Part shown: piece after piece, positions 1 through 64,000 of the stretch
Numbering within the stretch: the first letter of the stretch is position 1
Layout: the number at the start of each line of letters is the position of its first letter
Virus record (IMG/VR): IMGVR_UViG_3300023110_001422
Span: 33,866 to 97,865 of that record
Reading direction: 5' to 3' (one strand)
DNA: 64,000 nt
Source: a virus
Program-made: the position numbers and the translations under genes
Notes under the pieces: model-generated
Told to the model about the DNA's origin: nothing
The model's input: only the letters and a program-made list of their open reading frames with translations
Database searches by the model: none

Positions 1-476
1 ATATCCCAAATAGCATATCCGCCAGCATTGATAAATGATTTTGCATTTTCTATAATTTTATTCCAGTCTGTACCAATACGATATTTACTGTGTGTATCTT
101 CTAATCCATCAATACCAAAACGAACACGCACATTTAAATTAGCAAGATCTTTAAACCATTCTGTATTCCTAGCACTACCGTTTGTATTCATGCTTAAACT
201 AATCGATGGATTTGTTTCACGTAAATATTGAAATATTTCAAGTGTGTCATTTGCAATAATAGGATCGCCGAAATTACCACACATATACAAACGATCTAGT
301 TGACGTACAATGTTTCTTGGAATCCAATTTACAAATGTTCCTAGATCAACTTCGTTTAGTTTAAGGAAAGGATTTAACGGACCGCCTTGTAAATTTCTAG
401 CACACATAGGACAAGAGGCTTGGCACTTTGACGTTACTTCTAAATGTATCGCTCTAATGTCTTCTATATTATACAC
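1..476 (-). CDS. Radical SAM protein, partial (C-terminus outside window)
   Basis: The reading frame runs leftward off the window edge, so about 158 N-terminal residues are visible. A GTG at 474-476 is the likely start because it overlaps the stop of the upstream methyltransferase gene by 8 bases, like the other coupled starts in this operon. The N-terminal strand is followed by the radical-SAM cluster motif with Cys18, Cys22 and Cys25 (CQASCPMC), which should bind a [4Fe-4S] cluster and cleave S-adenosylmethionine. Later a stretch reading MNTNGSAR and FGIDGLEDTH resembles the core barrel strands of peptide- or sugar-modifying radical SAM enzymes. The substrate is unknown. It is last visible in the leftward operon starting at 5084, with a second radical SAM gene three genes upstream. 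Family call is firm; function is not. Confidence 0.85.
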   Translation of the reverse strand, partial: MYNIEDIRAIHLEVTSKCQASCPMCARNLQGGPLNPFLKLNEVDLGTFVNWIPRNIVRQLDRLYMCGNFGDPIIANDTLEIFQYLRETNPSISLSMNTNGSARNTEWFKDLANLNVRVRFGIDGLEDTHSKYRIGTDWNKIIENAKSFINAGGYAIWD

Positions 477-1071
477 GTTTCTTACCTATAATCATAAATC
501 TATTATACTTATCGAGCCTAAGTGTTGCACCAGTAAAAACTTTTATTTTAGATTTATCTGAAAAGTTCATTAAATCCTTTGAACAGTTAATATGCTCATC
601 TAACTCATCATAGTCATTACTTTGTAAAACTATAGTAGCATTTTGTGGAACATTGCTTAACCATTGCTCGTACTGTTCTTGTGTAATATGTTCGCAACTT
701 GTATTAATGACAATATCTGCTTCATACTTATAATCACACATATCTGCTGTAACTGATTTAAAACGTCCTTCCATCTCTTGACGTTTGTTCATTGTACTAG
801 CAATTTGTTCGCACTCTGAATCTATATCTACCGAAGTAATATGTTCAACATTAATATCGCTATTGAATATCATACTTGCTAACACACCGTTCCACCCTCC
901 GTGTATTACAATTCTATTTTTGCTAGGCAATGCTGATTGTTCTAGTTGTTCTATTAACCAACGTTTACTACGCAACTGTCCTTTCCAAAAACTTTCAAGT
1001 GTGCGATACTTGTCTTCGCTATTGCGTATAGCGTCCATCCAAAACATAATATCATCTAATTCAATTTTCAT
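469..1071 (-). CDS. Class I SAM-dependent methyltransferase-like protein
   Basis: A 200-aa protein with a Rossmann-type methyltransferase pattern: a glycine motif around residues 53-62 (RIVIHGGWNG), an acidic end of strand 2 (SVDIDSE) that would hold the ribose of S-adenosylmethionine, and a motif-IV-like INTSCEHI where an NPPY-type motif is expected. The ATG overlaps the TGA of the preceding membrane-protein gene (ATGA), and its own stop overlaps the GTG of the next radical SAM gene. It probably methylates a small molecule, sugar or protein made or moved by the neighbouring enzymes, but nothing in the sequence gives the acceptor. Assignment to the fold is likely; the reaction is inferred. 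Confidence 0.65.
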   Translation of the reverse strand: MKIELDDIMFWMDAIRNSEDKYRTLESFWKGQLRSKRWLIEQLEQSALPSKNRIVIHGGWNGVLASMIFNSDINVEHITSVDIDSECEQIASTMNKRQEMEGRFKSVTADMCDYKYEADIVINTSCEHITQEQYEQWLSNVPQNATIVLQSNDYDELDEHINCSKDLMNFSDKSKIKVFTGATLRLDKYNRFMIIGKKRV

Positions 1072-1382
1072 AATTCATTTACCAGTTGATCAAATAATTC
1101 TTCGCCTAATATGTAATACAATGATACAACTACAAATATAAACCATAATAACCAAAACACATAATAGCCTAACTTTGTCCAACCTAAACCTAATACCTTA
1201 TATACTTTTTTCATAGGAAAATATTTTTCAAATAATGTAGTAATATCCCATACAAATTTAAGCATGAATATCCACATAAATGCTCTAACGTATTTGTTCT
1301 TTATATCAGAAACTTTAAAATTTGCTTGTGCTTCTTTTACTTTTTTATCATGCGCCTTGAGGCGTTCCCATAACTTCTTCAT
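1068..1382 (-). CDS. Small membrane protein of unknown function
   Basis: A 104-aa protein with a charged, lysine-rich N-terminus (about residues 1-30), a first hydrophobic stretch near residues 34-50 and a longer, strongly hydrophobic one near 70-93 that is rich in Trp, Phe, Val and Tyr. Two membrane passes with both ends inside is the simplest reading. No family was recognised. Start and stop overlap the flanking genes by four bases (ATGA) on both sides, so it is translated with a radical SAM enzyme and a methyltransferase. It could anchor the pathway at the host inner membrane, where lipid-linked sugars are handled, but that is only inference from context. Confidence 0.6.
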   Translation of the reverse strand: MKKLWERLKAHDKKVKEAQANFKVSDIKNKYVRAFMWIFMLKFVWDITTLFEKYFPMKKVYKVLGLGWTKLGYYVFWLLWFIFVVVSLYYILGEELFDQLVNEL

Positions 1383-2359
1383 AGTTTTACCTTTGGTATT
1401 TTGTTATCTGCACTACTAACACAAGTATCAGTAACGCATTTAGATGGTGTCTTAAACAGCGTAAAACCGTGTGTAAGTGTACCTAATGGTTCGTCACTAC
1501 AACTATATGCCCTCTTAACTTCATTACCACGTATAATACAACTTTGATATCCTGCATTACAGTTCCACCCTTTAAACTTATTAAATCCAAAAGCATTAAA
1601 CCGTTCTGCTTGATCTATTTCGTATTTTATTCCATCATTTGTTTCGAGGCGAACTTGTGCGACTTCTTCTCCGTCGATTTCTTGCGGGAATCCTGTTTGT
1701 AATTTTTCCAGTTGATCATCTGTATAACCAGAGACCACAAATGACGCAGTAGGATCTGATTGCGGCTTGAGTGTGACATGAATTCCCCTTTCATTTAATC
1801 TTGCACATCTATCGTAATATTCGTTAAAGTGTTCTGGAACCATAACTTGATTAACTGTTACAAGTGTATTATTTTCCATAAGCATTAAACACTTATCACC
1901 AAATTCTTTTTCGTCAGCAAACTCTGCATGATAACTTGCTGTTAAACTTCTTCTATCCATAACAAAGGTTTTATCTAACCAACGCATCCACCATGACTTG
2001 TTAGGAGATAGATTAGTTGTCATGTGAATACTTAAATATGGACTTTTAAAATCTTCATAGTATTGAATTAGTTCAAGTAGGTGTTTGTATGCTGTTGGTT
2101 CACCACCACTAAAACTAAAATGAAATTTGCTAAATCCGTTATCATTTGCTTGGCGTTTAATTTCATCTATTGTATGTTTATATGTCTGCAAACTAAAGTG
2201 ATCTGGTTTGTCTGTATTAGCATAAGGCCAGCAGTAACTACATTTGTAATTACAAAATCTTCCTAGTATCCAACTAACAGAAAACACGCCTTCGTCAAGC
2301 ATTGTTTTTTGACCAAAGCGTGTAATCTTGTCAAATGGAATTTTTTGAAAATTGCTCAT
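1379..2359 (-). CDS. Radical SAM enzyme
   Basis: A 326-aa protein with the canonical CxxxCxxC cluster motif at Cys36, Cys40 and Cys43 (CNYKCSYC) and the SAM-binding GGEP motif near residue 85 (FSFSGGEPTAY), so it should carry a [4Fe-4S] cluster and form the 5'-deoxyadenosyl radical. The C-terminal part holds further cysteines (CNAGYQSC, YSCSD, CVTDTC) that could bind one or two auxiliary clusters, as in SPASM-type enzymes acting on peptides or sugars. The ATG start at 2359 lies 29 bases inside the end of the glycosyltransferase-like gene. The gene is complete and the key motifs are intact; the substrate cannot be told. Confidence 0.88.
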   Translation of the reverse strand: MSNFQKIPFDKITRFGQKTMLDEGVFSVSWILGRFCNYKCSYCWPYANTDKPDHFSLQTYKHTIDEIKRQANDNGFSKFHFSFSGGEPTAYKHLLELIQYYEDFKSPYLSIHMTTNLSPNKSWWMRWLDKTFVMDRRSLTASYHAEFADEKEFGDKCLMLMENNTLVTVNQVMVPEHFNEYYDRCARLNERGIHVTLKPQSDPTASFVVSGYTDDQLEKLQTGFPQEIDGEEVAQVRLETNDGIKYEIDQAERFNAFGFNKFKGWNCNAGYQSCIIRGNEVKRAYSCSDEPLGTLTHGFTLFKTPSKCVTDTCVSSADNKIPKVKL

Positions 2360-3014
2360 GCAACCAATCCCAATCGTTTATAAGTTTTAAAGACTCAGGC
2401 TCATTACGGTGAGCAAGACCAAAGTCACTACCACGGCGAGCACCATCGATACAATAGTTTCCGAATGGTCTGTCCATGCCTTTTTGACACCAGTCAGTAA
2501 GTCTAAATAAAGTTTCTTCATCTTCTTCTCTATCAATGATTTTACTAGACAATTTTACACATTCTCTAAATGCACTTTTCCAAGTATTAAAAGGATCTGT
2601 ATTAAAAGCAGTAATATTGCTAACTTGATCCATTGCTTTAAAGTTATCACTAATACTTGTTGTCATATCAACTGTCTCAGTATTCATTTTTAGTGTTAAT
2701 GACCGAGGTAATAACTTTACTCCGCCATACCCATAAACTAAATCATTTACAGGATTTTCACAACGCCATACGTGAACTGTATCTACATTGTACTCGTCAA
2801 CTTCGTAACTAAAATCAAAGTCATCTTTAATAATAGCATCACCGTCTACCACCCAAAACATTTTTGTAAAACATTTTTTTGCCGCGGCAATATGTGCATT
2901 ATGAATTCCTTTTACACCATGAACACGTTTAGCCATAGGAAACTTTTCTTTTAACTTTGCATATACTTCATCTGCATTGGGTTCTTGCCAACTTATAAAA
3001 ACTATATCATACAT
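2331..3014 (-). CDS. GT-A type glycosyltransferase-like protein
   Basis: About 227 aa. The N-terminal strand (YDIVFISWQEP), the RVHGVKG segment and an aspartate-rich VVDGDAII (near residue 58) look like the nucleotide-sugar site of GT-A glycosyltransferases, where a DxD motif binds the metal and UDP- or GDP-sugar. The protein is clearly related to the 295-aa product at 9790-10677, sharing RVHGV-G, an AH-KACA-like helix and VDGD. ATG at 3014 is preferred over an upstream TTG at 3023 because AGAGG lies about 11 bases before it. The gene overlaps its neighbours on both sides. The sugar and acceptor are unknown, and no family number is claimed. Confidence 0.62.
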   Translation of the reverse strand: MYDIVFISWQEPNADEVYAKLKEKFPMAKRVHGVKGIHNAHIAAAKKCFTKMFWVVDGDAIIKDDFDFSYEVDEYNVDTVHVWRCENPVNDLVYGYGGVKLLPRSLTLKMNTETVDMTTSISDNFKAMDQVSNITAFNTDPFNTWKSAFRECVKLSSKIIDREEDEETLFRLTDWCQKGMDRPFGNYCIDGARRGSDFGLAHRNEPESLKLINDWDWLHEQFSKNSI

Positions 3015-3915
3015 ATTTTGCAATATCCTCTGCTAGTTGTTTTTGTATATGTCTATCAACATGACAGTTATCTGGAAACTTATCACTTTTATTCATTAGG
3101 TCAATAACAACTTCGTAATCTTCAACAATGCTTCTAAATTCTGTTTCTATACCTTCTGGAATATCCGGAATGTTTAGTTCAGGTCGTTGTCTAGCAAACA
3201 TACGTAATGCATCTGCCGCATTTTCTGTTAGGTCGGGTCTACGTCTACGTACATTTTCTGCTGTACCCCAAGAACTAATTAACGGAACCGGACGTTCTAT
3301 AATACTATCCATCCATCCGCGATGAACGTGTTTAATAAAAGTGTATTGTGAAATATCTTCTGGTAATTTTCCCCAGCCTTCAATTACTAACCATGGAATA
3401 TTAGTTTCTTCATAAATTTTTTGTGCGCCGTCTAGTGCAATTTTAAGCAGGCCGTCATTTATTTCTTTAATTGACTTTGCTTCTGCTACTAGCGGATCAC
3501 TTTGTTTATGATACTTCTCTAAATCATACAAGCCTGCTTCATCTGGCCATAAACTTCTTTTTAAATCTCTACAAGGCTCTGTTAGCATCCATATAATTAA
3601 ATCAGGATTATAAAAAACAGGACTTGTAAAGCAAGGTGCTAATCCTAGTGCTTCTTCAACTTTAAAAATACTTTCGAAATTTCCTGCTCCGCCAAAAGCA
3701 TAGTTAACTGTACAATGACCCATTTGATCTAAATGATAACCAAAGCCTGGCCAAACAACTTGAAAAGGTTTAGGAAAATCACCGCTTAAATATTTTTCTT
3801 TATTCCAAGGACGAAACACTTCTGGATCGTTGTTGTTAGCACACCCCGGCCCAGGAATAATTGTTCCCCACTCACCTAGTGCATTGCTATCACCAACTAT
3901 TAAAATTTTTTTCAT
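3007..3915 (-). CDS. SGNH/GDSL-hydrolase-like protein
   Basis: A 302-aa protein with the blocks of SGNH hydrolases: GDSN at residues 8-11 with Ser10 as nucleophile, a glycine-asparagine block (FGGAGN) and a C-terminal DxxH (Asp282, His285 in DNCH) completing the catalytic set. Such enzymes remove or transfer acyl groups, for example O-acetyl groups on polysaccharides. Immediate neighbours are a nucleotide-sugar dehydrogenase (ATGA overlap) and a glycosyltransferase-like gene, so a glycan substrate is likely. No signal peptide is seen, so it would act in the cytoplasm or be packaged. A second, more divergent SGNH-like gene lies at 6391. The fold is fairly secure; the substrate is inferred. Confidence 0.7.
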   Translation of the reverse strand: MKKILIVGDSNALGEWGTIIPGPGCANNNDPEVFRPWNKEKYLSGDFPKPFQVVWPGFGYHLDQMGHCTVNYAFGGAGNFESIFKVEEALGLAPCFTSPVFYNPDLIIWMLTEPCRDLKRSLWPDEAGLYDLEKYHKQSDPLVAEAKSIKEINDGLLKIALDGAQKIYEETNIPWLVIEGWGKLPEDISQYTFIKHVHRGWMDSIIERPVPLISSWGTAENVRRRRPDLTENAADALRMFARQRPELNIPDIPEGIETEFRSIVEDYEVVIDLMNKSDKFPDNCHVDRHIQKQLAEDIAKYV

Positions 3916-5084
3916 CTTGTATTACCATAATGATACACTTTAAGCGTATCAGACTTAAATTCTCTCCACGGGTCAACAACAATACTATCGTCGTTGAGGA
4001 AACAATAAAGTTTAGGATGTGCTAGTAAAACAACTGCACTAAAAGGACCTTTTTGCGGACTTGCTAAAGGATCGACTTCAATACAGTGATATCCTAATTC
4101 TTTACAGTAGTGTCCTACAAGCAAACTATAACTTCCGTCTTTGTATGGAACATCAGGCTTATACGCAATTCCATTTAACAAAATTGGCAAGTCATTTGCA
4201 GAAGCAAGTTTTACCAAATACTTTGCCATATTTTTTGCTTGTACTTCACGTGCATTCATTATAGCATCAAATAGGTCATATTGCAAGTCTAATTGTTGTG
4301 CCATAAAACGTAGAGCAATGTTATCTCTTGGGTGACAAGCACCGCCATCGCCCATACCTGCTTTCATATATTTTGGACCCATTATACGTTGTGTACTTTT
4401 TGATAATGCTTCAGTAACTACATCAACATCAATATTACCTTGACGTTCTGCAACATCTTGAATCATATTAACGAATCCAATTTTAGTACTAATAAATGTG
4501 TTGTAAAAAACTTTAATACATTCACATTCGTCCCAAGTACCAACTTCGTATCTTGGTTTGTTTTCCATTATTGTTTTATAAAAATCAATAAGTTCTTTTG
4601 CATCGCCTGTCTTAGATCCGTCTTCGGTTCCAATCATAACCATTTCAGGATTTACCATATCCCAAGCAACTGTACCCATTGCAATTAAGTATGGATTATA
4701 AACAAATCTTGGATTAGTAATATGCTGTACAAATTCTCTACGTACTGTACCAGGAAGAACTGTGCTAATAAGCACAAGTAATTGACTGTTATTCATATGT
4801 CTGTTTGCTTCGCGTACTACATCAATTACAATATCATACGAAAAATCTTTTGGTTCTAAATGTGCTGTCGGTTGCTTACCGTCATAGTCTGGATGATGGG
4901 GTGTAGGTACTGCAATAAAAACAATATCTCTATCATGTACTGCTTCTTTAATAGTTTCTTTTACTGAAACTAAATCGCTCTTAACATCAACTATGTCGTA
5001 ACCGCTGACATTGTGTCCTTTTTCTGCAATAACTTCTGCACAAGGTAAACCTAATTTACCCAAACCAATAAATCCAATATTCAC
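3912..5084 (-). CDS. UDP-glucose/GDP-mannose dehydrogenase family protein
   Basis: A 390-aa nucleotide-sugar dehydrogenase. The N-terminus has the NAD-binding glycine motif GFIGLGKLG (Gly7, Gly9, Gly12). The middle domain carries the catalytic cysteine, Cys250, in GDGGACHPRDN, corresponding to GGSCFPKD in UDP-glucose dehydrogenases. The C-terminal domain contains a GIAYKPD motif like GxAFKxxTxD that binds the sugar nucleotide. The reaction would be a two-step NAD-dependent oxidation of a hexose C6 to a uronic acid. The start is GTG at 5084 with GGAG upstream. It is the first gene of the leftward operon behind a late promoter, suggesting that uronic-acid precursor synthesis is its job late in infection. 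Which sugar is oxidised cannot be told. Confidence 0.85.
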   Translation of the reverse strand: MNIGFIGLGKLGLPCAEVIAEKGHNVSGYDIVDVKSDLVSVKETIKEAVHDRDIVFIAVPTPHHPDYDGKQPTAHLEPKDFSYDIVIDVVREANRHMNNSQLLVLISTVLPGTVRREFVQHITNPRFVYNPYLIAMGTVAWDMVNPEMVMIGTEDGSKTGDAKELIDFYKTIMENKPRYEVGTWDECECIKVFYNTFISTKIGFVNMIQDVAERQGNIDVDVVTEALSKSTQRIMGPKYMKAGMGDGGACHPRDNIALRFMAQQLDLQYDLFDAIMNAREVQAKNMAKYLVKLASANDLPILLNGIAYKPDVPYKDGSYSLLVGHYCKELGYHCIEVDPLASPQKGPFSAVVLLAHPKLYCFLNDDSIVVDPWREFKSDTLKVYHYGNTR

Positions 5085-5110
5085 ACTATTCTCCGTTAAT
5101 TAAGTACGCA

Positions 5111-5118
5111 TATAAATA
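5111..5118 (+). promoter_or_regulatory. T4-type late promoter TATAAATA
   Basis: An exact match to the T4 late promoter box, 27 bases before the ATG at 5145. Transcription would begin near 5125. The window encodes gp55, the sigma-like protein that reads such boxes. It overlaps in antiparallel with a leftward late box at 5124-5131. Confidence 0.75.
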
Positions 5119-5123
5119 CATAG

Positions 5124-5131
5124 TATTTATT
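5124..5131 (-). promoter_or_regulatory. T4-type late promoter AATAAATA, leftward
   Basis: Reads AATAAATA on the minus strand, 40 bases before the GTG of the dehydrogenase gene at 5084. With the rightward box at 5111-5118 it forms an inverted repeat (TAAATAC, spacer ATA, GTATTTA), so the two transcripts would overlap at their 5' ends by about 8 bases. Confidence 0.65.
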
Positions 5132-5144
5132 GGAACCCAGAAAC

Positions 5145-6413
5145 ATGAATCGCATCATTGGCTTTTTTCAACATAACGATTTTTTATCGTGTCCGCAAAA
5201 CACTCTAACCTATGAGTTTTTAAAAGAAGAATTTAACAAAAGTGGTATTGTACACAAGGACATTACCATTTATCAAGGATTGATTAAATATCCTAGATGG
5301 CCAAAAACTGCACCAATTTTTAGACAAATGCGTTTATCTCATCTACGTCAACTGAAAAAGGATAAGAAAACATTTTTTATCTTTGATGCAAGTACCGAGG
5401 GCTTTAGCACAATTTACGATCAACCATTTTTTGATGTACTGTATTTTAATTGTAAAGAACACGGTGTTGATCCCGAAAGAGTAATTTATATTTCTAGTAA
5501 TATGCTAGATCATGATAATTTAAAAAGATACAATCAAGAACACGGAATTACTAGAAGCATTAAACTAATGTGCTTTAACAATTTTGAATCTATGTTGTTT
5601 GGTGTGCAAGGTGCAAATCTTATTGTGGACCAACACGGTGATATTAATGAACAAGCAAACAAAAGATTAAAAGCAAGTAAAAAAGGAACCAAGTCAAAAT
5701 TTAAGAATAAACTATTCTTAAGTTTAAGTAGAGTTAATAGACCACATAGAACATTGTCTGCTTGGGAGATATTTCACGGTGACTACTTGTTTGACGGCCT
5801 TATAAGTCACGGAAACTTTAATTCTAAATATTTTAGTTGGGATGGTTATGTTAGTCAAATTCCAGGCGACCACGGTATTGAACCTAAACACTTAAGACGC
5901 TGGAATAAAACTGTATTACCTTTAGTTGCAGACACAGAAGATTTTATTACAAACCATGCTATGTTCCTTAATACACACTTACACGATCAAACGTTATTTC
6001 AAATAGTTAACGAAACGTTTGCTGAAAACTGGCAAGGTACTAGTCAGTTTTGGAGTGAAAAAACATTTAGATCAATGTTTCATATGCAACCATTTATTAT
6101 TTGGGGGCAACAAGGTGCAAACAAAAAGTTGCAAGAGTACGGCTATCAACTTTTTGACTGCTTTGATTATAGTTTTGATGACGAACCAGACGATTATAAA
6201 CGCTGGAAAAAGATTTATGCAGAACTAGAAAGAGTAGTCCTTCAATTAAGAAATATGACTTGGGAAGAACAAGTCAAATGGAAATATGCAGAAAGTGATA
6301 AACTGTTAAATAATTTTAAAACAATGTTAGCAGGTAAACATACAAGAGCACAATTTTTTGATTTGTGTAAATACATGAGAGATACAGCAGATGGCAAAAC
6401 AATTAATTCATAA
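5145..6413 (+). CDS. Putative glycosyltransferase-like protein of unknown family
   Basis: About 422 aa. The recognisable part is C-terminal (around residues 285-350): an acidic ETFAENW, then FWSEKTFRSMFHMQPFIIWG and a following GYQLFD. This 'E-K-T-F-x-P/M-...-QPFI--G' pattern occurs in the donor-binding half of exostosin-like and fucosyltransferase-like GT-B proteins and in many phage hypotheticals. The N-terminal half is unrecognised. ATG at 5145 is preferred over a TTG at 5130, which would sit almost at the predicted start of transcription. It is first in a two-gene rightward unit behind a late promoter and overlaps the SGNH-like gene by 23 bases. Glycosyl transfer is an inference. Confidence 0.5.
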   Translation: MNRIIGFFQHNDFLSCPQNTLTYEFLKEEFNKSGIVHKDITIYQGLIKYPRWPKTAPIFRQMRLSHLRQLKKDKKTFFIFDASTEGFSTIYDQPFFDVLYFNCKEHGVDPERVIYISSNMLDHDNLKRYNQEHGITRSIKLMCFNNFESMLFGVQGANLIVDQHGDINEQANKRLKASKKGTKSKFKNKLFLSLSRVNRPHRTLSAWEIFHGDYLFDGLISHGNFNSKYFSWDGYVSQIPGDHGIEPKHLRRWNKTVLPLVADTEDFITNHAMFLNTHLHDQTLFQIVNETFAENWQGTSQFWSEKTFRSMFHMQPFIIWGQQGANKKLQEYGYQLFDCFDYSFDDEPDDYKRWKKIYAELERVVLQLRNMTWEEQVKWKYAESDKLLNNFKTMLAGKHTRAQFFDLCKYMRDTADGKTINS

Positions 6414-7266
6414 TAAACCAAAAAGAATCTTTACATTTGGTTGTAGTTTTACTTCATATATTTGGGGTACTTGGGCAAATGTTATCGGAGCAGAATTTCC
6501 TGAGGCTGAGTTTAGAAACTTTGGTCGTTCGGGTGCAGGTAATCATTATATTTTTAATTCGCTAATGCAGGCAGATGCTGTATATAATTTTACACACGAA
6601 GACCTAGTTATTGTACAATGGACTAATGTTTGTAGAGAGGATAGATATCTTCCTCAACGTGACGGTTGGCTTGTGCCGGGTAACATTTACACACAAGGCG
6701 AGTATGACGAAAAGTGGGTGCAAACTTGGTTTAGTGAGTATGGTGCTTACGTTAGAGATTTTGCATTCATCTATGCGGCAAACGAACATCTAAAACATAA
6801 AACACAATTTCATTTCTTGCAAATGATGAAAATTGTTGACTACACCGATCAATGGAACTTAAACAGACGCACACAACATCATGATAAAATTAAAAAACTA
6901 GCAGACATCTACAGACCAGTTCTTGAAACTATACAGCCTAGTTTTTACGAAGTTCTTTGGAACAACGATATTCAAAAGAAATTTAAACAAGATAGAAAAA
7001 CTGTAAACAAAGATTTTCAAGACGGTCATCCTCATATAGTTGAATATTACAATTATCTCAAAGCAGTTTTTAAACATAACTGGCGTGACGAAACCGATGC
7101 CGCAGTAGCCGAAAGTTTTAAAAAGTGGGTTACAATGATGAACGGTGCAAGTAAAGGTGTTCCAAAGTTTCATATTTACAGTTCAGGACAAAGATTTGTT
7201 GATAGTTGTAACTATGAACTTAGATTGCGTCAATCAGATCAATTAGAACCAATCTTGCATTTATAA
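6391..7266 (+). CDS. SGNH-hydrolase-like protein (divergent)
   Basis: A 291-aa protein starting with a strand and the block FTFGCSFTSY, where Ser19 takes the place of the SGNH nucleophile, followed by NFGRSGAGNHY, which supplies the glycine and asparagine of the oxyanion hole. A clear C-terminal DxxH was not found, so either the His is elsewhere or the protein is inactive. It is a distant relative of the SGNH-like product at 3007-3915. The ATG lies 23 bases inside the upstream gene. The stop meets the stop of the leftward radical SAM gene: the two genes overlap by six bases tail to tail at 7261-7266, with no terminator visible. Deacylation or acyl transfer on a glycan is possible but unproven. 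Confidence 0.55.
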   Translation: MAKQLIHNKPKRIFTFGCSFTSYIWGTWANVIGAEFPEAEFRNFGRSGAGNHYIFNSLMQADAVYNFTHEDLVIVQWTNVCREDRYLPQRDGWLVPGNIYTQGEYDEKWVQTWFSEYGAYVRDFAFIYAANEHLKHKTQFHFLQMMKIVDYTDQWNLNRRTQHHDKIKKLADIYRPVLETIQPSFYEVLWNNDIQKKFKQDRKTVNKDFQDGHPHIVEYYNYLKAVFKHNWRDETDAAVAESFKKWVTMMNGASKGVPKFHIYSSGQRFVDSCNYELRLRQSDQLEPILHL

Positions 7267-8439
7267 TAATTCAGGAAAAGTTTCAGCAAAACTTCTTTTA
7301 CGTATTTGATCGTAGTAAGAATTTTTGTTTGCCCATATAGCATTATGGTCTGGATTATATTCTACATTGCTAATATACTTTAACACACTATTAATAGTTT
7401 CTTTGTGTTCTCTATTAGTTATTTTATTGTAATATTCTTCTAAACGTTGTTTTGCGTGTTGTAGTTTTTCTGTTGGTACTGCTGAAACACTATAATGTAC
7501 AGGATCAACAAGATTATATAAAGTACAACTGTTTACGTCAAATCCATTATCTGTCATATATTCTAAAAAGTCTACAAGTGTAACAATATTAAATGCACTT
7601 ACTACTGCATTAAAACTCATAATTACGTGAGGACATTCTTTTTTAATAAAATTAAGATTCTCAATAATCTTATTCCAGTCAGTTCCTTCTCTAATGTATT
7701 CTGCTTTAGAACCATAATGATCTAAACTTGCTCTTACTTGTACTTTTTTAAATTGTTTCCAGTAATCTGTTACAAGTTTACCTTTATAAGTTAGGTTACT
7801 TAAATTAGTATTGTATTGTAATATTGCATCTGTTTTATTTTCAGCAATTAAATAATCTAAAATTTCGTAATGCTTATCTGTTACTAACGGTTCGCCACCT
7901 GCAAAATAAAAATCTTCAATATCTTTTAAATATGGCTTAAACTGTTCAAACAAACTGTCATTAGAATCTCCTCCTGCAAATGTATATACAGGAACGTTCT
8001 TTCCGTTCGCATTATCTTCTATTGCCCAACTTGAACTGTATGTTGCACTACACGTTCTACATTTAAAATTACAAATATTACTCCAGCGTACATCAAAGTA
8101 AAGTAATTTCATTACGTCTAAACTGCCGTCTTGATTAGTTAGTTCACGCACACCTAAATGCTTAGAAAACTTTTTATTATTTTCTTTTCTAAAACTCCAA
8201 ACATCACTTGCTTCATGTGCCCAGCATTGCGAACATTCGTTTGGTTGTTCACCATTTAGTAATGCAAGACGTAACTTTTTGTATGCTTCGCTATTCCAAA
8301 TTTCTTTAATAGTATTATGTTTAGTATTTCCTAAAGGTTTGTCCCACTTACCAATACAACAAGGTAACACATTGCCATCTGGATTGACATACATATGGCT
8401 CCAGGGTAATATACAAAATGTATCTTTACTTGTACTCAT
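7261..8439 (-). CDS. Twitch-domain radical SAM protein
   Basis: A 392-aa protein with two parts. Residues 1-75 carry cysteines in a twitch/SPASM-like arrangement (Cys9 in FCILPWSH, Cys27-Cys28 in LPCCIG, Cys69 and Cys72 in ECSQC), suited to an auxiliary Fe-S cluster. The radical SAM core follows with Cys123, Cys127 and Cys130 (CNFKCRTC) and the GGEP motif in FYFAGGEPLV. An N-terminal auxiliary domain before the core matches the family annotated in databases as twitch-domain radical SAM proteins. The ATG overlaps the end of the next twitch protein gene upstream. It is last in the leftward operon from 13281. The substrate is unknown. Confidence 0.85.
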   Translation of the reverse strand: MSTSKDTFCILPWSHMYVNPDGNVLPCCIGKWDKPLGNTKHNTIKEIWNSEAYKKLRLALLNGEQPNECSQCWAHEASDVWSFRKENNKKFSKHLGVRELTNQDGSLDVMKLLYFDVRWSNICNFKCRTCSATYSSSWAIEDNANGKNVPVYTFAGGDSNDSLFEQFKPYLKDIEDFYFAGGEPLVTDKHYEILDYLIAENKTDAILQYNTNLSNLTYKGKLVTDYWKQFKKVQVRASLDHYGSKAEYIREGTDWNKIIENLNFIKKECPHVIMSFNAVVSAFNIVTLVDFLEYMTDNGFDVNSCTLYNLVDPVHYSVSAVPTEKLQHAKQRLEEYYNKITNREHKETINSVLKYISNVEYNPDHNAIWANKNSYYDQIRKRSFAETFPELL

Positions 8440-9793
8440 TATAAAATTGCTCTAATTCTGGAAATACACTAACAAGATTAGTTCCGCGTCTACGATCGTA
8501 TTCTGTAAACCAACGTGAGAAATCTCTACGTGCTTGTTCTAGTTTTTCAGGTTCATAATTAGTAGTTGCCATATAGTCTACAACACGTCTAAACTTTTCA
8601 TATTCTAAACTACTAAACTTTGTGTTGTCATTATCATCTTTAAAACGCTCTATTAAATCTAAATGGTCTTGCATATATGGCATAAACTTTTCTTTAGGTA
8701 AAATATTCATGTCAAAGATTGTAGGTTCTTTTAAATGTGGAGTATCAAATCTAATACGTTGCCATTGTGTTGCATTTTCATTATTATATTTTACACGCCA
8801 ATCTAAAATCTTTGCTAATAGCAAACTAAAACTTGTAACAGCAAATAAATTAAATGTAATCATAAATGTTACAGGAAAGTTTGTATTAGTTAGATAGTAA
8901 TCTAAGTTCTTTTCCCATAGTTCAATATCTAAACCAGTACGTGTATATTCTGCACGTTCGCCCCAAGTATCTATACTTGTATAAAGTTTAAAACTTTTAA
9001 TACAATTCTTTTCTTTTAGTGTGTTAATACGTTCTACAAGTTTTTCTACTAGTTTAGTTTTAACACCCATATTGCTGTTTACTTCGATTTGAATATGTGG
9101 CTTAGGATCTGCTTCCAACTCGTCGAAAAGTCTCCAAGTACTCTTGTGCATTAAAGGCTCACCTCCCGTAATTCTCAAAATATTAAGAGTCTTGGAGACT
9201 TCCGGCCACCAATCCCACCATGCTTTCACATAGGGGTTTGATTCTTCATTGTCATATAACTCAAACCAGTCAATGTCTTGCCTATGTGCTGTTGACATTT
9301 TATATGGTCCGTGTTCTTTAATCTCATTATAGTATCTACTGCTAAACTTAGGATGGCAATAACCGCATTTAAAATTACACTCATTACTAAAGTTAATCTC
9401 AATATACTCCGGATTTATGTTAAAATCCGCCCCTTTTTGTTTTATTTCCGTAATTCTTTCGGGTCTATAGATACTCGTAGTTTTGATATGTCTATCACTA
9501 ACAAAGTCTTTGCCCATTGCTTCGATCTTCCAGCAATAGTTACAACCTTCTGGCTTTTGTCCACATAACATCTGCTTACGTTGTTCTTTTTTCTCTTTAG
9601 TGTTATGCAATGCACTTGGATTATCTTTTAATTCTTCTAATGGTATAGGGTGCGGAGCAGGATGATAACAACTATGTGTTTCACCTGTTTGTAAATAGAT
9701 AGTAGTATGATGCCACTTTGCTAAACAAAAAGTAGGAGATGTTTCCTCTTCTACTATCGGCATTATTTCTTTAATTTTATCTAGTTCGCTCAT
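8426..9793 (-). CDS. Twitch-domain radical SAM protein, paralogue
   Basis: A 455-aa relative of the 392-aa product downstream. The N-terminal region has Cys23 (FCLAKWHH), Cys42 (THSCYHP) and a CGQKPEGCNYCW cluster near residues 97-108. The core motif NECNFKCGYC follows near residue 150, and GGEP appears in RITGGEPLMHKS. All elements for a SAM-cleaving cluster plus an auxiliary cluster are intact. Its start overlaps the preceding glycosyltransferase-like gene (ATGA) and its end overlaps the 7261-8439 gene, so the two radical SAM proteins are probably made together and may act on the same substrate. Which substrate cannot be read from the sequence. Confidence 0.85.
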   Translation of the reverse strand: MSELDKIKEIMPIVEEETSPTFCLAKWHHTTIYLQTGETHSCYHPAPHPIPLEELKDNPSALHNTKEKKEQRKQMLCGQKPEGCNYCWKIEAMGKDFVSDRHIKTTSIYRPERITEIKQKGADFNINPEYIEINFSNECNFKCGYCHPKFSSRYYNEIKEHGPYKMSTAHRQDIDWFELYDNEESNPYVKAWWDWWPEVSKTLNILRITGGEPLMHKSTWRLFDELEADPKPHIQIEVNSNMGVKTKLVEKLVERINTLKEKNCIKSFKLYTSIDTWGERAEYTRTGLDIELWEKNLDYYLTNTNFPVTFMITFNLFAVTSFSLLLAKILDWRVKYNNENATQWQRIRFDTPHLKEPTIFDMNILPKEKFMPYMQDHLDLIERFKDDNDNTKFSSLEYEKFRRVVDYMATTNYEPEKLEQARRDFSRWFTEYDRRRGTNLVSVFPELEQFYNEYK

Positions 9794-10677
9794 CTAATAA
9801 CTCTAGGAGTGTTTTCATAAACTGCTTTAAACATTTTACTTTGTCCAGCATCGAAAGGTTTTGGACTAATCGGCAGTCCTGCTTCTCCTAATTTTGCTCC
9901 TAGTTCTTCCATTGATTCATCTAATGCCCAAGCATCCTTATCTTTTTCTTTTTCCCACATCTCATTTAAGATTTTAAAGTCTCTAGTTTGTGAAATGTCC
10001 CAATCTGTACAATATGCTAGATGACATCCTTGCCTTGCACCGTACACTGACCAAATTCCGTTAGTAACATCTGCACCAACGTTCATCCAAATTAACAATC
10101 TTTGGTAATTTTGCCACCAAATGTCTTTGCTAAGATCAGAAACTCTTGCACCTCTGTTTAAACTCATCTTAACACCTTCACGGAATCCTGCTCTCCATGC
10201 TTGATGCGGTGTTGAACTAATAATACTAGTGCTATAGTTTTCGTTTAATTGGTAATAGTTGTCAAAATAACAAAATTCAATATTTGTATCATCATTGCCG
10301 TCGGTGTTTTCATGTGTTTTCATATTTTTAACGAATTCTTTAGTCCACATTTTTAAACTGCCGTTGCCGTATTTTAATCCGTTAACATCGATGTGTCCAC
10401 ACCAACTAAATTGATAATCATCATCAACGCCCATTACGTCTAAATCTAAAACTACATTTAAAAATTCCGGATCTACAATAGTATCTCCGTCAACTGTTAC
10501 AAAGTGTTTTGTTTCTGACAAATCTGCACAGGCTTTATGTGCGGCATCTGAACCGTGTACTCCGTGAACACGTTTTGCCCAAGGAATTTTTTTGCATAAA
10601 TCAACATAATTCTTTTCGCAGTTAGGTTCATCGTAACTTAAGAATATAATATCTTGCTCTGCAATGTTAATCTTCAT
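9790..10677 (-). CDS. GT-A type glycosyltransferase-like protein, paralogue
   Basis: A 295-aa protein related to the product at 2331-3014: both have an N-terminal strand ending in DEPN or QEPN, the RVHGV-G block, an alanine-rich helix and a VDGD motif (TVDGDTIVDP near residue 72) that would bind the metal and sugar nucleotide. It is about 65 residues longer, with the extra length in the C-terminal half. ATG at 10677 is preceded by GAGG. It overlaps the upstream unknown gene and the downstream twitch radical SAM gene by four bases each. Sugar and acceptor are unknown; the family call rests on the DxD-like motif and the context. Confidence 0.62.
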   Translation of the reverse strand: MKINIAEQDIIFLSYDEPNCEKNYVDLCKKIPWAKRVHGVHGSDAAHKACADLSETKHFVTVDGDTIVDPEFLNVVLDLDVMGVDDDYQFSWCGHIDVNGLKYGNGSLKMWTKEFVKNMKTHENTDGNDDTNIEFCYFDNYYQLNENYSTSIISSTPHQAWRAGFREGVKMSLNRGARVSDLSKDIWWQNYQRLLIWMNVGADVTNGIWSVYGARQGCHLAYCTDWDISQTRDFKILNEMWEKEKDKDAWALDESMEELGAKLGEAGLPISPKPFDAGQSKMFKAVYENTPRVIR

Positions 10678-11267
10678 TTAATTACCTCGTACATATACTT
10701 GTCAAATCTTTTAATTGTATAAATGCCAATTGGTTCGTTATCAAATTCAAATTTACTATCAAATGGCAATACAATGTACTTACCGTCAACTAAATCTTCA
10801 AAGTTAAAAGAGATTGTTTTGTACAAAATGTTTGGATCGTTTTTCTTTGTAATTGAAAAAAACATAATTTGTTTAAAACTTACTTTTTGAGCAAGTATGT
10901 TTGCTTTTAAATCTCCGCCAATACTAAATTTCCAACACGTATCTTTTACATTTTTAGTAATACGTATATCTGCGTCTTTAATTTGTTCTTCTTTTACTTC
11001 GTATATAAGATCATCAACATAGTAACTATCAATATCAAAGTTGTTCCTAGTTCTTAACTGGTATTCTTTTTTAGTTTTGTTATAATGTACATAATAATAT
11101 GACATTGGTTCTGTACCATTAACAATACTAGATACCTCTTTTTCTTCTACTGGAATATAACTTCCTTCTTTTGGTTGTGAATTAGTAACACTAATCAAGT
11201 CACCATTTGTAGGATTAAAGATAGCATATCTTTTATCAATAACAACAGGAGGTCTCATTGTAATCAT
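10674..11267 (-). CDS. Unknown protein, beta-rich
   Basis: A 197-aa protein that was not recognised. It begins with a polar segment (FNPTNGDLISVTN) and reads as alternating short hydrophobic and charged stretches, which suggests beta structure, with no signal peptide and no membrane segment. No catalytic motif stands out. It sits between a glycosyltransferase-like gene and a GT8-like gene with four-base overlaps on both sides and must be co-translated with them. An alternative ATG nine bases in (11258) is possible. A role as an accessory or acceptor protein for the neighbouring transferases is conceivable, but nothing in the sequence supports it directly. Confidence 0.55.
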   Translation of the reverse strand: MITMRPPVVIDKRYAIFNPTNGDLISVTNSQPKEGSYIPVEEKEVSSIVNGTEPMSYYYVHYNKTKKEYQLRTRNNFDIDSYYVDDLIYEVKEEQIKDADIRITKNVKDTCWKFSIGGDLKANILAQKVSFKQIMFFSITKKNDPNILYKTISFNFEDLVDGKYIVLPFDSKFEFDNEPIGIYTIKRFDKYMYEVIK

Positions 11268-12100
11268 AGTTTTAACACTCTTTCATACTTTGAAATCTTA
11301 TCTTTTGATGCAAACGTTTTTTCAGTATAATGAAAAATGCCTGTTTGAGCATGATTTCCTATTTTTAATTTAAGGTCATCTGTTAGATAACTACCAACTC
11401 TACTTTGCCAAGTAGCACTTGGATTGTACCAACCTTGTATTCTAGGCTTCATGTGTGTAAAACTTGGTATGGTTGCTTTCTTATTAGTAATTTTTTCTTC
11501 ACAGTCTAGTATCTTTGCAACAATAGCCGCACTTAAATCTACTGATAGTGATTTCTGATATAGTTCTTTAGCATATTTTCCATAAAATAGTTCCCAGTTA
11601 TTCATAACTAGTTCTAACCAAGTATAAAATTCTTTTGCAAAATCACTCTTTTTAAAGTAATGAAACCCTGCATATAAGTTTGGCAGTTCGTTAGCAATAA
11701 AAGTTTTACGATAATAGTTATCTACTACTTCATCTCCTCTATAAGTAAACACCTTGCTTACAAAATATAGGTCATAATTACTTAAAAAGTTCCACCAACT
11801 TTCTAAATCTTGCAATACAACCATGTCTGTGTCCATTACAATAGTTTCATCATACGGACTAGCATGATAAATTTTCCATCTATTCTGTACTTTCCACTCT
11901 GCTTCTATTGCACTATCTTCCCAGGGGATTTCTTTTATACAATCAAACAGTGATACATATTTTTCAGGAACTTCGTCATTGGTAATTAGGCAAATTTTAG
12001 GATCTTTTTGTGTAGCGTGTAAACTCATTGCTAACAAACAAGCCTGTTTTACATAATCGTCTTCACTGTTTTGTGCAATGAATACAAATCCTTTACTCAT
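11264..12100 (-). CDS. Glycosyltransferase, GT8-like (DxD)
   Basis: About 278 aa. The start MSKGFVFIAQNS is followed by a Rossmann-like first strand, an R-W-K-IYHASPYDETIV segment and the DTDMVV motif (near residue 94), which is the metal/nucleotide-sugar DxD site at the end of the fourth strand in GT8-type enzymes. A LYAGFHYFKK segment resembles the conserved acceptor-side loop (N-AG-). The start ATG at 12100 is preferred over the TTG at 12106, since AGGA lies eight bases before it; it overlaps the upstream paralogue's stop. It probably transfers a hexose from a nucleotide sugar, acceptor unknown, perhaps a virion fibre or a host glycan. Confidence 0.72.
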   Translation of the reverse strand: MSKGFVFIAQNSEDDYVKQACLLAMSLHATQKDPKICLITNDEVPEKYVSLFDCIKEIPWEDSAIEAEWKVQNRWKIYHASPYDETIVMDTDMVVLQDLESWWNFLSNYDLYFVSKVFTYRGDEVVDNYYRKTFIANELPNLYAGFHYFKKSDFAKEFYTWLELVMNNWELFYGKYAKELYQKSLSVDLSAAIVAKILDCEEKITNKKATIPSFTHMKPRIQGWYNPSATWQSRVGSYLTDDLKLKIGNHAQTGIFHYTEKTFASKDKISKYERVLKL

Positions 12101-12938
12101 TATCAATAATCCTTGTTAAACTAAACTTGTTCATAACGTGTACATTACTACCTTTAATCCTTAAAGGCGTATATTCTCCTAAATGGTCTTTCTTTTCGAT
12201 TAAGAACAAAAAGTTTTCTTTATCAAGTTCCCATAGAATATCTCTATCAGTAGTAAAATACTTTGTTCCTGGCAGAGGTGTTGCAAAGTCTCCATGTTGA
12301 TAACCATTCATAATATGAATAGCAATACTAAACACCCAATCGTTGCGAAATGTTCCTTTATTAATTTGAAATATACTGTTATAGTGTTGCCAATTTTCTT
12401 GAATATGCTTTGTTAAGTTAAAATATGTTTCTACTTCTTTGCACTTTTTAAAATAAACTACTGTTGCCCAATAAAAGTCAACACTTGTTTCGCTAATATT
12501 TTTAAATTCTGCTACTTCTCTAAAACCTGACAAATCTTTTGCATCTTTGTATATTTGAAAATTGTGGTCTGATGTAAAACACTCTTTAAATAAATCGTTA
12601 GCAATAATATAATCGCTATCCAACATTAATGTTTCGTCATATGGTGTTAGATCGTATGCTTGTGTTCTTAGGTCGTTTTTAAATTCTAAGTTTTTAAAGA
12701 CATTACTTCCGTCATAATATCTTTTGTTACTAATACCTTGTTGAAAAGGCACTTCAATTACTTTATCCCACACTTCTTGGTAATCAGGATACGCCGAATG
12801 CAAGTATTCAATACTGTCTGTAACAATACTTGTAGGTATACCTAAATATATTTTAATACGTTTTGCTAAAAAGTGTGCTTGTTTGATGTAATCTATTTGA
12901 GCATTGTTTCTAGCAAAAATTAATGCTCCTTTACTCAT
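12093..12938 (-). CDS. Glycosyltransferase, GT8-like (DxD), paralogue
   Basis: A 281-aa paralogue of the next gene: the same MSKG start, the same first strand (ALIFARNN), DLTPYDETLMLDSDYI with a DSD in the DxD position near residue 108, and a matching C-terminal layout with VHVMNKFS near the end. The usual GT8 glycine-rich acceptor loop is less clear (YWATVVYFKK replaces it), so acceptor choice has probably diverged. The ATG overlaps the stop of the 116-aa gene upstream by eight bases. Activity on a nucleotide sugar is likely; which one is not known. Confidence 0.7.
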   Translation of the reverse strand: MSKGALIFARNNAQIDYIKQAHFLAKRIKIYLGIPTSIVTDSIEYLHSAYPDYQEVWDKVIEVPFQQGISNKRYYDGSNVFKNLEFKNDLRTQAYDLTPYDETLMLDSDYIIANDLFKECFTSDHNFQIYKDAKDLSGFREVAEFKNISETSVDFYWATVVYFKKCKEVETYFNLTKHIQENWQHYNSIFQINKGTFRNDWVFSIAIHIMNGYQHGDFATPLPGTKYFTTDRDILWELDKENFLFLIEKKDHLGEYTPLRIKGSNVHVMNKFSLTRIIDNE

Positions 12939-13281
12939 ACTCTACAAGTCCAGATACTTTCCTGTTAGTTCTAATTTTTTCGTATTCTGTGTGATATTCG
13001 TTAGTTGCTGTAAAATAAATGTCTAATGCTTCGCTATAAAAGTCATCAATTTTTTCAATACGTACAGGAATATCATTATCGTCAATTAACACAACGTTTT
13101 CTTGACCCGACTGTACCAACATATTACAAAAGTTTAGTAGTTCTTTTGTTACACTAAATTGTCCACCATTAAAATAATAGACGTTTGTTTCATAGAACTT
13201 TTCTTTTGCTACTCTTTTTTGGTTATTTAGGGTAGTCATATAATTGGCAAAGTCTAATGCTTTTTCTAATCGTTCGTCCAT
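12931..13281 (-). CDS. Conserved small T4-like phage protein, unknown function
   Basis: A 116-aa, mainly helical protein, first in the leftward accessory operon. The segments ALDFANYMTTLNNQKR and YYFNGGQFSVTKELLNF are, from memory, typical of small hypothetical proteins carried by marine T4-like phages; no function is known to me. ATG at 13281 follows GGAG with good spacing, and the sigma70-type promoter at 13299-13327 lies directly upstream. Its stop overlaps the first GT8-like gene. It may be an assembly or adaptor protein for the operon, but this is not shown. Confidence 0.65.
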   Translation of the reverse strand: MDERLEKALDFANYMTTLNNQKRVAKEKFYETNVYYFNGGQFSVTKELLNFCNMLVQSGQENVVLIDDNDIPVRIEKIDDFYSEALDIYFTATNEYHTEYEKIRTNRKVSGLVEYE

Positions 13282-13298
13282 AAGATCTCCTTTAGTGT

Positions 13299-13327
13299 AT
13301 TATACACTATTTAGATCTAAAATGCAA
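13299..13327 (-). promoter_or_regulatory. Sigma70-type promoter of the accessory operon
   Basis: Leftward: -35 TTGCAT (13322-13327), 17-base spacer, -10 TATAAT (13299-13304). The -10 sits in a perfect 15-base palindrome at 13294-13308 (AGTGTATTATACACT), which could be an operator. A near-late box, TCTAAATA, lies between -35 and -10 at 13308-13315. The GGAG and ATG of the 116-aa gene follow 10-18 bases downstream. Confidence 0.75.
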
Positions 13328-13330
13328 GGA

Positions 13331-14221
13331 TTAAGTTAGATTTGAACTTGGTTCGTTAGTATATGTAGGTGATTGGACTTCAACAGCATTACCAGTTGCT
13401 CTTAATTGAGTAATTGTGCTGTTAAGTGTACCCAAAACGTTTTCGTCTGTATTTGGGTTACCTGTGTTATCATCGTTAAACGTTACTGTAAATCTAACAC
13501 TAGTAGTACCATTTAGTTGTGCTTCGATTTTATAGTTGTTTGCGGCATAGTTTCCGCTACCGTTTTTAATAAACACTTGTTGTGGACCTGTTGTAAGATC
13601 ATGGAAACCAATTGCACTACCAGTACCAGTTCCTGTTGGAAGTGTTGACGTGTAGTTAAATTTAACTGTACCAATGTTTACCAACATTGTCATCCAGTCA
13701 ATAGTTTTAGCACTAGTTCCTGTATATGTAATATTAGACGCAAGTCTAATTTCGCCACCTGCATTGAAATACTGTCTACGATGATCTGCATCTGCAAATA
13801 CTACATCAAAAATATGAGATAAAGTACCATTCCAGTTTTGTGTGTACTGTGCTTGTACTCCTGGTTCTGCACTTGCTTGTGAACCAGCAATAACAAATTT
13901 GTCATTTTCTGCTGAAGTAGTTAAGTTTTCAAACTGTACAACACCTTTTTTGTTAATAGTATCACTATCAAGAATAATGTCTGATTGATTAATAAAAGCA
14001 ATTTCTGTAGGCTGTGTACCTGTTTGGTGAATTCTGGCGTTTGCTAAGTCAGTATAAAGTGTTTGCATATCTGTTGCTAACACAATAGCGTTAGTTGCTA
14101 CCTGAGAACTTGCTAGGTTTTGACCATATCCGTCATCACCGGAGCCTACTCCCATTACTGTTGCTACACGAGATTGCAAGTTGTTATACCTTGCGGCTGT
14201 AATAATATCACCGACTGCCAT
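13331..14221 (-). CDS. Putative virion structural (tail fibre-associated) protein
   Basis: A 296-aa protein rich in Thr, Asn, Gly and Ala with the composition of extended beta-structured fibre or tail proteins. The N-terminus (VGDIITAARYNNLQSRV) resembles the first helix of marine phage fibre-region proteins. The later half is repetitive and polar, with NGSGNYAANNYKIE-type segments. It is the last gene of the tail cluster, follows the 130-aa gene by 10 bases with AAGGAA before its ATG, and ends four bases before the accessory promoter. No enzyme motif is seen. A role in the distal tail or fibre tip is inferred from position and composition. Confidence 0.6.
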   Translation of the reverse strand: MAVGDIITAARYNNLQSRVATVMGVGSGDDGYGQNLASSQVATNAIVLATDMQTLYTDLANARIHQTGTQPTEIAFINQSDIILDSDTINKKGVVQFENLTTSAENDKFVIAGSQASAEPGVQAQYTQNWNGTLSHIFDVVFADADHRRQYFNAGGEIRLASNITYTGTSAKTIDWMTMLVNIGTVKFNYTSTLPTGTGTGSAIGFHDLTTGPQQVFIKNGSGNYAANNYKIEAQLNGTTSVRFTVTFNDDNTGNPNTDENVLGTLNSTITQLRATGNAVEVQSPTYTNEPSSNLT

Positions 14222-14231
14222 TGTCTATTCC

Positions 14232-14624
14232 TTATTCCTCGTTAGTACCTTGACTCCAACACCATTCGCCATCTGTGAATACTGCCCAGGCCATTGAATG
14301 TTCTTGTGAAGCCGTGAATGGTGCCCATTCTGCTGTGCTACTTGACCCTGTGATTCTTGTGCCGCCGCTGTCAAATGCGTATCTTGCTCTACAGTTTACT
14401 CTAATATCGTTTATGTTGCCAGCACCATCTGAACTTGCCACAAAGGTCATCATCTGTCCTTCTTGACCATTAGCCAGTGTAAAGGTTGTTCCTGAGCCGT
14501 TGGCAATCAATGTCACCGTGCCAGCAGTTAGAGGTATTTCTTGCGGAGACGCTTCTCCTGTTAGTTTTACAGACCTTTTGCCTCTTTGCGGTCTATTTGG
14601 GTTTATGTTTCTTGTGATTGCCAT
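14232..14624 (-). CDS. Small putative fibre-region structural protein
   Basis: A 130-aa protein with an arginine-rich start (RNINPNRPQRGKRS) followed by a Gly, Thr, Ser and Ala rich beta-type body and two tryptophans in the last 15 residues. It lies seven bases after a fibre gene and ten before another structural gene, in the same strand and spacing as the rest of the tail cluster. No family was recognised. A tip or capping role on the preceding fibre is plausible only from position. Confidence 0.55.
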   Translation of the reverse strand: MAITRNINPNRPQRGKRSVKLTGEASPQEIPLTAGTVTLIANGSGTTFTLANGQEGQMMTFVASSDGAGNINDIRVNCRARYAFDSGGTRITGSSSTAEWAPFTASQEHSMAWAVFTDGEWCWSQGTNEE

Positions 14625-14630
14625 TTTACT

Positions 14631-16118
14631 TTATACCTTCAATATACATTCTACTAGGCCTTCTTCGTCACCTTCTGGTTCGAAAGTTTCTAAAGCAACG
14701 CCCACTATATATTCACCTTTGACCGAATGACCTACACCATCCATATCAACGTAAACTGCTTCGCCTTTGTTAATTAACCCTTTTACTCTTACTGGAACAC
14801 GACCTTTAAGACCAATTGCTTGACCTTCTGCTTCGCTGTTCATTAAGTATGCTGGTGCATCTGAAACAACTCCTACTGGAATTGATCCTGCTTCTGCTGG
14901 TTCTACTTCAGCACCTTCAACATCTTCAATTCCATCACATACAGCAACAATAGTACCTACCGGAAGATCTGTTCCTGTAGTATATTTCTCTGCTAAGTCA
15001 GCGTATTTTGCACTTGAAGCAACACCTGTAAATTCGTTTGCAAGTAAGTTACCTGCACCATCTCTAACAGCAACAGTATTAAATGTTGACGCAGTATCTG
15101 GATAACGATAGTTAGCACCAACTTTCATTGTTTGTGCGGAAGTTGCTTCACCGTCAAATGTTGTTGCATACATCGTTGCAAATCTAGCAACGTTTGTACC
15201 AAAATCGTATGTGTTATTTGCACCTGGCATTACACCTGTATCTTCAACTGTAAATACTGATTGCTCAACACCCTGTGCATTATCAACTCTAACGTGAATT
15301 TTACGTCCTACGTCATTTTTAATAACACCTTCGTTGTCATTTTCAATAAAAATCTTAAGATCGTTTGAATCACCAATTGAAATACCTGCATCTGCAAAAC
15401 TAACAAGTGATGTAAATGATCCTGATCCTGCTAGTGCAAAGTCTGATGCGGTATAACCGCCAAGTTTTAATGAGTTACTTGCTGTACCCCAATAGTAATC
15501 AGTAGTACTTGTAACACCGCCTGTTGCGTTTTGTGTGTTTCTTAATGTTAAGCCTTTTTTAACTACGTCAAATCCTGTAATTGCGTTTTGCGGATCTGTT
15601 GAGTCAATAGTAAATGTTGCTCCACTAATGATGTAAATTACTTCATCGTTGACAACGGCTTTAATAATCACTCTGTTTGTGTTTGTTGTATCTCTAACTG
15701 ATGCTGATACCATCTGTGTAACTGTAGTACCTGCACCTTGTGGACCAATTAGCACATAACCTGTTCCGCTGTAAGCATATAATTGCTCGTTTGCTGAATC
15801 CCACCAAAGGTCTCCAGTCGCTAAACCTGCTGGGGCTGTAGCACTAACTTCTGCACCACCTGTTGTTCTAAACTTAGAACCATCGTAAAATTTTAATTTA
15901 CTTGAAGAAGAATCATACCAAACCTGTCCTGAAATGGCTTTGGGAGGTTGGTTTGCTCCGCTAAAGTTTTCTAATAAATGTAAAAAATTCTCGTTTTGAA
16001 TTTCACCGTATCCAGCGTAGTTTTTACCGACAAGTTTAATGTCCGTAGTCTGGTCTACAGTTCCGTCTTGGACTACTGTTAGTGTAGTGCCGTTGTATCT
16101 ATCAATAGTATATGCCAT
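14631..16118 (-). CDS. Tail fibre protein with shared N-terminal domain and YADLAEKY C-domain
   Basis: A 495-aa fibre. Residues 1 to about 200 match the N-terminal domains of the next two genes upstream: VGKNYAGYGEIQNENFLHLLENF, shortened here as the LLENF block, then GQVWYD, LKFYDG, GDLWWD and QLYAYSG. The last 130 residues contain YADLAEKY, a ValGly-type SIPVGVVSDAPAYLMN and GLKGRVPVRVKG, which recall C-terminal domains of phage fibres related to the intramolecular-chaperone/peptidase G2 type. Such domains can fold trimeric fibres and cleave themselves off; whether this one cleaves is unknown. ATG at 16118 follows AGGGG, and a late promoter GATAAATA lies at 16141-16148. Confidence 0.75.
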   Translation of the reverse strand: MAYTIDRYNGTTLTVVQDGTVDQTTDIKLVGKNYAGYGEIQNENFLHLLENFSGANQPPKAISGQVWYDSSSSKLKFYDGSKFRTTGGAEVSATAPAGLATGDLWWDSANEQLYAYSGTGYVLIGPQGAGTTVTQMVSASVRDTTNTNRVIIKAVVNDEVIYIISGATFTIDSTDPQNAITGFDVVKKGLTLRNTQNATGGVTSTTDYYWGTASNSLKLGGYTASDFALAGSGSFTSLVSFADAGISIGDSNDLKIFIENDNEGVIKNDVGRKIHVRVDNAQGVEQSVFTVEDTGVMPGANNTYDFGTNVARFATMYATTFDGEATSAQTMKVGANYRYPDTASTFNTVAVRDGAGNLLANEFTGVASSAKYADLAEKYTTGTDLPVGTIVAVCDGIEDVEGAEVEPAEAGSIPVGVVSDAPAYLMNSEAEGQAIGLKGRVPVRVKGLINKGEAVYVDMDGVGHSVKGEYIVGVALETFEPEGDEEGLVECILKV

Positions 16119-16140
16119 TTCTTTTTAACCCCTATGTTAC

Positions 16141-16148
16141 TATTTATC
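16141..16148 (-). promoter_or_regulatory. Late promoter GATAAATA, leftward
   Basis: GATAAATA on the minus strand in the 32-base gap between two fibre genes, 23 bases before the ATG at 16118. It would give the 495-aa fibre and the genes after it their own late transcript. Confidence 0.65.
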
Positions 16149-16150
16149 TT

Positions 16151-17959
16151 TTACCACAATCCACCACTAGATCCAAGATCTGTGTCAAACTGCCATTGTC
16201 CTGTGGATACGACAAAGCGTTTTAATCCCCTTGAAACGGATGCATTAACAGCACCAGTTGCTGACGCAAATGATATATCCTGTACAACTGATTCGTTTTG
16301 TACGCCATTTGAATCAACTGCAATCCTTGAAATATTCTTAACAGAGTCAACATCAACACCTGTAACCGTAGCACCAGTTAGTGTTGTTGTTGCTACATAA
16401 GCATAAGTTCCTGCTTTCTTGTTACCTGCTGGATAAATGTCCTCAATAATTGAAGCAATTTGTGAGTTATTTAAGCCTGTAATATCTAAACTCATTACAA
16501 CCGGTTCAATGTTAATTTGGTCATCAACATAAAACTTGGTTGCCGCATCTGTATTATCTGTTGGTTCAGCAAGTCCTGTAATTTTTTGATTGTTAGTAAT
16601 TGTAATAGCACCATTACTTTCTAATTGTAACGGACCTGTGCTATTTGCAATTTTACTACCGTTAATGTTAACATCATCTACATTTAGATATTGTAGTGTA
16701 CCAATTCTGTTTAGTCCTAGTGCATCTGTAACTGTTGAACCGATTTCTGTTTTGTTAAGAACTTCAACACCGTCTGCGTAATAACCTTTAGTATCACGGA
16801 CGTTGATGTTTTCACTTGACTCCCACCATTTGCCAAAGTTTTTCCAAATCCATTCTTTATCGCCGGCACTACCTTTTAGAATAATACCACCTGAATCGAT
16901 ACTTGCATCATTTAATACTGTACTATCACTAGTTACTGCAAGTTCAATATTTTTATCTTCAACTCTTAAATTTTGTGTTTCAATGTTAACAGCCGGTGAT
17001 TGTAATAATAGTTCACCGTCAACTTTCATTGATCCGCCTACGTGTAATGTGTATTGCGGATTTGATTGGAAAATACCAATTGCTGATTCACTAGTATCAA
17101 TAGTAATAGCGTCAACAAATCCTGTTGTCTTTCTAACCCTAATTTTATAATCATGATTTGAAAGTTGGTTTTCTGAAATAAATGTTGTACCAACAACTTT
17201 TTGTTGATTATTCTGTGAAACACCAATTGTAATACCCGAAGAGTTTGCAACAGTTAATGCACCAACTGTAACACCATCGGCGTCTGTAGGTAGGAATGCG
17301 TTTGCACCTTTTGCAATACCATTTTGTGTAATAAGTGTTTCTGAAGCAGTTGCTCTACCTCTAAAGTGGAATTCATCTGCTAGTACATTAAATCCTTTTA
17401 GTACTCTGTCTAATCCTGTGATTGCGTATGCCGGTGCCGGAACAAATTCGCTTGAACTCCATACACCTACAAGTACTCCTGCCATCCACATTTCTAAAAT
17501 AACTTTACTGTTATTTTGTGTATCAAGTAGTGTGACAGATTTAAATCCTGTAGTGCCTTGTCCAGCAGTCCAAATTGGACCTGCTAATTCTAAATCACTT
17601 CCGTTTTTACTAAAAAATAATTGATTAGTTTCGTTGTTAATCCAAAGGTCACCTGCAACAATATTCGAAGGTTGGCTGTTAGCAACAATTGGACCACCTG
17701 ATGTTCTAAATTCTTCACCGTTATAAACTTTTAATCTTTGTTCAGATGTATCATACCAGATTTGACCAGTTAGTGGCCTAGTCGGTGCTGTACTTCTAGC
17801 AAAATTTTCTAATAGTCTAATTAAGTTTTCGTTAAATGCTTCACCAAAGCCGCTGTAGTTTTTACCAATTAAAGAGATGTCAGTAGTTGTTGTATCTAGT
17901 ACGCCATCTACTAAATCTACAAGCAAACTTCCATCTGTTTTATTTAATTTATAACTCAT
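16151..17959 (-). CDS. Tail fibre protein with shared N-terminal domain
   Basis: A 602-aa fibre. The first 200 residues repeat the anchor-like domain of the flanking fibre genes (IGKNYSGFGEAFNENL, LLENF, GQIWYD, GDLWIN, QLFFS). The middle has short LHVGGSMKVDG and GITIG segments typical of trimeric beta-helical fibres. Near residue 470 there is KITGLAEPTDNTDAATKFYVD, here cut to its TDAATKFYVD end, a common tail-fibre motif. The C-terminus ends in SSGGLW with no chaperone-like domain. The ATG overlaps the stop of the collar-domain fibre. Probably a receptor-binding or linker fibre; its partner and receptor are unknown. Confidence 0.75.
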   Translation of the reverse strand: MSYKLNKTDGSLLVDLVDGVLDTTTTDISLIGKNYSGFGEAFNENLIRLLENFARSTAPTRPLTGQIWYDTSEQRLKVYNGEEFRTSGGPIVANSQPSNIVAGDLWINNETNQLFFSKNGSDLELAGPIWTAGQGTTGFKSVTLLDTQNNSKVILEMWMAGVLVGVWSSSEFVPAPAYAITGLDRVLKGFNVLADEFHFRGRATASETLITQNGIAKGANAFLPTDADGVTVGALTVANSSGITIGVSQNNQQKVVGTTFISENQLSNHDYKIRVRKTTGFVDAITIDTSESAIGIFQSNPQYTLHVGGSMKVDGELLLQSPAVNIETQNLRVEDKNIELAVTSDSTVLNDASIDSGGIILKGSAGDKEWIWKNFGKWWESSENINVRDTKGYYADGVEVLNKTEIGSTVTDALGLNRIGTLQYLNVDDVNINGSKIANSTGPLQLESNGAITITNNQKITGLAEPTDNTDAATKFYVDDQINIEPVVMSLDITGLNNSQIASIIEDIYPAGNKKAGTYAYVATTTLTGATVTGVDVDSVKNISRIAVDSNGVQNESVVQDISFASATGAVNASVSRGLKRFVVSTGQWQFDTDLGSSGGLW

Positions 17960-20001
17960 TATAGATTCCCTGTATTTTCACCTGCGTATATAATATAGTT
18001 CAACGCCATATACGGGTTCATAACATTTAACGCCTGCCCTAATCCTTGGTTAGTTAATATACCACCTGATGATGGATATGCTTGTCCTGCTCCTGTACCA
18101 GTTGGAGCATCATAAACAATACCTTGTGGGTCATTTGGAGTTCCTGTAATATCTCTAATTGTGTAGTATTGGTCTCCTGTAGGACCTCTTAAATCGTGTT
18201 CGTGTTCTGGTAAGTTCTGTGTAGCAATTTGTTTGCTTTCTGAACCTTCAACGTTACCTAATGTGTCAGCCGCTGAACTTGTTACACGGTTTGCACTTTC
18301 TCCGCCCATGTCGTCAAGTCCTAATGCAAATCTACCACGTAGATCTGGTAGTGCAAATCTACCTGCGGAAACAAGTGTTTGATCTTTAAAGTTATACTTG
18401 ATTACGTTAAACAAGTTCTGGTATTCTGCAATTAAGATTTCTCTACCATCGCACAATAACCAATCATCTGGCATAATTAATCCGCCGAATGGAGTAATCA
18501 TTCCAATTGGGAGTGTAGGGATCGCTTTAAATAGGTTAGTTCGGCTAATTTTAAATACACCAGTATCGCCTTCTGTGTCTGGAGTAGTTCTATTAAAAAT
18601 GAATTCGTCTGTTGTTTGTGACTCGCCCTTCTCAGGTTTTGTTGCTAAGAATGTGTTACTAATTGTTGTATCAAAAGTTTTAACGGATTCGTCTTGTCCG
18701 TCGAACGTAAATTCTGGAGCACTTACGTCACCAACTAATCTAAATGTTGTTGCTGAAGCAAGTTTATCTGTAGATCCTGATCTACCACTAACAGCACCTG
18801 TAACGTTACCTGTTAAGTTACCTACAAAGTTTTGTGCAAAAACATTTAACCATTGTTCATTCTGTGTACCCAAGTTACGTGTTACAGTAATGTTAGGAAC
18901 AATATTACCTGCTGTTAATAACCCTGCAATATTTGTATCGCTTCCTACAAAAAGTTTTTTAGCAATACCAACACCACCTTTAGTGATAATTGATCCTGTA
19001 CTAATTGACGATGAATCTGTTACACCTTCAACAAGTATTTTACTATCTGTTTGAATGTTACCTACAACGTCTAAACTTTGGTCTGGTGATAAATTGTTAA
19101 TACCAACTTTTGCTGTTGAATCAACACGAATAACTGTTGTTGTTTCTCCTTCGTTATTAACACGAACGTCGATGTTTGATCCTGATGTTCTGTGCGAAAT
19201 AATACCTGCTTGGCCTTCAATACCAATGTTCATCGCACTATCAGCACCAACTGTTAGGCCGCCGTTGGCTTTAATTCTTAATGGAACAGTTGACGGTGTT
19301 TCTTGATCGCTTCTTACAAAGTTACTTGCCGGTACAGATTCACCATTAACAATTAATGCTTCTGCTTTTTCTGATGTACCGTAAAACTTACCGACACCTT
19401 GTCCTGTAATATCAGCATTACTTAAATTATATCCTGGCTTAATAGATGTAAAGCCTTCAAGTGTTGTCTTTGGAGTAAAGGCATTACTTGCGATAATTGC
19501 TACTGTTTTTGCTCTTACTTCAATAATAATAACTGTATATGTTACATTGTCTGTACCAATAATTGAAGATGCTCTAGCACCTGTTGCTAATCCATCTGAG
19601 AAAGTTGGTCCTACTAAGATCCAACCTGCACCAGTGTACAAGTATAACTGTTGATTATCTGTGTCAACCCACAAGTCGCCAACAACTGATTGGTTTGCCG
19701 CTGGTTGTGTGTTGCCTTTCTTTAAACCTGATGCACTAACCCAGTTAGTACCGTCATAAATTTTTAATTGATCAACACCCGGTGTTGTATCGTACCATAA
19801 TTGTCCTTCAACAGGATTATCAGGAGCACTATTAAAAGCAAAATTTTCTAATAGATGTAAAAAGTTTTCAGCAATGGCAGTTCCATAAGCAGTTGTATTT
19901 CTGCCTGGTAATTGCAAACTAGTCTGTTCGTTGATAGTGTTGTCTTCAACTACAACGCTTCCTTTGTTTGCTAAGTCCGTATATCTAACTGTGTATGCCA
20001 T
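17959..20001 (-). CDS. Tail fibre with phage collar domain (gp12-like)
   Basis: A 680-aa fibre. Residues 1 to about 200 are the shared N-terminal domain (LPGRNTTAYG, LLENF, GQLWYD, GDLWVD, QLYLYTG). Near residues 505-600 there is a typical phage tail-collar domain: GMITPFGGLIMPDDWLLCDG, then QNLFNVI and GRFALPDLRGRFALG. In T4 this domain sits in the short tail fibre gp12 that binds LPS. The C-terminal third contains LRGPTGDQYYTIRD and ends in PYMALNYIIYAGE, which is the conserved last strand of collar-type proteins (NPYxAxNYIIxxG). A short tail fibre or host-binding role is well supported; the receptor is not known. Confidence 0.82.
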   Translation of the reverse strand: MAYTVRYTDLANKGSVVVEDNTINEQTSLQLPGRNTTAYGTAIAENFLHLLENFAFNSAPDNPVEGQLWYDTTPGVDQLKIYDGTNWVSASGLKKGNTQPAANQSVVGDLWVDTDNQQLYLYTGAGWILVGPTFSDGLATGARASSIIGTDNVTYTVIIIEVRAKTVAIIASNAFTPKTTLEGFTSIKPGYNLSNADITGQGVGKFYGTSEKAEALIVNGESVPASNFVRSDQETPSTVPLRIKANGGLTVGADSAMNIGIEGQAGIISHRTSGSNIDVRVNNEGETTTVIRVDSTAKVGINNLSPDQSLDVVGNIQTDSKILVEGVTDSSSISTGSIITKGGVGIAKKLFVGSDTNIAGLLTAGNIVPNITVTRNLGTQNEQWLNVFAQNFVGNLTGNVTGAVSGRSGSTDKLASATTFRLVGDVSAPEFTFDGQDESVKTFDTTISNTFLATKPEKGESQTTDEFIFNRTTPDTEGDTGVFKISRTNLFKAIPTLPIGMITPFGGLIMPDDWLLCDGREILIAEYQNLFNVIKYNFKDQTLVSAGRFALPDLRGRFALGLDDMGGESANRVTSSAADTLGNVEGSESKQIATQNLPEHEHDLRGPTGDQYYTIRDITGTPNDPQGIVYDAPTGTGAGQAYPSSGGILTNQGLGQALNVMNPYMALNYIIYAGENTGNL

Positions 20002-20004
20002 TTA

Positions 20005-20619
20005 CTACGCCTCGTTAAAACCTGTTAGTGATTGTACTCTAACAGTATAATCAATTTGAATAAGTCTGTTTAATGATTTTTGTACTGGGTGGAAAATTAC
20101 GTGTGTTAGCAATCTACCTGTTCCGGAAGAACTATAACTTACTAAGCCTAGTTCATCAAAAACATATAAACTCTCATTACCTGTTGCATTGTCTAGTGCG
20201 TCTTGGCCTTCTGGCTCACCGTAGTCTAGCAAACAAGTTGCAATGATATCTGTATAATTTGTTCCACTTACGTGGCGTGTTTCTAATTTGTTTCTTGTAG
20301 GATCTGTGTTATTAACATTGTTATTATCAATAACTTTAGCATAAGTTTGGTTGTATAACGAAGCGTTAGTTCCTGTTGAGTTTGGTGACAGATATGTAAT
20401 AATTCCAGTAGGATCAACAGAAGTACCTCCATTACCAAAAGCCATTTGGTAAATCATGCCTTGTCCTTGGTTTGATAGACTTTCCGCTAATGAAATACTC
20501 ATGTTTTCATAGTGGATAGCATTTCGCTTATCTACCAGGATTTCTCCAGTATTTGGGTCTGTAATCTTGATGTATCCTTGTAAAAGAATACCTTGTTTTT
20601 CGTTAAATTTATCTGTCAT
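20005..20619 (-). CDS. Putative tail/baseplate structural protein
   Basis: A 204-aa protein with a beta-rich N-terminus (GYIKITDPNTGEILVDKRNAI, shortened here) followed by an MAFGNGGTSVD segment and a C-terminal stretch with VIFHPVQKSLNR and IDYTVRVQS. No family was recognised with certainty; similar proteins, from memory, lie in the fibre region of marine T4-like phages. It follows the giant gene and precedes the collar-domain fibre by three bases, with its own late promoter at 20637-20644. It may link the fibres to the baseplate, in the place of T4 gp9, gp10 or gp11, but no direct similarity is claimed. Confidence 0.6.
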   Translation of the reverse strand: MTDKFNEKQGILLQGYIKITDPNTGEILVDKRNAIHYENMSISLAESLSNQGQGMIYQMAFGNGGTSVDPTGIITYLSPNSTGTNASLYNQTYAKVIDNNNVNNTDPTRNKLETRHVSGTNYTDIIATCLLDYGEPEGQDALDNATGNESLYVFDELGLVSYSSSGTGRLLTHVIFHPVQKSLNRLIQIDYTVRVQSLTGFNEA

Positions 20620-20636
20620 TTTTGTTTCCTACATTG

Positions 20637-20644
20637 TATTTATT
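20637..20644 (-). promoter_or_regulatory. Late promoter AATAAATA, leftward
   Basis: AATAAATA on the minus strand, 17 bases before the ATG at 20619 and overlapping the stop codon of the giant gene. It would start a late transcript for the 204-aa protein and the three fibres after it. Confidence 0.65.
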
Positions 20645-23600
20645 TAGGTAACGCCACCTCTTTGTTTCTTAAGAACCTAGCAATGTCATTTTCTTGTCTA
20701 TGTAGTGGTGTTCCTGGGTCTGTCCAGGCTTTACCAATACGTCTAATTACTACAATCCTAGTATTTATTGCTGGAGTATCTGCTAAGACTAAAGTCGAAG
20801 TTACTCCATCTACACTAAATTCTGCTGGTGATATTACATCACCTTCTGGACTATCAAGGTCTACTGTTGGGTCAAACACCGATATAGCGTTCTTACGTAG
20901 GCGTTTGCCAGCAACAAACACTTCAAACTCGTTTACAGATTTTGGAATAAAGTCTAATACTACTGTATTTGTTGATCCATCTGCAATATATGTTTGTGAT
21001 AGTGTTCTATCCTTATAAGGAATAGTTTGGAAGTTACTTTGATCAAGTACTGCTGAGCCTGATGTATGTAACTGTGCAATACCAGTTCCAAGTGTTCCTC
21101 TTCTAAGTTGTCTTAAAAGGCCGCCCTCTTTTAGATAGTATTCAATACGTTCACCGTTAATAAACACAATACCTGGAATACTTCTTTCTTTGTTAGGTTC
21201 TGGTAAACTGTCATAGTTTGTTACACTAATACTTGTATCATAGTAATTTAAATCTTTAGCAAGTGCATACTGTACATCGTCGCCCAATCTCTTGAAGTGC
21301 GTTCTATTAAGCATATCTTTAAATTGACTATATCCAAATTTTGGAACAATAACAGGGTTACTAAAGTGTATTACTTCAATATTATCATTCTGATCAACGT
21401 CAATTGCTAGTCTAACTGTTTGCTTGTCTTCCATTACGCTATATTCAACACTTGGTGTTAATAATTCATTGTTAATTGAAATCCAAACATAATTTGTATC
21501 AATAGCAGGCTTACGCAATTTAATGATTCCATTTGCTAATTGATGGTATTCTGTATAATCACCTGTGCCAATGGTTACAGCATTTCTAGCAACAACTTGT
21601 AATATCTCTCTTTCAACTTTAAGAACATCATGATTGCTAAATTGATATACTGTAATTGTTTCGCCTACTGCTGGTGCAACATCTAGCCTTAGTTCTGTTG
21701 GTGTTGATGTCCACTGTGCTGTAACTGGATCAATGTATCCAAAGTCATACTCGCCATCGTCAATAATGAATACATCTAGTTGATCGCCATCTTCGCCTGT
21801 ATCAACAAATAATTCTACCGAACTGTTAAATCTATTCCAGCGCCAAGTTACGTTTTGTTCTTGTTCAACATCATTAATATAAACTCTAATAGTTTCTGCT
21901 GGAATTGAAGCAGTTGAGAACTGATATGGTCTTAACTGATATTCTCTTACTGAACTAATTGTAAATTGTTCGTTATATCCTGCACGTAAAATTCTGTTAC
22001 CAACTTTAACAATAGTGTTGTGTTGTAAAGGAGTGTCATTAAACGGTGCAAGTCCAAGTGTAAACACTTTTGTTACTCCGTCACCTGTAAATGTGTCTGT
22101 TGTAACACTTGAGAAACTCTTAGCCGCACTATCGTAAATTACATACTGAATAATGTCACCAACGTCAGGTGCAATGTTTAATCTTAACAATGCTTGACCT
22201 GATGTATCAAATGTATCATCGGTTTCTGCTAAGTCAGCGTTAACATCTTCACCATTCTTAGTAACATAGAAACTTAATCCTTGTTTAAACTGAACACTAG
22301 TAACAAATACTGATGTACTTCCGTCACCTTCAAATGTATCACTATCTAAAATATTTTCACCGTTAGTAGACATTGTTATAATGTTAACAGGATCATTGTT
22401 ATTAAGAGTTACATTTGAAAGCGTGATTGTCTTATCTTGATAATTTACACTCCATTTATCTTCACTTAAAATTGTTCCATTTGCTTTAATAAAGATGTCT
22501 TTTTGGCTTGCTGGATAACTGTTAAGTGGGAATGTGTAACTACCTTCAAATTTAAAGTTGTAGTTTTCGATTACTCCACTACCGTCATTAATTCTGTCAA
22601 ATACTTTGATGTTAACTGAATCTAAAATCTGCCCTGGAACAAGTTCTTCTGGACCATGTGATGTATGCTCGGAAACAAAATCGTCACCGTCAATTATAAT
22701 CTCTTCAGCATTAATACCTTTTGCTGACGAGTAAGCCATGTCGCCACCTGTTAGTAATGTATCATACGCTTCTGGATCAGGAATAAATGATCCATCGCTT
22801 GTAGACTTTCTAATAATAATTACATCGTCTGCTTTTGTAACCAACTTGTCATTGTCAATTAAGAATTCTGTTTGTACTCCGTCACCTATTAATGGTAACA
22901 TAATTGCTTTTGGATTTGCTTCAACAGTACTACCGTCATAGTCTGGATGATCTAGTCTTACATATCCGCCTTTCAATGCATCTTTATAATAAACATTATA
23001 TTCTACACCTTCTTCTAATGGTTGTGAAAGTGTTAACGATATTGTGCTACCATCTAATTGGAATACTTCATCTTCGTATGTAGAATCATATGAATCCCAT
23101 GATGTTGTGTAGAACGGCTCGTTACCCCAACCAGTACCTGTACCGAAGTTAAACGACTTAACTTGGACACCACCGTAATCAACACCTGGCATTAACTGTG
23201 CAATATCTTTACCAATTTGACCAGTTACTGGATTATAGAATAAGTTAATTCTATCTTGTGCTTGTAACATATCAATTGATTTGTTGTATGTTACAACAAT
23301 AACTGAATTATCTGCTGGCGGACTTTCAAACGAAATTCTACCTCTGTATCTAGTATATGACTTATCATTGTATTCAATATTCGATACACTATAGTCGCTC
23401 TTAAGAACTTCTAAGCCATTAACTGTAATACTGTATTGTGTTGATAATAAGTTCATTGGAAACTTAAGATCAAAATCTGTTAAACTGTTGTTACCTGCAA
23501 AAGTTTCACTCTCATTTAGTGTAGTAACTAAGAATGTTCCAGATACTCTATCAAATTTAGTTCTTAAGTGTACACTTCGTATTTTACTATTACCAATAAC

Positions 23601-26600
23601 ACTAGATGCTGTTGCTTGGATCCCCGAGTCAACATTTAAACTACCGTCGATCTCAACCAATGGTGCTGAAATATATCCTTTACCTGGATTTGTAACTTCA
23701 ATACTTACAACGCCGCCGCCTGTTCCTAGTTTTGCTTCAGCAGTTGCACCTGTGCCGCCACCGCCAATAAATCTTACTTGTGGAATTTCAGTGTATGCTT
23801 TACCTTTATTTGTAACATTTACTTTTGTTACTTCAAAGCCTACATTGTCAATATAATGTTTATTAGGATAATATGTAGTTGTTAAATCTGTTCCTAAAAT
23901 TAGATCATTATTAACTTTTAGTGATGTTGGTTCAATACGTCCTGTAATATCACTATATGTCGGCGGTACATCAAAATCAGTAACAGTACTGTTTGAATCA
24001 TCGGTTTTAGTGTAGTTACTTAGATATTCTCTAATTTTAGTTTTGTAAGGTTTAGTTTCTTTAACAAAGTCTTCATAACTAGGCAAACTATCATTTTGGA
24101 ATGTAATTTTTTGTTGTAAATCGCCAGCATTATGTTTTGCTTTGATAAACGAAGTTTTAAATGCCCAGTCAACAAATAGTTGCTCACTAAATGCATATCT
24201 AACACTTGCTAAGAATAGTTTGTTATATTCTGCTTCAATCGTTCCTACAAATAAATCTTCTTTAACTGCTTCAAAAATAATTCTTAATTCAAGTGTTGGT
24301 TGATTGTCATAGAATTGAGTGTCATAACTTAATCCGTCAAAACCAACATTACTTGTTGCAGGATCGTAAAGTGAAGATCTAAACTTAATAGTTCCGTCCT
24401 GTCTACCAACTGTAGTATAATTTGTAGTATAATCAACACTTGCTGTATCGGATGTTTTTTCTAGCAGTAACCAACCGCCTGTACCAACGTTATTAATTTT
24501 TACAATATCGCCTACAGCAGTATCTAAACTAGTTAATTGATAAGACTCGTCAATATTAAATGTTATAGGTGTAAATTGGTTATAGCCAGTAGCATACCAA
24601 TCAATATAATCCCACCATTCAGATACATCGTATGATTGTGTTGATGATCTTTCCCACTCTTGGGTAATATTATTATAATCAAAAATTGACCACTTGTTAT
24701 TAACTGTACTATCCGCTTTAACTAGAACTGCAAATGGTCTAACTGAAAGATTAGTTGAACTAGAATATTCTTTACCGGCACTTCTAACTGCTACTGAAGA
24801 AATACTTCCGTTAGCATCTAATTCAATTGTTATTCTTGCACCGTTACCATCTCCAAACTGTTCAAAGTTATATGTTGGTATTGTTTTATATCCAGCACCC
24901 GGATCGTTAATAATAACATCAACTAATTTTCCATTTTCAAATACTGGTGTTAGTTTAGCAGGTTTAGATTTAGAAATACCTACAAACTGTAATTCACTGT
25001 CAGTGTCAACCTCTACGTCAAACTTACCGCTTTCTAATCTAGGGAATTGATCTTTATCTAATAAACGTGTAAAGTCTAACTCGTCAACAATAAGTTGTGT
25101 TGCTAGTACTCTGTTAATTCTTTCAATAACTTGTTTAAGAGCCTCTTTATTGTTTTTAAACATACTCTGTCTTGGTCTGTTTAATACACCGTATTTTTGT
25201 TTAAATGACAATTGAGGATCAGGCACCGGTCTGTTCATTTCGTCAGTACCAATTAAACTGTCAACCCATTTGCGTTCAATATCTGCATTAGGTTTGCTTG
25301 TTTTAAGTCCTTCTGAAATTAACTGATATTCGTTATGTAAATTAATATCTTGGTTTTCAATCGTCCAATAACGGAAATTAATAGCACGATTAGTACCTTC
25401 AACTAAACTCTTACAATTATAAAGTCCAAATTTATTGTTTCCGTAAATTGCAACAAACTTATATGATAGCGCCGCTGGATCTTCAATTAACTGTGCAACG
25501 TCATAAGCACTAGTTTTTCTAAATTCTAAATCAGGAATAACTTTTTTATTCTTAACCCAGTAATAATATTTGTTGTAGAATGATTTAGATACATCATCAT
25601 ATAGGCGTTTAGTTACATACGCTTCCATTCCGTATGCTGTCGTACCACTAATGCCTCTGCCTAAGCCTACTTCGGTATCAGCAAGTGTGTCCCATCTTTC
25701 AGGTGTAATATCTGTTTCAACCCATTCGTAAACATCAATGCTTGATCCTACAAACAGTTTATTAAAGTTTGCTGAATTATAAATGATATTACCTTGATAT
25801 GGATCAATCCATTTTGCTTTGCTAATATCCCACCATAGTCGTCCTACTTTTTCTTCTGCCCAGTAATTTTCTGTATCTACAGTTTTACCATTAGTTGCAT
25901 AAGTGTAAGTTGCCGGATCAAATGGTGTTTTAAATGCTAGTTCTTCTTCTGCAGGACCAGCAATTTTTCCTTGGATAGGATCAATGTAATCTAGTTTGGT
26001 TGAAATGCCGCTTCCGTCTTTGGTGTAAATGAACACACCTTTAAATTTGTTTAAGTCAACTTGTAAACTAGGCTGTGTAGCAATAGTCCAAGGAAGTCTG
26101 TCGCGGTTACGTTTAAAGTCAATAACTGTTCCAATTAGATTATCGTCAGTTACTGAAAGTTCTGGCATAGAAACGTAAACATGATTTTCATTTGCAAGAA
26201 TAAACTCGCCAAATCTTTCTACTTCTGGATTCTGATATGCAAATTTTTCTGCATACAATAAGAATTCATCGATACGTTGATATACAAATACTTGTCCACT
26301 GTCTTTGTTAATATTTGTAAACTGTGTTAGGTTGTTATCAAATGTTGTGGTAATATCATCAAATGTTGTAGTACTTTGTAAATCACCACCTTGTGCAGAT
26401 ACTAATAAAGTATCTCCAGTAAAGTCAATTGCTTGACCAAATCTTTCTGCAACAGTATTGTTTGGACTATAAATTGTTTGATGTAAGTGATAGTAATTTT
26501 CAACGTTTTTGTAAACATACACTTTACCATTGTCGTTGCTTCTATCATCATCTAGTGGTGCACCAACTGCTAGGTATTCACCATCGTCGCTTAGTGTTAA

Positions 26601-29600
26601 AGCACTTGCAAATTTACTATCTGGTGATGAAATTTGGAATTGTGTATCGCCAGTATCAAATTCTGTTTCTTGATTATCAAAGAAAGTACTAATAACTGCA
26701 TCAGGTGTTGCAATAGTCTGATAGTATTCATAGTGTCCGTTATTATATCTATAAATTCCAATTGCAGGGAATTGATCTGTATAGTCTGCAACCGTAGCAA
26801 TTACATCTCCATCTAAACTTACAGTAAACGGATGTGCAAAATTAATAAGTGTGCTTGTGCTATCAAAAGTGTTAAACGACCCGTCACCTGTAACATTTGT
26901 TGCTGTGTCGTTTGGAACATAGCCTAAATAATCAATGTGTGTATCTAATAGATCCCAGTTAGCAATTAAGAAATTACCTGCAACTTGGTTTGTAGTACTC
27001 TTGTAAAAACTTCCATCATACACAACAATATCATCTGTGTAGTAAGCAACTGTATTATCAAACACACCTTTGTATTTTCTGTCTTGTGCAATATCCCAGT
27101 CGTAAGTTATATTGTCTTCTACACCTTTTTTAACAAAGTGAATTCTACCTGGGTTTGACGGAGTTCCGTCACCTGGTGCCGCAACAAATAATCTATACAA
27201 ATCACCTTTTTTGTTAATTGATATTTGATTTCCTAAGAATGCATTGTCGTGTCTTCCAAGGTTTGAATATCCAAATCTAAGTTTGTATTCGCCGCCACCG
27301 GTTTTGGTATAAACAAAGTAAGCACCTTCTTTGGTGTATCCACTATCATTACCATCAGCATCTAGTTTTAAGTTATTAACTTGGGTCCAATCTCTGTTTA
27401 ACGGATTAGGAATGTTTGCTGGTCTTGGTACGCCTGTTACTGATCTACTCTTATAAAATTGTATTTCAATTTCATTTTTAAATGTTGGAGTAGTTACAGG
27501 AAGTAACGTACTATCATTGTTTCTTACAACAATATATTTTCCTAAATAATTTGTAGTTAAATCTGTAGTATCAATACGTCCAGATAATCTATTAAATCCT
27601 TGCCCTGTTACAATTGAAAGATATCCAACAGCATTATTGTTATTACCGTAACTAAATGTTCCTGATAAATTCTTAACATAAATTCTTGCACCAAGTAATG
27701 CTTCTTGCACAAATGCAACTTCTGCTGTTGCGCCTGTTGATTCTTCAATTACTGTTTCGCCTTCTTGCGGAACATATGGTACTTGAATAGGAGGTGGTGT
27801 AAAGTTTGTCCACGTTACATCAATATATCCGTCCCATAGATCATAAACTGTGTGAGGTTGGTCAAGATAATCAAAAGTTAACCCTAACGCAGAGGGATCA
27901 AATACTGTTAACGGATCGCCACCTTTAACTCTGTTTACTTTCATAGTAAACGTATCACTAGTGTTTAAAGTATCTGTAATTATTTTAGGTGCTCTAACAA
28001 ACCAATATGGTGAAGTTTCTGGCAATCCTTGTTTATCATAGTAACTTAAAATACCAATCTTGCCGCCTCTGGTCGGATTTTGTAAATCTTGATTAACTTG
28101 ATATACATCGTCCATGGTATTACCATACAACTCTGGTGATTTACTTTCACTTGCTGTAATATAGTCTGCAATAACAAAGTTAGGAGTAGTAACTTCTTTA
28201 GTTGCTGTAATAAATGGTGTTAGATTATTAACTCTCCACCAGCCTGCAAAATGATCACTTGAATTTTCAAACTCAACAGTTTCATATGTACCCATACTCT
28301 GACCGTTATAGATAAGTGTACCGGTTGTTTCAAACTGACCGTTCTGGTCGGAGATATAAATTAAACCTTGGTTAACATTGTCAATGATAATATCTTGTAC
28401 TGTACCAATAGCAGTTTCTGTTGAAATAACATCACCTACTTGTGGGAACCTAATTAAGTTTTCAACAAATAAAAGTGTATCAATCTTACCTGCGATAACT
28501 TTATTACCTTCGAACTCTGCAACGCCCGGTCCAGTTGGTCCAAATGGTAAAATGCCGTTTGGATAATTTTGAGAGTATTGATTCCATTGTAAATTAATTG
28601 TGTCACCGACTGCCGAACCAATGTACTGAGCAACCGGTGCTCTAATTAACATATGATCAGTTGCGCCATCAAATTTATAATTACCTCTGATAGCATAAAT
28701 TGTTTCAGGATAACTATTTGTATCAGCATCAAATGATGCTACTTCAATATCATGTGTTGTATAGAATCCACCAAATTGATAAGTTCCTAGTGCGGCTTCA
28801 ACTCTGTAGTTTGCTTGCCATAGTTGCTCTTGATAAGAAACTATATCTTTAGGTTCGTAAACCGATCCTTGTGAATATGGTTCAACAAATTTTGTTTTAA
28901 CATTAGAGGCTTCAGGAGCACCAACTACAATAAATTCTGAATCCGAACTAATTGTAACGCTCTTACCAAATTTACCATTACCTGAATATAACCCAACTGG
29001 TGGACTAATAGTTTGTATATGATTATACTCAACTGTATCTGTAAAACGTTTAAAGATATGTACACTTTCGTTTTCAGGTGATGAAATTACAAGTGTATTA
29101 TTACGTTCGTCAACACTGATAACTTTACCAAACTCAACTGATTGATCTGACGATCTAACATTACTTAGAATTTGTTGTTGTTCAAAGGTTGGAGTATTCT
29201 TTAATACTGTCCAATCTCCTTTGCTATCTTCATCAATCCAAAGTGTTTCACCTACTTTTAAATTTTGATTTGATAGTAAAAGATTAGCACTATCAAAGTT
29301 GGCTGTTCTTGCAGTATTAAATCTAGTTACAAATCCACTAGTTTCTTCAACATCAGATGTTTCGCCATTATCGTAACAAATAATGTCTTGTAACTCTACT
29401 GTTTTAACTTTGAAGAATTTTTCTGCGCCTTCAACATTAAGCAATCCGATAATTTCATTATCTTCATAACGTGCTTGGCCTTCTAGTTTAATACGTACTA
29501 AGTCACCATCTTTGGTAACACTTTCAACCCTGTCGTCTGTTCTAACGTATTTTAAAACTGTCCAACTTAAACCTTTTTTACCAATCCATAAATAATCGTC

Positions 29601-32600
29601 AACATTATAATCGTTAACCGACTGTGTTAAAATATCATCATAATTTGCTAAACTAATTTTAACATCATCAGCATTAACGTATCCTGCTGTATCATAAACA
29701 TATTTTACATTAGTATTTGTTGGAAACGGTTTATGATTATAATCATTTGGTTTTAAGTAAACTTCAAACGGTCTTTGTCTATAAATTAGGTCTGTTTCTG
29801 TTCCATCAATAGTATCAACAAGTTCAACAGGCTGTGGACTTAATCTAAACTTAGATTCGTCTAAAGTAAATTCAACTTCTTCAAATGAATCACTTGAGCC
29901 GTATTGTCCTAAACGAATTGCCCATTCTTCAAAAAACTCTAAACTATCTTCGTTTGTATTTGATAATGCATCAAATAATTTTGTTAAACTATTTTGTGTT
30001 CCTTTATCTTGAATAAATCCTTGATAAAACTTATACTGAGATACATCATCTTGAATGATGTTTTCTAGATACTGTCGTTTTTGATAACCAATTAAGTGTT
30101 GTGCAACCCGTTGGGTATCTGAGTCGAAGTTGTCTGTATCTAGATCGTAAAAATCGCCAAACTGTTTTGCTTTATAATCTAAGTTAGCAATAAGTCCAGA
30201 CTCTGGTCTTTCTTCTAGTTTTTGCCAGTCATCATTATTAAAAACGTTTGTTCCAGGAATTTTATTTTTAGCAACATAATAAAATTCTTTATATTTTACA
30301 GTATCGCCGATTGAATAATCTTGCCAAGAAGCCCATTGTGTTGTTCTTGCTTCGTCGTACACAAATCCTGGAATGTTTAAGCCACCTGTCCAGTCATCTG
30401 TTCTATACCCTAAAACCTTAATGCGTTCTTGTCTGTATCCTGCTGGCTGGTCATACACAATGTCTTTGAAAACTGTTTCGTTGTCAATAATACAAACGTG
30501 TTCTTTTTGCAATAAAGGAATTTTAATTGCAAATATACCATCAGCAGTATTTCTAACTTGTACTGTAAAGTTATTATCTCTATCTCTAAATACTTTTACA
30601 TATTCTTGTAATAGTTTTTTACCATCAGATTTTAATATTGAATAATCATAGAAATCATCAAACACATTGTCTGCTATAATATATTTCGAACTTAGTTCTA
30701 ATCTATTTGCTCCAGGCGATAACGTAATAACACTATTTTCTTTCCAACCTTGTGTTGTCCAGAACATAAATTCTCTTGCACTTGTTGACCAGTTTTCAAC
30801 AAGATTAATGTCTGCATTAAAATTATTAAAATCAAATCCAACTGTTTCTAAATAATTTCCGTATCCTAATAAGAAATCAACAACCTCTTGAACTGTTCTC
30901 AAGGTAGTACCATACGCAAGTTCTAACGGCTCGCTATTAATTTCTTTATTAAAGTTACGTCTAAAGTATGCAGAACGTCCGCCTTTAACAGGAAGGTCTA
31001 CTAACTTTTGAAACTTGCTTTGATCAAATCCGTCTGTACTTTGATGTGATTCTTTAGTTGCATAAAACTCAGATCCAAATCTAACAATAGCACCTTGTGC
31101 GTATGTTTTATTTGCTGTCCATTCAACAAATGATTCTGAAATACCGCCTACATTAATTAAAGGATCGTTTGCTAGTACAACCGGAGTATAATATTTAAAG
31201 TATGGTGCTGTTTTATCGTATCCACGAATTACAAATCCATTTGTTTTCTTCTCAATAATAACACCACTGTAACTTACAACTTCAACAGGTGAACTTGAAT
31301 TTAAAAATACATCATAGTTTTCTTCTGGAACAAATACGTTACCTTGGTTGTAAGGTGTTCTACTGTCAAGTACTAATCTAAATTTATTCTTTGAAGTAAA
31401 TCCACCAATTTTAAATCCTAATTGATTTGATATAGATGTTAAGTTTTCTTTATACTGCGAATAAACATTAACTGTTTTTGAATTCATATAATCAGCAATA
31501 TAATTTACAAATCCTGCTGTATATGTACGTGTTGTATCTTCTACTGTGTTAGGAAATACAATGTCTTGTAAACGCAATGCTTTTAAAGTATCTTTATAAA
31601 CAATTAATCCTGCATTGTTACGAATAATTCTACTTCTATCCCAACCTAACCCCATAATCTTACTAGGTTGAGTTACTAACCAAGCAGTTAGTAATGCAAA
31701 AGGATATTCTGAACTTCTACGCCAAGCATTTTCTGTTGGTGCCATATCACCAAATGTAAATGGAAACTTAGAATTAGTTGCTGTAAATTCTTTTGAATAG
31801 TTACTTGCTAAAGGACTCAAAAGTGCGCCGCTATCGTCTACTGGAATCCAATTAGTTACACCAGGACGAGCATATTGTGATTTATATTCTAATGGCTTGC
31901 CAGGTTCTCTAATAATGCCTTCTTCAATGTCTGTCCATAAAATTTTATTTTCACTAGTGTACGGCGCTGGACCGTATACATCATTCCACCATGTAGGTTT
32001 AATACTAAACCCTAAGATTTCCCATGGATGGGTATGAGGACGATCAGTATCATATGCTTTCTTGTAAATTGATCTCCAGAAGCCTAAACTTTTAGTTAAT
32101 TTAGGTGTTAGTGTTCTTGAGTAGTTAAAAGTAAATGAATCTGTTCTTTCATAAAAACTATTATCAGTGTAGTCCAGGTTTCCTAAAATAGTTAGCCATT
32201 CAGTAAAGTCAGTAATCATAACTTTATCAATCGACTCTGCTGTAATACCCGTATCTCTAAATTCGCCGCCTAGGAATTCATGAATGTCAATTAAATTTGT
32301 ATCGTATTGTACTTTAATATTATTATAGATTCTAGTTTCTAATTCTAATAATAAATCATCTCTATAGTCACCATAGCATTTAAAAATACTGCCGTCGTGT
32401 CCTTGAATTACTTCTACAGGCTCTCTATAAGTATCGTCAATATACTTAGACGGAATAAACTTAGGATACAATCCAAACTTAGTTGGTGTTGGAGGAATAA
32501 ATGATCCGTTAGTGCTTTCAAACTCGTAAATTTTAATTATATCACCCGGAGTTAAAACTTTTGTAATATTAACAAAACTTTCAAAACCTTCTTCAAAGAT

Positions 32601-35426
32601 ATAATCTGCTCCTTCGATCAGTTGTACATCATTTACATATACACCTACTGCTTTATCTGAAAGTGTTCTTAAATTAAAATCCTGTCTTAAACTGTAGTAG
32701 CCTTGATCAGAATCTCTAACTGTATGTTCTGTTAATTTAAATGTTCCATGGCCAATCATATCACTAAAGAAGAACGGCATATCGTTAGTTTTGTTTTTGT
32801 TAACGTCTGCTATTACTTTCTCAAAGTGTATTTGAAGATTACCGTCAAAGCCTAGTGTTTCTGCTGAACGTAAGAATAACCGTTTAAATTTAGCATATTC
32901 ATTTTTAGCAAAACGCATTGACTTAACAATGTTTGAATCTTTATTAGTAATATGATATAAACTTAAATTTGTTAAACCCGAATGCTGTACAAATTTGTCA
33001 CCATAAGTTGATACAGATCCTAGATCTCGTAAATTACTTACACCTGGAAATGTTCCCGACCACTTGTCTGAATTTTCTGTAATACTCTGTACGTGATCAT
33101 TTACTTCGCCTAGTGTAAACGATTTAATATTTTCATTCTGAGGATTGCGTTCTAAATTAATTGGAAATTCATAAACGCCATTTGAATTTTTTGTTGTTGC
33201 ACTTCTTGTTTTAATTAATAGATTATCGCCGGCTGTTAACGGTTTCATAAAGTTAACATACGCAATTCCATTTACTCTTACAATACTAAAGTCTACTAAA
33301 TCTGTTTTCCTAACATCATTAACATAAACTCTGTACCACAAGTCATTAAGATCGCCGCTACGATTGTAAACGTCAATAGCAAAATCATTTGTTTGTGTAT
33401 CAACAATATATTGTCTTTGTACTAGTTGTTGGCTGTGAGCAAAACCCTTTTCCCAGCCATTAACATAATCAAATTCTTCTCTAGTAGTATACTTTCTAAG
33501 TAAACCGATATCAGTTTTAACAGTTAAGATATCTGTACCGTCTTGGTAATTAAATTCGTCACCTGAAATATTAAAATCAAATACAATATCACCAGTGTTT
33601 TCTAATGCTCGATATGATAGAGCAAAACCTAATTCAGAATCAACTGTACCTGTACCTTGTTTGTAACTGAATAATTTATTACCAGCAAATGTTGAACTAG
33701 GATAAACAGTACTGTCGTTAAACACATATCCGCTATCATCATACAAATCAAACAACGGTGATTGGTTTACTGATGTTTTTTCTTGTGTCTTTTTCCAAGT
33801 TGTTCCATCATAATAGTAAATTAAACCTTTGTTTTCGTTGCCACGCTTAACAAGTACGGTTTCATTTAATAATGGCTTGCCATCAGTTTCTTCAATTAAA
33901 CTAATTTGTCTAACATTATTGTGTGTAATAAAGTTAACTTTAAAAATTCTACCAGCAACAAATGAATCTGGGTCTGCGTTAAACAAAATACGCATACCAT
34001 CAGTTACATCTTGTCCGTCAATGTTATAACCTAGTTGTCCTTCAATAGTTGAAAATACATCTTGTGTGAATGTATCAATTAAGTCAACATCTGCTTTTGC
34101 TTCAGTTCCATAGTTAAACAATTTAAGATCTGCGTCAAATTCAATAATAGGACGCTTTGCACGATTTTCTTGATCAATCTCTGGAACAATATTGTTAATT
34201 ACTGCTGTGGTTTCAATTACATCTCTATGGAACCATCTATTATATCTTGACCAACTATTTAAGTTTTTACTTGCACGGTTAATAAGAATATAATCTTTTG
34301 TTCCAGCATAACTGTTTGCATTACTAAAAGGTAATCTGTCAAATGCCTCTGTATCAAACAAAACAGGTTTTTCTGTAGAGTATGCTCCGGGGATCTGTAA
34401 CTGCTGTTCTGATACTAAACGTATAGCATCACCAACACCTTCAACATACCATTCACCTTTAGCATATTTTTCAGGGGTTACTTGTCCTCGGAAATAAACT
34501 TTCATACCATTTGAAAGTTCATAACCATTATTCATTTTATAAGACTTTTTGCCAATAACATCATTTTCAACATCGATAAAACTGTTATCAACAATGTCGT
34601 AAATTTTAATTAGTCCACTTGCATTAATATCATTTGCGTTAACATAATATAACGTATCGGGTGCATTAATGTCAACTTCAAAGGTGACTGTACCTACATC
34701 TGTTTGTCCTGTGCTGTCATCGATACCGTCTGTATAAAGAACATCTGCATCTAAACTACGTGCAGTTCTAAACGTCAATGGCATACCAGGAGCATTAATA
34801 TCAAACGTATATGTTTGTCCTCTGTATAATTTTAATGTAGGATTAGATGTTAATCCGTCTGGAGTAAACAAATAAGATCTATTGTCAACATTATCTTTGC
34901 TTGTTACAGTAAACGTGCTTTCAACATCTTTTGCTTGTCCGACAATACCGATACCAATTGGACCGTTTGGTAACCAATAATATTCTCTAAAGTTAGTAAA
35001 CTTATCCCAATTAATCTTTGGCGACCAAGAGTAATATTCTTGTCTATTTAAAACATCATCATTTGAAACAGTTCCGCCAAATGCTTTTAGTTGGTTTTTA
35101 TAGTCGTTATAATCTTTGTAAAACGTTACGTTATCAAGTTCGTCTTTAACTATTGTTGCTGGTTCAAATTGATAATTTTCACGTGCAGTTGAAACATCTT
35201 CAACATAGTTGTCATCTGCTTGTCTTGCTTTTGCAATTCTACGGCCGTAGTATGCAGAGATCTTTTCTGCAACGCCCGGACTTAAAAGTTGGTCAAGTGT
35301 AGCAGATAGAAACTTTTTGTTAGTGTCTGTTCTAAAATATCTCGGAAGATGGTCGACGCTTGTTCTGCGACTTTGATTAGCGCCTACTGGTAATGGTGAA
35401 TCATTCTGATTATCATTAAATGCCAT
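20640..35426 (-). CDS. Giant virion baseplate/tail protein, 4928 aa
   Basis: One uninterrupted frame of 14.8 kb. The N-terminus (HLPRYFRTDTNKKF, then STLDQLLSPG-like) and several internal blocks recall very large structural proteins of marine T4-like phages. Visible pieces in order: LYRGQTYTFDINAPG near residue 195; carbohydrate-module-like W/Y-x-G-D-V repeats near 1435, 1700, 2190 and 2790; FG-GAP-like blades near 2160, 2945, 3000 and 3070; GxGY...GGGGTGATA segments near 3510 and 3880; a run of GDGxTxxF beta modules from about 3950 to 4900, with GIVFINGERIEYY near 4720. It sits between gp6 and the fibre genes, where T4 has gp7 to gp11. A baseplate-to-fibre scaffold with glycan-binding parts is inferred. 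Confidence 0.8.
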   Translation of the reverse strand: MAFNDNQNDSPLPVGANQSRRTSVDHLPRYFRTDTNKKFLSATLDQLLSPGVAEKISAYYGRRIAKARQADDNYVEDVSTARENYQFEPATIVKDELDNVTFYKDYNDYKNQLKAFGGTVSNDDVLNRQEYYSWSPKINWDKFTNFREYYWLPNGPIGIGIVGQAKDVESTFTVTSKDNVDNRSYLFTPDGLTSNPTLKLYRGQTYTFDINAPGMPLTFRTARSLDADVLYTDGIDDSTGQTDVGTVTFEVDINAPDTLYYVNANDINASGLIKIYDIVDNSFIDVENDVIGKKSYKMNNGYELSNGMKVYFRGQVTPEKYAKGEWYVEGVGDAIRLVSEQQLQIPGAYSTEKPVLFDTEAFDRLPFSNANSYAGTKDYILINRASKNLNSWSRYNRWFHRDVIETTAVINNIVPEIDQENRAKRPIIEFDADLKLFNYGTEAKADVDLIDTFTQDVFSTIEGQLGYNIDGQDVTDGMRILFNADPDSFVAGRIFKVNFITHNNVRQISLIEETDGKPLLNETVLVKRGNENKGLIYYYDGTTWKKTQEKTSVNQSPLFDLYDDSGYVFNDSTVYPSSTFAGNKLFSYKQGTGTVDSELGFALSYRALENTGDIVFDFNISGDEFNYQDGTDILTVKTDIGLLRKYTTREEFDYVNGWEKGFAHSQQLVQRQYIVDTQTNDFAIDVYNRSGDLNDLWYRVYVNDVRKTDLVDFSIVRVNGIAYVNFMKPLTAGDNLLIKTRSATTKNSNGVYEFPINLERNPQNENIKSFTLGEVNDHVQSITENSDKWSGTFPGVSNLRDLGSVSTYGDKFVQHSGLTNLSLYHITNKDSNIVKSMRFAKNEYAKFKRLFLRSAETLGFDGNLQIHFEKVIADVNKNKTNDMPFFFSDMIGHGTFKLTEHTVRDSDQGYYSLRQDFNLRTLSDKAVGVYVNDVQLIEGADYIFEEGFESFVNITKVLTPGDIIKIYEFESTNGSFIPPTPTKFGLYPKFIPSKYIDDTYREPVEVIQGHDGSIFKCYGDYRDDLLLELETRIYNNIKVQYDTNLIDIHEFLGGEFRDTGITAESIDKVMITDFTEWLTILGNLDYTDNSFYERTDSFTFNYSRTLTPKLTKSLGFWRSIYKKAYDTDRPHTHPWEILGFSIKPTWWNDVYGPAPYTSENKILWTDIEEGIIREPGKPLEYKSQYARPGVTNWIPVDDSGALLSPLASNYSKEFTATNSKFPFTFGDMAPTENAWRRSSEYPFALLTAWLVTQPSKIMGLGWDRSRIIRNNAGLIVYKDTLKALRLQDIVFPNTVEDTTRTYTAGFVNYIADYMNSKTVNVYSQYKENLTSISNQLGFKIGGFTSKNKFRLVLDSRTPYNQGNVFVPEENYDVFLNSSSPVEVVSYSGVIIEKKTNGFVIRGYDKTAPYFKYYTPVVLANDPLINVGGISESFVEWTANKTYAQGAIVRFGSEFYATKESHQSTDGFDQSKFQKLVDLPVKGGRSAYFRRNFNKEINSEPLELAYGTTLRTVQEVVDFLLGYGNYLETVGFDFNNFNADINLVENWSTSAREFMFWTTQGWKENSVITLSPGANRLELSSKYIIADNVFDDFYDYSILKSDGKKLLQEYVKVFRDRDNNFTVQVRNTADGIFAIKIPLLQKEHVCIIDNETVFKDIVYDQPAGYRQERIKVLGYRTDDWTGGLNIPGFVYDEARTTQWASWQDYSIGDTVKYKEFYYVAKNKIPGTNVFNNDDWQKLEERPESGLIANLDYKAKQFGDFYDLDTDNFDSDTQRVAQHLIGYQKRQYLENIIQDDVSQYKFYQGFIQDKGTQNSLTKLFDALSNTNEDSLEFFEEWAIRLGQYGSSDSFEEVEFTLDESKFRLSPQPVELVDTIDGTETDLIYRQRPFEVYLKPNDYNHKPFPTNTNVKYVYDTAGYVNADDVKISLANYDDILTQSVNDYNVDDYLWIGKKGLSWTVLKYVRTDDRVESVTKDGDLVRIKLEGQARYEDNEIIGLLNVEGAEKFFKVKTVELQDIICYDNGETSDVEETSGFVTRFNTARTANFDSANLLLSNQNLKVGETLWIDEDSKGDWTVLKNTPTFEQQQILSNVRSSDQSVEFGKVISVDERNNTLVISSPENESVHIFKRFTDTVEYNHIQTISPPVGLYSGNGKFGKSVTISSDSEFIVVGAPEASNVKTKFVEPYSQGSVYEPKDIVSYQEQLWQANYRVEAALGTYQFGGFYTTHDIEVASFDADTNSYPETIYAIRGNYKFDGATDHMLIRAPVAQYIGSAVGDTINLQWNQYSQNYPNGILPFGPTGPGVAEFEGNKVIAGKIDTLLFVENLIRFPQVGDVISTETAIGTVQDIIIDNVNQGLIYISDQNGQFETTGTLIYNGQSMGTYETVEFENSSDHFAGWWRVNNLTPFITATKEVTTPNFVIADYITASESKSPELYGNTMDDVYQVNQDLQNPTRGGKIGILSYYDKQGLPETSPYWFVRAPKIITDTLNTSDTFTMKVNRVKGGDPLTVFDPSALGLTFDYLDQPHTVYDLWDGYIDVTWTNFTPPPIQVPYVPQEGETVIEESTGATAEVAFVQEALLGARIYVKNLSGTFSYGNNNNAVGYLSIVTGQGFNRLSGRIDTTDLTTNYLGKYIVVRNNDSTLLPVTTPTFKNEIEIQFYKSRSVTGVPRPANIPNPLNRDWTQVNNLKLDADGNDSGYTKEGAYFVYTKTGGGEYKLRFGYSNLGRHDNAFLGNQISINKKGDLYRLFVAAPGDGTPSNPGRIHFVKKGVEDNITYDWDIAQDRKYKGVFDNTVAYYTDDIVVYDGSFYKSTTNQVAGNFLIANWDLLDTHIDYLGYVPNDTATNVTGDGSFNTFDSTSTLINFAHPFTVSLDGDVIATVADYTDQFPAIGIYRYNNGHYEYYQTIATPDAVISTFFDNQETEFDTGDTQFQISSPDSKFASALTLSDDGEYLAVGAPLDDDRSNDNGKVYVYKNVENYYHLHQTIYSPNNTVAERFGQAIDFTGDTLLVSAQGGDLQSTTTFDDITTTFDNNLTQFTNINKDSGQVFVYQRIDEFLLYAEKFAYQNPEVERFGEFILANENHVYVSMPELSVTDDNLIGTVIDFKRNRDRLPWTIATQPSLQVDLNKFKGVFIYTKDGSGISTKLDYIDPIQGKIAGPAEEELAFKTPFDPATYTYATNGKTVDTENYWAEEKVGRLWWDISKAKWIDPYQGNIIYNSANFNKLFVGSSIDVYEWVETDITPERWDTLADTEVGLGRGISGTTAYGMEAYVTKRLYDDVSKSFYNKYYYWVKNKKVIPDLEFRKTSAYDVAQLIEDPAALSYKFVAIYGNNKFGLYNCKSLVEGTNRAINFRYWTIENQDINLHNEYQLISEGLKTSKPNADIERKWVDSLIGTDEMNRPVPDPQLSFKQKYGVLNRPRQSMFKNNKEALKQVIERINRVLATQLIVDELDFTRLLDKDQFPRLESGKFDVEVDTDSELQFVGISKSKPAKLTPVFENGKLVDVIINDPGAGYKTIPTYNFEQFGDGNGARITIELDANGSISSVAVRSAGKEYSSSTNLSVRPFAVLVKADSTVNNKWSIFDYNNITQEWERSSTQSYDVSEWWDYIDWYATGYNQFTPITFNIDESYQLTSLDTAVGDIVKINNVGTGGWLLLEKTSDTASVDYTTNYTTVGRQDGTIKFRSSLYDPATSNVGFDGLSYDTQFYDNQPTLELRIIFEAVKEDLFVGTIEAEYNKLFLASVRYAFSEQLFVDWAFKTSFIKAKHNAGDLQQKITFQNDSLPSYEDFVKETKPYKTKIREYLSNYTKTDDSNSTVTDFDVPPTYSDITGRIEPTSLKVNNDLILGTDLTTTYYPNKHYIDNVGFEVTKVNVTNKGKAYTEIPQVRFIGGGGTGATAEAKLGTGGGVVSIEVTNPGKGYISAPLVEIDGSLNVDSGIQATASSVIGNSKIRSVHLRTKFDRVSGTFLVTTLNESETFAGNNSLTDFDLKFPMNLLSTQYSITVNGLEVLKSDYSVSNIEYNDKSYTRYRGRISFESPPADNSVIVVTYNKSIDMLQAQDRINLFYNPVTGQIGKDIAQLMPGVDYGGVQVKSFNFGTGTGWGNEPFYTTSWDSYDSTYEDEVFQLDGSTISLTLSQPLEEGVEYNVYYKDALKGGYVRLDHPDYDGSTVEANPKAIMLPLIGDGVQTEFLIDNDKLVTKADDVIIIRKSTSDGSFIPDPEAYDTLLTGGDMAYSSAKGINAEEIIIDGDDFVSEHTSHGPEELVPGQILDSVNIKVFDRINDGSGVIENYNFKFEGSYTFPLNSYPASQKDIFIKANGTILSEDKWSVNYQDKTITLSNVTLNNNDPVNIITMSTNGENILDSDTFEGDGSTSVFVTSVQFKQGLSFYVTKNGEDVNADLAETDDTFDTSGQALLRLNIAPDVGDIIQYVIYDSAAKSFSSVTTDTFTGDGVTKVFTLGLAPFNDTPLQHNTIVKVGNRILRAGYNEQFTISSVREYQLRPYQFSTASIPAETIRVYINDVEQEQNVTWRWNRFNSSVELFVDTGEDGDQLDVFIIDDGEYDFGYIDPVTAQWTSTPTELRLDVAPAVGETITVYQFSNHDVLKVEREILQVVARNAVTIGTGDYTEYHQLANGIIKLRKPAIDTNYVWISINNELLTPSVEYSVMEDKQTVRLAIDVDQNDNIEVIHFSNPVIVPKFGYSQFKDMLNRTHFKRLGDDVQYALAKDLNYYDTSISVTNYDSLPEPNKERSIPGIVFINGERIEYYLKEGGLLRQLRRGTLGTGIAQLHTSGSAVLDQSNFQTIPYKDRTLSQTYIADGSTNTVVLDFIPKSVNEFEVFVAGKRLRKNAISVFDPTVDLDSPEGDVISPAEFSVDGVTSTLVLADTPAINTRIVVIRRIGKAWTDPGTPLHRQENDIARFLRNKEVALPK

Positions 35427-35443
35427 TAGTAATCATTCCTCTA

Positions 35444-38400
35444 CTAGTAACTTGTTCCACTTACAATTCCTGATGTTGTTGCTGTACCTGATGTTACAAC
35501 ACTACCTGATGCTTTAAGCCTACTTGCTGTAATTGCATCAATAATCTCAACATCGTCAACTGTTGCTCCGCTAATAAAAATTTCATCGTTTTCTGATTTA
35601 ATTTCAAATAAACTACCAAATGCTGATGAATCTTGTCTAGGAACAATTACTAAGTTAACAATGTCAGGAGTAACTCTATTCATTATGTAAGTGCTTAGTT
35701 CTGCAAAGTGGAATGTATCACCAAAGTCCCAATTCTCTAATGCAAAGAATTCATTGATTGCGGCAACAACTTGTGCTTTAATGTCGTTGTCGTTTACAAC
35801 TTCGTCTGGGTTTTTAACAATTTTAAATATTGCCTGCACATCTGTATCCGCTTTGCTTCCAAATAACACTTTATACTTAACTGGATGATAAATTACATCA
35901 TCACTAATTGATTTAATTTTATTAATTTCACTACCATAGTTGTTGAATAATGCATCACTGCTAGGTGGTAACGGTTTGGTTGCAGTTACACCCGACAAAT
36001 ACAGTCTAAAAGCAGTATCATATTGCTTAGTTAATAAATAGGTATCGTTTATATTAGTACTGCTTGGATCAATCCTTGAATCGTCGTCTGCAGAATGAAT
36101 GTATTGGAATTTTATTTTATCTCTTCCAACGTAGGCTCTATAATCTGTAGTTAATTCAAGTAGTCCTGAAGTTTTGTTGTATTTTTTAAACACATCTGTT
36201 GCTACAATATAAAATGTTTTACCGTCTGCTAATCCGCTTAGTGAGCCAACAAGTCCTTCGTTTTCTACAACAGTAATATTTTCGCTATCGTTATCAACAT
36301 ATTTGTAATCATCAATGTTATCAGTAGTAACATACTTTTTAGTAAACACCCATTTAGATGTTGGGTTAACTGTAGGTGCAACTACTTGAATAAATGTTTC
36401 AGGGTCATCAACTACAGAATCGTCATCTGTATCAAAAAATCCAACTTCTACTTTTTTACTATCAATGTATCCTTCTGGATCTCTATACTCTTTAACAACT
36501 TGCCAATCATAGTCAAGGTTGAACGGAGAAGTATCATCAGGCATAGTATTAATTGATAGTACTTTAATTTTGTCTTTTATAATCTGTCCTGTTGTATTAT
36601 CATAAATTTTATTTTTGCTATCATAATAGAATCTAATTTCTTCGTTACTTTCAAAAACATAACGAAGTCCTCTATATTCAACATTATAAGTTTCGCCGTC
36701 TGTTTCAAATAACAGCAACCAACTTGCATCTAATTGCTGGTTTGTAAGATCGCCTGTTTTACCAGTTGAAAACGATCCAATAATGTCTAAGTTATTTTCT
36801 GTAACAACACGCCATTGACGTTGGCTGTAATCGTATCTTAACCCAAATGTTTTATATGCAAAAATTTGATCAATAATTTGTGATTTAACGTCAGCAACTA
36901 ACGAACGTGCAAACTTAGGTCTAATTTCAATTAGAATTGCACCTTCAGGAACTACATCATTAAAAATAATAGGACCTGTTCCGTCCTCGTTATCAACTGT
37001 GCCGTCACCAGCAACACTAACAACCTTGGACCACATATATGTTTTTGATCCTGTGTAATTTGCTTGTCCAACTACTAGTTTTTCATCTTTAAAATGATAT
37101 CCTGTTGGTGCAGTAAATTTACACAAACTTCCTGCTTCGATAAATCTTAATCCGCTACCAGTAAATACACCAACTTGGTATCTTTGATCTGCTGTTTCAA
37201 TTAAACTACCTGTGCTGTAATTTGTTCCACTGCTATTTTGTTTCCAAGTTGCTTGTAAGTCTGCAACTAATACTTTAGGAAACTTGTCTAAGTAAAAATT
37301 AATCTGCTCTGTTTGTGAAAGGATTGGTGTAATTACGTTTTCAATAGTTCCTTCAACATCAGTTCTTGTTGAAAAAGTAAACGAAGTTTTATTAACAGTA
37401 TCTTCTTTATACAATGCACCATCAGTACCAAATATATTTGTACTAGAATATTTTCCTGTTGCATCTAATAAATCAAAGTATCTTGAAATACCACTTGCTG
37501 TTCTGTTTACTGTTTTAACTTTAATAATTTCTTGGCTAACTGCTAATGGTGCAACTTGATAGTCTTCACCTGTAACCATTCTGTTTTGTGTATAATAAGT
37601 TGCAGGAGCATTATCTCTAATACTTGCATTTGTTTCACTAAATGAACTGTTATCAACTGTGTACTTTAAACTAAATGTAATGTTTAAAGTTTCTTGGTTT
37701 CCTGCTTTAGAAGTATAAGGAATTGTAACTGAAATACTTTGCATATCTGCAGGTACAATATTAAACTCATCATTAGCACTTGTTCTATAGTAGGTTCTAA
37801 ATGTACCTTTAGGTAAGTTACCAAATGTACCGTCTGAGAAAATAAGATCTACAGCATCACCTGTTCTTGTTAGCACAGCGTAAACGTTTCTTTGGTCTTT
37901 TCTTGTACTGTTATAAACAATGTTGTTACCTTCAAGTGCATCAACTTTGGTCCATAACTGATCTTCAGCACCAACCGAATTTAATTTGTATAACCAAAGG
38001 TCAGTATTATTAACATTTGTTGCTTCAATGTTTACTGTTTGGTTAGTACTAGGTCGATTAATTGTAAACTCGCCTTGGTCAAGTGTACCTTGTCTAAAGT
38101 GTGCAAAAAATCCCGAGTTAGTTGATCCAGGACCTCTACCGTCGTCTCTATATAAAAATGCTAAACTGTTTCCTGGTAACGGTGCTTCTTCAGAAATAAT
38201 ACCATCAGTAACATCTGTAGAAACAATCTGGAATTGTAAATTACGTCCATCAACATTTTTTGTAAATGTGTAAACAGGTACATCAGTGTTTGAAGCATTA
38301 AGTCTGTATTGGTCTGTAGGAATTCCTTCAACATTGTCTTTCTTAATTGGCTTACCGTACGGACTGTTATTAGGAAGTGCCGCATTTAGTGTTCTATCAA

Positions 38401-38866
38401 ACTGCTCTCTCCAATTTGAATTTGAAGGATCATTCCAAATAATAGTTTGTCCAGATAAGTTAGTACCGTTACTGTCAATTACATCTTCACTAGTTGTAAT
38501 ACTTTCCATTTTTAACAAGCCGTTAGCGGCAATATTACGTTTAGGATTGTAAGACAACAAACGTGCTAAACGCAGAATACTTTCTCTACGTGAAGCAAGT
38601 TCTAAAAAGTTTTCTCTTGCATTAAGATCAATACGGAAAGCAATGTTTTGACCTAGGAAAGCAATAAGGTCGATTAATGCAAGATACTCACTTGACTCGA
38701 TGTAATCGTTAAAATCTTCTGGATAATTTTCTCTAAGATAAGAGATCATTGTTCGACGTAGATTGTCGAAATCATATGACTTAAATTCTGCGTTACGGAA
38801 AGATTGGTATACTTTGGCCCAATCTTCTGCAACTAATAATCTGTTTTGTCTATTTGTCGATGACAT
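35444..38866 (-). CDS. 6: Baseplate wedge protein gp6-like
   Basis: A 1140-aa protein whose N-terminal part (WAKVYQSFRNAEFKSYDF, SYLRENYPEDFNDYIESSEY, LIDLIAFLGQNIAFRID) is the classic gp6/baseplate-J type start of T4-like phages. gp6 forms the inner ring of the baseplate and joins the wedges. The C-terminal part has an IPRQD-like VIVPRQDSSAFGSLFEI segment. It is about 480 aa longer than T4 gp6 (660 aa), as in many marine relatives. It follows gp25 by 48 bases, has GGAAAG before the ATG and its own late promoter at 38887-38894. The giant gene begins 17 bases after it. Confidence 0.9.
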   Translation of the reverse strand: MSSTNRQNRLLVAEDWAKVYQSFRNAEFKSYDFDNLRRTMISYLRENYPEDFNDYIESSEYLALIDLIAFLGQNIAFRIDLNARENFLELASRRESILRLARLLSYNPKRNIAANGLLKMESITTSEDVIDSNGTNLSGQTIIWNDPSNSNWREQFDRTLNAALPNNSPYGKPIKKDNVEGIPTDQYRLNASNTDVPVYTFTKNVDGRNLQFQIVSTDVTDGIISEEAPLPGNSLAFLYRDDGRGPGSTNSGFFAHFRQGTLDQGEFTINRPSTNQTVNIEATNVNNTDLWLYKLNSVGAEDQLWTKVDALEGNNIVYNSTRKDQRNVYAVLTRTGDAVDLIFSDGTFGNLPKGTFRTYYRTSANDEFNIVPADMQSISVTIPYTSKAGNQETLNITFSLKYTVDNSSFSETNASIRDNAPATYYTQNRMVTGEDYQVAPLAVSQEIIKVKTVNRTASGISRYFDLLDATGKYSSTNIFGTDGALYKEDTVNKTSFTFSTRTDVEGTIENVITPILSQTEQINFYLDKFPKVLVADLQATWKQNSSGTNYSTGSLIETADQRYQVGVFTGSGLRFIEAGSLCKFTAPTGYHFKDEKLVVGQANYTGSKTYMWSKVVSVAGDGTVDNEDGTGPIIFNDVVPEGAILIEIRPKFARSLVADVKSQIIDQIFAYKTFGLRYDYSQRQWRVVTENNLDIIGSFSTGKTGDLTNQQLDASWLLLFETDGETYNVEYRGLRYVFESNEEIRFYYDSKNKIYDNTTGQIIKDKIKVLSINTMPDDTSPFNLDYDWQVVKEYRDPEGYIDSKKVEVGFFDTDDDSVVDDPETFIQVVAPTVNPTSKWVFTKKYVTTDNIDDYKYVDNDSENITVVENEGLVGSLSGLADGKTFYIVATDVFKKYNKTSGLLELTTDYRAYVGRDKIKFQYIHSADDDSRIDPSSTNINDTYLLTKQYDTAFRLYLSGVTATKPLPPSSDALFNNYGSEINKIKSISDDVIYHPVKYKVLFGSKADTDVQAIFKIVKNPDEVVNDNDIKAQVVAAINEFFALENWDFGDTFHFAELSTYIMNRVTPDIVNLVIVPRQDSSAFGSLFEIKSENDEIFISGATVDDVEIIDAITASRLKASGSVVTSGTATTSGIVSGTSY

Positions 38867-38886
38867 TTGCTTTCCTTATTATACAG

Positions 38887-38894
38887 TATTTATT
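38887..38894 (-). promoter_or_regulatory. Late promoter AATAAATA, leftward
   Basis: AATAAATA on the minus strand in the 48-base gap between gp25 and gp6, 20 bases before the gp6 ATG at 38866. It gives gp6 and the giant gene a separate late start. Confidence 0.65.
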
Positions 38895-38914
38895 TGATTG
38901 AGTTAACTACGTAC

Positions 38915-39352
38915 TTAAATCAGTCCCATACTGTCGTCAAATGTCATACGCATTTTTTCACTAATATTGTATGGTAGATAAGTTAAATCACAATCAATTA
39001 AGATACCACTTTCGTATGTGTCTATAGTAACTTGATTAACGACAATCCTAGGATCAGCGTCAACAATATCTTGAACATTCTTTGTAATTGCTTCTTTCAT
39101 GCTTTCTGTCATAGGTTCATGAATTGCGTCCCAAATAATTGTTCCAAATTCCGGGTTTTCTAATTTTTCACCTTGTCTTATGTGAAAATGGTTTAGCAAA
39201 TCTTGTTTAATTAATCCAATATCGTACAATACAGTACTGTTATTTTCAGGGTTTACAGTACTCAATCCTTTATAAGCACGATTAGTTGTCGTCGGGGGAT
39301 TGTTGTTAGCCTTTGGACTTTTAACCTTAATATTTTTGTATAAATCTGCCAT
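38915..39352 (-). CDS. 25: Baseplate wedge protein gp25-like
   Basis: A 145-aa member of the gp25/GPW family. The core reads LIKQDLLNHFHIRQGEKLE, NPEFGTIIWDAI, the EPM motif near residue 84 and ADPRIVV, giving the conserved glutamate-proline and arginine positions of the family. gp25 is the lysozyme-fold-like wedge protein that contacts the tail sheath at the baseplate. Its length is close to T4 gp25 (132 aa). It follows the gp5-like gene by 16 bases with a weak AGG before the ATG. Confidence 0.9.
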   Translation of the reverse strand: MADLYKNIKVKSPKANNNPPTTTNRAYKGLSTVNPENNSTVLYDIGLIKQDLLNHFHIRQGEKLENPEFGTIIWDAIHEPMTESMKEAITKNVQDIVDADPRIVVNQVTIDTYESGILIDCDLTYLPYNISEKMRMTFDDSMGLI

Positions 39353-39368
39353 AACAATATTTACCTAC

Positions 39369-40916
39369 CTAGTTAGCCACTGAATCCTTTCTAAATGGAT
39401 CCGGCGTTGGTGTTGCTGGATTTGGGTTAGCAACTGTAACAGCATTGTCTCTATCTGTTGCTACAATTTTAAATGCTAACGGATTTAAATTTTCATGATG
39501 ATTCCACGGTTCGTGTTGTGGAGATCTTTGTGCTAAAATAGGATGGGCGGCATGACCTGGAAGACTGTGTGTATTTAAAGCACCAACCTTTCCTGCTTCT
39601 GTTGCTAATGGACCATTCATATGAATGTTTGCCGCTGATTCGATATGATCAGCACCACTTTTAATTTCTGTTGTACCTCCTGAAGTAAACCAATTATATG
39701 ATGTTGTGTTAATGTGCATACCGCCATTGGTTGTTATTTTAGTATCTCCTCCAACAAGTATATTTGTGTTTGCACTAGATTCCATTTGAATTTGTCCTAG
39801 TGTTGATTTAGTTCCTATATAGTTTCCACTTGCTTTTATTGCAATGTTAGCACCTGCTTCAATAGTAACATTTCTATCTGCTGTTAAATTAAAATCATTT
39901 TCAGTGTGCATACTAATACTATCTTTTGCATAGATGTCAATCTTACCGTCTGATGTTAATTCAATCCAGGCAGTTCCTCTTGAGTTAGCAATGTAAATTA
40001 AATCTTCTGTATTATGTAAAAGTACCTGATGGCCTGTTCTAGTTCTAAGACGTAATAATTCGTTATGAGGTAATGTTGGATCGCCATCATCTTCATTCAT
40101 CATTACTTTTGCATAATCAGGACCGCCCGATGAAGCGTTGCTTCTACGCAACAATTTATCATCGCCATCGTCCATTACAAACTCTGATCCACCAAGCCTT
40201 GAGCGTGTAATATTTGCAAAATCCGCAGTGGTTCCTACTCGCTCATTAGGTGATCCAGGACGCTTATCATATGGTCCAGGTGTGCTTATACCAAAGACTG
40301 CACTTGGTACTTCTCGTCTTGCACTTGACGTCGACGTTCCTCTTGCTTCGTCTTCAAGTAATCCTTGTTCTTCTAAATTGTTTACAAACTCTGTTTGGTA
40401 TGGTTTTCTAAACTGTGTTGGATCTTGTCCTAGACCTTCTTCTAAAACTTTATTATATTCTGCAACAGGAATTTTCTTACCTTGTAAATCTCCAGGAGTT
40501 CCATCAGTTGTGTATGATGTTGATACTTGACCAGGCATTGCAAAATTCATATATTTGTCTTGGATACAACCTAACCAGTAACATTGATTAGGATTTCCTT
40601 CTGCAAAAATAACAAGTACTATAGTACCTGGATCAGGCGGGATTGCCCAAAACCCATAAGACTGTTGGCTATCTCTATAAGTATCATTTTTACTAATTCC
40701 AGATCTTGTTGTTTGTCCAGCAAAGGGTGAAAGATATCTTGCTGTATATGTACCGGCTTGTGATAAATCAGGTCCGCCTACTTCATTTGATTTTAGTAAC
40801 TGAACTGATAACGAACCCATATATTCTGGGTCAAGCACGTTAAGAACTTTTGCAAGATACGGTCCTGGTCTTGTCCAAAGTTTTCTATTAAACGATATTC
40901 TATCAAATTCAGCCAT
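39369..40916 (-). CDS. 5: Baseplate hub/needle protein gp5-like, no lysozyme domain seen
   Basis: A 515-aa protein with an N-terminal OB-fold segment (RPGPYLAKVLNVLDPEYMG, SLSVQLL) as in gp5/VgrG proteins, a central region with GHQVLLHNTEDLIYI, and a C-terminal series of short beta repeats (DGKIDIYAKDSISMHTEND, NVTIEAGANIAIKASG) that fits the triple-stranded beta-helix of the membrane-piercing needle. No T4-type lysozyme motif was found between them, so it likely lacks the cell-wall enzyme of T4 gp5, as in cyanophage relatives. The ATG overlaps the last base of the upstream hub-like gene. Confidence 0.85.
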   Translation of the reverse strand: MAEFDRISFNRKLWTRPGPYLAKVLNVLDPEYMGSLSVQLLKSNEVGGPDLSQAGTYTARYLSPFAGQTTRSGISKNDTYRDSQQSYGFWAIPPDPGTIVLVIFAEGNPNQCYWLGCIQDKYMNFAMPGQVSTSYTTDGTPGDLQGKKIPVAEYNKVLEEGLGQDPTQFRKPYQTEFVNNLEEQGLLEDEARGTSTSSARREVPSAVFGISTPGPYDKRPGSPNERVGTTADFANITRSRLGGSEFVMDDGDDKLLRRSNASSGGPDYAKVMMNEDDGDPTLPHNELLRLRTRTGHQVLLHNTEDLIYIANSRGTAWIELTSDGKIDIYAKDSISMHTENDFNLTADRNVTIEAGANIAIKASGNYIGTKSTLGQIQMESSANTNILVGGDTKITTNGGMHINTTSYNWFTSGGTTEIKSGADHIESAANIHMNGPLATEAGKVGALNTHSLPGHAAHPILAQRSPQHEPWNHHENLNPLAFKIVATDRDNAVTVANPNPATPTPDPFRKDSVAN

Positions 40917-43258
40917 TACCTACCACTGCCTCCGCCTGCGGTTTTTTTCTCTTGCGCCTTTTCTTCTGTAGGATTATTATTACCTGTTGCTTTCTTAGGC
41001 GTGTCAAGTTCTTGTTGATTAGTCATTCTATTTAATTTAAGTGTCTGGGTAAATTGGTTGTTTTCGAATGTATGTGTTATTTCTGTTACTTGGTACAAAC
41101 CACTAAATTCTCTAACAACTACGCCGTTGTTTTCATCTATCATTGTTGGAAATTCTATTGTATCTTTATTAAGAGCATAGTCATATGGTGTTCTAAAATT
41201 TAAAACAATGTATTGTTGGCTTCGCACGTGATCAATTTGACCGTTTTCGTCTTCAAACCAAGTTGCTCCTGCGGCACTTTGGTAATTTCCCATTCCGCTA
41301 TCTGATAAGAAATACGGATCTCCCATAATTTGTAATTCTACTTGCACCATGTCTGCATTACTGTAAACAAGTGCTTTGTGGAATGTTCTAGCAATTACAT
41401 CTTTTGTATCCTGTGGTACTGCTCTCATACCACTTGTGATCACTTCTAGTTCTGCACCTACTAACGGCTTTAATGCTACTTTAGGTTTTTCTTTATCACC
41501 TTCTTTTTGCGGAGTATCACCTCCAAGATTTTGTTTGTCAGCAGTTGCACTATCGCCTGCATTTTGCTTAGACTTAGTATCAGAGGCATTATCAAGCGGA
41601 ACTGGTGTTAAGAATCTGTAGTTAAATCTAATGTCAAAGTTAAGTACGTTTTTGTTTTTACCTGTGTACATATAATTGTACTCTTTATTAACATCAACTA
41701 GTAACGGTTTTGTGTCAGGTGCAACATCTGTTGGCGACATCCAAGTACTTGCATGAACTCTATAAGGTACAACCCTATAAACATAAATCCTTGGCTGTCT
41801 ACCCTTACGTGCTTCAACTTCTTTAACAGGAACATTAAACACCATTGCTTGAACTGTGAACCACGGACGATATCCATCTTCAACTTTACGTTCAAGTAAG
41901 TTTTTACCATACTCACTTTGTAACACCATTTCTTCAATAATATTTGTTATACGTGTTCCTTTTTGGAATTTAAAGGCTCGCTTATCACTTGGAATATTAT
42001 TTCCTTTTTGTTCAAAAGTTTTTTTGATCGGGTCATATACTCTGCCATATCCGCTATGATTAATTTCACCTGGTTGTAGTTTATCTAAAACAAGTTTTGA
42101 TTTACCAACATCGTTTAGGTTTTCTTCCGATAATGCTTGAACTTTTACTGCTTCACTTAGATCACTTCTTTTTACACTAATACCTAGTGTGTCTGCTAAC
42201 CATGCATCGTAATCAATTTCAACTGTTCCTTTTTCTTCTCCTCCAACTGTTGCATAATATTCTTGTGAACCTTTAACAACACCTTCTTCAGTATTTTCTT
42301 TTGCTGTTTCTAACTTTTTACTTTGAAGTGCATCTTCTTTAGGAAATAAAATAATATATTCGTCAGCAAACGTCCTTTCATTTTTTTCTTCACGTTTAAG
42401 AAGTGTTGTATTAAGAGCAGTTGTTAAACTTTGACCACCACTTTGTAATGCTTCTGCTAATTGATTACCAATAATTGTAATATCATGTGGAATGTTTTGT
42501 ACTGAGTCAGAGTATGCTGAGGAGTTTTGTGAAATAAATGATACTTCATACACACTACCACTTTGATCAACGCTCATTGATGATTCAGATAACTGAACAG
42601 GTAAGCACCTTCTGCCAATACGCTGTGAATTATTTTCATCGTCCCAACCTACCATTTCAACAACTAGTAAGAACGGTGCGGTTACATAATTATTATGTCC
42701 TGCCATTTGAGCGGCAACCATCAGTGCTTCTAAGAATTGTCCCATACTATAAGGTTCGATAACTGTAAAAGAACCTTGGTGCATTTGTGTTACACGAGAT
42801 CTACTGTTAGGACTAATAACAGAATTAATAGAACAACTATTAATATAGTATTCTACCCTACCGCCTTGTCTTTCTAAACTAGTAGTTGCTTTGCGAAACC
42901 CTACGTTTTGTGTGCCGCCTGCGGCTTTGATAACAACAACATTAGGTTCTTTACCTTCAAGCATATAGGTGTTATCAGGATCACGTAATTCGTTATTGTC
43001 TAAACAGTATAAACTCCAAAGATGGTTAACAGTTCTAAACCTTTCAAGTTCGTTATCTTTAAGATTAACTTTCTTGATGTTTTCGTACTTGATAGTTTTT
43101 ACTGTATCTTTTTTCTCAGTATCGGATTTTGATTTACTATCTGTTTTTGATACTGAACCTTCATGTTCAAAGTCAGCAACTTCACCATTAAGTTGATCTG
43201 TTTCGCCCTTGCCTGATTCTTTTTTCTTTTTTTCGTACTCTGGATCGCCGATAGCCAT
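40916..43258 (-). CDS. Putative baseplate hub/tail structural protein
   Basis: A 780-aa protein. The first 65 residues are highly charged, rich in Lys, Glu and Ser and probably disordered. Then come beta-rich parts including QGSFTVIEPYSMGQF, PFLLVVEMVGWDDEN and, near residue 540, YNYMYTGKNKNVLNFDIRFNY, shortened in this note to its VLNFDIRFNY core. It lies between gp53-like and gp5-like genes, in the place where a hub protein such as gp27 would be expected, and overlaps the gp5-like gene by one base. No clear gp27 signature was read, so the hub role comes from position. The C-terminus is again charged and glycine-rich. Confidence 0.6.
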   Translation of the reverse strand: MAIGDPEYEKKKKESGKGETDQLNGEVADFEHEGSVSKTDSKSKSDTEKKDTVKTIKYENIKKVNLKDNELERFRTVNHLWSLYCLDNNELRDPDNTYMLEGKEPNVVVIKAAGGTQNVGFRKATTSLERQGGRVEYYINSCSINSVISPNSRSRVTQMHQGSFTVIEPYSMGQFLEALMVAAQMAGHNNYVTAPFLLVVEMVGWDDENNSQRIGRRCLPVQLSESSMSVDQSGSVYEVSFISQNSSAYSDSVQNIPHDITIIGNQLAEALQSGGQSLTTALNTTLLKREEKNERTFADEYIILFPKEDALQSKKLETAKENTEEGVVKGSQEYYATVGGEEKGTVEIDYDAWLADTLGISVKRSDLSEAVKVQALSEENLNDVGKSKLVLDKLQPGEINHSGYGRVYDPIKKTFEQKGNNIPSDKRAFKFQKGTRITNIIEEMVLQSEYGKNLLERKVEDGYRPWFTVQAMVFNVPVKEVEARKGRQPRIYVYRVVPYRVHASTWMSPTDVAPDTKPLLVDVNKEYNYMYTGKNKNVLNFDIRFNYRFLTPVPLDNASDTKSKQNAGDSATADKQNLGGDTPQKEGDKEKPKVALKPLVGAELEVITSGMRAVPQDTKDVIARTFHKALVYSNADMVQVELQIMGDPYFLSDSGMGNYQSAAGATWFEDENGQIDHVRSQQYIVLNFRTPYDYALNKDTIEFPTMIDENNGVVVREFSGLYQVTEITHTFENNQFTQTLKLNRMTNQQELDTPKKATGNNNPTEEKAQEKKTAGGGSGR

Positions 43259-43259
43259 C

Positions 43260-43565
43260 TTAGACTCCTAATGAATTCTTTAGTGTAGATCCATTAGGTA
43301 GATAAATTGAAGTACCTACTTTAAGATCATAAACTGGGTCCTCGATAACATCCATGTTTCGTTGAGCAAACACCCACCATAGTTTAGGTGTTCCGTATAA
43401 GTCATATGCTAGTAGGTCTGGTCTGTAGTTATATTGAGGTTCAATTTCATATAACACATCATCAGGCGATGCTGGCACTGGTCTCGGCCTCATAAAATCT
43501 AGATATTCACCAGTTTCGTTATTAGGTGTATTTTTCCAAGGACTTGATTCTTCGTACTTTGCCAT
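43260..43565 (-). CDS. 53: Baseplate wedge protein gp53-like
   Basis: A 101-aa protein with the block YNYRPDLLAYDLYGTPKLWW followed by VFAQRNMDVIEDP and a GTSIYLP end, the core of the gp53 family, which has a LysM-like fold. T4 gp53 is 196 aa, so this is a short version lacking the extra C-terminal part. gp53 joins wedges to the hub during baseplate assembly. The ATG overlaps the stop of the 297-aa gene upstream by one base, and the next gene starts two bases after its stop, so the three are made together. Confidence 0.8.
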   Translation of the reverse strand: MAKYEESSPWKNTPNNETGEYLDFMRPRPVPASPDDVLYEIEPQYNYRPDLLAYDLYGTPKLWWVFAQRNMDVIEDPVYDLKVGTSIYLPNGSTLKNSLGV

Positions 43566-44458
43566 TAAATAAATCCTTTGCCGTTACTTAAATATGATCC
43601 ATTAACATATTTTTGTAAACTAAACTGTTCAATTTCACGTCTGCTGTAGATAGGCTGTACTGTTACAGTAATCAAACTTTGTGTCGGAACCCAACTTACT
43701 CCTGGGCCAGTTGGAATTTCCATTTCAAAATCTGTCATGATCTCTCCACGCTTAACCGTAACACCGTTAAGTCCTGTTTGAATATAATCAACGTCTTGAG
43801 GTAAGTCGATTGTAAAGTTTGTAATAACAACAGGAACATTATTAAAAATAAAATCTCCATAACCATTTAATTTTACAACAGGCGGTGGTGCACCAATAGT
43901 TTCTTCATCTCCGCCATAAAACATTTTTGTACATGATCTTAGATAGTGCATTGCCGCTACCCAATATTCTGCTTCTGCTCCGTTTTGTACAAAAAAGTCT
44001 CCTGTAATTACCAACTGATCCACTTGTGAATTCTGGTATGCAAAATAAGGATAATTAGTATGTACAGGGGTTATGGCATTATAGTTTGCACTATGAGCAA
44101 CAATAATTGTCGGAGTATAAGGAAATACCAAACCACCGGTATTTGCTAAAACCTTTAACAATGGAGATCCTTTGAAACTGTCCGGAACTGAAAGTTTAAC
44201 ACGCCAGTCACGCTTTGAACCTTTAAAGTTTACATTGCTGGTAGAGCCGCCTTTTTTATCAAACAGTCCTGCTAGGTTCTTTGATCTCAGTTTTTTACCG
44301 AACCCTAAAGAATCAATAAAGTCAGTTACAAACTGTGGTGGTGGACCACTTGGACCTGGCTTTGTATTTGATGCTTGTGAATCTGGACTTCCAGAACGAA
44401 CAGGATTGCCTTTGCTGTCTCTTACTGGATTTCCACTACTGTCTCTAACTATTCCCAT
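43565..44458 (-). CDS. Putative baseplate tail-tube cap protein (gp48/gp54-like)
   Basis: A 297-aa protein. After a Pro, Ser and Gly rich N-terminus it has VFPYTPTIIVAHSANYNAI, YPYFAYQNSQVDQLVITG, AAMHYLRSCTKMFYG and NNVPVVITNFTIDLP. These segments are, from memory, typical of the tail-tube initiator/cap proteins of marine T4-like phages (T4 gp48 and gp54), which share the tube fold. It is the first gene of the leftward baseplate cluster, has AAGGAG before the ATG and a one-mismatch late box (ACTAAATA) at 44480-44487. Which of gp48 or gp54 it matches was not decided. Confidence 0.65.
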   Translation of the reverse strand: MGIVRDSSGNPVRDSKGNPVRSGSPDSQASNTKPGPSGPPPQFVTDFIDSLGFGKKLRSKNLAGLFDKKGGSTSNVNFKGSKRDWRVKLSVPDSFKGSPLLKVLANTGGLVFPYTPTIIVAHSANYNAITPVHTNYPYFAYQNSQVDQLVITGDFFVQNGAEAEYWVAAMHYLRSCTKMFYGGDEETIGAPPPVVKLNGYGDFIFNNVPVVITNFTIDLPQDVDYIQTGLNGVTVKRGEIMTDFEMEIPTGPGVSWVPTQSLITVTVQPIYSRREIEQFSLQKYVNGSYLSNGKGFI

Positions 44459-44479
44459 AATTGGTTAACTCCTTACTAT

Positions 44480-44487
44480 TATTTAGT
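44480..44487 (-). promoter_or_regulatory. Possible late promoter ACTAAATA, leftward (one mismatch)
   Basis: ACTAAATA on the minus strand, 21 bases before the ATG at 44458, one base off NATAAATA. It abuts the -35 box of the rightward gp55 promoter. It is the only late-like box before the first baseplate gene. Confidence 0.4.
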
Positions 44488-44515
44488 TGACAAAGTTATG
44501 TACGTAGTTTATAAT
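44487..44515 (+). promoter_or_regulatory. Consensus sigma70 promoter upstream of gp55
   Basis: TTGACA (44487-44492), 17-base spacer, TATAAT (44510-44515): both boxes match the bacterial consensus exactly. RNA would start near 44522, just before the gp55 gene. Such a promoter should be read by unmodified host polymerase early in infection. Confidence 0.85.
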
Positions 44516-44545
44516 AGACAGTAACTTATGGAGAATTTATTTAAT

Positions 44546-45379
44546 ATGAAAAGACAAAACTACCTAAACAACCGAGATCTTCTTGCGGAAATACATAAGT
44601 CAAAAACATCATATTGCAGTTTTGTAGACGAAGAATACCATCGATACGATATTATTTTACCAAGTATAGACAAGATTAACATACGTACTATTGCTGAAGC
44701 AAAGCGTAATAAAGCCAAAAGACTAAGTCAAGCAGACTACGAAGCACGTAAAGAAGCAGGCGAAAAAGTAAAACAAGCAGATTGCGAAGTAGATTACAGA
44801 AAAATTGAAAAAAACGAACTTATTTTTAGAATTATGACGTATGATCATATCCCAGAAGAAAAGGGTCGTAAGAAAAATCCAAAAACAGTAGCAGACACAA
44901 AAGTAAAATTGAACTTTCCACCTTTCCAGCACTATAAGTTTAACTCAAAAGACGAACTAGTGTGTGTTGGTAAGAGCCATTGGCAAGGCGGAATGAAGAA
45001 TGGTCACTTTGATCTTAAGGCCGGCCAAGCAACAAACAAACTTGCTTTGATGTGGATGAAGTTGTGTGAACGTTATGCAACAAGAGGTAACGTGAGAGGA
45101 TACACTTATAATGATGAAATGCGAGGACAAGCGATACTACAACTTACTCAAATTGGTTTACAATTTGATGAATCTAAGAGTAACAACCCGTTTGCTTACT
45201 ACACAGCGGCAGTCACAAACTCATTTGTACGTATTATCAACATTGAAAAACGCAATCAAAACATTAGAGACGACATCTTGGAAATGAATAACATGAATCC
45301 AAGTTTCACAAGGCAGAATCAAGGCGTATTTGAAAGAGAACAAGCAGAACATTACGGAAACAAAAAGAATAATGAGTAA
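44546..45379 (+). CDS. 55: Late-transcription sigma-like factor gp55
   Basis: About 277 aa. The C-terminal half carries the gp55/sigma-region-2-like signature: FDESKSNNPFAYYTAAVTNS, FVRIINIEKRNQNIRDD and EMNNMNPSF. gp55 replaces host sigma70 and directs polymerase to TATAAATA-type late promoters, several of which are found in this window. A longer start at ATG 44528 is possible but would leave only about six untranslated bases; ATG 44546 has GGAG 12 bases before it. T4 gp55 is 185 aa; the extra N-terminal charged part (residues 40-130) is a marine-type extension. Two host-type promoters bracket it, consistent with early or middle expression. Confidence 0.85.
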   Translation: MKRQNYLNNRDLLAEIHKSKTSYCSFVDEEYHRYDIILPSIDKINIRTIAEAKRNKAKRLSQADYEARKEAGEKVKQADCEVDYRKIEKNELIFRIMTYDHIPEEKGRKKNPKTVADTKVKLNFPPFQHYKFNSKDELVCVGKSHWQGGMKNGHFDLKAGQATNKLALMWMKLCERYATRGNVRGYTYNDEMRGQAILQLTQIGLQFDESKSNNPFAYYTAAVTNSFVRIINIEKRNQNIRDDILEMNNMNPSFTRQNQGVFEREQAEHYGNKKNNE

Positions 45380-45386
45380 ATGCCGG

Positions 45387-45415
45387 TTGACTTCATTGAA
45401 GTTTTCAGGTACAAT
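45387..45415 (+). promoter_or_regulatory. Sigma70-type promoter upstream of gp47
   Basis: TTGACT (45387-45392), 17-base spacer, TACAAT (45410-45415), one mismatch from consensus in each box. RNA would start near 45422, 18 bases before the GTG of gp47, and AAGG precedes that GTG. Confidence 0.75.
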
Positions 45416-45439
45416 TACAAGTTATCGTAAGGAAAAAAC

Positions 45440-46453
45440 GTGTTTAAGAAAGTTGCAGTATTTACAGACATCCATTTTGGATTAAAATCTAATTCAAGAA
45501 CTCACAATGAAGATTGTGAGGAATTTATCGATTGGTATATCGATCAAGCAAAGGAACGAGGTTGCGAAACTGGTATTTTTATGGGCGATTGGCACCATAA
45601 CCGAAACAGTTTGAACATTACCACACTTGATTACACCATTCGATGTTTAGAAAAACTAGGTAAAGCATTTGAAAAGTTTTATTTCTTTCCTGGTAACCAT
45701 GATTTATACTATAAAGACAAACGAGATTTGAATAGTATTGCTTTTGGTAAGCATATCGAAGGCATTACCATGGTAAATGAAATCATGACACAAGATGATG
45801 TAACACTTGTGCCTTGGTTGGTAGAAGATGAATGGAAAAATATTTCAAAAATTAAATCCAAATATATGTTTGGCCACTTTGAACTTCCAAACTTCTATAT
45901 GAACGCAATGGTACAGATGCCAGATACTGGTGAATTGAAAGCAGACCACTTTAAACATCAAGAATATGTGTTCAGTGGACACTTCCATAAACGTCAGGTG
46001 CAAGGACCGATACACTATATTGGTAATGCACTTCCACACAACTATGCTGATGCATGGGATGATGAACGTGGTATGATGGTATTGGAATGGGGCGGCGAGC
46101 CAGAATATATTAACTGGTGGAACTGTCCAAAGTACAGAACAGTAAAACTGTCGCAACTACTTGACGAAAAAGATACACTTATTAAACCTAAAATGTATCT
46201 TAGGGTTACATTAGACTTACCTATATCGTTTGAAGAAGCAACTTTTATCAAAGAAACATTTATTAAGGATTATAATTGTAGAGAAATTACACTTATTCCA
46301 AATACAAAGGATGAAGAAATCAATTCTGATATTGATATTCAACAATTTGAAAGTGTAGACCAAATTGTTGCTAAAGAAATTGAAGCAATTGACAGTGATA
46401 ACTTTAATAAAGCGAAACTACTTGAGATATACAAGGATTTAGTACATGATTAA
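45440..46453 (+). CDS. 47: Recombination nuclease subunit gp47 (Mre11/SbcD-like)
   Basis: A 337-aa metallophosphoesterase. Motifs in order: FTDIHFG (Asp10, His12), GDWHHNR, PGNHDLY near residue 88, and FSGHFHKRQ near residue 180 with IGNALPHNY after it. These bind the two metal ions of the nuclease. With gp46 it resects DNA ends to make 3' tails for recombination-dependent replication. T4 gp47 is 339 aa, so the length fits. The start is GTG at 45440, preceded by AAGG, and the gene overlaps gp46 by eight bases, so the subunits are translationally coupled. Confidence 0.93.
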   Translation: MFKKVAVFTDIHFGLKSNSRTHNEDCEEFIDWYIDQAKERGCETGIFMGDWHHNRNSLNITTLDYTIRCLEKLGKAFEKFYFFPGNHDLYYKDKRDLNSIAFGKHIEGITMVNEIMTQDDVTLVPWLVEDEWKNISKIKSKYMFGHFELPNFYMNAMVQMPDTGELKADHFKHQEYVFSGHFHKRQVQGPIHYIGNALPHNYADAWDDERGMMVLEWGGEPEYINWWNCPKYRTVKLSQLLDEKDTLIKPKMYLRVTLDLPISFEEATFIKETFIKDYNCREITLIPNTKDEEINSDIDIQQFESVDQIVAKEIEAIDSDNFNKAKLLEIYKDLVHD

Positions 46454-48218
46454 AATAAAAAATCTCACAGTTAAGAATTTTATGAGTGTAGGTAATGCTA
46501 CACAAGCAGTTGACTTTGATAAACAGCAATTAACGTTGGTGCTAGGTGAAAACTTAGACCAAGGTGGTGATGATAGCGGCTCTAGAAACGGAACAGGTAA
46601 GACCACTATCATTAACGCCCTTTCATATGCTATATTTGGTATGGCATTAACCAACATTAGGCGTGATAATCTTGTAAACAAAACAAATAACAAAGCAATG
46701 TTGGTAACTCTTACGTTTGAAAAAGACGGAGTAGAGTATCATATTGAAAGAGGACGTAAACCCAACTTACTAAAGTTTAGTATTAACGGTAATGAACAAG
46801 AAATGACTGACGAATCACAAGGCGACAGTCGTAAAACACAAGAAGATATTAATGATTTATTAGGTATGAGCCATGATATGTTTAAGCATATTGTTGCACT
46901 AAACACATACACAGAACCATTTTTATCAATGAAAAACAATGACCAACGTGCTATCATTGAGCAACTTTTAGGTATTACTATCCTATCTGAAAAAGCAGAT
47001 ATGCTTAGAGATAAAATTAAAGAAACAAGAGATAGTATTACAGAAGAAAATGCAAAAATTACAGCAATCAAAACCAGCAATGAAAAAATTACTGAAAACA
47101 TTGGTCGGTTAGAAAGCAGACGCAAGGCGTGGATTGCACAAAACAGAGAAGAATGCCTTAAATTAGAAAAAGGTATTAAGGAATTAGAGCAAGTTGACAT
47201 TGAAGCAGAACTAGAAGCACATGAAAAACTTGCAACTTGGACAGAAACAACAACTAGACACTCTAATTTACTAAAAGAAAGAGCAACAATTGAACGTGCC
47301 TTGGAACAAGCAGATAAAAATGTTCATAAACTTGGAAAAGAGTTGGACGACCTAGAACACGCAAAATGTTATGCTTGTGGACAAGACCTACACGATGACA
47401 AACTAGAAGAACTTCGAAACAAAATGCAACGTGACTACGGTGATGCACACACATACATGATTGAAATTGCTGATAAGTTTGAAAAAGTTAACCTAAAGAT
47501 TAGTGACATTGGTGAGATTGATGCAAAGCCTATTACATTTTATGATGTTGCTAAAGAAGCATATGATCATAGAAGCAATGTTGAAAACTTAAAAAAAGTA
47601 TTAGAAGAAAAACAAGCAGAAACAGATCCTTATCAAGAACAAATTGATGATCTCAAGGATACTGCTATTCAAGAGATCGAATGGGATACTGTAAATGAAC
47701 TTACTAGTTACAAGGACCATCAAGAATTCTTGTATAAACTGTTAACTAACAAAGATTCGTTCATACGTAAAAAGATTATTGAACAAAATCTTGCATATCT
47801 AAACAACAGGCTAACATATTACTTGGATAAAGTAGGTTTGCCACATACTGTTGTATTCCAAAACGACTTATCAGTTGAAATTCAACAACTAGGACAGGAC
47901 TTAGACTTTGATAACTTGTCAAGAGGTGAACGAAATAGACTTATACTTGGTATGAGTTGGGCGTTCCGTGATGTTTGGGAATCATTATATCAAAATATTA
48001 ACTTATTGTTCATTGATGAGTTGATTGATAGTGGTATGGATAGTGCAGGTGTTGAAAGTTCTTTGAGTATTCTTAAAAAGATGGGTAGAGAACGTAATAA
48101 AAACATCTATTTGATTTCGCACAAAGACGAATTAATTGGTAGAGTTAATAATGTACTGAAAGTTGTAAAAGAAAACGGCTTTACAAGTTACGATAACGAT
48201 ATTGAAATAGTAGAATGA
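46446..48218 (+). CDS. 46: Recombination ATPase subunit gp46 (Rad50/SbcC-like)
   Basis: A 590-aa SMC-type ATPase. The Walker A loop is SRNGTGKTT (Lys52), with Ser in place of the usual first Gly. Long coiled-coil arms run from about residue 170 to 430 and are broken near residue 310 by the zinc-hook CYACGQ. The ABC signature appears as LSRGERNRL and Walker B as LLFIDELIDSGMD near residue 520. It partners gp47. T4 gp46 is 560 aa. The ATG lies inside the end of gp47, and the TGA overlaps the ATG of the next small gene. Confidence 0.93.
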   Translation: MIKIKNLTVKNFMSVGNATQAVDFDKQQLTLVLGENLDQGGDDSGSRNGTGKTTIINALSYAIFGMALTNIRRDNLVNKTNNKAMLVTLTFEKDGVEYHIERGRKPNLLKFSINGNEQEMTDESQGDSRKTQEDINDLLGMSHDMFKHIVALNTYTEPFLSMKNNDQRAIIEQLLGITILSEKADMLRDKIKETRDSITEENAKITAIKTSNEKITENIGRLESRRKAWIAQNREECLKLEKGIKELEQVDIEAELEAHEKLATWTETTTRHSNLLKERATIERALEQADKNVHKLGKELDDLEHAKCYACGQDLHDDKLEELRNKMQRDYGDAHTYMIEIADKFEKVNLKISDIGEIDAKPITFYDVAKEAYDHRSNVENLKKVLEEKQAETDPYQEQIDDLKDTAIQEIEWDTVNELTSYKDHQEFLYKLLTNKDSFIRKKIIEQNLAYLNNRLTYYLDKVGLPHTVVFQNDLSVEIQQLGQDLDFDNLSRGERNRLILGMSWAFRDVWESLYQNINLLFIDELIDSGMDSAGVESSLSILKKMGRERNKNIYLISHKDELIGRVNNVLKVVKENGFTSYDNDIEIVE

Positions 48219-48433
48219 GCGATATACCACAAGACACGCATGACAAACTTACAAAGGCTTACATGGAATACTACAAAGCCAACGAAGCCTTTGAAATTCG
48301 CAAGAGCGAACGTACTAAACGTGCGGCTAGAAAGTGGTTAAGCGAAATACGTAGGCTTTGCAGTGAACGTAGAAACGAAATTATGAGTGATTACGTTGAT
48401 AACAAAAGCCAAAATACAACAGACGAAACATAG
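48215..48433 (+). CDS. Small charged protein, unknown
   Basis: A 72-aa helical protein rich in Arg, Lys and Glu (EIRKSERTKRAARKWLSEIR). Its ATG overlaps the gp46 TGA in ATGA, so it is translated with the recombination pair. No family is known to me; similar short genes sit after gp46 in marine T4-like phages from memory. A DNA- or RNA-binding helper is conceivable from the charge alone. Confidence 0.6.
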   Translation: MSDIPQDTHDKLTKAYMEYYKANEAFEIRKSERTKRAARKWLSEIRRLCSERRNEIMSDYVDNKSQNTTDET

Positions 48434-48451
48434 GCACAAATAAGTACCATT

Positions 48452-48880
48452 ATGCAATGGACTTATCAGGGAAAAACAATTGAATCTATACCAGAAGAGT
48501 ATGAAGGCTTTGTTTATCTTATAACAAATACAACTAACGGGCAAAAATACATAGGCAAAAAACTAGCCAAATTCAAAACTACTAAACCTCCCCTAAAAGG
48601 ACGCAAAAATAAGCGTCGAGGACACAAAGAATCAGATTGGAAAGACTACTGGGGGTCGTCTGATAAACTATTAGTAGACGTAGAACAACTAGGCCCAGAA
48701 AACTTCACAAGAGAAATACTATACCTTTGCAAATCACGGGCAGAGATGTCCTATATAGAGGCAAGAGAGCAATTTGACCGCCGAGTATTAGAAACAGACG
48801 ACTATTATAACGGTATTATTAACGTAAGAGTGGGCGGTTCTGATAAATTGCGACAGGCACTACTAGAATACAACAAGTAA
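48452..48880 (+). CDS. GIY-YIG nuclease-like protein
   Basis: A 142-aa protein whose start of core reads GFVYLITN, then GQKYIGKK, matching the GIY and YIG strands (here FVY and KYIG). A lysine/arginine-rich basic segment follows (KGRKNKRRGHK), then DYWGSS and, near residue 115, YIEAREQF, which has the conserved catalytic glutamate. This is the single-domain layout of phage GIY-YIG enzymes such as Seg-type homing endonucleases, but no DNA-binding C-terminal domain is present. It precedes a 500-base structured region with no gene. Nuclease activity is likely; homing is an inference. Confidence 0.75.
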   Translation: MQWTYQGKTIESIPEEYEGFVYLITNTTNGQKYIGKKLAKFKTTKPPLKGRKNKRRGHKESDWKDYWGSSDKLLVDVEQLGPENFTREILYLCKSRAEMSYIEAREQFDRRVLETDDYYNGIINVRVGGSDKLRQALLEYNK

Positions 48881-48884
48881 CAAC

Positions 48885-49350
48885 TACATAGCAATGATGT
48901 TTGGTCGGGGATGCTCGACTCGCCTTGAGGATATGTGCGATACCATATTCAGATACTGGCGTGTTGCAAGGACAATGCTAACTTAGGCATAAAAGATGTG
49001 TGCTCTGTGAAAAAGATACAACACACAGGCAAGTGATTTCGAACTGTTTGGGATTAACTGCCTTCCGCGGATTTTGCGAATGCTGAAGTAGGGGGTTATA
49101 GGTCTGCCGCCTCCGATATGCGTTAGAACGTATAAATCTATTTTATACGCTAAACCGCATAAATCTTCTTAAACAGTTGTGGTGATGCTAACTCACATGA
49201 TGTGAAACCACTCAATTCGTCCGGCAACGGGCGAATTGTGGCTCAACTATCTACATGATGCTAAAACGCTATCGCGTTTATTACTTAATCATATAAAAAA
49301 TAAAGTGTTTGAGCAAAGCGAAAACAATTTGTTACGAAGTAACAAATCAA
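48885..49350 (+). ncRNA. Candidate large structured RNA (gene-free region)
   Basis: This gene-free stretch is dense in inverted repeats. The best are an 11-bp stem with a GCAA tetraloop (49213-49238), an 8-bp stem at 49129-49149, a 9-bp stem with a three-base loop at 49327-49347, a 6-bp stem at 49264-49279, a nested pair (GTGGT/ACCAC at 49179-49211 around TCACAT/ATGTGA at 49193-49205) and CGCC/GGCG around ATATG/CATAT at 48921-48961. The GNRA loop on the plus strand favours rightward transcription. ATGCTAA recurs at 48975, 49185 and 49258. It is not a tRNA, tmRNA or RNase P RNA by the motifs I know. No clear promoter or terminator was found, so boundaries are approximate. A replication origin is the main alternative. 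Confidence 0.5.
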
Positions 49351-49389
49351 ATGAATCCAATCCAATGTGAAACATCATCACAAGGGTCA

Positions 49390-49578
49390 TCAATGTAAAT
49401 CTGGATCACGTCCTAATCCTTTAACTGTATAATGTTCATTCTTTACGATGGTCCACGATGCTGTATCGTGTCCTTGATCTTGTAACATTGCAATATATGT
49501 ATGTGCTTCTTCTTCTGAGGAAAGATTCTGTTCGATAACTTCCCCACGAGCATCAACTACGTCATATGTATATCTCAT
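49390..49578 (-). CDS. Small unknown protein
   Basis: A 62-aa protein (YTYDVVDARGEVIEQNL, then a helix and SWTIVKNEHYTV), probably alpha/beta with no membrane part. It is encoded leftward between the structured region and the head genes. The ATG at 49578 sits just after an inverted repeat (49585-49603). From memory, similar short ORFs occur in marine T4-like phages without known function. No Shine-Dalgarno site is obvious. The assignment as a real gene rests on length, position and a sensible composition. Confidence 0.5.
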   Translation of the reverse strand: MRYTYDVVDARGEVIEQNLSSEEEAHTYIAMLQDQGHDTASWTIVKNEHYTVKGLGRDPDLH

Positions 49579-49584
49579 GATTGA

Positions 49585-49603
49585 ATATTTACTAGGTAAA
49601 TAT
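49585..49603. repeat. Inverted repeat between divergent genes
   Basis: ATATTTAC, spacer TAG, GTAAATAT: a perfect 8-bp inverted repeat between the 62-aa leftward gene and the rightward internal head gene. Each arm gives a late-like box with one mismatch (GGTAAATA rightward, AGTAAATA leftward), pointing away from the centre. It may be an operator or a weak bidirectional late promoter. Confidence 0.45.
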
Positions 49604-49614
49604 CAATAATTATA

Positions 49615-49622
49615 CATAAATA
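49615..49622 (+). promoter_or_regulatory. Late promoter CATAAATA
   Basis: CATAAATA 21 bases before the ATG at 49644, with GGGAG between. It would drive both internal-head-like genes late. Confidence 0.6.
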
Positions 49623-49643
49623 TAATACAACGGGAGTAAAATA

Positions 49644-50288
49644 ATGAAAATTCATCAAATTATAAGTGAATCTGCTGTAAATGAAGCCCCTGGTGGTAGT
49701 GCATTAGGTAATATTGCACGTAAAGTAGGTGCAAAAGCGGCAGGTGCAGTAGGTATGAAAAATACCTCGGCAGGATTAAGTGGAAAAGCACAATCAAACG
49801 ATCGTGCAAAAGAAATTGGTGTTAAATGGACACAATTTGCTAATCAAACAGGTGCAGGAACTAAAGCACCGGATGCTTCTGCACTAGCAGACTTCTTAGC
49901 AAAAGAAAAACTATCAACTGCTAGACTTAAAGGAATGTCAGGAAAGTTAACTCCCAAACAAGTAGATGACATTTTAACTAAAGTTGCACAAGATACATTT
50001 AAAGGAGCGGCAGGACAAGCGGCTGTTGGTAATGAACCAGAAGCAGATCCAAGTTTAGGCGGTAAGTTTGGTGGGCCAGAAGGCAATGACGCCGGCGGAG
50101 CCGGTACAGGACAAGGCGCTGGTGCGACAGCACAAAGCGGTAGCGATAGCGGTGCTACAGCACAAGGAGGTGCGACAGCACAAAGCGGTAGCGGTCAAGC
50201 AGGAGCCAATGGCATTCCAAAAAACATTCAGGCACAACTAGATAAACTTACTCCGCAACAGAAAAAAGAACTAGCGGCATTACTATAA
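49644..50288 (+). CDS. Putative internal head protein with capsid-targeting N-terminus
   Basis: A 214-aa protein. The start MKIHQIISE is like the T4 capsid-targeting sequence (MKTYQEFIAE in Alt and internal proteins) and has an I-x-E site (Ile7-Ser8-Glu9) after which prohead protease gp21 would cut. The body is Ala, Gly and Lys rich, with a disordered GATAQSGS-type repeat near residues 158-190 and a short C-terminal helix (LDKLTPQQKKELAALL). It has a late promoter upstream and is followed after 11 bases by a larger protein of the same kind. Packaging inside the head is inferred from the N-terminus and the presence of gp21; what it does in the host is unknown. Confidence 0.6.
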   Translation: MKIHQIISESAVNEAPGGSALGNIARKVGAKAAGAVGMKNTSAGLSGKAQSNDRAKEIGVKWTQFANQTGAGTKAPDASALADFLAKEKLSTARLKGMSGKLTPKQVDDILTKVAQDTFKGAAGQAAVGNEPEADPSLGGKFGGPEGNDAGGAGTGQGAGATAQSGSDSGATAQGGATAQSGSGQAGANGIPKNIQAQLDKLTPQQKKELAALL

Positions 50289-50299
50289 GGTAGATAATA

Positions 50300-53134
50300 A
50301 TGAAACTGCACGAAGTAACCACGTATAACTTAAAATCACAAACTATTCTTAACGAAGGTTGGAACGTTTTAACTGAAGCACAACAATTACACATTGGCCA
50401 ATGGGAAAAACGTGTATGGCCGTTATACGAAGAGTTTAACAGACTCATGGAAGCAGAACTTACTGCTAACCAAGTGCAAGATATTTTTACTAACGCAGAA
50501 AAAGTTGCAATTGAAGGTGGTGACAACCTAACAGCCTTGGGTAAAGCAGGCAAAGTAACTGCTGAAGTCTCAGGCAAGATGAAAGCAGAACTTGATAAGT
50601 TAATTAAACAAGCGGCTGAAAGCGGTCCTGTTAAAAACTTTGATCAACAGTTTGAAAAATTAAAAGCACAACTAAAAACTAAACTACAAGGCAACCCAGC
50701 AGGACAAAAAATTCTTCAAGGTGTTGAGAAGTGGGGCGGTTTTGCTAAAGAAAATCCAGCCAAGAGTGCATTTATTATTGGTGCAATGACTTCCGTACTT
50801 GCATTTGCAAGTGGCGGTATTTTGTCAGGTGCCGCAATTGGTTTCTTCTTAAAACTAGCAAACAATACTATTAAGGGTGATAAACTGTCAGTTGCGATGG
50901 CTAAAGGTGTTAAAGGCGCGGCACTTGGTGCTGTTGCAGGTGCATTAGGCTCTGCTATTTCAAGTGCGGCAGAAGATTTATTCCCAGCAGAAGTTACAAA
51001 TATTTTTGTAAACCAAGATGGTGCTATTGATATTAGTCAAATAGATGCCATGGACGCAACATCTCTAACGGACATAGATGCTGATGCGGCCAAAGAACTA
51101 ATTCAAGCACGTTCAGCAATGGAAGAAATGCTTCCAAGACTAAGTGGTGAAGAAGGTGAAGTACTACAGCAACAGTTAGATCAACTTAATGACAAAATTG
51201 TACAACTAGGTGGCGGCGAAAACCTTAAAGGTTCAATTGATGCAATACAAAGTGAATTTGGTATTGAAGGTAGAGGCGTTGATGTAGTAGTTAAAGGTAA
51301 TGATGTTGACACTGGCACAGACGCTGAGCCTCTTCCGGGCGATGATGGCGACTATGGAGAACCAGCAGACGATGGTGCACCTGATGCAGACAAACTATCA
51401 GGTGACGAAGTAGGAACAGTTAAAGCAGAATATTCAGCAGAAGAACTTAATGACAAATTTAATATTGACTCAAGTGAATTTCCACGTAACGGTTGGCTAG
51501 ATGAAAACAAAGATGCACTATTAAAAGCAGGAATGACCGAAACAGAGTTTGAAGATTTACAAGCGGCTACACAATTAGAAAGAGCAGTTGACCAAGCAAA
51601 CTTCCGTGAAGGTATTTCAATGAGTTCAAGTAGCGAATTAAAAACATTCATGGGTGATGAACCAAAAGTAATTGGCGGCATAGAAGGCGAATACGAAGCA
51701 GGAGAAACCTTTACAAATAAAATTGAAACAAAACTACCTGGTTCAGATAAACCTTGGAGTGCTAACGTTACAACACAAATTGAAGGTGTAGATGCAGACG
51801 GTAATACAGTATACGCAATTAAAGAATTAACAGTAGGACCAGAAGTTTTTAATGATAAAATGTTTGCGGCTATTGATAAACTTGCAGAACAAGATCCAGA
51901 CAATCCTTTGGTAAAAGCATTTATGGATAATGTTATTCTAGCAAACAAAGAAGCAAGTATGGAAACACTTAAAGATACTTTTGCTCAAGACGTTGCAGAA
52001 AAAGTTATGCAAGGTGCGGCGGCAGTTGCACTAGGTGGAGCACTAGCGGCATCAGAAGTTAAGCCAGCAGAAACAAAAGAATCTAGAGATTTAAGAATAG
52101 CAAAAGAACTAGAAGAAGAATATAAAATCTATCTAGAAGTAGAAAGCAAGTATACTGACGAATACCTAGCAGAAATTGGCATTAAAGACATTGCTAAGAA
52201 AGCGGCGGCAGGAGCGGCAAATATCGGTAAAGCGGCGGCTAAAGGTGTCGGCGCTGGAATGGATAAAGCAGGTGCGGCAGTTGGCGGCGGCATTGGTAGA
52301 GCAGTTGGTGCTGTAGCAGGTGCGGCAAAGTCAGCAGGTAAAGAATTAGGTAATAAGATCACAGTTAAGAAACTAAATGCTATTTGGAAGAAGATGGGAG
52401 AACCGTTAGACACAGGTTCTATTGCAAATATTCTTTCAGACGCGGGTATGAGCGATGAAGCAATTGGTCTTGTTGCTACAAATACTAAAACAGATTTAAA
52501 ACCAACACCTAAAGCAGACGCAGATGCAGATGCAGGTGCAACAGATGCAGGTGCAACAGATGCAGGAGCACCTGAAGGCGGAACAACAGATGCAGGAACA
52601 CCAGCACAAGGTGGCAAACCAGAAAAAGGTGCAAAAGCAACAGGTTCAGATGGCGACACTTATACTTTCCAAGGACAACAATGGACAAGTGATAAGACAG
52701 GTAGAGTTGCTACAAAGGCAGTAGCGGCTGAACTTAATAAAGGTTCGGGTACAGCAAAAGCAAGTACTTCAGCACAAGGCGGAGATACTCCAGCACAAGC
52801 ACAAGGTGGCACACAAGCACAAGGTGGCACACAAGCACAAGGTGGTACACAAGCACAAGGTGGCACACAAGCACAAGGTGGTGGCACACAAGCACAAGGT
52901 GGCACACAAGCACAAGGTGGTACAGTAGATGTTAAAGCATTAGCACAGGAAATTAAAAAAGCAGGCGTTGCTGATGCTGTTAAACAATCACTTGCTCAAC
53001 CAGCAGGACAATCTGCTAGTGCAGGTCAATTAGGTAATATGGAAATTGATATACCGACATTGGCTGACGAAATCGGTAAAGCGGGTTTACAAAAACAAGT
53101 AAGAGATATGCTAACACAGAAACAGCCGGCTTAA
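50300..53134 (+). CDS. Large putative internal head protein with hydrophobic segments and TQAQGG repeats
   Basis: A 944-aa protein. The first 27 residues begin MKLHEVT and contain two candidate gp21 cut sites, L-N-E (17-19) and L-T-E (24-26). Near residues 155-193 and 200-220 there are hydrophobic, glycine-rich helices (FIIGAMTSVLAFASGGIL; GAALGAVAGALGSAI), and near 635-690 an alanine/glycine-rich stretch. An acidic part lies near 340-375. The C-terminal 130 residues hold seven TQAQGG units (52793-52921) and two related closing segments (ALAQEIKKAG, LADEIGKAG). It resembles nothing I can name. One possibility is a protein packaged in the head and ejected with DNA that inserts in the host membrane. 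The stop overlaps tail to tail with the small leftward gene. Confidence 0.6.
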   Translation: MKLHEVTTYNLKSQTILNEGWNVLTEAQQLHIGQWEKRVWPLYEEFNRLMEAELTANQVQDIFTNAEKVAIEGGDNLTALGKAGKVTAEVSGKMKAELDKLIKQAAESGPVKNFDQQFEKLKAQLKTKLQGNPAGQKILQGVEKWGGFAKENPAKSAFIIGAMTSVLAFASGGILSGAAIGFFLKLANNTIKGDKLSVAMAKGVKGAALGAVAGALGSAISSAAEDLFPAEVTNIFVNQDGAIDISQIDAMDATSLTDIDADAAKELIQARSAMEEMLPRLSGEEGEVLQQQLDQLNDKIVQLGGGENLKGSIDAIQSEFGIEGRGVDVVVKGNDVDTGTDAEPLPGDDGDYGEPADDGAPDADKLSGDEVGTVKAEYSAEELNDKFNIDSSEFPRNGWLDENKDALLKAGMTETEFEDLQAATQLERAVDQANFREGISMSSSSELKTFMGDEPKVIGGIEGEYEAGETFTNKIETKLPGSDKPWSANVTTQIEGVDADGNTVYAIKELTVGPEVFNDKMFAAIDKLAEQDPDNPLVKAFMDNVILANKEASMETLKDTFAQDVAEKVMQGAAAVALGGALAASEVKPAETKESRDLRIAKELEEEYKIYLEVESKYTDEYLAEIGIKDIAKKAAAGAANIGKAAAKGVGAGMDKAGAAVGGGIGRAVGAVAGAAKSAGKELGNKITVKKLNAIWKKMGEPLDTGSIANILSDAGMSDEAIGLVATNTKTDLKPTPKADADADAGATDAGATDAGAPEGGTTDAGTPAQGGKPEKGAKATGSDGDTYTFQGQQWTSDKTGRVATKAVAAELNKGSGTAKASTSAQGGDTPAQAQGGTQAQGGTQAQGGTQAQGGTQAQGGGTQAQGGTQAQGGTVDVKALAQEIKKAGVADAVKQSLAQPAGQSASAGQLGNMEIDIPTLADEIGKAGLQKQVRDMLTQKQPA
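52793..52921 (+). repeat. Tandem 18-bp repeat (TQAQGG), seven units
   Basis: Seven in-frame copies of ACACAAGCACAAGGTGGC-like units; the first begins GCACAA and the fifth has an extra GGT codon (21 bp). Units differ only at the last codon (GGC or GGT). Near-identity suggests recent expansion and likely copy-number change between relatives. Confidence 0.9.
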
Positions 53135-53146
53135 AAGAACGGCTGT
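53122..53146. terminator. Hairpin across convergent stop codons, possible weak terminator
   Basis: ACAGCCG pairs with CGGCTGT around an 11-base loop that contains both stop codons (plus TAA at 53132-53134, minus TAA at 53131-53133). Downstream on the plus strand is TCCTGTTTTC, a poor T-run. It may hold apart the two converging transcripts. Confidence 0.4.
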
Positions 53147-53343
53147 CCTGTTTTCTTAGCAGTTTCTAGATTTTCCTTAATAAGCGTAGACATAATTTCT
53201 CTATCTTCAGAAGAAGCATTATAAATTTCATCCAATGTGATACTACCTCTCATATACCAGAGTAATCTCATCAGTTCGAGTTTGTACTGCTTCGTCTCTT
53301 TTTCCATTTTGTCCACTTCTCCTAGGATCTCTTCAAGAGACAT
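53131..53343 (-). CDS. Small conserved protein downstream of gp26
   Basis: A 70-aa helical protein: an acidic-basic first helix (EEILGEVDKMEKETKQYKLE), then LLWYMRGSITLDEIYNAS and KENLETAKKTG. From memory this pattern is conserved next to gp26 in marine T4-like phages; its job is not known. Position beside gp26 is where T4 has gp51, the hub assembly factor, but no similarity to gp51 was recognised. ATG at 53343 lies 11 bases after the gp26 stop; its own stop overlaps the 944-aa gene's stop. Confidence 0.65.
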   Translation of the reverse strand: MSLEEILGEVDKMEKETKQYKLELMRLLWYMRGSITLDEIYNASSEDREIMSTLIKENLETAKKTGQPFF

Positions 53344-53354
53344 TGTGGAGATCC

Positions 53355-54218
53355 TTAGGCGAAAAAACTTGCTTGGTCGAATGTAACTGGAATAGTATAT
53401 TCTTTAGGTGCACCTGCTTCAAGTTCTTCTTCAGATGCTTGTACTTTGATTGGCTCGAGTTCGAATTTTTTCTTTTCGTTCTCAATACGATCAGTAATAG
53501 CAGTAAAGAATTCTTTATCAGCGTTAGCAATAAATTGTGCAAGATGATTTCTATCGGTTACAACATCACCATCAACTTCAATTGACACAATTGAATTAAC
53601 AACTAGATCAACTGTAAGTGCTGTTAGTTTTGTAAACGAGTTATTAAATCTCTGCAACTTCTCTTCATCTGACATTTCTTCATCATTGACAACAGAAGCA
53701 ATTCTTTGCTCTTCAAAAGTTTTGATAGCAGTATTTGTAAACTCTCTATAAGTTTGAGGACGTATAGTAATAAGCATATCACCTACGTTAATTGACGTTT
53801 CAAAAATTACGCTTCCAAATTTGTCTAACACACGTCTTAGATCTAAGTCGAAAGCACGTTCAATAGTTGTACCTGGAACAGTTCCTTTAACTTCGAGTTT
53901 TTCGCCGTACGTTGCAATTCTAATAGCAACTAAAATTGCATCCATATCGATTGCAGGACAATGCCATGCATCTCTAATTGCTGGAATACAACTTTGTACA
54001 ACGTCGACCGTGGATTGACCATTTAATAAAGCGTCTGGTGTTTTAAACATCAGTTCATCTTTAGCCGTCATTGCATATACAGGTAACTCACCGCTTTCAG
54101 TCATATCAATAGTACCCTCTGGATACCATGCACCTTTACTTGGTAAAGTTACATAGATCTTTGGTTGTCTAAAGTATTTCTGTAGCGGATTAGGCCCTGC
54201 GGCTTTTATTTCTGGCAT
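53355..54218 (-). CDS. 26: Baseplate hub protein gp26-like
   Basis: About 287 aa, with the start PEIKAAGPNPLQKYFRQPKI, then VTLPSKGAWYPEGTIDM, SGELPVYAMTAKDELMF and TPDALLNGQSTVDVVQSC, the signature of the T4-type baseplate hub family that includes gp26. The C-terminal third has a coiled helix and ends in YTIPVTFDQASFF. ATG at 54218 is preferred over one at 54257 because GGAG precedes it and the late promoter at 54257-54264 would start transcription inside the longer version. T4 gp26 is 208 aa, so this is a longer relative. It is encoded opposite to the tape measure gene. Confidence 0.82.
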   Translation of the reverse strand: MPEIKAAGPNPLQKYFRQPKIYVTLPSKGAWYPEGTIDMTESGELPVYAMTAKDELMFKTPDALLNGQSTVDVVQSCIPAIRDAWHCPAIDMDAILVAIRIATYGEKLEVKGTVPGTTIERAFDLDLRRVLDKFGSVIFETSINVGDMLITIRPQTYREFTNTAIKTFEEQRIASVVNDEEMSDEEKLQRFNNSFTKLTALTVDLVVNSIVSIEVDGDVVTDRNHLAQFIANADKEFFTAITDRIENEKKKFELEPIKVQASEEELEAGAPKEYTIPVTFDQASFFA

Positions 54219-54230
54219 GGTTTTTCTCCG

Positions 54231-54238
54231 GATAAATA
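54231..54238 (+). promoter_or_regulatory. Late promoter GATAAATA, rightward
   Basis: GATAAATA 54 bases before the ATG at 54292. It faces the leftward late box at 54257-54264, and the pair is separated by a 7-bp inverted repeat (ATATGTT at 54241-54247, AACATAT at 54253-54259). Confidence 0.6.
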
Positions 54239-54256
54239 ATATATGTTCATATAACA

Positions 54257-54264
54257 TATTTATG
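54257..54264 (-). promoter_or_regulatory. Late promoter CATAAATA, leftward
   Basis: CATAAATA on the minus strand, 39 bases before the gp26 ATG at 54218. With the rightward box at 54231-54238 it makes a second interlocked late promoter pair, like that at 5111-5131. Confidence 0.6.
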
Positions 54265-54291
54265 AATCTGAGTTAACTGGGTATATAATAA

Positions 54292-56940
54292 ATGGTTGAA
54301 GTCAATTATCGTGGTGGAGGAATGGATGGTGTTACTAGTAATGCCGCATCAGAAGCCACCTTATTACGTGTATTAAAAGCACTAGAATCTGGCGGAAAAG
54401 GCGGAGGAACTGGTGGAAAAATACAAGAACAGTTCAATAAAGCACAACAAGCAGGTATTTTAGGCCAGCAAAAATCAACAGATGCTATAAAAGAAGGCAC
54501 AAAAACACGTCAAGAGAATACCGGAGCAGTCAAAAAAGCCACAGATAAACTCAAAGATATGACAAAAGCCGTTGACAAGTACACTTTTGGACTTGTTAGT
54601 GGACTTGGAAATGCAGTAAAAGCCACAGGTGATTTGGCTATTGAAGTATTAGCAGGTGGCGATAGACTATCAGACTTTAGTAAACACGTTACGGGACTTG
54701 CAAGTAAGATTCCACTTGTTGGAGGATTATTAGGCGGAGCGGCACAGACCTTTGTTAACATTATTGAAGGACAAGTTGATACTTTTAGAGAATTATCAAA
54801 TGCAGGTATTGATTTTGGTGGCGACCTATTTGAAATAAGACGTAAAGCGGCAGAAGCAGGTATAAGCATGGAAACACTTGCAGGCACACTAGCAGAAAAT
54901 TCATCAATGTTGGCTACAGCATTTGGCGGTGCAAGTGCAGGTGCAACAAGATTTACAAATATCACAAGAGAAATTCAAAAGAACCAAGGAACATTTTCAG
55001 CACTTGGTATGACAATGCAAGACGTAACAGAGTTTACTGCTGATTACATTGAAATGCAAAAGATCCAAGGTAGAGTTACGCAGATGAGTGATCGTCAACT
55101 TGCCAAGGGAACAAACGAATATATTATGCAACTTGACCAGTTATCTAAAATTACTGGTATGAGTAGAAAACAAGCGGCAGAAGAATTAAAACAACAATCG
55201 ACAGACAAAAGACTTAAAAACTTATTTGCTTCAATGGAAGAAGGCACTAAGAAACAAGTTCAAGGTGTGTTAGCAGTTGTAGGTAACGCTTCACCGCAAA
55301 TGAAAGAAGCAATTACAGAATTAGTTGCAACAGGCGGCGTACCTATCAGTGACTTTGCCAAGTCCTTAGGCAGAACAAATCCAGAAATTCTTGAAATGGC
55401 TAGAGGTCTTAAAAACGGTACTGTAACACAAGATCAATTTGTTGAAGCATTAAAAGAAGCACAACAAAAAGCCGCGGCAAGAGCAAAAGCAGAAGGCGGA
55501 ATGATTGCAACATTAAGTGCATTAGGCTCAACCGCTTACGATGCTAACTCAGAATTAATGAGTTTAGGATTTGTTTCCGGTAATGTTGCAGACGCTGTTG
55601 ACGCACAAGCAAAAGCACAAGAAAACGGTAGAAAAGGTATACTAAACTTCGAAAGTGCAATTACTAAACTACGTAACATCATTGTTGGTAAGATATTAGA
55701 TTCAGGCGTATTTGAAGGCGTTATGAAAGAGTTTAATAAACTTACTATTTGGCTTTCAAGTCCCGAAGGCACCAAGAAAATGAAAGAGATGTTTGACGGT
55801 GTTAGTAATTTCTTAGAAGGATTTATTGCAGACTTTAAAACTATGAAGTTTAGTGAACTAATTGACAAATATCTTATCAAACCTTTAAAAGCAATGGTGT
55901 TTGGTGAAAAAGCCGTAGATAAAAAAGCCGCAGTCAACACAGAATATGATAAAAAAATTGCGGCGGCTGGTGGCGCCGGTACTGATGAAGGTAAAAAATT
56001 AATTGCTGAAAAAGAAAAGTTACTAGCAGAAGCAGACAAAGAAGGAGACAGCGGAGGCTTACTAGGATCTCTAATACCAGACATTGGATTTAAAGAAATG
56101 GCAATCGGACTTGGAGTAGTTTCGGCGGCAGTTATTGCAGTAGGTGCCGCAGGTTCATTAGCAAGTCCAGGACTATTATTAGTTGCGGCCGCGTTTACAG
56201 GAATAGGTGTTGCAGGATTTGGTATTGCCGCGTTAATCGAAGCAATTACTACAGGTGTTGGAAAACTCGCAGACGGTGTTATCAAGTTTGAAAACATGGA
56301 TTCTAAAAAGTTAGGCGATGTTGGTAAAGCATTAGGACCTTTAACTGATAACATGATGCAGTTAGCCAAAGGCGGTATTGTTGCTAGTTTCATCGGTGAA
56401 GGCGCATTTGAAAAACTATCCGCAGGATTAAAATCGTTTGAAGATTTAAATCCACAACAAATGCAATTGATTGGTCCAGCACTTGCAAGTTTACACAAAG
56501 GTATTAGTGCATTCACTGGTGACGGTGTAATGGATAGTTTTGGTAAGTTCTTAGGAAGTCTATTTGGAAATGACGGCAACTTTGATGACCTAGCAGAAGG
56601 ATTAAAGAGTTTTGCTGATATTGATGCCGCTGGATTAGAAAAAATTGGTAATGGATTACAAGGTATTGCTAAGTTTATGGAAGCAATGGACAAAGCCGAT
56701 TTAGATGAAGTTGCTGACAGTTTAAAAGAATTAACAAAAGAAATTGGAAATTACCAAGCGGCTTATTCTAAAATGGATGCAGATACTAAAGCAAGTATTG
56801 AAAAAATGATTAATGTGTCAACTGAAGGCCAGAACGGCGCAGAAGCGAAATTAGATCGCTTAAATAGTTTAAACGCTATGATGTTAGAAGAACTTAAAAA
56901 ACAAACTAAAGGCATTCGTGAGAATGGCTTTGGTATGTAG
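54292..56940 (+). CDS. Putative tail tape measure protein
   Basis: An 882-aa, largely helical protein, rich in Ala, Gly, Lys and Glu. After a polar N-terminus it has a long helical half (to about residue 470), a hydrophobic glycine-rich stretch near residues 603-650 (GLGVVSAAVIAVGAAG, GLLLVAAAFTGIGVAGFGIAAL) and another helical part. This composition with one or two hydrophobic patches is that of tape measure proteins, which set tail length and exit with DNA (T4 gp29, 590 aa). It lies between gp26 and the portal gene, behind a late promoter. No residue-level match to gp29 was read; the assignment rests on shape and neighbours. Confidence 0.7.
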   Translation: MVEVNYRGGGMDGVTSNAASEATLLRVLKALESGGKGGGTGGKIQEQFNKAQQAGILGQQKSTDAIKEGTKTRQENTGAVKKATDKLKDMTKAVDKYTFGLVSGLGNAVKATGDLAIEVLAGGDRLSDFSKHVTGLASKIPLVGGLLGGAAQTFVNIIEGQVDTFRELSNAGIDFGGDLFEIRRKAAEAGISMETLAGTLAENSSMLATAFGGASAGATRFTNITREIQKNQGTFSALGMTMQDVTEFTADYIEMQKIQGRVTQMSDRQLAKGTNEYIMQLDQLSKITGMSRKQAAEELKQQSTDKRLKNLFASMEEGTKKQVQGVLAVVGNASPQMKEAITELVATGGVPISDFAKSLGRTNPEILEMARGLKNGTVTQDQFVEALKEAQQKAAARAKAEGGMIATLSALGSTAYDANSELMSLGFVSGNVADAVDAQAKAQENGRKGILNFESAITKLRNIIVGKILDSGVFEGVMKEFNKLTIWLSSPEGTKKMKEMFDGVSNFLEGFIADFKTMKFSELIDKYLIKPLKAMVFGEKAVDKKAAVNTEYDKKIAAAGGAGTDEGKKLIAEKEKLLAEADKEGDSGGLLGSLIPDIGFKEMAIGLGVVSAAVIAVGAAGSLASPGLLLVAAAFTGIGVAGFGIAALIEAITTGVGKLADGVIKFENMDSKKLGDVGKALGPLTDNMMQLAKGGIVASFIGEGAFEKLSAGLKSFEDLNPQQMQLIGPALASLHKGISAFTGDGVMDSFGKFLGSLFGNDGNFDDLAEGLKSFADIDAAGLEKIGNGLQGIAKFMEAMDKADLDEVADSLKELTKEIGNYQAAYSKMDADTKASIEKMINVSTEGQNGAEAKLDRLNSLNAMMLEELKKQTKGIRENGFGM

Positions 56941-56948
56941 GAGAACAA

Positions 56949-58694
56949 ATGAGTTGGAAAAGATACTTTACACCAGTTGAAGGTGATAAAGCACAAAATG
57001 GAAATTTTAGTCCTTTAGGGGGAATGAATAATAGCCAAGGTCTTGGACCTGCACAGGCAAACTATTCATCATATCTTCCAGACGTTTACGTAGGTTCTCC
57101 AAATCGTGTAGAGCGTTACGGACAATACAACACTATGGATATGGATAGTGAAGTTAATGCCGCACTTGATATTTTAGCAGAATTTTGTACACAAACAAAT
57201 AAAACAAACGAAACTAACTTTAGTTTACAGTTTAATAATACTGCAACTAGTACAGAAGTACAGACGCTTAAATTATATTTAAAACAGTGGTCAAAACTAC
57301 AAAACTTTGAAACAAAAATGTTTCGTATTTTACGTAATGTTTTCAAATACGGCGATGCATTTTTTATTAGAGACCCAGAAACTAAAAAATGGTTTTATGT
57401 TGACCCAGCAAACGTAACTAAAATTATTGTAAACGAAAGCCAAGGCAAAGAGCCCGAGCAGTACATTGTTAGAAACATTAACTTAAACTTTGTTAATGGT
57501 ATTGCTACTACTCCACATCAAACAAACGGAAATGTTACAGGTGGCGGAGACGGATATATGACAGGCGGTGCTCGTGGAATGGTAGGCGCACCGAGTCAAA
57601 CACAAGCAGGTGGCAGATTCCAAAAAGACATGAAGGAAGTTGCTATTGATGCTGAACACGTTGTACACTTGTCATTGTCAGAAGGATTAGACAATAACTT
57701 CCCATTTGGTAATTCATTACTTGAAAGTATTTTTAAAGTTTACAAACAAAAAGAATTATTAGAAGACGCTATCATTATTTACAGGGTACAAAGAGCACCT
57801 GAACGTAGAGTGTTTTATGTAGACGTAGGTAATATGCCATCACACTTGGCAATGCAATTTGTTGAGCGTGTTAAAACAGACATACACCAAAGACGTATTC
57901 CATCTCAAACAGGTGGTGGACAAAATGTTATTGATAGTGCATACAATCCTTTATCAATTAATGAAGATTACTTCTTTCCACAAACAGCAGAAGGTAGAGG
58001 ATCAAAAGTTGAAACACTACCAGGCGGTACTAACCTAGGCGAAATTGACGATCTAAAATACTTTACTAATAAACTTGTTAGAGGTTTACGTATTCCAAGT
58101 TCATACTTACCAACAGGACCAGATGACGGAGCATCACAGTTCCAAGATGGTAGAGTAGGTACTGCTTATATTCAAGAATTACGTTTTAATACATACTGTG
58201 AAAGACTACAAGGTCTTGTTTCAGAAGAGTTTAATCAAGAGTTTAAACGCTATCTATTAGAAAAAGGTGTAAACATTGATACAGCAATGTTTGATCTTAA
58301 AATGAATCCACCACAAAACTTTGCAAGTTACAGACAGTCAGAACTTGATAATGCTAGAGTTGGAACATTTACACAGATGGCGGGTATACCTTATGTTGCA
58401 AATAGATTTGCACTAAGTAGATTCTTAGGACTAAGTGCAGAAGAAGTTGCAGAAAACGAAAGATTATGGCGTGAAGAAAACGACGAAACAATTCAACCAA
58501 TACCAACAGACGCAAGTGGCGAACTTAGAGGCGCAGGAATTAGCGGAGCAGGTATTGGAGCAGACCTAGGCGGTGAAGGCGGCCTAGAAGATACAGCACC
58601 AGAGGGCGAAGGTGGCGCGGCACCAGTTGACGGAGGTAATGCACCTCCACCAGATACAGCAACAGGCGGCGGAACTCCTCCTCCAGCACAATAA
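56949..58694 (+). CDS. 20: Portal protein gp20
   Basis: A 581-aa portal. The start MSWKRYFTP, the YLPDVYVGSPNRVERY segment, DMDSEVNAALDILAEF, RNVFKYGDAFFIRDPE and DAIIIYRVQRAPERRVFYVD are standard for T4-type gp20, which forms the dodecameric ring for DNA entry and initiates head assembly. A ring of conserved PxYL-type residues appears in LRIPSSYLPTGPDDG. T4 gp20 is 524 aa; the excess is a Gly, Pro and Ala rich tail after residue 540. It follows the tape measure gene by eight bases with AGGAG before the ATG. Confidence 0.93.
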   Translation: MSWKRYFTPVEGDKAQNGNFSPLGGMNNSQGLGPAQANYSSYLPDVYVGSPNRVERYGQYNTMDMDSEVNAALDILAEFCTQTNKTNETNFSLQFNNTATSTEVQTLKLYLKQWSKLQNFETKMFRILRNVFKYGDAFFIRDPETKKWFYVDPANVTKIIVNESQGKEPEQYIVRNINLNFVNGIATTPHQTNGNVTGGGDGYMTGGARGMVGAPSQTQAGGRFQKDMKEVAIDAEHVVHLSLSEGLDNNFPFGNSLLESIFKVYKQKELLEDAIIIYRVQRAPERRVFYVDVGNMPSHLAMQFVERVKTDIHQRRIPSQTGGGQNVIDSAYNPLSINEDYFFPQTAEGRGSKVETLPGGTNLGEIDDLKYFTNKLVRGLRIPSSYLPTGPDDGASQFQDGRVGTAYIQELRFNTYCERLQGLVSEEFNQEFKRYLLEKGVNIDTAMFDLKMNPPQNFASYRQSELDNARVGTFTQMAGIPYVANRFALSRFLGLSAEEVAENERLWREENDETIQPIPTDASGELRGAGISGAGIGADLGGEGGLEDTAPEGEGGAAPVDGGNAPPPDTATGGGTPPPAQ

Positions 58695-58709
58695 GGAATA
58701 AATAATAGT

Positions 58710-58955
58710 ATGATACTACGTGAGATCTTTTATTTCGACAAAGAAACTTTGCAACCTGCAGAGAATGATGCATATGATCCAGCATATGACGATTCTATTG
58801 TGACCAAAGACGACACACGTAAAACACGACTAACGCTACGTCAAATTAATAAAATGAGACGAGCATCTGATATGCATAAAGAGGAGCAAGAAAAGGAATT
58901 GCATTTCGTACGCCAAATGTACGGAATCGCCGCTAATGCAGAAGCAGGTGTTTAG
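58710..58955 (+). CDS. Small conserved head-cluster protein
   Basis: An 81-aa protein: LREIFYFDKETLQP, a DPAYDDSIV segment, then KTRLTLRQINKMRRASDMH and a final helix with VRQMYG. From memory, this short protein follows gp20 in marine T4-like phages. It is basic and helical in its second half, so it could be a core or scaffold-associated protein like T4 gp68, but no similarity to gp68 was recognised. AAGGA lies 13 bases before the ATG. The next gene begins two bases after its stop. Confidence 0.7.
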   Translation: MILREIFYFDKETLQPAENDAYDPAYDDSIVTKDDTRKTRLTLRQINKMRRASDMHKEEQEKELHFVRQMYGIAANAEAGV

Positions 58956-58957
58956 TA

Positions 58958-59557
58958 ATGTCGACAGCATTTGTGCTAGGTAATGGTACTAGCAGAAAGT
59001 CAATAGACCTAAATCAACTTAAAGACCTTGGTAAGATATACGCTTGTAACGCTGTTTACAGGTCGTTTGAACCTGACTATCTAGTAGCAGTAGATAGCAA
59101 GATGGTTAAAGAAATTAATAACTCAGGGTATCAACTTACACACGAGGTTTGGACTAATCCAAACAAACTATACGATAAATTTCACAAGTTTAATTACTTT
59201 AAAGAACCACTAGGATGGAGTAGTGGACCTACAGCATTATGGCTTGCAACTTACGGAGAAGGACACAATAACGAAACAATTTATATTTTAGGATTTGACT
59301 TTAGAGGTATTGCTGGAAAGATAAATAATTTGTACGCAGACACGGAAAACTATAAAAAAAGCGTAGATGCTGAAACGTATCATGGTAATTGGGCTAGACA
59401 AACTGGCATAATTATCCAGAAGAATCCGCAAAAAAAGTACATTCGTGTTACTGAGTATAAAAATGATTATTGTCCAGACCCGCTAAAGAAATTGGGCAAT
59501 TTGAGCCATATAACCGTTGAAGAATTTATGGATTTACATGGTTTTCGTAAATCCTAA
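58958..59557 (+). CDS. Unknown protein with nucleotide-binding-like start (GNGTSR)
   Basis: A 199-aa protein. The start reads AFVLGNGTSRKSIDLNQL and IYACNAVYRSFEPDYLVAVD, which resembles the first two strands of glycosyltransferase-like and DUF115-like proteins (for example the GNGPS start of sialyltransferases). Then come WSSGPTALWLATYG and IYILGFDFRG. No catalytic set can be named. It is embedded between head genes (gp20 and gp67) and ends just before a strong terminator. It might bind a nucleotide sugar and modify a head protein; that is a guess. Alternatively it is a carried-over metabolic gene. Confidence 0.6.
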   Translation: MSTAFVLGNGTSRKSIDLNQLKDLGKIYACNAVYRSFEPDYLVAVDSKMVKEINNSGYQLTHEVWTNPNKLYDKFHKFNYFKEPLGWSSGPTALWLATYGEGHNNETIYILGFDFRGIAGKINNLYADTENYKKSVDAETYHGNWARQTGIIIQKNPQKKYIRVTEYKNDYCPDPLKKLGNLSHITVEEFMDLHGFRKS

Positions 59558-59577
59558 TGTAAAACGGCCCGTTTTTG

Positions 59578-59598
59578 CACCCTTTTCAGGGTGTTTTT
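59578..59598 (+). terminator. Intrinsic terminator after the portal unit
   Basis: CACCCT, loop TTTC, AGGGTG, then TTTTT. It ends transcription 21 bases after the stop of the 199-aa gene and stands just before a late promoter. Confidence 0.8.
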
Positions 59599-59607
59599 CC
59601 TATAAAC

Positions 59608-59615
59608 TATAAATA
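59608..59615 (+). promoter_or_regulatory. Late promoter TATAAATA
   Basis: Exact TATAAATA match, 45 bases before the ATG at 59660, right after a terminator. It should drive gp67, gp21, gp22 and gp23 as one late unit; AGGAGG at 59647-59652 is the first gene's ribosome site. Confidence 0.8.
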
Positions 59616-59659
59616 TTATTGACAGCCTAACCACATCTAAACCAACAGGAGGATATAAT

Positions 59660-60658
59660 ATGTCAAACCAAAATAAATTTGAAGCGATGCTTGAAAAGTT
59701 AATCGCTGACGATCGTGCTGGTGCAGAAGACCTGTTCCACGAGATCGTAGTAGAAAAGTCAAGAGACATCTACGAAGGATTACTAGAATCAGACGTTGAA
59801 GAAGTTGAAGTTGAAGAAACTGCAAAAGAAGACGCTGACGATAAAGTAGAAGAAAAAGAAGAAACAGCAGACGAAGATAAAGTTGACGAAGCATCTAAAG
59901 ATGATGACGAAGACAAAGTCGACGAAGCAACTGACGAAGATGAAGAAAAAACAGACGAAGCAGAAGCAAAAGACGACGAAGATGCTGTTGAAGAAGACAT
60001 CACTGATGTAGTGCCAGAAGGTGACGACGATATGGGCGGTGACCCAGCAGACGACATGATGGCTGACATCGAAGGTGGTGACGACGAAGAAGATAACGGT
60101 GACGAAGATTCAGAAGATTTAGAAGACAGAGTTGCCGATTTAGAAGACACTTTCGACGACCTTAAAGCAGAATTTGACGCAATGATGTCAGATGAAGATA
60201 AAGGTGATGACGACGGCGAAGAAGGTCCAGAAATGGATATGGACGCTGGCGATGACGAAGGTGACGAAGAAGCCGATGAAGGCTTCGCTCTTGAGCCAGA
60301 AGCAGTTCCTGCTTTTGAAAAGAAGGAAATGCCAAAAGACCAAACAGAACTAATGAGAGAGTATGTACAAAAAGTTTCTGATCCATCAAATTCAGAATCT
60401 AATGTTAATACTAAATCAACTGTTGCGTCTAAAAATGACATGGGTGGCACAGCGGCTAACATTGCTAAAGGCGGTGAAGGCGGTGGATCTGATGCAGGTC
60501 TTGCTGATAAATCACCTAAAGAAGATAACGCAGGTAACGTAAACGTTCCAGGCGGTAAGGCTTCTAAGTCATTAAAGTCTGACTCAAAAGGCCATGGCGC
60601 TGAGAAAAAAGGCGCAGGCGAAACTGGTACTGACAAAAAGTCATTACTAGGCAAGTAA
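59660..60658 (+). CDS. 67: Prohead core protein gp67-like, enlarged
   Basis: A 332-aa, extremely acidic protein. The first 45 residues (FEAMLEKLIADDRAGAEDLF, EIVVEKSRDIYEGLL) match the helix pattern of T4 gp67, then about 160 residues are mostly Asp and Glu with Ala, Lys and Val. The last 90 residues turn Gly, Ser and Lys rich (GGKASKSLKSDSKG). T4 gp67 is 80 aa, so this is a large version. In T4 gp67 is an essential part of the core that is cut up by gp21. Start is ATG at 59660 with AGGAGG. It is first in the late head operon. Confidence 0.75.
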   Translation: MSNQNKFEAMLEKLIADDRAGAEDLFHEIVVEKSRDIYEGLLESDVEEVEVEETAKEDADDKVEEKEETADEDKVDEASKDDDEDKVDEATDEDEEKTDEAEAKDDEDAVEEDITDVVPEGDDDMGGDPADDMMADIEGGDDEEDNGDEDSEDLEDRVADLEDTFDDLKAEFDAMMSDEDKGDDDGEEGPEMDMDAGDDEGDEEADEGFALEPEAVPAFEKKEMPKDQTELMREYVQKVSDPSNSESNVNTKSTVASKNDMGGTAANIAKGGEGGGSDAGLADKSPKEDNAGNVNVPGGKASKSLKSDSKGHGAEKKGAGETGTDKKSLLGK

Positions 60659-60671
60659 GTTAAGGAAATAG

Positions 60672-61307
60672 ATGGTGTTTACACTTAAAGAGAACCTAAC
60701 ATTCGACCAAGCAAAGATGGTCGTTGAGACTTCCGAAAACGATAAAGGGGGCAAAGACCTTTTCTTAAAAGGAATTTGCATTCAAGGTGGTGTGCGTAAT
60801 GCAAACCAGCGTGTTTACCCTGTTACCGAGATTGGGAAGGCTGTCCAAACCCTTAATGATCAGATTAGCGGCGGATATTCGGTTCTTGGAGAAGTTGATC
60901 ACCCCGAAGGACTTAACATTAACTTAGACCGTGTATCCCATATGATTACTGATATGTGGATGGATGGACCTAATGGATACGGAAAAATGAAAATTTTACC
61001 AACCCCGATGGGACAACTAGTTCAAACAATGCTTGAAAGCGGAGTTAAACTAGGTGTTTCATCAAGGGGATCTGGTAACGTCCGAGAGGACGGATCCGGC
61101 GAAGTGAGCGATTACGAAATTATCACTGTTGATATCGTTGCTCAACCAAGTGCTCCAGGTGCGTACCCAACACCAATCTATGAGCAATTAATGAATGCCC
61201 GTGGGGGGTACAAGGCACTACAAATAGCACGTGAAGTTCAAGGCGATAGCAAGGCGCAAAAGTATTTAAAAGAGTCATTGGTTAACATAATCAAAGGACT
61301 CAGGTAA
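60672..61307 (+). CDS. 21: Prohead protease gp21
   Basis: A 211-aa serine protease. The catalytic His is in GEVDHPEG (near residue 78) and the Ser in LGVSSRGSG (near residue 137), as in T4 gp21. The N-terminal strand includes GICIQGGVRNANQRVYP, the conserved block of this family. It cuts after (L or I)-x-E in capsid, core and internal proteins during head maturation, then cuts itself. T4 gp21 is 212 aa. It starts 13 bases after gp67 with AAGGA before the ATG. Confidence 0.93.
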   Translation: MVFTLKENLTFDQAKMVVETSENDKGGKDLFLKGICIQGGVRNANQRVYPVTEIGKAVQTLNDQISGGYSVLGEVDHPEGLNINLDRVSHMITDMWMDGPNGYGKMKILPTPMGQLVQTMLESGVKLGVSSRGSGNVREDGSGEVSDYEIITVDIVAQPSAPGAYPTPIYEQLMNARGGYKALQIAREVQGDSKAQKYLKESLVNIIKGLR

Positions 61308-61320
61308 TAGGAGAAACCAA

Positions 61321-62424
61321 ATGTTGGAAGCACTAAAATCACTTTTTGAAAATGATGTAATTTCAGAAGACGTGAAAGCCTCCATCCAAGAAGCATGGGA
61401 CAAGCAAGTACAAGAAAACAAACTTGCTGTAACTGCTGAACTTCGCGAAGAGTTTGCTTCAAAGTATGAGCACGATAAGGCTCAAATGGTAGAAGCAGTT
61501 GATAAACTTGTATCAGACAAATTAAGCGAAGAAATTTCCGAGTTTGCAGAAGATAGAAAACAATTAGCAGAAGCAAGAGCAAAATATGCTGTTGCTATGC
61601 GTGAAAACGCACAACAACTAAAAGGTTTTGTATTTGAGCAACTTAAAAAGGAAGTGGGTGAGTTACACGAAGATCAGAAAGTAATGTCAACTAAGTTTGG
61701 CAAACTTGAAGATTTCGTTGTAGAGGCTCTAGCAAAAGAAATTGCAGAGTTCCACGAAGATAAAAAAGACTTAGCCGAAACTAAAGTACGTTTAGTACGT
61801 GAGGCTAAGGAACACTTAGCAAAAGTACGTAAGACTTTTGTTGAGCGTAGTGCTAAGATGGTATCAGAAACTGTTGGCAAATCACTTAAGAAAGAGATTG
61901 GTCAATTGAAAGAAGATATTGACTCAGCACGTAAAAACGATTTTGGTCGCAAGATTTTCGAAACATTTGCTCAGGAGTATACTAACAGTTACTTGAATGA
62001 GAAATCAGAAACTGCAAAACTTATGAAAGTTGTTGAGTTGAAAGACAAGGCAATTGAAGAAGCAAAAGCAGAATCTGCGGAAGTTAAGAAGATCGTTGAA
62101 AGCAAAGAAGCAGAAATTGCTAAAATTGCTGATGCGGCTAAACGCAAAGAAGTAATGCACGAACTAACTGGACCTTTGAGCAAGGACCAGCGTGAAATTA
62201 TGTCAGATTTACTGGAATCAGTACAAACAGACAAACTGCAAAGTGCGTTTGATAAGTACTTACCGGCAGTTATTGACGGTAAAACGCCAGCGAAGAAGGC
62301 GACATTAACAGAGTCAGAGGCAAAAGAAATTACAGGCAATAAAGAAAATACTAACGTTAGTAGTGTAAGTTCAGATGTAGCAAATAATATTGTTGACATT
62401 CGAAGACTTGCAGGATTGAAATAA
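61321..62424 (+). CDS. 22: Prohead scaffold protein gp22
   Basis: A 367-aa, almost wholly helical and charged protein with long coiled-coil runs (SEFAEDRKQLAEARAKY, AEFHEDKKDLAETKVR and others) from about residue 55 to 270. The end reads NIVDIRRLAGL, the usual C-terminal tail of T4-type scaffolds that probably contacts the shell. T4 gp22 is 269 aa; this one has about 100 residues more coil. It forms the internal core and is later removed by gp21. AGGAG lies before the ATG; gp23 begins 10 bases after its stop. Confidence 0.9.
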   Translation: MLEALKSLFENDVISEDVKASIQEAWDKQVQENKLAVTAELREEFASKYEHDKAQMVEAVDKLVSDKLSEEISEFAEDRKQLAEARAKYAVAMRENAQQLKGFVFEQLKKEVGELHEDQKVMSTKFGKLEDFVVEALAKEIAEFHEDKKDLAETKVRLVREAKEHLAKVRKTFVERSAKMVSETVGKSLKKEIGQLKEDIDSARKNDFGRKIFETFAQEYTNSYLNEKSETAKLMKVVELKDKAIEEAKAESAEVKKIVESKEAEIAKIADAAKRKEVMHELTGPLSKDQREIMSDLLESVQTDKLQSAFDKYLPAVIDGKTPAKKATLTESEAKEITGNKENTNVSSVSSDVANNIVDIRRLAGLK

Positions 62425-62434
62425 GGAGAAAACA

Positions 62435-63601
62435 ATGTCAGAACTACTAGAAAGTCGCTGGCAGGATACCAAAACTGCACTTTTAGAAGGCCTAAATGGT
62501 AACAAAAAGGCTGTAATGGCAAGTACTCTAGAAAACACACGCAAGTGGTTGAATGAGACTGCAACAGCAGGTGCTACAAGTGCCGGTAATGTCGCAACTC
62601 TAAACAGAGTTATCCTACCAGTAATCAGAAGGGTTATGCCTACTGTGATCGCAAACGAATTGGTTGGTGTACAACCAATGACTGGTCCAGTTGGTCAGAT
62701 CCACACATTAAGAGTACGTTACGCAGATTCATCTGATGGTAACGAAGTTGGTGAAGAAGCATTATCACCGTTCAAGATCGCGGCGGCCTATTCAGGTAAC
62801 GCTACAGATGCTACTCCAGCAGGTTCCGCTACTGCGGCACTTGAAGGTGCGGCTGGTAAGCGTATGTCGATTCAAATCTTGAAACAAACTGTCGAAGCGA
62901 AAACTCGTAAGTTGAGTGCTCGTTGGACGTTTGAAGCGGCTCAAGATGCTCAAGCACAGCAAGGTATCGATATTGAGGCTGAAATTATGGCGGCTTTAGC
63001 ACAAGAAATTACTGCTGAAATCGACCAAGAAGTTCTTGCTTCATTACGTGCATTGGCTGGTACGCAAAACCAACAGTCATATGACCAAACAGCGGTATCA
63101 GGTACTGCAACATTCGTAGGTGACGAACACGCGGCTTTGGCTGTGATGATCAACCGTGTTGCTAACACTATCGCTCAGCGTACACGTAGAGGCGCTGGTA
63201 ACTACGCAGTAGTTTCACCACACGCTTTAACTGTTCTTCAATCAGCAACAACTTCAGCGTTCGCAAGAACAACTGAAGGTACTTTTGAAGCACCAACAAA
63301 CACTAAAATGGTTGGTACTTTGAATGGTGCTATGAAGATTTACGTTGATTCATATGCAAACGACAGTACTTCAGTACTAGTTGGCTACAAAGGTTCATCT
63401 GAGTCAGATGCTCCAGCATTCTACTGCCCATACATTCCTTTAATGTCAAGCGGTGTTGTGCTAGATCCGGCTTCATTCGAGCCAGTAGTTTCGTTCATGA
63501 CTAGATACGGTTATGTTGAGTTATCAAACACAGCATCATCTCTAGGTAATGCGGCAGACTACTTAGGTACAGTTGCTATTAGCAACGTTACTTTCTCGTA
63601 A
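62435..63601 (+). CDS. 23: Major capsid protein gp23, short form
   Basis: A 388-aa HK97-fold capsid protein. Diagnostic parts are NRVILPVIRRVMPTVIANEL, MTGPVGQIHTLRVRY, the conserved TRKLSARWTFEAAQDAQA, and AFYCPYIPLM near the end with VVSFMTRYGYVE. T4 gp23 is 521 aa, so this lacks most of the insertion domain. A likely gp21 cut site is L39-N40-E41 just before TATAGATSAG, which would remove 41 residues. AAGGAG precedes the ATG. A strong terminator follows. Confidence 0.95.
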   Translation: MSELLESRWQDTKTALLEGLNGNKKAVMASTLENTRKWLNETATAGATSAGNVATLNRVILPVIRRVMPTVIANELVGVQPMTGPVGQIHTLRVRYADSSDGNEVGEEALSPFKIAAAYSGNATDATPAGSATAALEGAAGKRMSIQILKQTVEAKTRKLSARWTFEAAQDAQAQQGIDIEAEIMAALAQEITAEIDQEVLASLRALAGTQNQQSYDQTAVSGTATFVGDEHAALAVMINRVANTIAQRTRRGAGNYAVVSPHALTVLQSATTSAFARTTEGTFEAPTNTKMVGTLNGAMKIYVDSYANDSTSVLVGYKGSSESDAPAFYCPYIPLMSSGVVLDPASFEPVVSFMTRYGYVELSNTASSLGNAADYLGTVAISNVTFS

Positions 63602-63626
63602 GCCAGAGACAGTTACTAAACTGATT

Positions 63627-63657
63627 AAAAGGGCGGACTTAGGTTCGCCCTTTTTTT
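63627..63657 (+). terminator. Intrinsic terminator after gp23
   Basis: AAAAGGGCG and CGCCCTTTT form a 9-bp stem around a 10-base loop, followed by a run of T. It lies 25 bases after the gp23 stop and closes the head operon. Confidence 0.92.
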
Positions 63658-63701
63658 ATGACTCCAATTTCTATATTTTGGTAAACTTACTACTTGCTTT
63701 T

Positions 63702-63730
63702 TTCACAAACATTTGTTATATTAGTATTAT
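63702..63730 (+). promoter_or_regulatory. Sigma70-type promoter of the gene-free 3' region
   Basis: TTCACA (63702-63707), 17-base spacer, TATTAT (63725-63730), one mismatch in each box. Start would be near 63737. It stands after the gp23 terminator, so it drives only what follows. Confidence 0.65.
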
Positions 63731-63736
63731 AAGTTG

Positions 63737-63988
63737 CAAAGGATTTAGCGGTCCGATGTATATAGTGCAAGGAAGAGGCCTTTACCAGAGGGTCGAACTT
63801 GACGGCTTAGGGGTGGTACCCAGGCATGGTTGCAGAAATGCGTTGTGTCACATTGCTCTACCGAGCGGAAGTCGGTTCCTGGGATTCAGATAGGTATCTG
63901 CGTCGAAGGGTTGTAGGTGTAACCAAGTCCTACCTATTTTGCTTATGCCTAAAAGAGGTTTATTCGGGAGACTGGATAAACCTTTTTT
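63737..63988 (+). ncRNA. Candidate stand-alone structured small RNA, about 250 nt
   Basis: This stretch lies between its own sigma70-type promoter and an intrinsic terminator and holds no credible ORF. Pairing: CCCAGG (63819-63824) with CCTGGG (63878-63883) closes a domain with a GCA-GAAA-TGC hairpin (63832-63841) and ACCGA/TCGGT (63860-63876). After it come CAGAT/ATCTG (63887-63900) and GTAGG/CCTAC (63913-63933). No motif of tRNA, tmRNA, 6S, RNase P, SRP or a riboswitch known to me was found. It could act as an antisense or protein-binding RNA during infection. The RNA call rests on promoter, structure and terminator together. Confidence 0.6.
63957..63988 (+). terminator. Intrinsic terminator of the small RNA
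   Basis: GGTTTATTC (63957-63965) pairs with GGATAAACC (63974-63982) around an 8-base loop, with TTTTTT after. Upstream A residues could extend the stem with the T run. Confidence 0.88.
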
Positions 63989-64000
63989 AATGACTAAATA

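Follow-up and report, generated by a model that had tools for sequence, protein, structure and literature searches.

The locus considered here belongs to an uncultured marine T4-like virus and lies at the right edge of a window of 64,000 nucleotides, the whole stretch of DNA that was analysed, which comprises bases 33866-97865 of the 97,865-base IMG/VR record IMGVR_UViG_3300023110_001422 and ends where the contig ends. Behind gp23 and its terminator, on the same strand, lie a promoter-like site, about 215 nt of structured non-coding RNA, an intrinsic terminator and the putative core of a late promoter, with the following features:

62435..63601, + strand: gp23, T4-type major head protein, the upstream neighbour (PHROG 138 major head protein, E 2e-102)
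63627..63658 (about), + strand: gp23 terminator hairpin, AAAAGGGCGGACTTAGGTTCGCCC followed by T7 (sequence; also a low STnc320 match)
63694..63722, + strand: putative sigma70-type promoter TTGCTT-17-TATATT, in the register conserved in relatives (sequence; relatives)
63729..63733, + strand: presumed transcript start (about +1) and 5' strand of helix P0, AUAAG (P0 from permutations and covariation)
63735..63760, + strand: 5' hairpin between P0 and P1, the first hairpin of the Rfam manA model (Rfam alignment; alignment A1)
63746..63943, + strand: manA-homologous RNA domain, RF01745 model positions 1-192 (44.7 bits, E 1.9e-10, cut-off 55.2)
63762..63765, + strand: 5' strand of P1, AUAG, pairing with 63934-63937 (helices 2-3 of the covariation test)
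63934..63937, + strand: 3' strand of P1, CUAU (helices 2-3 of the covariation test)
63942..63946, + strand: 3' strand of P0, CUUAU (permutation and covariation tests)
63956..63988, + strand: intrinsic terminator with a 12-pair stem, GAGA loop and T6 (terminator script; sequence)
63994..64000, + strand: TAAATA-type core of a putative T4-type late promoter for the next gene (sequence; relatives; contig end)

An earlier note on this DNA had described a promoter-RNA-terminator unit without a gene, 3' of gp23, and the parts were found where it had placed them, with strong covariation in relatives. The hexamers of the promoter it had read, TTCACA-17-TATTAT, are present at 63702-63730. The register conserved in relatives is TTGCTT-17-TATATT, which lies 8 nt further 5' and overlaps that pair, since most relatives carry TTGAC(A/T)-16/17-TATATT there, the commonest promoter among them. 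The terminator hairpin at 63956-63983 runs into T6 at 63983-63988; terminator and T run agree with the previous reading, whereas the stem, given there as 9 bp, was counted as 12 pairs.

The sequence beyond the contig end can be read from L153, a stretch of a 184,930-base relative that equals the window at 3236 of 3237 positions. There the terminator is followed by CTAAATA, by an ORF of 66 residues about 120 nt on, 3' of the late-promoter core, and by more ORFs. From a reading of its sequence, the 66-residue product is presumably a cold-shock-like protein.

Homology and structure of the RNA

Within the window, no Rfam family reached its gathering cut-off. When cmscan was run with an E-value threshold, the manA model, RF01745, matched the RNA along the full model length, with an E-value of 1.1e-11 against the whole virus record, at a score of 44.7 bits that lies below the curated cut-off of 55.2. 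Aligned relatives score above that cut-off, among them Mosig (64.0 bits), the record of L008 (75.4 bits) and L138 (75.6 bits). In the reverse direction, a covariance model built from 47 homologues including the window (R1) recovered five (L230-L234) out of eight cyanophage manA RNAs with E-values from 3e-10 to 7e-7, and L235 less clearly, with an E-value of 0.025; L228 (P-HM1) and L229 (P-SSM4), two of the best-scoring RF01745 members, were not listed in R1 searches of the cyanophage stretches and whole records. Because homology is significant both ways and the score falls under the gathering cut-off, the window RNA is a divergent homologue of manA RNA, not a formal member of the family by score.

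This revises the earlier note, which knew of no described RNA that matched and proposed a candidate new phage small RNA, and which had named a covariance search against Rfam as the check and a match to a known RNA as evidence to the contrary; RF01745 is such a match (E 1.9e-10), albeit below its gathering cut-off, and the reverse search is also significant. New is the anatomy of the RNA unit, an arrangement outside the published manA description, the RNA family itself being already known. Other Rfam matches at the window scored far under their own cut-offs, and the better ones (STnc320, MicX and similar) fall on the hairpin of the gp23 terminator.

The order of helices is that of manA RNA: a 5' hairpin, P1, a two-part P2, P3 with three hairpins, and two 3' hairpins. 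Besides its sub-cut-off score, the window RNA differs from manA RNA in having an extra closing helix, P0, and its own terminator, and in not being a 5' leader; manA RNA is typed by Rfam as cis-regulatory and is a marine and cyanophage candidate riboswitch.

Taken singly, the window sequence gives weak statistics, with a folding z-score of -1.81 (6 of 200 shuffles fold as well), two promoter-like sites near the RNA compared with 4.4 expected in shuffles, and two terminator-like sites compared with 2.0, in a scan that omitted the terminator at 63956-63988. The contention that the parts are jointly hard to explain by chance thus failed on the single sequence and held in comparative tests against controls. 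Alignment A1 retained 47 of 108 full-length RNAs by k-mer similarity, L041 and L050 being excluded, and RNAalifold found 44 pairs in it, 32 of which carry compensatory changes. Once P0 and a tentative pseudoknot are included, 38 of 53 pairs are changed on both sides and 93.8% of cells pair across the 47 homologues; the helices of the RF01745 consensus secondary structure recur in the same order. None of 500 shuffles reached the observed pairing and covariation, and sliding the pairing partners by 1-3 columns lowered pairing to 33-54%; the stems, whose conservation in relatives had been proposed as a check, are therefore conserved.

P0 joins the 5' and 3' ends of the RNA and is absent from the Rfam manA model as displayed; examples are AUAAGC/GCUUAU, AAUACC/GGUAUU and AAUGC/GCAUU. 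In a permutation test on 62 unique flank pairs out of 107 loci (among the matches listed, tmRNA-linked loci excluded), helices between 5' and 3' flanks scored 15.1 on average, against 13.7 (sd 0.28) with flanks swapped, and none of 300 permutations scored as high. In A1, aligned by column, 78.1% of P0 cells paired and all five pairs showed changes on both sides. For the candidate pseudoknot, in which GGUA of one loop would pair with UACC of another, 82.4% of cells are paired, with failure of two of the four pairs in 15 of 47 sequences.

The unit in window-type relatives

Loci were gathered by sequence-pattern scans, and the proportions given here describe these samples, not the ocean. The window-type pattern returned at least 119 stretches, repeat fetches of the same contigs being dropped. 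Among the matches listed, 83 of 120 loci including the window have gp23 no more than 1.3 kb upstream, 30 have other upstream sequence and 7 too little. At least 80 loci were found by gp23 alone, 64 of them with at least 300 nt behind gp23, and the RNA is present in 25 of these 64 (among the matches listed), 96-986 nt downstream of gp23.

A promoter-like site occupies the expected place in 91 of 97 unique window-type loci among the matches listed, compared with 10 of 905 random stretches. The promoter patterns had been loosened after inspection of loci missed earlier, and the controls were run with the same loosened patterns; before loosening, a promoter was found in 114 of 125 window-type and 77 of 115 cyanophage-type loci (among the matches listed). 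Terminators within 100 nt of the RNA were found in 62 of 88 unique window-type loci, against 9 of 400 controls, and their distance from the RNA is nearly constant despite 39 distinct stems (both among the matches listed). The remaining 26 of the 88 listed loci are without a terminator, including the convergent loci L177, L182 and L202. Past the position of the terminator, the next 80 nt contain TAAATA at 55 of 78 window-type loci (among the matches listed), versus 37 of 700 control stretches; the T4 late promoter is given as TATAAAT in the available part of PMC9004378.

The genes that follow are diverse. Clustering the first downstream ORFs of 100 loci, which were not de-duplicated, gave 26 clusters, and in 20 of these at least one member has 100 aa or more (among the matches listed). 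The downstream gene is convergent at nine of the listed loci, seven of them distinct (L107/L171, L151, L177/L202, L182, L117, L178 and L200). It encodes a class II tRNA synthetase in L202, which is identical to L177, and in the related L182, the script finding no terminator in any of these three; a carbamoyltransferase in L117; a baseplate hub protein in L200; and a tail protein in L178. Of the convergent genes searched, those of L202, L117, L200 and L178 have Pfam or PHROG matches, and that of L151, which goes with L107/L171, gave no PHROG match. L117 carries a window-type RNA with its own promoter and terminator, tRNA genes for Gly, Thr and Leu upstream, one for Trp downstream, and the convergent carbamoyltransferase gene.

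Copy number was assessed with R1, because RF01745 misses divergent copies: only 26 of 50 records were found by RF01745, many of the misses having pattern-proven RNAs, and L137, one such miss, scores 60.5 bits in another search. R1 gave exactly one strong match per record in 29 virus records of 42-268 kb with window-type RNAs; a second match in one of them (14 bits, E 0.009) was taken for chance. Among cultured carriers, R1 gave one match each in Mosig and in five of eight others, with no match in the remaining three. Searches with RF01745 found at most one match per record, and in a search that found 13 records two of the matches were weak (E 0.03 and 0.097).

Cyanophage-type copies and cultured carriers

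A search of 14 records of cultured marine T4-like phages located RF01745 in nine, those of P-HM1, P-SSM2, P-SSM4, S-SSM5, P-RSM4, S-SSM7, S-CREM1, ACG-2014f and Mosig, and did not find it in S-SM2, Syn9, S-PM2, S-RSM4 and Melnitz. The manA RNA lies 60-67 nt behind gp23 in P-HM1, P-RSM4 and S-SSM5, the same place as that of the window RNA. In S-CREM1 and ACG-2014f a tRNA gene adjoins it on each side with a spacing of 0-1 nt, and in S-SSM7 it ends where tRNA-Gly starts. The other neighbours are pstS, behind which it lies in P-SSM4, regA and purL, between which it lies in P-SSM2, and rubrerythrin, before which it lies in Mosig, so that its placement is leader-like in Mosig (rubrerythrin) and P-SSM2 (purL). 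In the metagenome contigs L147, L137 and L114, the RNA starts 2, 4 and 10 nt behind tmRNA.

Two cyanophage-pattern scans returned at least 120 and 21 loci, at least 141 in all, of which 115 were used and 26 excluded as incomplete or lacking further manA features. A tRNA neighbour was found in 5 of 106 first-scan loci (among the matches listed) and in 9 of 9 second-scan loci, a share biased by derivation of the second pattern from tRNA-embedded RNAs. Listed matches of a 16-base cyanophage pattern in genome contigs fell in many unrelated phyla and look like chance.

Where no tRNA gene adjoins the RNA, a promoter-like site stands immediately 5' of it in 85 of 93 unique loci (among the matches listed; control 12 of 862), and a terminator was found within 100 nt in 13 of 94 (among the matches listed; control 14 of 429). 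These terminator-poor copies resemble leaders, like those of Mosig and P-SSM2. The 105 first downstream ORFs among the matches listed form 40 clusters, 19 with a member of at least 100 aa. The two leading clusters we take, from reading the sequences, to be gp32-like (23) and transaldolase-like (11).

Judged by eye, the promoter's -35 element in cyanophage-type copies is often found within a hairpin loop, and this hairpin, which has a T run, resembles the terminator of the upstream gene. In L228, L230, L231 and L232 the terminator-like hairpin of the upstream gene, 5' of the manA RNA, has TTGACA in or at its loop, and it seems to double as the -35 of the RNA promoter.

RNA gene, leader or other explanation

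The promoter-like site, structure, terminator, homology, single strong copy per record and varying neighbours are all supported at the level of sequence. One copy per genome, varied neighbours, convergent genes, terminators and tRNA or tmRNA borders favour an RNA gene over a riboswitch, since a riboswitch would be expected to retain a set of target genes. The reading preferred here, with a probability of about 0.56, is that the non-coding RNA has a free-standing gene, is homologous to manA RNA and presumably acts in trans. The results suggest that what has been taken for a gene switch is an RNA in its own right, in many viruses at least. The available parts of four papers that treat manA (PMC2864571, PMC9964418, PMC7779021 and PMC7657543) contain no description of it as a stand-alone RNA gene. 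The S-CREM1 record annotates manA RNA between tRNA genes, and its authors, in the part of their account available, discuss manA as cis-regulatory.

Under the RNA-gene reading, host RNA polymerase with its housekeeping sigma factor would transcribe the RNA from a promoter of its own, probably at an early stage of infection, which the host-type promoter makes plausible. Transcription would halt at the RNA's own intrinsic terminator, giving a transcript of about 260 nt with a terminator tail and a compact fold whose ends are held by P0, and the next gene would be read separately from the late promoter. The RNA, probably stable as well as structured, would then act in trans, and its binding partner early in infection would most likely be an RNA-binding factor or a ribonucleoprotein of host or phage. 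It is probably excised from tRNA or tmRNA transcripts in certain other phages, and leader-like copies may be terminator-less RNA genes whose 3' end comes from processing.

A wider proposal, offered tentatively and at somewhat less than even odds, is that the manA family as a whole, in marine T4-like viruses, is not a riboswitch class but a phage RNA gene that acts in trans, occurs in single copy and has an early host-type promoter, forming a unit behind gp23 or lying inside tRNA or tmRNA transcripts and standing upstream of metabolic genes only incidentally. If so, a family filed since 2010 as cis-regulatory needs re-typing as an RNA gene, and the search for a ligand gives way to a search for a protein or RNA partner. 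As cultured carriers exist, among them phages that infect Prochlorococcus or Synechococcus, the question of an RNA gene is directly testable.

The nearest analogues in kind would be ROOL and GOLLD, which the available part of PMC12286853 describes as phage-encoded structured non-coding RNAs, often near tRNA islands. Some relatives of the window RNA likewise lie among tRNA genes, whereas no tRNA genes were seen at the window copy, and GOLLD often exceeds 800 nt, compared with about 260 nt for the window RNA; the ROOL and GOLLD models of Rfam had no match at the window up to E 10. Melnitz offers a likeness in position, with a glutamine riboswitch (glnA), a small structured RNA, directly behind the phage ssrA (tmRNA), the place held by manA RNA in L114, L137 and L147, although glnA belongs to another RNA family, which Rfam lists among riboswitch aptamers.

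A riboswitch or other cis-regulatory leader, in which ligand binding would control the terminator and hence the gene behind, appears unlikely, at odds well short of even. Weinberg and colleagues, in the available part of PMC2864571, scored manA 'Y Y y' for RNA, cis-regulatory and riboswitch in 2010, their proposal of cis-regulation resting on leader-like copies. Among the matches listed, such copies are common, a terminator being absent from 81 of 94 cyanophage-type copies and a same-strand ORF starting within about 100 nt at 69 of 91 loci without a tRNA neighbour. A gene with a mannose-6-phosphate isomerase domain also lies behind the RNA in L100, beyond a terminator. The short ORF after the RNA in L284 reads similarly, and we take it to encode the same kind of enzyme.

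The window RNA itself does not occupy the 5' UTR position implied by the cis-regulatory typing of RF01745, the terminator at 63956-63988 intervening. Across 51 unique RNA/terminator pairs, no expression platform was found that would exclude the terminator when the aptamer folds, and pairing between RNA and terminator gave no antiterminator signal (13 of 60 permutations equalled or exceeded the observed mean); in the window, P0 and the terminator are separate and do not overlap. An antiterminator or attenuator was rejected on this absence of pairing beyond that of swapped pairs. The seven distinct listed loci with convergent downstream genes, the tRNA or tmRNA genes that border the RNA at 0-10 nt in some phages, and one strong copy per record before 26 and 40 downstream clusters (among the matches listed, some short ORFs of which may be spurious) are likewise unlike a one-ligand regulon.

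Distinctly improbable is a general 5' module that shields phage early mRNAs from decay or aids their translation, its terminated copies being secondary. The many unrelated genes behind cyanophage-type copies and the promoter-like site directly upstream of 85 of the 93 listed would suit such a module, but the window-type RNAs, mostly terminated, retain compensated structure and conserved loops, the terminator keeps its nearly constant place among the 39 distinct stems listed, and tRNA-embedded copies have no mRNA directly behind them.

A short protein-coding gene is very improbable, although annotated hypothetical proteins in GenBank overlap the manA RNA in P-SSM4 (PSSM4_169.1), S-SSM5 (SSSM5_127), P-HM1 (PHM1_121) and S-SSM7 (SSSM7_180); these are probably spurious ORFs. 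No conserved ORF was found in the window-type RNAs, any one of the six frames being open throughout in at most 2 of 77 unique RNAs. Of 47 aligned rows, 9 have ATG at the place of the ATG that the window has at 63826, the lengths from P1 to P1' are spread evenly across frames (14, 16 and 17 modulo 3), and compensatory changes run throughout the RNA. A short ORF as explanation of the unit was rejected on the absent frame conservation, and the statement of the earlier note that the unit holds no gene stands, with no frame, start or length conserved in relatives. A functionless chance assembly of promoter, stems and terminator, which the weak single-sequence statistics might suggest, has a negligible probability, being refuted by covariation (0 of 500 shuffles) and opposed by the promoter and terminator counts against controls.

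Several other elements were found around these RNA genes or leaders. A 23-residue PqqA-like peptide lies between gp23 and the RNA in L110 and L133 (NCBIfam TIGR02107, 45.5 and 47 bits, cut-off 20) and, as a putative pyrroloquinoline quinone precursor, is possibly an unusual auxiliary metabolic gene. A glutamine riboswitch (RF01739, 51.3 bits, L190:3960-4007) precedes a small ORF between gp23 and the manA-type RNA of L190, and leaders resembling it by eye occur in L097, L110, L126, L140, L154 and L176. Freshwater-2 RNA (RF02980) lies downstream of the manA-type RNA in L153 (6434-6518, 71.6 bits), near the start of an ORF reading like a virion protein, and in L190 (4425-4507, 74.7 bits). The tRNA genes of S-CREM1 are also interspersed with an abiF RNA (RF03085, 52.2 bits, L215:2532-2568) and a wcaG RNA (RF01761, 92.7 bits, L215:1746-1843).
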